The position numbers were made by a program, and so were the translations under genes. From a virus, in the IMG/VR virus record IMGVR_UViG_3300031951_001192, positions 1 through 23,929 of that record: DNA of 23,929 bases. One strand, written 5' to 3'. Of the stretch, positions 1 through 23,929 are shown piece by piece. Each line of letters begins with the position of its first letter. Position 1 is the first letter of the stretch. The notes beneath the pieces are model-generated. The model was given only the letters and a program-made list of their open reading frames with translations. It ran no database searches and had not been told where the DNA came from.

Positions 1-139
1 CGGCGGCGAGGGCGGTGCGGAGGATGGCGGCATAGTCACCAGACTGACGCACTTCAGACCAGTCACGGTTTCTTTCAACGATTCGCAGCACAGCCTCCAC
101 CACCTCGCGGGGCAGCGTGATGTTGTCTCGGTCGGTCAT
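1..139 (-). CDS. Small phage protein, C-terminus beyond the window edge
   Basis: I do not recognise this gene. The first 46 residues are visible, starting MTDRDNITLPREVVEAVLR, and the frame stays open to the window edge. Its ATG overlaps the stop of the upstream gene in an ATGA arrangement at 136-139, which fixes the start. The visible part looks like a short amphipathic helix (PREVVEAVLRIVER) followed by a polar stretch. The opening MTDRD resembles the MSDRE and MNRED openings of the neighbouring small genes, which fits the set of short early phage proteins at this end of the operon. No motif gives a function. Confidence 0.7.
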   Translation of the reverse strand, partial: MTDRDNITLPREVVEAVLRIVERNRDWSEVRQSGDYAAILRTALAA

Positions 140-456
140 GTCATGTTCCTCCCGATCTCAGCAGCAGCACGGACGATGGCTCGGCGGGTGGCGGCAAGAG
201 GGTCGGGGACGGCTTCCCACACAGGATCGTTGCTTTCCTGAAACGGCAAGTCACGCAAATCGTATAGCCCCAACTTCACCGCCAACCGCAACGCATCGCC
301 GTCGTCGGTGAGGGGGTTCCAACGTGCACCGCAAGTGCATAAATCGTCGTAATCCCAGAACGCACAATGGTCGTCGTGCTTCCAGTCTTTGTTGTCAGGC
401 TTGTAGTCAATCCCCGCCGCCTTCGCTGCGAGTTCCAACAGTTCACGGTCGCTCAC
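136..456 (-). CDS. Hypothetical early phage protein, 106 aa
   Basis: I prefer the GTG at 456, giving MSDRELLELAAKAAGIDY, because it sits behind the repeated GGAGGTGCAGCC ribosome binding site used by the next three upstream genes. The frame is also open to another GTG at 585, which would add 43 residues. The N-terminal helix (DRELLELAAKAAGI) resembles the opening of many small phage proteins of unknown function. The middle holds HDDHCAFWDYDDLCTCGARW, with three cysteines and nearby histidines, so weak metal binding is conceivable but unproven. The C-terminus (DPLAATRRAIVRAAAEIGRN) is helical. It overlaps the downstream gene by ATGA. Confidence 0.65.
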   Translation of the reverse strand: MSDRELLELAAKAAGIDYKPDNKDWKHDDHCAFWDYDDLCTCGARWNPLTDDGDALRLAVKLGLYDLRDLPFQESNDPVWEAVPDPLAATRRAIVRAAAEIGRNMT

Positions 457-468
457 GGCTGCACCTCC
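453..468 (-). repeat. Gene-junction repeat, copy 1
   Basis: Read on the - strand this is GGAGGTGCAGCCGTGA: Shine-Dalgarno sequence, spacer, GTG start and the overlapping TGA of another frame. Identical 16-base copies lie at 582-597, 761-776 and 955-970. Here the upstream reading frame that would end EVQP at the TGA is broken, so only the start function is clearly used. Confidence 0.85.
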
Positions 469-585
469 TTGCTGATCGCGTTGCGGCAAGTTATACTTCT
501 CCGCGTGGAGGAGGCTGGTTTCTTCCGAAACAGCACCAACGGGCCGGGATGTCAGTCTCGGCCCGTTTTCATTTGTGTCGCTCAC
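457..585 (-). other. Interval between two junction repeats: hairpin or decayed mini-gene
   Basis: This 129-base interval lies between junction repeats 1 and 2, where a gene would be expected. From the GTG at 585 the frame runs in phase into the next gene, so it could encode a 43-residue N-terminal extension (MSDTNENGPRLTSRP onward). The frame that would finish in the usual EVQP stop is interrupted by a TGA soon after 585. The interval also contains the hairpin at 538-567. It may be an extension, a broken small gene or a non-coding regulatory spacer; the sequence does not decide. Confidence 0.4.
538..569 (+). terminator. Hairpin with T-tract, terminator-like on the + strand
   Basis: A 12-pair stem with one G-T pair (538-549 with 556-567) encloses the loop TGTCAG and is followed on the + strand by TTTT. 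On the - strand, the direction of the surrounding genes, the same stem has an A-C mismatch and no T-tract. It therefore looks like a terminator for antisense (+) transcription, or a structured element inside the - strand message. No + strand gene ends here. Confidence 0.45.
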
Positions 586-597
586 GGCTGCACCTCC
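582..597 (-). repeat. Gene-junction repeat, copy 2
   Basis: Identical GGAGGTGCAGCCGTGA on the - strand. It encodes the last residues (VQP) and TGA stop of the gene at 582-764 and provides a ribosome binding site and GTG at 585. Confidence 0.85.
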
Positions 598-764
598 TCG
601 GGAATCTGTCGGATCGTCACGGTGTCATTCCACACAGGCTCTTGCCCACGACGCATCCACCCCTCGCGCACCATCAGCACAGGACGAGCGTATTGCGGGT
701 GATTCACCACTTCGGTCGCGGTGACGCGCCAATCGGCAGCAAATTCGTAGTCCTCGCGGTTCAC
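582..764 (-). CDS. Hypothetical early phage protein, 60 aa
   Basis: Not recognised. It starts at a GTG (MNREDYEFAADWRVTATEV) behind the repeated GGAGGTGCAGCC site and ends in EEVQP, where the last residues and stop are encoded by the next copy of the same junction repeat. The stop TGA overlaps the next GTG (GTGA). The protein is short and mixed in charge, with several aromatic residues and no cysteines or membrane segment. The first codons (GTGAACCGCGAGGAC) are identical to those of the gene starting at 1212, suggesting duplication or exchange of start regions. Confidence 0.65.
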   Translation of the reverse strand: MNREDYEFAADWRVTATEVVNHPQYARPVLMVREGWMRRGQEPVWNDTVTIRQIPEEVQP

Positions 765-776
765 GGCTGCACCTCC
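761..776 (-). repeat. Gene-junction repeat, copy 3
   Basis: Identical GGAGGTGCAGCCGTGA. It ends the gene at 761-958 (VQP, TGA) and starts the gene at 764 with GTG. Confidence 0.85.
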
Positions 777-958
777 TTCGGCTTGTGCAGGTCGCAGACA
801 TAGTTTTTGTTGGTGAAACGTCTATAGTCTTGAGTCTCGGAAACCCACGGCGGGAGAATGATGCGACACAAGCCAAATCGTTCCAAATCGTCAGGGCTGG
901 CATAAGGCTCGGAATAATCGAAGAAATACTTGCAGTTCGCACAACGGTTCTTGCTCAC
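761..958 (-). CDS. Cys-rich small protein, possible zinc binder, 65 aa
   Basis: The frame opens further upstream, but the GTG at 958 behind the GGAGGTGCAGCC repeat is the likely start, giving MSKNRCANCKYFFDYSEP. It carries CxxC (Cys6, Cys9), then a Cys in FGLCRIILPPW and a fourth in NYVCDLH. Four cysteines spaced in two pairs suggest a small zinc-knuckle-like fold, an inference from spacing only. It ends in KEVQP, encoded by the next junction repeat, with a GTGA overlap to the following gene. I cannot assign a role. Confidence 0.7.
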   Translation of the reverse strand: MSKNRCANCKYFFDYSEPYASPDDLERFGLCRIILPPWVSETQDYRRFTNKNYVCDLHKPKEVQP

Positions 959-970
959 GGCTGCACCTCC
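955..970 (-). repeat. Gene-junction repeat, copy 4
   Basis: Identical GGAGGTGCAGCCGTGA. It ends the gene at 955-1212 and starts the Cys-rich gene at 958. A diverged fifth version (GAGGATGTCGCCGTGA) lies at the next junction, 1209-1224. Confidence 0.85.
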
Positions 971-1212
971 CCTCGCTTGCGGATGGCGGCGGCTGCGGCT
1001 GCGGATGATGGAATACCGTACTCCGCCCAACCATCACACACCTTCGCACACGCCTCACGTTCATGGGCGGCGACGAGGGCGGCGAAGCGTTCAAGTAACT
1101 CATCGACCATGTGATGCGTATGGAAGATGCAGTTGGGCTGGTGTTGTTTGGCTTTCTCATCAACAACAAATCCCGCCTCCCTCGCCATGCGAATGATGTC
1201 CTCGCGGTTCAC
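955..1212 (-). CDS. Hypothetical early phage protein, 85 aa
   Basis: The start is taken as the GTG at 1212 (MNREDIIRMAREAGFVVDEK) because that GTG overlaps the TGA of the upstream gene, as at neighbouring junctions; an ATG at 1233 is an alternative. The pattern of MAREAGF near the N-terminus, HMVDELLERFAALVAAHEREACAKVCD in the middle and an alanine-rich tail is common among small phage proteins of unknown function. The middle is strongly helical and could be a short coiled coil. It ends GEVQP in junction repeat copy 4. Confidence 0.75.
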   Translation of the reverse strand: MNREDIIRMAREAGFVVDEKAKQHQPNCIFHTHHMVDELLERFAALVAAHEREACAKVCDGWAEYGIPSSAAAAAAIRKRGEVQP

Positions 1213-1442
1213 GGCGACATCCTCACAGCCCATATCGTAGCGGCAATAGCCGCCAGAGTCATGACAGCCAGACAGATGCTCAAGAACGTTGTCACTCGGT
1301 CTGCCTTGCGGAGCATCCCGTCCATCACGATGAACTCCTTGTTCCTGCGAAACAGCGAATCCTTAAGCATAAAGTTCTCGCGCATGAGACTACGAATCTG
1401 TTGGTTAAGACGGTCCTTTGAATACTCTGGTTCCTTCTCCAT
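1209..1442 (-). CDS. Small single-pass membrane protein, 77 aa
   Basis: Begins with ATG behind a strong GAGGAGGAG site. Residues 1-50 are charged and probably helical (KDRLNQQIRSLMRENFMLK), a likely coiled coil. Residues 52-72 (TTFLSICLAVMTLAAIAATIW) form one hydrophobic segment ending just before the C-terminus. This suggests a tail-anchored inner-membrane protein with its helical part in the cytoplasm. Position in the early operon argues against a holin or spanin, but its role is unknown. It ends in a GTGA overlap with the next gene. Confidence 0.75.
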   Translation of the reverse strand: MEKEPEYSKDRLNQQIRSLMRENFMLKDSLFRRNKEFIVMDGMLRKADRVTTFLSICLAVMTLAAIAATIWAVRMSP

Positions 1443-1451
1443 AACTCCTCC

Positions 1452-1577
1452 TCACAGTCTGTTGTTGATCCAACGGATGACTAGATACAGCAGCGATGCA
1501 GCGGCTACGGTGGCCGCGAATGCACGGATATACCCGTCCAGTCCTATGATGGTGTCAGCAAACTCTAGGTCGCTCAC
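1452..1577 (-). CDS. Small membrane protein, 41 aa
   Basis: A short gene starting at GTG (MSDLEFADTIIGLDGY) that overlaps the TGA of the upstream 42-codon gene as GTGA, the arrangement used at neighbouring junctions. An in-frame ATG at 1592 would add five residues. Residues from about 19 to 36 (YIRAFAATVAAASLLYLVI) form a plausible membrane helix, followed by RWINNRL. GGGGGA lies 7 bases before the GTG. It sits next to another small membrane protein gene, so the two may act together. No family recognised. Confidence 0.6.
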   Translation of the reverse strand: MSDLEFADTIIGLDGYIRAFAATVAAASLLYLVIRWINNRL

Positions 1578-1702
1578 CAGTAGTTCCCCCATCGCCCAAG
1601 CCTTCCTCGGCTACAGCGCCAGTTCGGGGGCGGAACCCGGCACCATGCGTAATGGGCTTCTTGTTCTCGCCTTCTCCACCAATTGAATAAAGACCTGAAC
1701 AT
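1574..1702 (-). CDS. Trp/Arg-rich small protein, 42 aa
   Basis: A short gene starting at ATG 1702 behind a near-ideal GAGGAGGAGAT site just after the terminator-like hairpin at 1721-1740. The product begins MFRSLFNWWRRREQEAHYAW and contains six tryptophans and many arginines, ending GRWGNYW. Its TGA overlaps the GTG of the next gene (GTGA), which supports it as real. The very basic, Trp-rich composition could mean nucleic-acid or membrane-surface binding. No homology recognised. Confidence 0.5.
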   Translation of the reverse strand: MFRSLFNWWRRREQEAHYAWCRVPPPNWRCSRGRLGRWGNYW

Positions 1703-1711
1703 ATCTCCTCC

Positions 1712-1740
1712 TCAAGAGAAGGGGGAGGTTTCCCTCCCCC
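1712..1740 (-). terminator. Intrinsic terminator or attenuator
   Basis: On the - strand GGGGGAGG, loop GAAA, CCTCCCCC (1740 down to 1721) is followed by TTCTCTT. It lies directly after the stop of the gene at 1747-1986, with a strong ribosome binding site following. The tail is interrupted by C residues, so partial termination is more likely than a full stop. Confidence 0.6.
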
Positions 1741-1746
1741 CATGTG

Positions 1747-1986
1747 TCACGCCACCCGCTTCTTGCTGAACTTCTTCATCAGGTTCAGCACCTGACGGAC
1801 TTCCTCAACGGTCTGAGAGATGGCGGCTTTGGACATACCCGCTTCTTTGGCTCGTGATTCCCAAAAAGGGACCACATCGTCTGGGATATCTCCATCGTTA
1901 TATCTAACATAGTACGCGACATCTTTGAGGATGCTGGAAGTCAGACCGTCACGCGCAGCCTGTTGCTCAAAGGTCAAAGTAGACAT
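1747..1986 (-). CDS. Hypothetical protein, 79 aa
   Basis: Starts at ATG behind GGAGCG, almost touching the end of the DUF3310 gene, so the two are probably co-translated. The product begins MSTLTFEQQAARDGLTSSIL and is mostly helical, with a central segment rich in acidic residues and prolines (NDGDIPDDVVPFWE) and a basic tail (LMKKFSKKRVA). No known motif is visible. The hairpin at 1721-1740 follows it, so it may be the last fully expressed gene of the upstream segment. Confidence 0.7.
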   Translation of the reverse strand: MSTLTFEQQAARDGLTSSILKDVAYYVRYNDGDIPDDVVPFWESRAKEAGMSKAAISQTVEEVRQVLNLMKKFSKKRVA

Positions 1987-1988
1987 GA

Positions 1989-2426
1989 TTACGCTCCTTT
2001 ACGCTTGTTGATTTCACGGTTGAGATAGAACTTGGCCTTCTCCAGATCTTGGATCGGGTCCACACCTTCCTTCTTACCTGCACGGACGATGTACTTGATG
2101 ACACACGCAAGCAGATGGTTCAGGTCCTTGGCCTCGATGAAGTCGAGGGTCTCGATGCCACCCGCCGTGTAGTGCGGGGGATGGTTCACGGGGTCAGCCG
2201 GGAGCGGGACGGAGCCGGGGACAAGGGCTTCTCCCGGATAGGTGACTTCCACCCACTTCTGCTTCGCCTTCTTCGGACGTCCGGGCTTCTTCTTGGTCTT
2301 CGCCTTGGCCTTGCTGCGGACCACGTACACGTATGCCGGGGACACGCCCATCTTCTTGGCGATGGCCTTGGGGGCGGTACCCTTGTCGAGCAGCGCCAGA
2401 ATCTTCTCAGTCTTGGTCTTCATCAT
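1989..2426 (-). CDS. DUF3310-family protein with N-terminal HTH and AT-hook-like segment
   Basis: Residues 79-137 carry the DUF3310 signature (DPVNHPPHYTAGGIETLDFI, KYIVRAGKK, DLEKAKFYLNRE). This phage family includes proteins annotated as nucleotide kinase by relation to T7 gp1.7; whether this one has that activity is unknown. Residues 4-36 (KILALLDKGTAPKAIAKKMG) look like a helix-turn-helix of the kind that follows a recognition helix in phage regulators. Residues 46-55 (KKPGRPKKAK) match an AT-hook core. The combination suggests DNA binding in addition to the DUF3310 part. Two adjacent ATGs make the exact start uncertain by one codon. Confidence 0.85.
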   Translation of the reverse strand: MMKTKTEKILALLDKGTAPKAIAKKMGVSPAYVYVVRSKAKAKTKKKPGRPKKAKQKWVEVTYPGEALVPGSVPLPADPVNHPPHYTAGGIETLDFIEAKDLNHLLACVIKYIVRAGKKEGVDPIQDLEKAKFYLNREINKRKGA

Positions 2427-2440
2427 TTCATCCTCTTTGG

Positions 2441-2740
2441 TTACTGATTGTTCATCTCATCAACAAACTTCTGAAGTTCGGGGCCTTCCTCCAAAAACTT
2501 CAGTCGCTGATCTTTCTCAATGCCACGGCGTACAAGAAACCCTTTACTAAGCAGTTTCTTGAGGCGCTTGTTCAAAGTGCCAAAAGATGCCAAAGTGGTA
2601 CCACCACCAAACTCGGCGGCATTTACCTCTCCAGAAACTTTATTACGCCTGATCACTTCTGCAAGGAACTCGATATCGATAGCATCCAAATCATGCTTAT
2701 GCGCGATAAGAAGTACCTTTGCCAACTTCTCTACGTCCAT
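2441..2740 (-). CDS. Winged-helix (MarR-like) DNA-binding protein, 99 aa
   Basis: The ATG at 2740 has an AAGGAG site at good spacing and is preferred over the in-frame ATG at 2776. The C-terminal half (TLNKRLKKLLSKGFLVRR, then KDQRLKFLEEG) has the helix-then-wing shape of MarR-type winged helices, in which the recognition helix is followed by a beta hairpin. The N-terminal half is helical and could dimerise. It is a candidate for the protein that binds the palindromes in 12046-13857, but nothing in the sequence links them directly. It overlaps the upstream winged-helix gene by about 44 bases. Confidence 0.65.
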   Translation of the reverse strand: MDVEKLAKVLLIAHKHDLDAIDIEFLAEVIRRNKVSGEVNAAEFGGGTTLASFGTLNKRLKKLLSKGFLVRRGIEKDQRLKFLEEGPELQKFVDEMNNQ

Positions 2741-2960
2741 TAGAACTCCTTCGTATTGAATAAAAATTCCATCCATCTCGCCTATATCTCAAATAGATAA
2801 AACCATTCTGTTCTAACCATCTGATGTATCTTGCTGTATGTATATGAGTAAACCCAAACACCTCCGCTATCTGTCTGACACTAGTTGCATACCGGGATGA
2901 CATCCAACGCAATATGCGCCTAGCCACTCCCTGACTGTTCTTCCTGCGGTGTTTTATCAC
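2697..2960 (-). CDS. Winged-helix protein, up to 87 aa, start uncertain
   Basis: The segment RQIAEVFGFTHIHTARYIRW followed by LEQNGFIYLRYRRDGWNFYSI looks like a helix-turn-helix with a wing, as in small MarR/ArsR-like regulators. The frame opens at GTG 2960 with no good ribosome binding site, inside the end of the upstream nuclease gene; the GTG at 2927 and the ATG near 2903 are no better. The last 20 or so residues overlap the start of the next gene. Overlap at both ends and weak signals leave the boundaries uncertain, though the protein core is convincing. Confidence 0.5.
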   Translation of the reverse strand: MIKHRRKNSQGVARRILRWMSSRYATSVRQIAEVFGFTHIHTARYIRWLEQNGFIYLRYRRDGWNFYSIRRSSNGRREVGKGTSYRA

Positions 2961-3291
2961 TTGCTGTCAGATCCCAGTAACGGCTCACTGTTGCACCCAT
3001 CACTATGTCTTTAAAGATCATCTTAAATACGCCAAGTGAATGTTCATCGACGGCGATTGCGTACCCTCCTGCATCGCATATATCTCGTAGGTTTTTCTTT
3101 TGCAGTTCAGTAGGTTTACCGCCGTTGGCTTTGCACTCGATACCGATGAACTTTCCTTTAAGACACACCACGATATCAGGAACACCCGACCGTCCATAAC
3201 CTCCCGTTACGGGAGAAAACTCGTAGACCGTAGGGTCTATCTCATGCAGCATACGCTTGACCTGCGCTTTAACTTTTGCTTCGGGCGTCAT
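2920..3291 (-). CDS. VRR-NUC-type nuclease, 123 aa
   Basis: The segment YEFSPVTGGYGRSGVPDIVV, then FIGIECKANGGKPTELQKK, is the core of a VRR-NUC (PD-(D/E)xK) nuclease: Asp39 in GVPD, Glu52 and Lys54 in IECKA, and a conserved Gln64. Length and order match the stand-alone phage and bacterial members of the family, which are thought to cut branched DNA such as Holliday junctions. It would act in phage recombination or genome maturation. ATG 3291 has GGAG at good spacing and overlaps the upstream gene by 23 bases. The tail after residue 100 is not conserved-looking. Confidence 0.85.
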   Translation of the reverse strand: MTPEAKVKAQVKRMLHEIDPTVYEFSPVTGGYGRSGVPDIVVCLKGKFIGIECKANGGKPTELQKKNLRDICDAGGYAIAVDEHSLGVFKMIFKDIVMGATVSRYWDLTASDKTPQEEQSGSG

Positions 3292-3577
3292 TGTAGTTCT
3301 CCAACATACGTTTAATCATTCTACCTTCTGCATTAGTCAAATACACGATGATCAATCTGTCGCTTGCGAGATGCCCTATGTTCGTAGGGGAGTTAGGTCC
3401 GGGCCGTTGCAGTACCAGCAGTGCTATGCGTTCTTTCACTTCATCGGGTAGTGTTATGTTCTCCTCTGAAAAGTCTAGAACTTCCGGTTTTCGTGTGTTT
3501 ATCAAGCAATACGAATCCGGTATCACCCCGAATGTGTTGACATTCAAGGACAATTTCCACGTTTTTGATCTCCTCAT
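3269..3577 (-). CDS. Hypothetical protein, 102 aa, start uncertain
   Basis: Not recognised. The C-terminal two thirds (SEENITLPDEVKERIALLVL onward) look like a real folded protein and resemble the NITLPREVVEAVL segment of the partial gene at 1-139. The N-terminal third is less certain: a second open frame of 46 codons (3441-3581, product MDEEIKNVEIVLECQH onward) covers the same DNA and also looks protein-like. Neither start has a well-spaced ribosome binding site; the nearest GGAGGAG is 15-20 bases upstream. A frameshift joining the two frames, natural or from sequencing, is possible. Confidence 0.5.
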   Translation of the reverse strand: MRRSKTWKLSLNVNTFGVIPDSYCLINTRKPEVLDFSEENITLPDEVKERIALLVLQRPGPNSPTNIGHLASDRLIIVYLTNAEGRMIKRMLENYNDARSKS

Positions 3578-3608
3578 CCATACACTCTAGCCAATGCTGG
3601 CTCCTCCG

Positions 3609-4418
3609 TCAATAGATCCAAAAATTATTTTCATTGATCCGAGTGCCTACACCTTCAACAAACGTAAGATTTTCTACAAGTTTTAGCATGCCAATTGCTT
3701 CTTGCTTATCCACAGACAGTTCTGCAAGACCAGAAACAACTAGATTATTGACCACAACTTCTGCCGGATGTACGACTACATTATGCGTAGGCATATCAAC
3801 TTTTCGTCTACGATAATGCTCTGCATAGGTTGCTATGTTTTTATCCGAAAAGATTGTATGGAACACGTCATTAGAATATGGCGCGGCGGTGCCGTTGCGA
3901 TAATTACTGATATCGACCATCAATGTCTGTATAAATGAGTCATACATGCTCACCTTATTGATAGCAGCAGACAAGTCCGATTTAAATACATCTCTCCATG
4001 TGTTAATTATATGGATGTTAATTTTTTCCGTAGTCTTATGCAGACCTGTTGCTGGCATACTGCCCGTACATTTACGCAAGATTGATACGATCTTGTCCGG
4101 ATCGCTGCTGGCTAAAGAACGGTGCTTTTGGTGGCTATAATGATATTTCTCGTTGGTCAGACTAGATGAATAGACTCTATATCCCTTGCCATACTTGCCG
4201 TTTTCTTCTAACTGAAGTTTTGTAGCGCCCATAACAGTAAGTACATTGGGTTGCAGGTCCATGAACCGTTCATCTACAAAGTAGACATGAGTTCCGGATA
4301 AGGCATCGGCTACTGCATGAACAGGAATTCTGCTCATGTGATACTTGCGAAGCATAGACAAGATCTCACGGATACCGCTGTCTACAGATTGCAGGCTCTC
4401 ATGCGTCGTTACCAACAT
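3609..4418 (-). CDS. Hypothetical phage protein, 269 aa
   Basis: Not recognised. It starts at ATG behind GAGGAGAAG. The N-terminus is helical, residues about 40-110 form mixed strands with many Lys, Tyr and Ser, and the C-terminal third (EVVVNNLVVSGLAELSVDKQ and on) looks like a small helical domain. No catalytic motif or membrane segment is visible. Its DNA is richer in A and T than the genes on either side, including rarer codons, and the same holds for the next four genes downstream. This suggests a stretch acquired separately from the rest of the operon. Confidence 0.75.
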   Translation of the reverse strand: MLVTTHESLQSVDSGIREILSMLRKYHMSRIPVHAVADALSGTHVYFVDERFMDLQPNVLTVMGATKLQLEENGKYGKGYRVYSSSLTNEKYHYSHQKHRSLASSDPDKIVSILRKCTGSMPATGLHKTTEKINIHIINTWRDVFKSDLSAAINKVSMYDSFIQTLMVDISNYRNGTAAPYSNDVFHTIFSDKNIATYAEHYRRRKVDMPTHNVVVHPAEVVVNNLVVSGLAELSVDKQEAIGMLKLVENLTFVEGVGTRINENNFWIY

Positions 4419-4433
4419 AAACTTCTCCTCTGG

Positions 4434-4862
4434 TTATTCAACAGGCCAAACGTACGGCAGGTCAGGAGCCTCGCTCCATCCATACTGCGCGTAAAACACA
4501 GGATCTTTACGTAACAAATTGCTGCGATGGGAGGCATGGAACACTTCATCGCCAAGCCAAGGCGGCGGTATGCTTGGATGCCCCTCTGCCTCATATGCGT
4601 CCCGCATGGCAAGGAAGTATTGGCCAAGCGTATCGTTATACCCACGCTCTACCCACTCTTTGCACATGGCAAGGCCGTACGTGGACAACTCCAACTCATG
4701 TCCTCGCCACATCTTGGTAGCAGGATGGTTGACCCACCCTCCCTTGGACTTACCCAAAGCAAGCAATATCTGTTTGGTCTCTACGCGCTGCTTGCCAAGC
4801 CTCCGGTAGTCCAGCATGGAGGCTGACGTCGCATAACTAGGATCAGGTAGGAATGTCTGCAC
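4434..4862 (-). CDS. Pyrimidine-dimer DNA glycosylase-like protein (MSMEG_6728/Pyr_excise type)
   Basis: The order MQTFLP, then LDYRRLGKQRVETKQILLAL (18-37), GGWVNHPATKMWRG (41-54), YGLAMCKEWVERGY (62-75) and HASHRSNLLRKDPVFYAQYG (109-128) matches the family of T4 endonuclease V-like proteins, whose relatives remove UV-induced pyrimidine dimers by cutting the glycosyl bond. In T4 the N-terminal Thr does catalysis; here Met1-Gln2-Thr3 precedes, so the mechanism may differ. A role in phage DNA repair is inferred. GTG start, with GAGGAG 10 bases upstream; it overlaps the previous gene by 20 bases. Confidence 0.75.
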   Translation of the reverse strand: MQTFLPDPSYATSASMLDYRRLGKQRVETKQILLALGKSKGGWVNHPATKMWRGHELELSTYGLAMCKEWVERGYNDTLGQYFLAMRDAYEAEGHPSIPPPWLGDEVFHASHRSNLLRKDPVFYAQYGWSEAPDLPYVWPVE

Positions 4863-5058
4863 TGGTTATATCCTCCTCGTCATCGAACCATATTTCACAC
4901 TTGTTGCCCCACGCAGAGTCGGAGCCGTACTCGGTCTTGAAGGTGTCCCACTTGGCGTACTCATGCCACTCCTTGCCTGTCATACGCAGTCGCATGGCTT
5001 TGCGGTAACACCACCCCCAGTACTTCTTGCGGGGTCGCAGTTTGATGTTCTTGATCAT
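4843..5058 (-). CDS. Hypothetical protein, 71 aa
   Basis: The ATG at 5058 overlaps the stop of the upstream gene as ATGA, so it is preferred over the more upstream in-frame ATG. The N-terminal part is basic and rich in Trp and Tyr (MIKNIKLRPRKKYWGWCYRK), the C-terminal part very acidic (WFDDEEDITSAD). Such a split charge is frequent in small phage proteins that bind host proteins or DNA, but no family is recognised. Confidence 0.65.
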   Translation of the reverse strand: MIKNIKLRPRKKYWGWCYRKAMRLRMTGKEWHEYAKWDTFKTEYGSDSAWGNKCEIWFDDEEDITSADIPT

Positions 5059-5297
5059 GTGAGATACATGATACGACCTTTCTTGGTTTCCCAAGCATCT
5101 TCTGGAGTCGCGTTGATGCTTATAAGATTACCATCTTGCAGGGCGGGATCAAACGCCATGTCCTCTGCCTTGCTCATCGCAAGGTTTTGGGCTTCCTCTT
5201 CGGTGTGCGCTAGTACCTGCAACTCGATTTCATATAGCACTTCCACCGTGGTGTGCACGGTATAAGACTTCCGACGCTTCGCCTTCTTCTTCGCCAT
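5055..5297 (-). CDS. Hypothetical protein, 80 aa
   Basis: Starts MAKKKAKRRKSYTVHTTVEV with a strongly basic N-terminus, then alternating hydrophobic residues (EVLYEIELQVLAHTEEEAQN) suggesting a beta strand followed by a helix, and ends in GRIMYLT with an ATGA overlap to the next gene. A GGGAGGG site precedes the ATG. The strand-helix-strand pattern with a short acidic helix is seen in many small phage proteins of unknown function. No motif is recognised. Confidence 0.7.
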   Translation of the reverse strand: MAKKKAKRRKSYTVHTTVEVLYEIELQVLAHTEEEAQNLAMSKAEDMAFDPALQDGNLISINATPEDAWETKKGRIMYLT

Positions 5298-5299
5298 GT

Positions 5300-5467
5300 T
5301 CAGCCCTCCCTCAAGAAATACTTGCGCCCGTCATCGTCCTCAAGCAGGTCGGCTTCGGGGTAGAACTCGGTGTCGTAGTCCCAGATCTCCACGTCCACAC
5401 CATCCGGTGCTTCGATGACCTCGGGGATACCGCTGTCGATGGTGATGACCACTCGCTTCTTGTCCAT
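5300..5467 (-). CDS. Acidic hypothetical protein, 55 aa
   Basis: ATG 5467 has GAGGAG four bases upstream and follows the previous stop at once; an in-frame start at 5506 would lie inside the upstream gene and is rejected. The product (MDKKRVVITIDSGIPEVIE onward) is mostly predicted strands with a long acidic run (EADLLEDDDGRK). Very acidic small phage proteins sometimes mimic DNA, but nothing here tests that. Its neighbours are similarly short, of unknown role. Confidence 0.65.
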   Translation of the reverse strand: MDKKRVVITIDSGIPEVIEAPDGVDVEIWDYDTEFYPEADLLEDDDGRKYFLREG

Positions 5468-5468
5468 A

Positions 5469-5699
5469 TCACTCCTCCTCGTCGTAGATGTTGTCGGGGA
5501 TTTCATCGAGCCACGGGAACGCAGTCTTCAGTTCCTCGATGGTGTGGATGTGCGCCTCCCAGTCGTGCGCGGAATCGCCGCTACCGCTTTGCCTGTATGC
5601 TTGCACCGCGCCGATGAGGTCCGCGAACGCACAACGGATGGCGTTCATCTCCGTCTCGTTCAGGTTTTGGCCTGCATCGTTCATCATGTCTTGCATCAT
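5469..5699 (-). CDS. Hypothetical protein, 76 aa
   Basis: ATG 5699 overlaps the upstream stop as ATGA and has GAGGAG at 8 bases, so I reject the longer frame to 5768. The product begins MMQDMMNDAGQNLNETEMNA, contains a helix (AIRCAFADLIGAVQAYRQ) and ends in an acidic tail (DEIPDNIYDEEE). The stretch ELKTAFPWLDEIPD resembles the helical end of other short phage proteins. The function is unknown. Confidence 0.7.
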   Translation of the reverse strand: MMQDMMNDAGQNLNETEMNAIRCAFADLIGAVQAYRQSGSGDSAHDWEAHIHTIEELKTAFPWLDEIPDNIYDEEE

Positions 5700-5878
5700 G
5701 TCTTGTTCTCCTCTTGATGGATAACTTGGACGCTCTTTACACTCGCCTTGTCTGCACCAAACGGCCATCGTCTGACCGCGTTCGCCAACCCCGCGACCAA
5801 TCCATCAGCCTCTTTCATTGCTTCATGCTCCATGACATCCTCGTAGGTGTACTCGACGGTGATGATGATCTTGCTCAT
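5696..5878 (-). CDS. Hypothetical protein, 60 aa
   Basis: ATG with GAGGTGAAGGC directly upstream, following the possible DUF3150 gene by nine bases. The product (MSKIIITVEYTYEDVMEHEA) has a strand-helix layout with a tail of two lysine clusters. Probably co-translated with both neighbours: it overlaps the downstream gene by ATGA. No recognised domain. Confidence 0.65.
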   Translation of the reverse strand: MSKIIITVEYTYEDVMEHEAMKEADGLVAGLANAVRRWPFGADKASVKSVQVIHQEENKT

Positions 5879-5887
5879 GCCTTCACC

Positions 5888-6709
5888 TCAAAACATGCCC
5901 AAGATTTGATCGACACGCGCCTTGACGTCCTTGCGGATTTCGTCGTTCTTGCGCAACTCGTTGGGCGTCACGCCGCACAGCATCTTCTCGACTTCCTGTC
6001 GTGCCGCTTCCAACTTGGGGTCATCGGTGACGTTCAACTTACTGAGCATCCCGCACAGTTCCACCACGTTGTCCACCAGCGAGTCGCGGAAGATCTGCTT
6101 CTCATCACCTGCCAACTTCTTGCTCATGTGGCTAAGGCACTCATGCAGCCTGTCCCACACGTCCTTCATGGCAGCATTGACCCGCTCGTTGGAGATGGCT
6201 TCCAGTTCCTTCCGATACTGCTCGGGAATGTCCACACGGAAGTCACCGGAGTCAGGCACGGGGCTGATGACGTATCGGAAACTGTTCTTGCCCTTGATCT
6301 CCTCGATGCTCGGGTAGTCGTTGGGATCGAACAGATTGCCCAGAGAGAACGCAGCCGCGCTGACCAACGTGTTGTACTCTTGGTAGAACTTGTCCACCGT
6401 GTTGTTGAACTCCTGCTCGTACGCGCTCAACTGCGCCTTGTAGTCGAAGAAGTTCGCCATCGGCAGCAGCCGCTGACCGTTGTCGGCCCACGGAAGCGTG
6501 TTGGCGTAGTGCCACTGTCGGATCGCACCCACCAACTTGTGGACGTCATCGAATGCGGTCGTGCCAGCAAGCAGTTTCTTATGATAGTTCCCCGCTCGCG
6601 TCTTGGTCTGGTTGTCGGCATCGACCTGCTCCGACACCTTCTTGTCCATCTTGCGACCCGTCCACACACTGATGTTCAGGTCAACGATAACAGCACTGTT
6701 ATTGATCAT
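5888..6709 (-). CDS. Possible DUF3150-type protein of the MoxR/VWA module, 273 aa
   Basis: Starts MINNSAVIVDLNISVWTGRK with AGGAG 7 bases before the ATG. The product is almost entirely helical, with charged repeats and a long amphipathic C-terminal half, and lacks catalytic motifs. In several phages a protein of this size and character, annotated DUF3150, lies beside a MoxR ATPase and a VWA/metallopeptidase gene, as here. I assign it by context and general resemblance, not by a unique motif. It may be a partner or substrate adaptor of the ATPase complex. A small unrelated gene (6737-6958) separates it from the VWA gene. Confidence 0.55.
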   Translation of the reverse strand: MINNSAVIVDLNISVWTGRKMDKKVSEQVDADNQTKTRAGNYHKKLLAGTTAFDDVHKLVGAIRQWHYANTLPWADNGQRLLPMANFFDYKAQLSAYEQEFNNTVDKFYQEYNTLVSAAAFSLGNLFDPNDYPSIEEIKGKNSFRYVISPVPDSGDFRVDIPEQYRKELEAISNERVNAAMKDVWDRLHECLSHMSKKLAGDEKQIFRDSLVDNVVELCGMLSKLNVTDDPKLEAARQEVEKMLCGVTPNELRKNDEIRKDVKARVDQILGMF

Positions 6710-6736
6710 GATTGCACTCCTTATTGGTTGATAAAT

Positions 6737-6958
6737 TCACTCTTCACCCTTCAACAAACAAAATGCTCGGGCTTCTTGAAACGTCGCTAATTGCTTTTCT
6801 CTCCGTCTAAATCGCGGTCCTACAGCCAACGGTACCCACTTTGTACAAAATATTAAGTGGAAGCCAAATCCATCGTTTTTTATATCTAAAATTGGATGTA
6901 TGAGCCATATCTTTTTTCTGAACTTCCTCGCTCGGCGTTTTGCACGGTTGATAGCCAT
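6737..6958 (-). CDS. Small basic protein inserted in the MoxR/VWA module, 73 aa
   Basis: The ATG at 6958 shares its A with the upstream TGA (TGATG), so it is translationally coupled to the VWA gene; a longer frame from 7042 lies within that gene and is rejected. The product starts MAINRAKRRARKFRKKIWLI, very basic, and continues with hydrophobic and aromatic segments. The DNA is richer in A and T than both neighbours, suggesting later insertion between two genes that usually adjoin. No family recognised. Confidence 0.6.
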   Translation of the reverse strand: MAINRAKRRARKFRKKIWLIHPILDIKNDGFGFHLIFCTKWVPLAVGPRFRRREKQLATFQEARAFCLLKGEE

Positions 6959-8133
6959 CACACGCCTCCAATGTGTACGCTTTTGCCAACCTTTGATTCG
7001 ATGTTTTGTGACGTGATACCCCATAGCGTCGGGCAGTCCCATCCTTCACCCCATGAACATACATAACCGTCCGTGAGGATAACGGCGCAGTCGGCTTTGA
7101 TCCGCTTGCCTTTCATGTAGTCCACGATGCACTGCGGGTCTGTGCCACCGCCCCCTGCGGGCTTTGTCCTGCTCAAGAGCGAGTCGTATTGGTCGGGCTT
7201 GTACACCTCATGGGCACACACTCTTGTATCCCAGTACATCAGGTGTACTTCCTCCGGCTTGACTGTCTCGCATATACGCACAAGATTGCCGATGAACTGC
7301 GCCACTTCCCGCATGCCGATAGAACCTGACATGTCGATGGCGCACACCAGAATCCCCATGCGCTCGGAGATGCTCGACGGCATGTACACATCTTGGGCGA
7401 TCCACCTACGGGCTGGTCGTCGCCATGTGCTTTCATCCCTGTCTGCACAGGTGCTGGTGATGAACTCACGCATGGCCTCACGCCAGTCCACACGGGACTT
7501 GAGTACATCATCGATGCTGCGTGGGACATTGCCGCTCATGCGGCCTGCAAGTATCTTGCCCTGTCGCAACGCTTGGTCGATGTTGTTGCTGAGTGTGATC
7601 TTGTCCTGCTCGGACATCTCCTCGGCATCATCCCAGTCGTGGTGGTCCAGACTTTCGCCGCCCCCACTGCCGCCCCCACTGCCGCCCCCGCCCGGTGGTA
7701 GGTTCTGTGTCAGCAGGCGGTACACGGTACCCTCGTCCATGCCCCGGTACTTCACGTCATAGCAGCCACCTTCGGGAAGTTTCACATCCTTGCCATCCGG
7801 GTCGCTGTCCACGATCATCAGGTTGATGACGTAGTCACAAGCCATGTTGGCTATCTGTGCGTTCTCCTTGTAAAGAGCCTTCCACACGGTCAAGTGTCTG
7901 AACACCTTGTGCAGGTTCTCGTGCAGGATGAGACCCCGCAGTTCCTGCTCCGACAACTTGTCCACGAACTTGCGCCCATAGAACGCATCACGTCCGTTGG
8001 TGGCCGCTGTAGGCATATCGTCGCGCACTTCGGTCTTGCCGATCATGAAGACCCCGGAGTACAGGCAGTACTTGGGGCTGTTCATCAGCCAGACGTGAGC
8101 GCGCTCTATCTTCTGTTCAGCAGAGAGTTTCAT
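6958..8133 (-). CDS. HExxH metallopeptidase-like plus VWA domain protein (DUF2201 type), 391 aa
   Basis: Residues 1-145 resemble the DUF2201 N-terminal putative metallopeptidase domain, with HENLH at 71-75 fitting HExxH. A glycine/serine linker (148-159) joins it to a C-terminal VWA-like domain with a complete metal-ion adhesion site: DMSGS at 267-271, Thr in GGGGTDP at 327-333 and Asp in TDGY at 354-357. Proteins of this type pair with MoxR AAA+ ATPases, which use the VWA part as adaptor to remodel or activate a partner protein. Here the ATPase gene lies immediately upstream, 16 bases away. The ATG has AGGAGG at four bases. Whether the peptidase is active is unknown. Confidence 0.85.
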   Translation of the reverse strand: MKLSAEQKIERAHVWLMNSPKYCLYSGVFMIGKTEVRDDMPTAATNGRDAFYGRKFVDKLSEQELRGLILHENLHKVFRHLTVWKALYKENAQIANMACDYVINLMIVDSDPDGKDVKLPEGGCYDVKYRGMDEGTVYRLLTQNLPPGGGGSGGGSGGGESLDHHDWDDAEEMSEQDKITLSNNIDQALRQGKILAGRMSGNVPRSIDDVLKSRVDWREAMREFITSTCADRDESTWRRPARRWIAQDVYMPSSISERMGILVCAIDMSGSIGMREVAQFIGNLVRICETVKPEEVHLMYWDTRVCAHEVYKPDQYDSLLSRTKPAGGGGTDPQCIVDYMKGKRIKADCAVILTDGYVCSWGEGWDCPTLWGITSQNIESKVGKSVHIGGV

Positions 8134-8149
8134 GGTGCCTCCTTATCAA

Positions 8150-9226
8150 TCAGAACATCCACTGATTCTTCAACGCCCAGTCCTTGAACTTGCGGTTCGT
8201 GATGCAGAACGACTGCTTGCCTGACTTCATGATGGACTTGGCGAACAACGCCTGCCACGGACCTTCCATGCGCTCGATGTAGTCCATGAACGGGTCAAGC
8301 GTATCCTTATCGACACGCGATATGGCACCGAACACAGCGATGCACTTGGCCACCGGATCGTCAGGCAACTTCGCTGACTTGGGCGATGCGATGATGCTGT
8401 CCCATGTCGCCAACTTGTCCGCGATGGTGAGGAACGCCTGCATGTCACGCGCAGCAGCCTCACCGATAGTCCCAGCCAGCGTGGAGATGGTCAGCGCTTC
8501 GCCCAAAGATGTACGCATCTTGACGATGTGGCTGGCCTTCTCAAGCGAGCGTGGCGTGACCACCGCACCTTGTCCTGCCCGTCCCGGATGGTTGATGTAC
8601 GGGTTGTCCTTCTGCGATTCGTCGGTGAACGATGCAAGCGCGTGCGGAAACTGCTTGACCCATGCGATGACTTCGGGCGCGACATCCGCGTTGATGGCGA
8701 ACTCTTCGACCCACTCATCGGCTGTCGGCTTACGGACTGGCAGCACACACAAACGGTTGCGAGCGTGCGCCTCAAGGATGTCACCGATGCCCTCGCTCAT
8801 CTTGTTCGTCGTGCCGAACACGATGGAATCGGGGTGCAGATACGCATCACCGATACGCTTCTCACCATTCATGAGCGGCAGCAGCGCGTTCTTGACGGCT
8901 TTCATGGCTTTACCGATTTCGTCCAACATGATGATGACAGGCTTGCCGTGGTGCAATTGAAACCTGCCGTTTGGCGCGAACTTGGTCACACGTGTACCGT
9001 TCTCATCGACCGTGAAAGGCAGCGCGATGTCACCCAAGTCGAGCAAAGTGCAGTCCAGATACACTGGGATGTGTGATGGATACGCAGCCCCGACTACCTT
9101 GAGCATGGCTGACTTGCCGATACCCATCTCGCCTTCTGCGATGAACGACACATCCTTGCCACATGCGATGACGGCACGGGCGAACTCTTGCAGTGAGACC
9201 TCACGGCCCAGATTGATAGCACTCAT
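8150..9226 (-). CDS. MoxR-type AAA+ ATPase, 358 aa
   Basis: Walker A GEMGIGKS (32-39), Walker B VIIMLDE (97-103), sensor-1-like FGTTN (137-141) and arginines in EAHARNR (152-158) that could serve as arginine finger identify an AAA+ ATPase of the MoxR group. Such ATPases form hexamers that act as chaperones with VWA-domain adaptors. The VWA/metallopeptidase gene follows directly, so the two very likely work together. The start has AGGAG at good spacing. Host proteins of this group (for example RavA with ViaA) are not normally accompanied by an HExxH domain, so the phage pair is closer to DUF2201-linked systems. Cytoplasmic. Substrate unknown. Confidence 0.9.
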   Translation of the reverse strand: MSAINLGREVSLQEFARAVIACGKDVSFIAEGEMGIGKSAMLKVVGAAYPSHIPVYLDCTLLDLGDIALPFTVDENGTRVTKFAPNGRFQLHHGKPVIIMLDEIGKAMKAVKNALLPLMNGEKRIGDAYLHPDSIVFGTTNKMSEGIGDILEAHARNRLCVLPVRKPTADEWVEEFAINADVAPEVIAWVKQFPHALASFTDESQKDNPYINHPGRAGQGAVVTPRSLEKASHIVKMRTSLGEALTISTLAGTIGEAAARDMQAFLTIADKLATWDSIIASPKSAKLPDDPVAKCIAVFGAISRVDKDTLDPFMDYIERMEGPWQALFAKSIMKSGKQSFCITNRKFKDWALKNQWMF

Positions 9227-9241
9227 AGTATTCTCTCCTAG

Positions 9242-10195
9242 TTACTTAGCGTAACCGATGACGTTGGTCTGTTTGTTTTCGGTAACAGGTGTTTCCACTA
9301 GATCATAGATGTTCTCCTCATCGTTGTCGTGAATTCTGTACAGAAACCGTTCCAATGCGGTTGTATTGAAATGCACATCAAACGGGCCGGGCGATAGCCA
9401 ATTGCTTGGTGGTCCCCCTGATCGAGAGACAAGGCACAAGGTGCTGTTCTTCTGCGCCGCAAGATTGCACAGTATCTTCAGGTAATCATCGGACGACGCG
9501 GATAGCAGTACCCTCAAATTTCGCCCCGTTTCGTTATGCTTTGAGAGTATATAGTCACCTCTTGGTAACCAATAATCGCTTGCAATCTTAGGGTGATATT
9601 CCTTGATGACCTCCCACCGCAGCACGCCATCGGACAAGCGCAGCAGAGATGTGCAGAACTCCACAAACGGTCTGATTCGACCGCGCAACTCGGCTGCACG
9701 CTGCCTGTTCACGCGCTTGACCAGCAACGTTTCATACAGCGGCTTATATGTATCCCCGGCAACCATCAACGGCAAAAAATATTCCGGGATGTAAAAGTTG
9801 GTTTTAGGGTCGTTGTCTTGATACTCACGCGCCTTGGATGTGATGTAGACCTTGCACGGTGCAGGCAGGCGCTCTCTCGGCGCTAGAGGATACTGTTTGC
9901 CGTTGATTTCCAACCACAGCGTGTTGTATTGCTTACTGACGCTGAACCCGCTTGGTAGGTATGTGGTCATGAAACTCCCTATCGACGGGGTCATCCATGA
10001 TGTCTGTATCGTCAGCGTATCTTCGGCGTACATGACCAACGGTACATCTCGGTCAGCCACGCCATATGCGTCGTCGATGTGTACCAACCGCTCCCATGTA
10101 CGGCGGCGACTTCCTACAGGACGTATGTCTTCTTTACGTCCACGGATAGGATTGGTGCTTTCGTACCGCCCCTTGAAGTAATGATAGTTCTTCAT
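9242..10195 (-). CDS. Hypothetical phage protein, 317 aa
   Basis: ATG 10195 (MKNYHYFKGRYESTNPIRGR) has GGGAGG at six bases and overlaps the preceding gene as ATGA; an in-frame start at 10243 lies inside that gene and is rejected. The N-terminal third contains WERLVHIDDAYGVADRDVPL, the middle has many aromatic residues, and the last third is helical. No nucleotide-binding, nuclease or membrane motif is seen. Its location just before the MoxR gene makes it a possible accessory or substrate of that module, by context only. Confidence 0.75.
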   Translation of the reverse strand: MKNYHYFKGRYESTNPIRGRKEDIRPVGSRRRTWERLVHIDDAYGVADRDVPLVMYAEDTLTIQTSWMTPSIGSFMTTYLPSGFSVSKQYNTLWLEINGKQYPLAPRERLPAPCKVYITSKAREYQDNDPKTNFYIPEYFLPLMVAGDTYKPLYETLLVKRVNRQRAAELRGRIRPFVEFCTSLLRLSDGVLRWEVIKEYHPKIASDYWLPRGDYILSKHNETGRNLRVLLSASSDDYLKILCNLAAQKNSTLCLVSRSGGPPSNWLSPGPFDVHFNTTALERFLYRIHDNDEENIYDLVETPVTENKQTNVIGYAK

Positions 10196-10362
10196 ACGAA
10201 CCTCCCTACCAGAAAGCCTACGAACAACCCGACACAGAACCACATGAAGATGCGGCTTGGTTCGCCCTTGATGCGTCTTTCACATCGCTTAAGCAACTCA
10301 TTGGCCGTTTTCAATGCGTTCAACAATGTTACTTCTCTTTCTGTCGGCGGTGCTTCGTTCAT
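10192..10362 (-). CDS. Small single-pass membrane protein, 56 aa
   Basis: ATG 10362 shares its A with the upstream stop (TGATG). Residues 1-37 form a charged helix (REVTLLNALKTANELLKR), probably a coiled coil; residues 38-55 (FMWFCVGLFVGFLVGRFV) are one membrane segment containing GxxxGxxxG-like glycine spacing that could favour helix packing. The topology resembles the tail-anchored protein at 1209-1442. It ends in an ATGA overlap. A membrane-associated early role, such as exclusion of other phages, is conceivable but unsupported. Confidence 0.7.
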   Translation of the reverse strand: MNEAPPTEREVTLLNALKTANELLKRCERRIKGEPSRIFMWFCVGLFVGFLVGRFV

Positions 10363-10625
10363 CACTTGTCCTCCTTCATCTTGTTGATGACGTAGTTTCT
10401 CAATCTTTCTTGGTTGTACCCTGCATCGTCCAACGGGTCGTCGTTGTCCTCCCACTCCAAGTACCCGAAAAGGTCGAACCCGTCATCGTCAGGGTGGGTG
10501 CGCTCGGTAAGGCTACGTACTTGCGTGAACACTTCATTGTCCACAGTCCACGCCACCCGAACACCGTTGACCGTGACTTCGATAGCGTCGGAGTGATACC
10601 AATCTTTCGGGTCCATGTACTTCAT
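10362..10625 (-). CDS. Hypothetical acidic protein, 87 aa
   Basis: Starts at an ATG overlapping the upstream stop (ATGA) behind GGAGGACAAGAC. The product (MKYMDPKDWYHSDAIEVTVN) has a strand-rich first half and a strongly acidic centre (HPDDDGFDLFGYLEWEDNDD) ending in a lysine-rich helix. No domain recognised. Overlaps at both ends show it is one of a tightly coupled group of six small genes between 10192 and 11774. Confidence 0.7.
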   Translation of the reverse strand: MKYMDPKDWYHSDAIEVTVNGVRVAWTVDNEVFTQVRSLTERTHPDDDGFDLFGYLEWEDNDDPLDDAGYNQERLRNYVINKMKEDK

Positions 10626-10918
10626 GTCTTGTCCTCCGTCACTTCCTCTGGGGCCTTATCTGTAGCCTCAGCGATGGCGGCACGAGCGGCCTTGATTTCG
10701 GCGCGATCTCGATGCGGTTCGGCGCACCCGATAAGGTTGCGCAACGCGACCAACAATTTAGGCGCGGCTGCAATCAACACAGCGTTACCGTACTTGTGCC
10801 TGCCGAATGTCTGGCAGATGATGTACCCATCGTTGTCATGATGGTTCGTACTTGTGACTACTAGATCCCCTGCCAAGTTCTTGCTGACAGTCCATTCTCC
10901 GGGCGTGTGGTTGCTCAT
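10622..10918 (-). CDS. Conserved phage hypothetical protein (HTPGEW type), 98 aa
   Basis: The opening MSNHTPGEWTVSKN and the later NAVLIAAAPKLLVALRNL are the two hallmarks of a widespread phage protein family of unknown function, in which HTPGPW-like and NA.LIAAAPELL segments recur. The remainder is variable, with a helical tail (AEIKAARAAIAEATDKA). AGGAGG lies 9 bases before the ATG. The family is scattered across many unrelated phages and some prophages, so it says little about host or lifestyle. Confidence 0.8.
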   Translation of the reverse strand: MSNHTPGEWTVSKNLAGDLVVTSTNHHDNDGYIICQTFGRHKYGNAVLIAAAPKLLVALRNLIGCAEPHRDRAEIKAARAAIAEATDKAPEEVTEDKT

Positions 10919-10929
10919 GTCTTATCCTC

Positions 10930-11208
10930 CTAGAATCCGTTGCGGAATTCGTTGATGACCTTCGACTGCTCTTCGGACAGCCTCTTCAGCCGTGCGCCCT
11001 CGTTCCATGCCTCGTCACGCTGCTGCTCCAATAGACGGATGTCAGCCACATACAACTCGTTCTGCTCCTCCAACTGCTCCTTCAGTTGCGTGAGGGTCTC
11101 GATGACCTTTTGCATCCGGTCTGCGTTGACTAGTAGCCCGTTGATGGCCTTGCTCTGGTGGGTGACCGTGTCTGTCAACGCTTCGATCAGGTCGGCTTTG
11201 AAGTTCAT
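10930..11208 (-). CDS. Coiled-coil protein, 92 aa
   Basis: ATG 11208 (MNFKADLIEALTDTVTHQSK) shares its A with the upstream stop (TGATG), with GAGGAG at eight bases. Nearly the whole protein is a long helix with heptad spacing (QKVIETLTQLKEQLEEQNEL, then IRLLEQQRDEAWNEGARLKR), a clear coiled coil. Such short coiled-coil proteins are frequent in phage early regions, with no general function. It ends in RNGF before the stop, and the next gene begins 12 bases later. Confidence 0.75.
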   Translation of the reverse strand: MNFKADLIEALTDTVTHQSKAINGLLVNADRMQKVIETLTQLKEQLEEQNELYVADIRLLEQQRDEAWNEGARLKRLSEEQSKVINEFRNGF

Positions 11209-11522
11209 CACTTGTTCTCCTCGTTGTTGAGATACATCCTTTCGATGTGGTTCGCTATCTCGGGGAACGGCATTCCGTGGTCGTTCTTTTCCGCGAGTTC
11301 TCTCTGCTGGATGTCACCGCCCATGTGTTGCCGCAAAGAGTCGCGGTCCAGAAGTTCCTCGTTGACTCCACAGATGCTCGGCTCGATCTCGCGCAGTACG
11401 CCAAGGCAGCAGTATCTTGTGCACTCCGCCACGGGGTCGAACATCCGCAATTTCCCTGTGCCTTGCGTGTACTCACCGCTGCGCAACGCAGCGACCCATC
11501 GCTTCAGTAGTTCTTTGTTCAT
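11208..11522 (-). CDS. Conserved phage hypothetical protein (CCLGVL type), 104 aa
   Basis: The pattern MNKELLKRWVAALRSGEYTQ, followed by CTRYCCLGVLREI, matches a common phage and prophage family in which a short helical N-terminus with WVaALRSG precedes a CCLGVL motif. Function is not known. The Cys pair is strongly conserved in this family, so a structural or redox role is possible. GAGGAGG before the ATG is a good ribosome binding site. Confidence 0.8.
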   Translation of the reverse strand: MNKELLKRWVAALRSGEYTQGTGKLRMFDPVAECTRYCCLGVLREIEPSICGVNEELLDRDSLRQHMGGDIQQRELAEKNDHGMPFPEIANHIERMYLNNEENK

Positions 11523-11537
11523 CTCACACCTCCTCAG

Positions 11538-11774
11538 TTACTTGCTCTTCCAACGCTTGGTGATGTACGCATTCCGCTCGGGGTGCCACATGGACAGCAT
11601 CACCCCGTAGTCAGCGTAGTCGCCGTGCGAGTTGCCCCACCCATCCTTGCCACCCGTGGTGGCGTGGAACACGCGCAGAGCATCGTTCAGGGACTCGCTC
11701 ACATACACGATCGAATTCATGCCGCACGGAGGGGACAAACCCTCCCTTGCTCTATCCACTCGATAGTCGTTCAT
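11538..11774 (-). CDS. Hypothetical protein, 78 aa
   Basis: The ATG at 11774 overlaps the preceding stop as ATGA. The product (MNDYRVDRAREGLSPPCGMN) contains a segment typical of small soluble phage proteins (SESLNDALRVFHATTGGKDG), then GDYADYGVMLSMWHPERNAY, and ends in RWKSK. No recognised motif. Confidence 0.65.
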   Translation of the reverse strand: MNDYRVDRAREGLSPPCGMNSIVYVSESLNDALRVFHATTGGKDGWGNSHGDYADYGVMLSMWHPERNAYITKRWKSK

Positions 11775-12034
11775 CGGTGGAACCCTCCCTTGTTGTTGAT
11801 GCCTTGCAGGTCGATCCGGTTGGTCACGACCATGTAGTTGCTCTTGTGCATCGGCACGACCGTGTGCCGTACCATCTTGGCTGCGGCTTCACCGCACGAT
11901 GGGCAGGTCGTGTAGCCCAAGTCGTAGCGGTACTTGTTCACGGGCTTGCCGCACACCTTTGGCTTGCTGGACTTGTCTCGCTTGTTGGCGACCACAGCCA
12001 TGCAGGTGTAGTCATCGGTGTTGTCATCATCCAT
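11771..12034 (-). CDS. Small protein with zinc-ribbon-like cysteines, 87 aa
   Basis: Start taken at ATG 12034 because AGGAG lies six bases upstream; an ATG at 12040 would leave no spacing. The product contains YTCMAVV, then KPKVCGKPV and YTTCPSCGEAAAKM: four cysteines arranged as C-x-C pairs around a short loop, typical of a zinc ribbon or knuckle. Such domains often bind nucleic acid or RNA polymerase. That is an inference from spacing. The C-terminus is HKSNYMVVTNRIDLQGINNK. Confidence 0.6.
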   Translation of the reverse strand: MDDDNTDDYTCMAVVANKRDKSSKPKVCGKPVNKYRYDLGYTTCPSCGEAAAKMVRHTVVPMHKSNYMVVTNRIDLQGINNKGGFHR

Positions 12035-12045
12035 AAGCATCTCCT

Positions 12046-12061
12046 GATAACACCTGTTATC
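12046..12061. promoter_or_regulatory. Inverted repeat, operator-like (GATAACA / TGTTATC)
   Basis: Arms GATAACA and TGTTATC separated by CC, between the genes at 12034 and 12078. A further half-site TTATCGG lies at 12078-12084 in the end of the upstream gene. It belongs to the same family as the dyads at 12381, 12888 and 13836. Confidence 0.5.
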
Positions 12062-12077
12062 GCCGCTTGTACTCTTG

Positions 12078-12344
12078 TTATCGGTTGTTGAACTTCGTGG
12101 TCAGGCGCAACAGGTCGCGCTCGGTGGCTGGACGCGGCGGTGCTTCACGCGCTACCTCTTGCAGGGACTTGGTGACCACCCATGTGGCGAGTAGCGGAGA
12201 CTTCGGACGGCGCACGATCACCTTGACGGGCTGACGGCTCCTGCGTTGCAGCAGGATGCGCGGGGGTGTCTGGCTGGACTTGAGCGGCTGCACGCCTTCG
12301 GTGGCGGCAAGCCACATGGCTCGGTCGTTGTTGGACTCAGACAT
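12078..12344 (-). CDS. Hypothetical basic protein, first gene of the leftward operon, 88 aa
   Basis: Begins at ATG 12344 behind GAGGAGG and is the gene closest to the control region, so it is probably made first. The product (MSESNNDRAMWLAATEGVQP) is rich in Arg and Pro (PPRILLQRRSRQPVKVIVRR), suggesting a flexible nucleic-acid-binding protein. The stop codon falls in a TTATCGG half-site. No family recognised. As the first early gene it is a candidate regulator or host-takeover protein, by position only. Confidence 0.65.
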   Translation of the reverse strand: MSESNNDRAMWLAATEGVQPLKSSQTPPRILLQRRSRQPVKVIVRRPKSPLLATWVVTKSLQEVAREAPPRPATERDLLRLTTKFNNR

Positions 12345-12380
12345 GATGACCTCCTCGGTCGGTTGTGGGACATGGAAAAG

Positions 12381-12400
12381 CCGATATCACCTGATATCGG
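12381..12400. promoter_or_regulatory. Inverted repeat, operator-like (CCGATATCA / TGATATCGG)
   Basis: Perfect 9-base arms separated by CC, 37 bases before the first early gene's start. The arms differ from the other family members by one base change in each half (GATATC instead of GATAAC), which keeps the symmetry. The position suits an operator or promoter element of the leftward operon. Confidence 0.6.
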
Positions 12401-12735
12401 TGTGGAAATTTTGTAATGTTCCGTAGCAAGTGTGCAGCAGGTAGTTGTCATCCTGCTAAATGGTTGAAAATTTAATGCCATGTTTTGAGGAAAATCAAAG
12501 ACTTAGCCTGTGGATATCATCCTATAACGGTGGCGAAATTTTAAAATGGGCATAGTGTGCAGGGTGTGCAATTGAGCGTAACAAAATAAAATCCAATGGG
12601 ATCATGATGTTACGCGCTTAAAAGTTGGCGACCGGTGAAAAATGGGGTTTTTAACGCCCCAAAGCACTTTTGGCCTCCTGCGCACCTCCAAATCAAAATT
12701 CCAACGCGTTAATAGATAATTTTTTCAAATTCCTA

Positions 12736-12784
12736 GGGGGGTATATATATAAGAAACATTGCACACTTATATAAAAAGACCCCC
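12736..12784. promoter_or_regulatory. Long A+T-rich dyad, possible promoter or unwinding element
   Basis: GGGGGG at 12736 and CCCCC at 12780 flank TATATAAG (12746-12753) and its complement CTTATATA (12766-12773), with a 12-base centre that contains TTGCACAC. TATATA on both strands could act as -10 elements in either direction, and the A+T run could be a DNA unwinding element. No matching -35 is clear. Confidence 0.35.
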
Positions 12785-12887
12785 AAAACTCCTACAGAAT
12801 CAACGACTTAACCCTGTGTAGTGATACTGCACATCAACTGCACAAACTACACACTACGAATTGCTAGTACACATGACCAGCATCTTG

Positions 12888-12908
12888 CCGATAACACCGT
12901 GTTATCGG
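12888..12908. promoter_or_regulatory. Inverted repeat, operator-like (CCGATAACAC / GTGTTATCGG)
   Basis: Perfect 10-base arms around a single C. It is the clearest near match to the palindrome at 13836-13857, and the two bracket the isolated gene at 13039-13803 and its terminator. Confidence 0.6.
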
Positions 12909-12986
12909 TTGATCCAAAACTTGTCGGCGCTTGTCGCATTTGTCGCGCGCCTGTCGCCATGATAGTTCGCGCTGCGCAAACGCCGC

Positions 12987-13025
12987 GCAAACAAAAACCC
13001 CCCTGCACCTCGCGGTGCAGGGGGG
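12987..13025 (-). terminator. Strong intrinsic terminator of the 13039-13803 gene
   Basis: On the - strand CCCCCCTGCACC, loop GCGA, GGTGCAGGGGGG (13025 down to 12998) is followed by TTTTTGTTTG. The 12-pair, G+C-rich stem and uninterrupted T-run make a textbook terminator. It lies 13 bases after the stop of the gene, so this gene is transcribed as a separate unit. Confidence 0.9.
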
Positions 13026-13038
13026 CGACCTCACTAGG

Positions 13039-13803
13039 TCAGGCGGCGATACCCGTCGGACGGCCCATCGGCGTGAGCGTATCCGCGCCGTGGCTCGGCC
13101 CGGTTGCCGTACCTTCCACGATGGAAGGTTTCACGACGAGCGCGGCTAGCGCGGCCTCAAGGTGGGGATACGCTGCCGCCCCCGCCCCGGCCTTTTGCAG
13201 CCGCGTCAGCACCTTTGCCACGGCCTCGGTTGCCTTGTGGACGGCATCCGCTTTCCCGGCCTCGGCACGTTGTGCGACCGTCATCCCGGCCACCTCGGCC
13301 TTGGCCTTGGCCTCGGCCTCGGCGTCTGCCTTGGCCTTGGCCTCGGCCTTGGCGCGTACCTCAGGCAAGTACTCCTTCAGGCGCGATACCATCGTATTCG
13401 CCGTAGTGCGTACCGTCTGATAGGCATCCCGTAGCGCGGCCCGTTCGGCCTTGAACGCCGCGACTGCCTCGGCCTCATCCTCCCCCTCGGCCTTGGCGCG
13501 GGCGCGTGCCTTGGCTACCTCCATAGCCTCGTCGTCGCTGTTGGCCTTGGGCAATTCCGACCCCTTGCGCCAGACGCTAGGCGCGTCTGGCACCTCGGAG
13601 ATACGCAGGGCCGGGATTACCAGTTCGGCCCGAATAGCCTCCTTCGCCTCGCTGAACGCGGCGAGAGAAGCGATACCGTCAGCGGCGAGGGCCTCGGCGG
13701 CCTTGACCCATCGCCCGGTCACCTCGGCCTCGGCCTTGGCTACCGTGTCGGCCCCGGTCAGGGCCTCGCGCACAGCGGCGCGTGTGGAATCATTGAAACG
13801 CAT
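13039..13803 (-). CDS. Ala/Glu/Lys-rich helical protein, isolated early gene, 254 aa
   Basis: Not recognised. It starts MRFNDSTRAAVREALTGADT at an ATG with GAGAGGA upstream. Residues 90-180 are a low-complexity run of Ala, Glu and Lys (KAEAKAKADAEAEAKAKAEV) that will form a long helix or coiled coil; the ends are more varied. The DNA there is a near-repeat of CCTTGG/CCTCGG units. The gene stands alone between a perfect palindrome upstream and a strong terminator downstream, unlike all other leftward genes, so it is separately controlled. A structural role, or DNA or protein binding through the helix, are all possible. Confidence 0.75.
   Translation of the reverse strand: MRFNDSTRAAVREALTGADTVAKAEAEVTGRWVKAAEALAADGIASLAAFSEAKEAIRAELVIPALRISEVPDAPSVWRKGSELPKANSDDEAMEVAKARARAKAEGEDEAEAVAAFKAERAALRDAYQTVRTTANTMVSRLKEYLPEVRAKAEAKAKADAEAEAKAKAEVAGMTVAQRAEAGKADAVHKATEAVAKVLTRLQKAGAGAAAYPHLEAALAALVVKPSIVEGTATGPSHGADTLTPMGRPTGIAA
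13293..13355 (-). repeat. Hexamer-like repeat inside the Ala/Glu/Lys gene
   Basis: Tandem imperfect CCTTGG/CCTCGG units (on the + strand) encode alternating Lys-Ala and Glu-Ala. The length of such tracts often varies between related phages through slippage or recombination. Confidence 0.6.
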
Positions 13804-13835
13804 AGACTGGTTCCTCTCGGTTGTGCCTCGGCCTC

Positions 13836-13857
13836 ACCGATAACACGTGTTATCGGT
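13836..13857. promoter_or_regulatory. Perfect 22-base palindrome, operator-like
   Basis: Arms ACCGATAACAC and GTGTTATCGGT meet with no spacer. It lies 33 bases before the start of the gene at 13803 and overlaps a possible -10 element, as expected for a repressor site. It is the most symmetric member of the dyad family. Confidence 0.7.
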
Positions 13858-13879
13858 TAGCCTCGGCGTGGATTGACAA
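13849..13879 (-). promoter_or_regulatory. Possible promoter for the 13039-13803 gene
   Basis: On the - strand TTGTCA (13879-13874, one mismatch from TTGACA) and GATAAC (13854-13849, two mismatches from TATAAT) are separated by 19 bases, longer than the usual 17. The -10 lies inside the palindrome, so binding there would block it. Suggestive only. Confidence 0.3.
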
Positions 13880-14347
13880 GCAGCACGGGAAGCCGCGAGG
13901 GACTACCCTACTAATAGTAGACCATAAACAAGTGTCAGATGCAAGCACTTTCGACATCGACCGGGGCGACCCCCACCGCACCCCGGCCCCCCGCGTGGAG
14001 TTTGGAGTCCCAGCGTGTGTCGGCTACTCTATGATCTGCACATCCCATCATCACTTTTAAATCCAATCACGTATTCACAAATTTTCCTAAGTTGACCCCC
14101 ACCCCCCTGTATATAAAAACACCCCCGGTTGTCTTGTTGGGTCCCTCCAAATGGGGTATACCTACATACGGTGTCTGGCAGGGTGCGCCTGCAGCGTCTG
14201 GATAGCCCGTTGCTGGTTTCGGGAATGGAAGTCCAGTGGACAAGGTCGAAATGAATCTCCTCCTCTTTCCTCGACCCACGTGATCCCCGGCAGGTAGGGC
14301 CTGCACACCATTTACATTTCAAGTACTTATTGATACATTCCGGCCCC
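13858..14347. other. Region between the isolated gene and the late genes
   Basis: No convincing gene. It contains a 13-base palindrome at 13908-13920 (CTACTA, A, TAGTAG), a TTGACA on the + strand at 13873 without a good -10, C-rich runs near 14093-14108 next to TATATAAAA, and open frames without ribosome binding sites (for example a 49-codon - strand frame starting with ATG near 14315, beginning MVCRPYLPGITWVEERGG). The promoter for the late (+) genes should lie here, but its form is not obvious; it may need a phage factor. Confidence 0.5.
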
Positions 14348-14926
14348 ATGCCGGTTGTAGCCACGCCAGAGTTGGGGATCCCGTTCCCCTTCGATACAAC
14401 TCCGGAAGAACTTCAGGACTTCCGTGCAAAAGCGCGGGCGATGCTTGCTACCCTGAATGAACTTGAGTCGCAGGGCGTCAAGGTCGATGTGTCGGACGAA
14501 GACCGCAAGGTTTCTCATGAGATCTTGGCGTCCGAAGAGATGCCGCAACCCAAAGACCTCACTCCGGGGACCATAAAGCACCTCAACACCATCCTTTCTG
14601 AGTACGACAGAGAGGTCTTTGACGTACATCGTCGCCTTCGTGCTTATGTCACCAACAAGTTGATCCTCGATTCTTCAGACCCAGACCCCAAGACACGCCT
14701 CAAGGCTCTTGAACTTCTTGGTAAGGTGTCCGGTGTGGGACTCTTCTCCGACCGTGTAGATATCAACGTCACACATCGCACCGTGAAAGACATCGAAACG
14801 GAACTGCGCAAGACGTTGGAACTGTACGATGTCGAGTACAGCGTCGTACCTGCTACAAAATCCGTCAGCCTTGCTGATATCGACCTCGATTCCGAGTTAG
14901 GTAATGGACGCAACACTGCTTCGTGA
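14348..14926 (+). CDS. Probable terminase small subunit, 192 aa
   Basis: Lies directly upstream of the large terminase and overlaps it by 23 bases, the usual place of the small subunit, which recognises phage DNA and hands it to the motor. Residues 8-90 are helical and acidic, followed by NKLILDSSDPDPKTRLKALE, a helix resembling the multimerising part of such proteins. No clear HTH is visible. The start (MPVVATPELGIPF) has no ribosome binding site and sits in a small hairpin (CCGGC at 14340, GCCGG at 14350); TTG 14330 is an alternative. Assigned mainly by context. Confidence 0.6.
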   Translation: MPVVATPELGIPFPFDTTPEELQDFRAKARAMLATLNELESQGVKVDVSDEDRKVSHEILASEEMPQPKDLTPGTIKHLNTILSEYDREVFDVHRRLRAYVTNKLILDSSDPDPKTRLKALELLGKVSGVGLFSDRVDINVTHRTVKDIETELRKTLELYDVEYSVVPATKSVSLADIDLDSELGNGRNTAS

Positions 14927-16421
14927 AGTCGAGACGCGGCTTCCGAACCTGCCGCCAGAGGCGCAGCAGAAGGTCGGGCAGTTGCTGGCTGAAGCGCGCA
15001 AGGTTGGATCCCGTGAAAAAGCCAAAAGCGAGTTCATGGCATACGTAAAATACGTATGGCCGGGGTTCATCCACGGAAAACATCACGAAAAGATGGCCGA
15101 AGCCTTCCAAAAAGTGGCGGAAGGTAAGGTAAAGCGGCTCATCATCAACATGCCACCGCGTCATACCAAGTCAGAATTCGCTTCTTACCTCCTTCCAAGT
15201 TGGTTTTTAGGGCGTTTTCCGGGCAAAAAGATCATCCAAACCTCTCATACAGCCGAGTTGGCGGTGGGGTTTGGTCGAAAAGTGCGTAACTTGGTCGATT
15301 CCGACCGTTACAAGGACATCTTTCCCCAAGTAGCCCTTCAAGCGGACTCAAAAGCAGCCGGAAGATGGGCTACCAACTATGCAGGCGAGTACTTCGCCAT
15401 CGGTGTGGGCGGTGCTGTGACCGGTAAGGGCGCGGATCTGCTCATCATCGATGACCCGCACTCGGAACAGGAGGCTACGCTGGCCGAAACCAACCCGGAG
15501 GTCTACGACAAGACCTACGAATGGTACACATCAGGCCCTCGTCAGCGTCTTCAGCCGGGAGGAGCCATCGTCATCGTCATGACCCGGTGGTCCAAGAAGG
15601 ATCTGACCGGTCAAGTGGTCAAAGCAGCGGCGCAACGGGATGGTGAAGAGTGGGAAGTCATCGAGTTTCCCGCTATTTTGCCGTCTGGCAAGGCACTTTG
15701 GCCCGAGTTCTGGAAACTGCAGGAGTTGGAAGCCCTTCGACAGGAACTCCCTGTCGGAAAGTGGATGGCCCAGTACCAGCAGCAACCAACTTCGGATGTT
15801 TCAGCCATCATCAAACGGGAATGGTGGCGAGTTTGGGAAAAAGACGGCCCACCGTTCTGCGAATACATCATCCAGTCGTGGGATACGGCGTTTCTTAAGA
15901 CGGAACGGGCCGACTATTCAGCCTGCACAACGTGGGGCATCTTTACCCAACCCGATGAAACCGGGAAAGAGCAGTCAAACATCATACTTTTAAATGCTTT
16001 CAAGAAACGTATGGAGTTTCCTGAACTGAAGCAGGAGGCGTTCAACGAGTACAAGTACTGGGAGCCAGACAGCCTCATAGTGGAGGCCAAAGCGGCGGGC
16101 AGTCCGCTGATATTTGAACTCAGGGCGATGGGTATCCCGGTTCAGGAGTTCACGCCTAGCAAAGGCAACGACAAGATCGCCCGCCTGAACGCTGTTGCAG
16201 ACATCTTCGCTTCAGGTCGGGTATGGGTCCCTGAGACCCGTTGGGCGGAGGAACTGGTCGAGGAAGTGGCAAGTTTTCCCTCCGGTGAGCATGATGACTT
16301 GGTAGACTCCATGACGCAGGCTCTTTTACGGTACCGCAAAGGCGGGTTCATCAGACTTGCATCGGACGAGCCAGAACCGACGAAGTGGTTCAAGAGTCAC
16401 AGGCGCGAAGGGTACTACTAG
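14904..16421 (+). CDS. terL: Terminase large subunit (ATPase and nuclease), 505 aa
   Basis: The N-terminal ATPase has a modified Walker A (PPRHTKS, 84-90), Walker B LLIIDD (179-184) and the coupling segment MTRW (226-229). The C-terminal nuclease shows Asp327 in SWDTAF, Glu394 in VEAKAAGS and Asp464/465 and Asp468 in GEHDDLVDS, the metal-binding residues of the RNase H-like fold. This is the motor that packages DNA into the procapsid through the portal and cuts it at the end of a cycle. Its length is ordinary for the family; the MPPRHTKS form is typical of many phage terminases. Intact, followed by the portal gene after ten bases. Confidence 0.95.
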   Translation: MDATLLREVETRLPNLPPEAQQKVGQLLAEARKVGSREKAKSEFMAYVKYVWPGFIHGKHHEKMAEAFQKVAEGKVKRLIINMPPRHTKSEFASYLLPSWFLGRFPGKKIIQTSHTAELAVGFGRKVRNLVDSDRYKDIFPQVALQADSKAAGRWATNYAGEYFAIGVGGAVTGKGADLLIIDDPHSEQEATLAETNPEVYDKTYEWYTSGPRQRLQPGGAIVIVMTRWSKKDLTGQVVKAAAQRDGEEWEVIEFPAILPSGKALWPEFWKLQELEALRQELPVGKWMAQYQQQPTSDVSAIIKREWWRVWEKDGPPFCEYIIQSWDTAFLKTERADYSACTTWGIFTQPDETGKEQSNIILLNAFKKRMEFPELKQEAFNEYKYWEPDSLIVEAKAAGSPLIFELRAMGIPVQEFTPSKGNDKIARLNAVADIFASGRVWVPETRWAEELVEEVASFPSGEHDDLVDSMTQALLRYRKGGFIRLASDEPEPTKWFKSHRREGYY

Positions 16422-16431
16422 GAGAATCTAG

Positions 16432-18972
16432 ATGGCTGTCGATAAATCCCTCTACGAAGCCCCGGTTGGTCTTGGCTCACTATCTGATGAGCCAGCCCTT
16501 GAGATCACGATTGAGGATCCGGAAGCGGTGTCCATCGGTATGGACGGAGCCGTCATCGACCTCATCAAGTCGGAGCCGCGTGCGGACAAGTTCGACGCCA
16601 ACCTCGCGGATTACATGGACGAGGGCGAGTTGGCGAAGATGGCCTCCGAACTCATCCGCGACTACGAGACCGACTGTTCCGACCGCAAGGAGTGGCTCGA
16701 CACCTATACGAAGGGTCTCAAGATCCTCGGCCTCAAGTATGACGACCGGACCGAGCCGTGGCCGGGTGCGTGTGGCGTGACCCACCCGCTCCTCATGGAG
16801 AGCGCGGTCAAGTTCCAGTCCGAGACCATCATGGAGACCTTCCCTGCGGCGGGTCCCGTCAAGACCAAGATCGTCGGTAAGGAGACTACCGAGAAGAAGG
16901 AAGCCGCCATCCGTGTCGCGGATGACATGAATTACCAGTTGACCGAGGTCATGAAGGAGTACCGCCCGGAACACGAGCGGATGCTGCTCAGTCTCGCCTT
17001 GGCGGGCAACGCCTTCAAGAAGGTCTACTTTGATCCTTCGCTCGACAGGCAGTCGGCGGTCTATGTCCCGGCAGAGGACATCGTCGTGCCATATGGTGCG
17101 TCCAACATCGAAACAGCGGAGCGCGTCACGCACCGGATGCGCAAGACCAAGAACGATCTGCTGAAACTTCAGCACGCAGGGTTCTACCGCGACATCGACC
17201 TGCCGGATCCCATCCCACAGATGGACGAGGTCGAGAAGCAGAAAGCGACCGACCAAGGCTTCTCAGCGACAGCGGACAACCGCTACCTCCTGCTGGAGAT
17301 GCACGTCAACATCGACCTGCCGGGTTACCCGGATGTGGACGACGACAACAACGAGACCGGGATCGCGCTGCCGTACGTGGTCACCATCGAGAAGGGCACC
17401 GGGACGGTGCTGGCGATACGACGGAATTGGCGCGAAGATGACGACCTCAAGCAGAAGCGACAGCACTTCGTCCACTATGGATACGTCCCCGGCTTCGGCT
17501 TCTACTACTTCGGACTTATCCACCTCATCGGCGGGCATTCCAAGACCGCTACTTCTCTCCTGCGCCAACTTGTCGATGCGGGAACTCTCAGCAATCTTCC
17601 GGGTGGCTTCAAAACTCGCGGCTTGCGTATCAAGGGAGACAACACGCCCGTCCCCCCCGGAGAGTACATAGACGTAGACGTCGCCTCGGGCACCATCCGC
17701 GACAACATCATGCCGCTCCCGTACAAGGAGCCGAGCCAGACCCTCTCCCTCCTGATGGACAAGGTCATCGAGGACGGTCGCCGCTTCGCTGCGGTGTCAG
17801 ACCTGAAGGTCTCCGATATGTCCTCGCAGGCCCCGGTCGGTACGACGCTTGCCATCCTTGAGCGTGTCCTCAAGGTCATGACGGCGGTGCAGGCCCGTAT
17901 CTACTACACGATGAAGCAGGAGTTCAAACTCCTCGCGGGCATCATCCGTGACAACACCCCGGACGAGTACTCGTACGAGCCGGAGGTCGGCAAGCCGAGC
18001 GCCAAGAAGTCCGACTACGACAGCGTCGATGTCATCCCGGTGTCGGATCCGAACGCTGCGACCATGTCGCAGAAGATCGTGCAGTATCAGGCCGTGCTGC
18101 AACTTTCGCAGACCGCACCGAACATCTATGACCTGCCCCACCTGCACAGGCAGATGATCGAGACGCTGGGCGTCAAGAACGCTGAGAAGATCATCCCGCT
18201 TCCCTCGGATGCCAAGCCGCGTGATCCCATCACCGAGAACATGGACCTGATGACGGGCAAGCCGACCAAGGTCTTCATGTATCAGGACCACGAGGCTCAC
18301 ATCCAAGTCCACATGGCGCTGATGCAGGACCCGAAGATCGCTGGAATGATCGGGCAGAGTCCGCAGGCGCAAGCGATGCAGGCGGCTATCCAAGCGCACG
18401 TTATGGAGCATATGGCGTATCAGTACCGCCGCGAGATTGAGAAGCAATTGGGTACAGCCCTGCCCCCCTTGCCGCAGGACGACAGCGACGAGTACAACCT
18501 GCCGCCTGAGTTTGAGGCCCAGTTGTCGCAACTTGCTGCGATGGCCGCAGCCCGCGTCCTCCAGAAGGATCAGGCCGAAGCGCAGATGCAGCAGGCGCAG
18601 CAGCAGCAGCAGGATCCGCTCATCCAGATGCAGCAGATGGACCTCCAGATCAAGCAACTTGTGGCGCAGACGAAGGCGCAGCAGGCTCAGATCGACGGTC
18701 AGATCAAGATGATGGAGCAGCAGCGCAAGCAGCAGAAGGACATCATGGACGCCGCTGCCAAGGCAGATGAACTCGACCTGCGTCGTTCGGAGATCTCTGG
18801 GCAGCAGCAGTTGGAAGGCGCAAAACTTGGTGTAAACATCGAGGAGCATAAGGCCGAGCAGAGACGTGAAGGGGTACGCCTCGGCGTCGAGATCGGCAAA
18901 GCGAAAGAAGCCGCTGAGATCCAGCGCGAATCCGCCCGTAATCGGGCGCAACCCAAGAAAGGTGAAGAATGA
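16432..18972 (+). CDS. Portal protein with a long Gln-rich C-terminal helix, 846 aa
   Basis: Follows terL with AGGAG before its ATG. Residues about 60-650 match the P22-like portal layout: an acidic N-terminus, KILGLKYDDRTEPWPGACGV, ERVTHRMRKT, LIHLIGGHSKTATSLLRQLV and later the stem helices. Residues about 713-765 are a long Gln/Lys-rich helix (QMQQAQQQQQDPLIQMQQ), extended by charged helix to the end, as in portals with a C-terminal barrel that reaches into the capsid. The portal is a dodecamer at one vertex where DNA enters and the tail attaches. Large for the family (P22: 725 aa), probably owing to this tail. Confidence 0.9.
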   Translation: MAVDKSLYEAPVGLGSLSDEPALEITIEDPEAVSIGMDGAVIDLIKSEPRADKFDANLADYMDEGELAKMASELIRDYETDCSDRKEWLDTYTKGLKILGLKYDDRTEPWPGACGVTHPLLMESAVKFQSETIMETFPAAGPVKTKIVGKETTEKKEAAIRVADDMNYQLTEVMKEYRPEHERMLLSLALAGNAFKKVYFDPSLDRQSAVYVPAEDIVVPYGASNIETAERVTHRMRKTKNDLLKLQHAGFYRDIDLPDPIPQMDEVEKQKATDQGFSATADNRYLLLEMHVNIDLPGYPDVDDDNNETGIALPYVVTIEKGTGTVLAIRRNWREDDDLKQKRQHFVHYGYVPGFGFYYFGLIHLIGGHSKTATSLLRQLVDAGTLSNLPGGFKTRGLRIKGDNTPVPPGEYIDVDVASGTIRDNIMPLPYKEPSQTLSLLMDKVIEDGRRFAAVSDLKVSDMSSQAPVGTTLAILERVLKVMTAVQARIYYTMKQEFKLLAGIIRDNTPDEYSYEPEVGKPSAKKSDYDSVDVIPVSDPNAATMSQKIVQYQAVLQLSQTAPNIYDLPHLHRQMIETLGVKNAEKIIPLPSDAKPRDPITENMDLMTGKPTKVFMYQDHEAHIQVHMALMQDPKIAGMIGQSPQAQAMQAAIQAHVMEHMAYQYRREIEKQLGTALPPLPQDDSDEYNLPPEFEAQLSQLAAMAAARVLQKDQAEAQMQQAQQQQQDPLIQMQQMDLQIKQLVAQTKAQQAQIDGQIKMMEQQRKQQKDIMDAAAKADELDLRRSEISGQQQLEGAKLGVNIEEHKAEQRREGVRLGVEIGKAKEAAEIQRESARNRAQPKKGEE

Positions 18973-19163
18973 GTTATTCCAACGCTCTGGAGTACTTGGT
19001 CAGCAAGTACGAGGAAGAGCGCACGTTGATCATCGAGGCTTTGGTCCAAGGCAAGTTGGACGAGGCCGAGTACAAACGTCTTTGCGGGGCGTTACAGGGT
19101 CTTGAACTCGCAAAGAACCATGTGAAAGACCTTGCAAAACGCTTGGAGCGCGAAGATGAGTAA
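18969..19163 (+). CDS. Small helical protein, 64 aa
   Basis: Its ATG overlaps the portal stop as ATGA, so it is translated with the portal. The product (MSYSNALEYLVSKYEEERTL) is wholly helical and ends HVKDLAKRLEREDE. A small gene at this position, between portal and scaffold, is common in related phages, but its role is unknown; a portal or assembly accessory is plausible. The stop codon overlaps the start of the next gene. Confidence 0.75.
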   Translation: MSYSNALEYLVSKYEEERTLIIEALVQGKLDEAEYKRLCGALQGLELAKNHVKDLAKRLEREDE

Positions 19164-19533
19164 TATCGATGTAGAGAAGACGCAGGCAGAGGCGGCGAAA
19201 GCCAAACTCCTGCCAGAGCCGAAGGGGTACCACATCTTGTGTGCGGTACCTCATGTCGAGGAAGAGTACGAAAGCGGCCTCATCAAGGCTGAGGACACCA
19301 AGAAGGTCGAGGAGCAGACGACTGTCGTCCTGTTCGTCGTCAAGATGGGAAACCTCTGCTACAAGGATGAGTCCCGCTTTCCGACCGGACCGTGGTGTAA
19401 GGAAGGCGATTTTGTCCTTACCCGTCCGTACGCAGGTACCCGCGTGGTCATCCACGGTCGGGAGTTCCGCATCATCACCGATGACAGGGTTGAAGCCGTT
19501 GTTGATGACCCCCGTGGCATCCGCCGCGCATAA
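19156..19533 (+). CDS. GroES-like co-chaperonin, 125 aa
   Basis: ATG 19156 has GGAG seven bases before it and overlaps the previous gene by eight bases; I reject the longer frame from 19132. The pattern PKGYHILCAVP, a flexible acidic stretch (34-50), then KMGNLCYK, FPTGPWCKEGDFVLTR, YAGTRVVIHGREFRIITDDR fits the GroES-like beta barrel, with the flexible stretch matching the mobile loop that docks on GroEL. Phage versions (T4 gp31 is the classical one) help host GroEL fold the major capsid protein. Position in the capsid cluster supports that role. Lacks the very conserved GroES loop residues. Confidence 0.7.
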   Translation: MSNIDVEKTQAEAAKAKLLPEPKGYHILCAVPHVEEEYESGLIKAEDTKKVEEQTTVVLFVVKMGNLCYKDESRFPTGPWCKEGDFVLTRPYAGTRVVIHGREFRIITDDRVEAVVDDPRGIRRA

Positions 19534-19543
19534 GGAGTAGACC

Positions 19544-20509
19544 ATGCAGCAGGAAGAGTTTAAGTTCCCGGACGAGATCGAAAATACCAATAAGAATCAG
19601 GCAGATACGCCTGAATTGGAGATCAAGATCGAAGACGATACTCCGCCAGAGGACCGTGGCCGTAAGCCGCTCCCGAAGGAGATCGTGGACGAACTGGATA
19701 AGGATGACCTTGAGGAGTACTCCGAGAAGGTCAAGAAGCGCCTCGGCCAGATGAAGAAGGTCTGGCACGACGAGCGCCGTGAAAAGGAGCGCGTTGCCCG
19801 CGAGAAGGACGAGGCCCTCCGATTTGCCCAGACCCAGTTTGAAGAGAACCGCCGTCTCAAGCAGCGCCTTGGGGTGGGCGAAAGGGCCTACATCCAAGAG
19901 GTCACCAAGGCGGCTACCGGGGAACTTGCCACGGCCAAGGAGCGCCTGAAGCAGGCTTACGAGTCGGGTGACGGGGAAAAGATCGCGGAGGCTCAGGAAG
20001 CCCTGACCGACGCCAAACTGAAATTGAAGGATTACGAACGCTTCCGACCCTCTTTACAGGAGTCGGAAGAAGGAGTACAACAGTCTCAACAGGTGACGGC
20101 ACCGCCACAGGCCGCTCCAGCCGCTGACCCAAAAGCAGAGGCTTGGAAGGCAAAGAACTCGTGGTTTGGTGAAGACGAGGAGATGACCGCCCTCGCACTC
20201 GGCCTGCACGAAAAACTGGTCCGATCTGGAATCGATCCGCGTAGTGACGATTACTACAAAGAGATCGACAGGACGATGCGTAGGCGATTCCCTGAAAATT
20301 TTGAGGGTAATGCCGAGCAAACGATGGAAAGGGACGAGAAGCCTTCTCCACGCACAAAGCCAGCCAATGTAGTGGCTCCGGTAACGCGGGGATCCGCGCC
20401 GCGTCAGGTCCGCCTGACTCCGACTCAAGTTGCACTTGCCAAGAGACTTGGCTTGAGCAATGAACAGTACGCAAAAGAACTTTTCAAACTGGAGAATTTC
20501 AATGGCTGA
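19544..20509 (+). CDS. Scaffolding (capsid assembly) protein, 321 aa
   Basis: A highly charged, helical protein upstream of the capsid gene, as expected of the scaffold that shapes the procapsid and is then removed. Residues 1-60 are acidic and disordered; 60-170 are a long coiled coil (EYSEKVKKRLGQMKKVWHDE, REKERVAREKDEALRFAQTQ); 180-205 are Pro/Ala/Gln-rich; the C-terminus has basic and hydrophobic parts (RQVRLTPTQVALAKRLG) like the capsid-binding end of other scaffolds. AAGGAG precedes the ATG. Confidence 0.8.
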   Translation: MQQEEFKFPDEIENTNKNQADTPELEIKIEDDTPPEDRGRKPLPKEIVDELDKDDLEEYSEKVKKRLGQMKKVWHDERREKERVAREKDEALRFAQTQFEENRRLKQRLGVGERAYIQEVTKAATGELATAKERLKQAYESGDGEKIAEAQEALTDAKLKLKDYERFRPSLQESEEGVQQSQQVTAPPQAAPAADPKAEAWKAKNSWFGEDEEMTALALGLHEKLVRSGIDPRSDDYYKEIDRTMRRRFPENFEGNAEQTMERDEKPSPRTKPANVVAPVTRGSAPRQVRLTPTQVALAKRLGLSNEQYAKELFKLENFNG

Positions 20510-20951
20510 GAATCGTTTGGCTCGTGAACTTGAAAACCGAGAATCAACGCAGCGTAAGCAGTCTTGGGCACCGCCCCAGACTCTGCCTGAACCCACGCCG
20601 CAGGACGGTTGGGTGTTCAGATGGATCAGGACCTCCATGATGGGGCAGTTGGACCCCACGAATGCGTCCGGTAAGTTCCGTGAGGGTTGGGAGCCTGTGA
20701 AGGCCGAAGACCATCCTGAACTTATGTATCAGGCCGACCCCAATTCCAAGTTCAAGGGGAATGTGGAAGTCGGCGGGCTGTTGCTGTGCAAGGCTCCGGC
20801 TGAACTGATGAAGCAGCGTGACGAATACTACGCCAAGCAGAATCGGTCGCAGATCGAGTCCGTGGACAGCAACTACATGAGGCTGAACGACGAGCGTATG
20901 CCGCTTTTCAAGGAAAGGCGCTCGACCGTCGAATTCGGCAAAGGCAAATAA
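20502..20951 (+). CDS. Conserved phage structural-type protein, 149 aa
   Basis: ATG 20502 has GGAG at seven bases and overlaps the scaffold stop by eight; the frame upstream of it is ignored. The product contains DGWVFRWIRTSMMGQLDPTN, then KFREGWEPVKAEDHPEL and later VGGLLLCKAPAELMKQRDEY, ending with an acidic-basic tail. This layout recurs between scaffold and capsid genes in many uncultured phages. It probably belongs to the head, but its exact place is unknown. Confidence 0.75.
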   Translation: MAENRLARELENRESTQRKQSWAPPQTLPEPTPQDGWVFRWIRTSMMGQLDPTNASGKFREGWEPVKAEDHPELMYQADPNSKFKGNVEVGGLLLCKAPAELMKQRDEYYAKQNRSQIESVDSNYMRLNDERMPLFKERRSTVEFGKGK

Positions 20952-20968
20952 CTTTTTAGGAGTCCTAC

Positions 20969-21820
20969 ATGGCTTATCCGTCTGTCGATGCCCCTTACGG
21001 GCTTAAGCCGATCAACCTGATCGGCGGACAGGTGTTCTCGGGTAGCACTCGGATGTATCCCATCCAGTACGGCTACGCTACGAACATCTTCAACGGTGAC
21101 TTCGTCGTGTTGTCTCGCGGGTTTGTGACCCGTGCGGCTGTCGCGGCGACCACCTCCTCCAACGCTGTGACTGGCGTGTTCCTCGGCTGTTCGTTCACCA
21201 ACCCGGTGACCAAGCAGAAGACGTTCTCCCAGTTCTGGCCCACCGGAACCCTCGCGGGTGACGCCGTGGCGTACGTTTGTGACGATCCGGATACCGTCTT
21301 CAAGGCGGTGGTCTGCTCGGCCACGACCGTTCTCGCTTCCGGTGCCAAGGCCCTCGTCGGTACCAACCTGTCGATGATCGATAACGCGGCTGTCGCGTCG
21401 AGCCTTGCCACGGGCAACTCGGCCAACGCCGTCCTTGCCCCGACTGCTACCCCGGTCACTTCGATCCTGCCCGTCCGTTGTGTCGGTCTGGTGGAAGAGA
21501 CTGCGTATCAGGTCACGGGCACGGGTTCGTCGTCGGGCACCACGATCACGCTGACTGGTTCGGGTCTCTCGGGTGCTATCCCGGCTGGCACGAGCGTGGC
21601 GTATCTTGCGTCCAATGGTCAGATCATCGAGACCTCGTCGTTCGTCACGACTGCGGCCTCGGCTGGTGCGACCTCGGTCACGATCAACTCGGCGGTTGCC
21701 GTTCCGGGTGGCGTCACCGCTATCCCGGCAGCGTCCAGCATCCTCTTCACCGTGTACAATGAAGTTCTGGTGAAGATCAACCTGCTGACGCACGGCTACT
21801 ACAGCAGCACCACGGCTTAA
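20969..21820 (+). CDS. Probable head decoration or structural protein, 283 aa
   Basis: AGGAG precedes the ATG by six bases. The product (MAYPSVDAPYGLKPINLIGG) is rich in Gly, Ala, Ser, Thr and Val with repeated beta-strand patterns and few charges (TGTGSSSGTTITLTGSGLSG, SVTINSAVAVPGGVTAIPAA), typical of a surface-exposed virion protein. It lies directly before the major capsid gene, where decoration proteins are often found, and its strong start suggests abundant expression. No known family named. Confidence 0.7.
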   Translation: MAYPSVDAPYGLKPINLIGGQVFSGSTRMYPIQYGYATNIFNGDFVVLSRGFVTRAAVAATTSSNAVTGVFLGCSFTNPVTKQKTFSQFWPTGTLAGDAVAYVCDDPDTVFKAVVCSATTVLASGAKALVGTNLSMIDNAAVASSLATGNSANAVLAPTATPVTSILPVRCVGLVEETAYQVTGTGSSSGTTITLTGSGLSGAIPAGTSVAYLASNGQIIETSSFVTTAASAGATSVTINSAVAVPGGVTAIPAASSILFTVYNEVLVKINLLTHGYYSSTTA

Positions 21821-21833
21821 GGAGCAGTAAGAC

Positions 21834-22745
21834 ATGGCTATTTCACGCGCACAACTTCTGAAGGAACTGCTCCCCGGCCTGAACGCTCTGTTCGGCATGG
21901 AGTACAGTCGCTATGGCGAGGAACACAAGGAGATCTACGAGACCGAGACCTCCGAGCGTTCCTTTGAAGAGGAGACGAAACTCTCCGGCTTCAGCGCCGC
22001 CCCGGTGAAGAACGAAGGTCAGGCTATTGCGTACGACAATGCGCAGGAAGCGTGGACCGCTCGTTACAACCACGAGACCATCGCTCTTGGTTTCGCCATC
22101 ACGGAAGAGGCCGTCGAGGACAACCTCTACGACTCTCTGAGCAAGCGCTACACCAAGGCGCAGGCTCGTGCGATGGCGTACACGAAGCAGGTCAAGGCTG
22201 CGTCGACCCTGAACAACGCTTTCTCGCCCGCTTACACGGGTGGCGACGGCGTGCCGCTCATCTCGACCGCGCATCCGCTCGTTTCGGGCGGTACCAACAG
22301 CAACCGTCCTGCGGTGGCTGCTGACCTGAACGAGACCTCGCTTGAGTCGGCTGTCATCCAGATCGCTGGTTGGACCGACGAGCGTGGCCTGCTCATCGCT
22401 GCGAAGCCTCGGAAACTCATCGTCCCCCCGGCGCTCATGTTTGTCGCCAAGCGGCTGCTCGATACGGAACTCCGTGTCGGCACGACCGATAACGACATCA
22501 ACGCGCTGAAGGCGATGGGTTCGATCCCCGAGGGCTACAAGGTCAACCACTTCCTCACGGACACCAACGCTTGGTTCCTGATGACGGACGTGCCGAATGG
22601 CCTGAAGCACTTCGTGCGTACCCCGCTGGCGACCTCGATGGACGGTGATTTCGACACGGGCAATGTCCGCTACAAGGCTCGTGAGCGTTACTCGTTCGGT
22701 TGGTCGGATCCTCTTGCGATCTTCGGTTCGCCGGGTTCGACTTGA
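21834..22745 (+). CDS. Major capsid protein, Mu gpT-like, 303 aa
   Basis: Starts MAISRAQLLKELLPGLNALF with GGAG at nine bases. The order of an N-terminal helix, EYSRYGEEHKEIYETETSER, FAITEEAVEDNLYDSLSKRY, HPLVSGGTNSNRPA, and KLIVPPALMFVAKRLLDTEL corresponds to the HK97-fold capsid proteins related to Mu gpT. About 300 residues is a normal length. Hundreds of copies form the icosahedral head. The strong terminator just after it, and the well-placed ribosome binding site, suit the most abundant virion protein. Confidence 0.88.
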   Translation: MAISRAQLLKELLPGLNALFGMEYSRYGEEHKEIYETETSERSFEEETKLSGFSAAPVKNEGQAIAYDNAQEAWTARYNHETIALGFAITEEAVEDNLYDSLSKRYTKAQARAMAYTKQVKAASTLNNAFSPAYTGGDGVPLISTAHPLVSGGTNSNRPAVAADLNETSLESAVIQIAGWTDERGLLIAAKPRKLIVPPALMFVAKRLLDTELRVGTTDNDINALKAMGSIPEGYKVNHFLTDTNAWFLMTDVPNGLKHFVRTPLATSMDGDFDTGNVRYKARERYSFGWSDPLAIFGSPGST

Positions 22746-22751
22746 TGATGT

Positions 22752-22790
22752 GAAGGAGGGGGCTTCGGCCCCCTCCTTCTTTCCTGTTTG
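22752..22790 (+). terminator. Strong intrinsic terminator after the capsid gene
   Basis: A perfect 12-pair stem (GAAGGAGGGGGC with GCCCCCTCCTTC) closed by the stable TTCG loop, followed by TTTCCTGTTTG. It probably reduces transcription beyond the capsid gene, so the downstream genes need read-through or their own promoter. Confidence 0.9.
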
Positions 22791-22805
22791 ATCTAGGAAA
22801 ACCCA

Positions 22806-22859
22806 GCCGTACTGACTCGCCTAGGAGACGTTGCACAGACAGTACGGCGACTTGTGCAA
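22806..22859 (+). promoter_or_regulatory. Two interleaved inverted repeats in the leader of the next gene
   Basis: GCCGTACTG (22806-22814) pairs with CAGTACGGC (22840-22848), and TTGCACAG (22831-22838) pairs with TTGTGCAA (22852-22859). The pairs are interleaved, so they form either a pseudoknot-like structure or two mutually exclusive hairpins. The last arm ends two bases before the AGGAG ribosome binding site at 22861, so folding could control translation. As DNA they could also be protein-binding dyads near a promoter. Confidence 0.5.
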
Positions 22860-22872
22860 AAGGAGTCTTATC

Positions 22873-23352
22873 ATGTCTTTCTCGACTTACTCTGGCCCGC
22901 TTCGCTCGGGCACCATCAAGGACGGCACCGTGGCCGCTGGCCGCAATACGGGTCTCTTTGTCCTCTCTCAGTCCTATGACACGGGCGTCGTCACCGCTGG
23001 TGTCGGTAACGTGGACGTCCAGTTCGGCAACCTCCCGCAGGGTGCCCAGATCGTGGACATCGTCGTGGATCAGGTCGTTGTTCCGGGCGGCTCCTCGACT
23101 TCGACCATCTCGGTCGGCAATGCTTCGGGCGGCGCTCAGTTGATGGCTGCTGTGGTGACCACCGCTGGTGGGCGCTTCCGTGGCACCGCTACCGCTACGA
23201 CCCAGTTGGCGTGGCAGACTTCGACCACGGCGGATACCCCGCTCTGGTCGCGCTACGCGGTCGGCGCGGCGGCTGGTGTTGGTCGTGCGATCATCACGGT
23301 CCTCTACGTCCAGCGTGCCCCGGATGGTTCGCAGGTCCCGGCTTCCGTCTGA
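22873..23352 (+). CDS. Probable virion structural protein, 159 aa
   Basis: ATG 22873 has AGGAG seven bases upstream; the longer frame begins inside the structured leader and is rejected. The product (MSFSTYSGPLRSGTIKDGTV) is dominated by Gly, Ala, Thr and Val and by strand-like stretches (GNVDVQFGNLPQGAQIVDIV), with few charges, like the decoration-type protein before the capsid gene. Position after the capsid gene fits a head, fibre or stabilisation protein. Family unknown. Confidence 0.65.
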   Translation: MSFSTYSGPLRSGTIKDGTVAAGRNTGLFVLSQSYDTGVVTAGVGNVDVQFGNLPQGAQIVDIVVDQVVVPGGSSTSTISVGNASGGAQLMAAVVTTAGGRFRGTATATTQLAWQTSTTADTPLWSRYAVGAAAGVGRAIITVLYVQRAPDGSQVPASV

Positions 23353-23367
23353 TAACGGAGGTTTAAG

Positions 23368-23652
23368 ATGTCCACTCAAACAGACGTCCTAGCCATCCAT
23401 ACGGAGGCTACGGGATCGATGGTGTCTGGCCGATACCGTCTGAAGGGCTACCAAGGTCTTTCAGGCGGTACCGCTGGAGATTTCATTTTCCGTGATGGTG
23501 ACGCTTCTGGACCTGTCCGGCTCCAGTTCAACGTTCCCGCCAACACGAACAATCCTTTCTCCAACCTCATCCCCGGAGAAGGGATCCTGTTCTACAACGG
23601 GATCCACGTTACACTTCCCACCGCTGCAAAGGTAACCATCTTCTATGGCTAA
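23368..23652 (+). CDS. Hypothetical virion-type protein, 94 aa
   Basis: GGAGG precedes the ATG. The product (MSTQTDVLAIHTEATGSMVS) has strand-rich segments (PVRLQFNVPAN, GILFYNGIHVTLPTAAKVTI), typical of small beta-fold structural phage proteins. It overlaps the next gene by eight bases. No motif or homology can be given. Confidence 0.7.
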   Translation: MSTQTDVLAIHTEATGSMVSGRYRLKGYQGLSGGTAGDFIFRDGDASGPVRLQFNVPANTNNPFSNLIPGEGILFYNGIHVTLPTAAKVTIFYG

Positions 23653-23899
23653 GTCACCCGCGTGGCAGCGTGCCGAAGGAAAGAACCCTGCTGGAGGCTT
23701 GAACGCCAAAGGCAGGGCGTCTTACAACAAGGCCAATCCCGGCAAGCCGGGGTTGAAGCGACCCCAGCCAGAAGGAGGCTCGCGTAGGGACTCATTCTGT
23801 GCCCGGATGAAAGGGATGAAGCGGAAATTGACGAGTGCAAAGACCGCCAACGACCCGAACAGCCGGATCAACAAGTCGCTTCGTGCATGGAACTGCTGA
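23645..23899 (+). CDS. DUF6321-like basic phage protein, 84 aa
   Basis: The sequence MAKSPAWQRAEGKNPAGGLN, KGRASYNKANPG, RRDSFCARMKGMK and the end SLRAWNC follow the widespread phage family often labelled DUF6321, a short, basic, Gly/Pro-rich protein of unknown function usually placed among head and tail genes. The conserved blocks are all present, so the gene seems intact. The ATG overlaps the previous gene by eight bases. Confidence 0.85.
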   Translation: MAKSPAWQRAEGKNPAGGLNAKGRASYNKANPGKPGLKRPQPEGGSRRDSFCARMKGMKRKLTSAKTANDPNSRINKSLRAWNC

Positions 23900-23900
23900 C

Positions 23901-23929
23901 ATGAAACACGAAACAGCAGAGCATCTGAA
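23901..23929 (+). CDS. Start of a further gene, cut by the window edge
   Basis: An ATG one base after the preceding stop begins MKHETAEHL and runs off the window. Ribosome binding is weak (GGAAC at eight bases), but close spacing suggests translational coupling. In comparable phages a small membrane or lysis gene may follow the DUF6321-like gene; too little is visible here to say. Confidence 0.4.

Follow-up and report, generated by a model that had tools for sequence, protein, structure and literature searches.

Small phage genes are shuffled at a 16-nucleotide joint in which the end of one gene and the translation signals of the next lie in the same element. We observed that the joint is repeated, in one orientation and largely in the phase of overlapping reading frames, that homology between contigs breaks at its edges, that a cassette can be present or absent, and that the same cassettes are shared across unrelated backbones. 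Taken together, these data are, in our judgement, probably best explained by a self-contained gene joint, with short-homology recombination between non-allelic joints moving whole genes. It is an old dispute whether phage mosaicism at gene boundaries arises by random cut-and-paste followed by selection, or by recombination at short shared 'linkers'. The repeated junction also offers a simple way to locate, in metagenomic phages, arrays of small genes open to exchange, which are likely sites of accessory functions.

The Joint in the Window

The window, namely the whole stretch of DNA analysed (23,929 nt, virus record IMGVR_UViG_3300031951_001192), carries a run of small genes of unknown function on the − strand at its low-coordinate end. 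Here, the 16-mer GGAGGTGCAGCCGTGA is found four times without mismatch, on this same strand, at 453–468, 582–597, 761–776 and 955–970, precisely where the original prediction had placed them; no further copies with up to three mismatches were found across the window. At this tolerance, shuffled sequence gave a mean of 0.41 copies and never reached four and, in the 20 records in which all the joints lie on one strand, the reversed control pattern gave 0 matches, which excluded a chance origin of the repeat. The copies are not embedded in a single long repeat, as the identity of family D1 drops to 62–76% over 34 nt.

In the upstream frame the joint reads GAG-GTG-CAG-CCG-TGA (E-V-Q-P-stop), while for the downstream gene GGAGG is the Shine-Dalgarno (SD) sequence and GTGA, 7 nt on, the overlapping start, so that the two genes overlap by 4 nt and the start codon is GTG. 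The copy at 955–970 encodes the EVQP-stop of the small gene 955–1212 (−; family F7, MNREDIIRMAREAGF...EVQP), whose joint is followed elsewhere by at least three other genes, and supplies the SD and GTG of gene 761–958 (−). The latter, a 65-aa cysteine-containing gene of family F6 with different genes after its joint in contigs L074 and L112, ends with EVQP and the stop of the copy at 761–776, where the 60-aa gene 582–764 (−; F11) starts; this is followed by F5 in L214 and L219 and by F13 in the window. The copy at 582–597 closes gene 582–764 in the same way and provides the GTG at 585 of the next segment. In these three copies both readings are realised, and the proposal that stop, SD and start are united in one element therefore stands for them; it fails at 453–468, which starts gene 136–456 (−; 106 aa, PHROG 5086, unknown function), the last gene after the array, but where the upstream frame is not closed. 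The interval before this copy is 129 nt, i.e., 0 mod 3, whereas the other two, 194 and 179 nt, are both 2 mod 3; from the GTG at 585 the frame GGA-GGT-GCA-GCC-GTG (GGAAV) passes through the joint into the next gene, giving a 149-aa ORF, and the VQP frame before the joint has just 28 open codons.

The 129-nt segment is 1 nt longer than its homologue in L019. This segment (F13, 469–597, −; 469–581 between the joints) is almost the same as in L019 over its first ~70 nt, which include a strong hairpin at 538–567, AACGGGCCGAGACTGACATCCCGGCCCGTT. Its 3′ half has diverged, and the 43-aa ORF found in L019 is disrupted in the window by a 1-nt indel. On the + strand a T-rich tail comes after the hairpin, as in a terminator. 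F13 may represent an RNA/DNA element rather than a gene.

The sequence at 1209–1224 (−), GAGGATGTCGCCGTGA, had been considered a diverged version of the joint. With five mismatches and GCCGTGA as the sole common string, it is instead an ordinary overlapping stop/start junction and not a joint copy. The neighbouring genes are unrelated, as had been proposed, and sort into separate families, which rules out the tandem duplication of one gene.

The array was also found in the record IMGVR_UViG_3300031758_001493, where all four joint copies fall inside an 11,894-nt alignment to the window at 99.9% identity; since a second record carries all of them, the array is no assembly accident of one record. 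Assembly chimeras are unlikely also because the same adjacencies recur in several samples; moreover, 16 bp is shorter than the usual assembly k-mers, which counts against chimeric assembly.

Gene Orders at the Joint in Other Contigs

A search of IMG/VR retrieved at least 119 stretches with the 16-mer, of which about one in seven contains 2–6 joint copies, and 44 stretches with a 21-nt extension of it. The joint, with its SD a few nucleotides before the start codon, stands in one orientation ahead of genes of different families. When both sides of the joint were translated and clustered, 20 of the 28 upstream families seen more than once had two or more downstream partners, and two or more upstream partners were seen for 15 of the 27 such downstream families. 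Seven different genes precede F5 across contigs, and nine four-gamete squares were found among the gene pairings, in a set of contigs chosen in part for the exact joint and made up mostly of fragmentary records. This comparison of gene order between copies supports the cassette model originally proposed, in that conserved joints have different genes between them. The distances from joint to joint are 2 mod 3 in 80 of 95 cases, which fits a chain of overlapping ORFs, as such a chain requires this phase.

The contigs of the window's group show how the same genes are used again in different orders: the order is F7-F6-F11-F13-PHROG 5086 in the window, X-F6-F11-F5 in L219, F34-F6-F7 in L074, F20-F7-F28 in L077 and F34-F13-F5 in L019, with shorter runs F6-F5 in L112, F11-F5 in L214, F20-F5 in L216 and F7-F5 in L114. 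In a second group, of 26 contigs, the same joint precedes a different set of genes, and single records contain as many as nine joint-type junctions. In a third group, F9-joint-F14 is found in seven contigs, and F9-joint-F19-joint-F14 in L215; L119 and L215 differ by a 365-nt unit, consisting of a gene and one joint, and are 99% identical upstream and 92% identical downstream of it. As a side observation, the joint comes after a RecT-like gene in L086, L215, L043, L070 and L035. In this third group it stands between the RecT-like gene and an exonuclease-like one (DUF3799, PDDEXK), which comes next in L086 and its relatives; the extra gene F19 can be placed between the two.

Homology Ends at the Joint

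In pairs of contigs sharing only one neighbour of the joint, identity beside the joint is ~0.95–0.98 towards the shared gene; towards the other gene it drops to ~0.25–0.35 within three nucleotides. Homology is lost within ~3 nt of the joint in 95 pairs with a common upstream gene and in 61 with a common downstream gene, these pairwise counts being non-independent events. For example, L084 and L102 are identical at 60 of 60 positions upstream of the joint and random thereafter, and L053 and L214 are identical at 60 of 60 positions downstream.

An all-against-all alignment of 128 non-duplicate contigs gave the same picture: of the 1780 interior homology ends, 297 coincide with a joint, where random positions would give 5.3, and four complete cassettes common to different contigs have both ends at joints. 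When an alignment reaches a joint, homology ends there in 87% of cases, compared to 10% at SD-starts without overlap and 39–53% at other overlapping junctions.

Exchange between Unrelated Backbones

The window encodes on the + strand a terminase large subunit (PHROG 38), a portal (PHROG 1216) and a major head protein (PHROG 371); the closest named terminases, 48–58% identical, are those of phage 023Pt_psg01, Phage DSL-LC04 and Pelagibacter phage HTVC027P. Two records, G010 and G017, have a terminase of the window type at 58% identity, and their terminase/portal region aligns to the window at ~82%. By contrast, G007 differs from both in its terminase (PHROG 5902/2), portal (PHROG 156) and head protein (PHROG 283) families, with no backbone DNA aligning. 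Nevertheless, G007 shares 127 nt at 100% with G017 and 145 nt at 98% with G010, and the latter block begins, to within one nucleotide, at the first base of the joint. Thus, cassette blocks with 97–100% identity are common to phages with unrelated terminases and portals. Both this exchange and the natural presence/absence allele pair bear on the dispute about mosaicism.

Controls and Other Repeated Junctions

The contigs above had been selected in part by the joint itself. In a joint-blind control, loci were retrieved with the sequence of a single cassette gene: the F1 loci contained 24 distinct junctions and 11 upstream families, with the exact joint in 17 of 24, and the F5 loci 8 junctions and 6 upstream families, with the exact joint in 7 of 8. 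In L498, L501, L502 and L506 a chimeric junction, CGGGTGGTGGAYGTGA, is located just before the F1 gene; it has the appearance of a crossover product formed within GTGAGCGAC alone, with the start of F8 joined to F1. A further set of 80 contigs was fetched solely for carrying a relative of the PHROG 5086 gene; here, SD-overlap junctions repeated at least twice were found on 37 of 160 strands; mirrored sequence gave 2 of 160.

An architecture-matched control 16-mer, GGAGGTGACGCCGTGA, is equally common in IMG/VR (at least 120 stretches). It is multi-copy in 2 of 107 contigs, as compared to 15 of 112 for the joint, and accounts for 16 homology ends against 0.2 expected, homology having ended at 55% of 29 cases. 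As the control marks homology ends as well, the effect is in part one of gene boundaries at large: exchange occurs generally at boundaries of this architecture, and more so at the repeated joint.

A private variant, GGAGGTGAAGCCGTGA, plays a similar part in a different phage set, in which 16 of 112 contigs are multi-copy and 123 homology ends were counted against 2.8 expected; L138 has seven copies at up to one mismatch. In L138 and L140 (~7066–8004) the copies precede small genes, and the run ends at a PHROG 5086-type gene, as it does in the window. Of the isolated phages that carry PHROG 5086, Acidovorax phage ACPWH alone shows a loose repeat of a junction (AGGTGGTGCAGCATGA, three copies at up to two mismatches); because gene order is unchanged in its relative ACF1, the case is uninformative. 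The 21-mer gave three matches in bacterial genomes; all were single and outside arrays, and a host assignment from them was rejected.

A Possible Mechanism and Alternative Explanations

In the mechanism we favour, stop codon, SD sequence, 7-nt spacer and overlapping GTGA start would form one functional unit of 16 nt, whose copies, all head to tail, separate non-homologous small genes in a variable region of several unrelated phage groups. One cassette would consist of a gene plus one joint, making each gene plug-compatible. Since every junction carries the same 16 bp, short-homology recombination between joints is possible: non-allelic joints of one or two phages would recombine, whole genes would be deleted, inserted or swapped, and any joint-by-joint product would have a new order with correct stop, SD and start. 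We infer that the joint is the very homology that recombines, that recombination begins in it and that translation is coupled across it.

As to the chemistry, single-strand annealing by a phage recombinase is probably the likeliest route. Rad52-like phage recombinases are known to carry out relaxed homologous recombination at short or diverged homology (PMC3945230) and would be candidates for the exchange at the joint. The minimal pairing segment (MEPS) is 23–27 bp for Red-beta and 31–34 bp for RecA (PMC3945230), and the fact that 16 bp falls short of both counts against recombination through the joint alone. The effective homology is often longer, owing to GCGAC downstream or, in the second group, to a common C-terminal tail upstream, such as ...RQRAEAFLRTLGKWEEVQP. 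RecT matches were found in 5 of 20 records (G006, G014, G018, G026 and G027), while ERF and YqaJ were found in none of these 20, many multi-copy records being fragments; RecT and YqaJ were not found in the window.

The same short length is in line with a different explanation, namely that illegitimate recombination is random, that only products with a working stop, SD and start survive, and that the joint hitch-hikes as a good coupling sequence. That the control 16-mer is likewise a break point, and that homology ends so often at other overlapping junctions, also speaks for such a filter. On the other hand, the linker TGCAGCC is needed neither for the SD nor for the start, yet the exact 16-mer recurs beside many unrelated partners; other junctions (GGAGGTGCAGGGATGA, CGGGTGGTGGATGTGA) work in the same arrays, and the control is far less often multi-copy than the joint. 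For these reasons we regard selection on random products as unlikely to be the explanation. Even less probable, in our opinion, is that the joint is a translation-control element, similar to the start-associated sequences (SAS) of Cluster K phages, read by a phage or host factor at gene starts, with its conservation being regulatory and the shuffling incidental: although it sits at the SD in one orientation and is conserved in bases beyond the SD, as in SAS, many genes of the same arrays do not have the exact motif, one gene family can have other junctions, and homology stops exactly at the motif. We give almost no credence to integron-like mobile cassettes with a site-specific recombinase acting on the 16-mer. 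Single genes arrayed after a short invariant site, and the clean presence or absence of a cassette in L215 and L119, would suit them; however, the joint has no inverted repeat or stable hairpin, sequence variants serve as joints too, and no integrase was seen among the window proteins scanned against Pfam, the record being a fragment.

Returning to short-homology recombination between joints, a broader and more tentative reading, which we hold to be possible with less confidence than the mechanism itself, is that many tailed phages use a private exact joint as an exchange address, by which small genes move between unrelated structural backbones; such a cassette system would need no integrase, the translation signal itself serving as the homology for recombination. 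The two candidate roles of the 16-bp linker are separable by mutation.

Comparison with Known Systems

The statement that no such joint had been described was too strong, as precedents exist in the SAS of Cluster K, in the promoter early stem-loops (PeSLs) of T4-type phages and in the ATGA chain of the lambda nin region. SAS, found in Cluster K mycobacteriophages and Cluster EF Microbacterium phages, are short conserved SD-containing repeats in one orientation in the non-structural region, with a 13-bp consensus GGGATAGGAGCCC, or GGGAAAGGACCCC in EF; their genes mostly have a gap of more than 50 bp from the upstream gene and ATG starts, and about half of the sites are linked to 17-bp inverted repeats, named ESAS (PMC3203893, PMC7302621). 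The joint likewise holds an SD in one orientation ahead of unrelated genes, but differs from SAS in its sequence, in overlapping both genes by 4 nt with a GTG start and most intervals in overlap phase, and in the documented gene exchange. No ESAS-like inverted repeats adjoin the joints, the only inverted repeat (I4, 538–567) lying inside one segment.

According to the account of PeSLs in PMC4503421 (citing Arbiol 2010 and Comeau 2014), these are repeated intergenic elements, each a promoter with a stem-loop, between small non-essential genes, and are said to mediate shuffling. On that account they are nearest to the joint in evolutionary role, as modules are shuffled at both, but the joint, a translational element, lies within coding sequence and is not an intergenic promoter with a stem-loop. 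No promoter or terminator was found at the joint: a scan of window positions 1–2800 for sigma-70-like promoters gave 0 matches, and the one joint tested showed no stable structure or stem-loop.

The nearest in architecture, as far as it is described in PMC8022706 (citing Kroger and Hobom 1982), is lambda ninR, an exchange-prone region with a chain of interlinked small genes, in which stop and start overlap and the SD lies in the upstream gene, as at the joint. In lambda, however, the junctions are of the ATGA type, their flanks differ and no 16-mer is repeated. The joint departs from SAS and from PeSLs in at least one defining feature of each, and the nin chain is without exact repetition; the joint is thus set apart from all three. 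What is new relative to these precedents is the exact repetition of a translational joint and its demonstrable location at exchange boundaries.

Other Features of the Window

A stretch of 18 nt (GCCGTGAACCGCGAGGAC) is identical at 750–767 and 1198–1215, where two genes that differ in the rest of their sequence begin (MNREDY... and MNREDI...), and is possibly the trace of a crossover just inside the gene start. The − strand also encodes a DUF2201 putative metallopeptidase/VWA-like protein beside an AAA ATPase (6958–8133 and 8150–9226), a pair of the MoxR/VWA type, and a phage-encoded pyrimidine dimer DNA glycosylase (PF03013) at 4434–4862.
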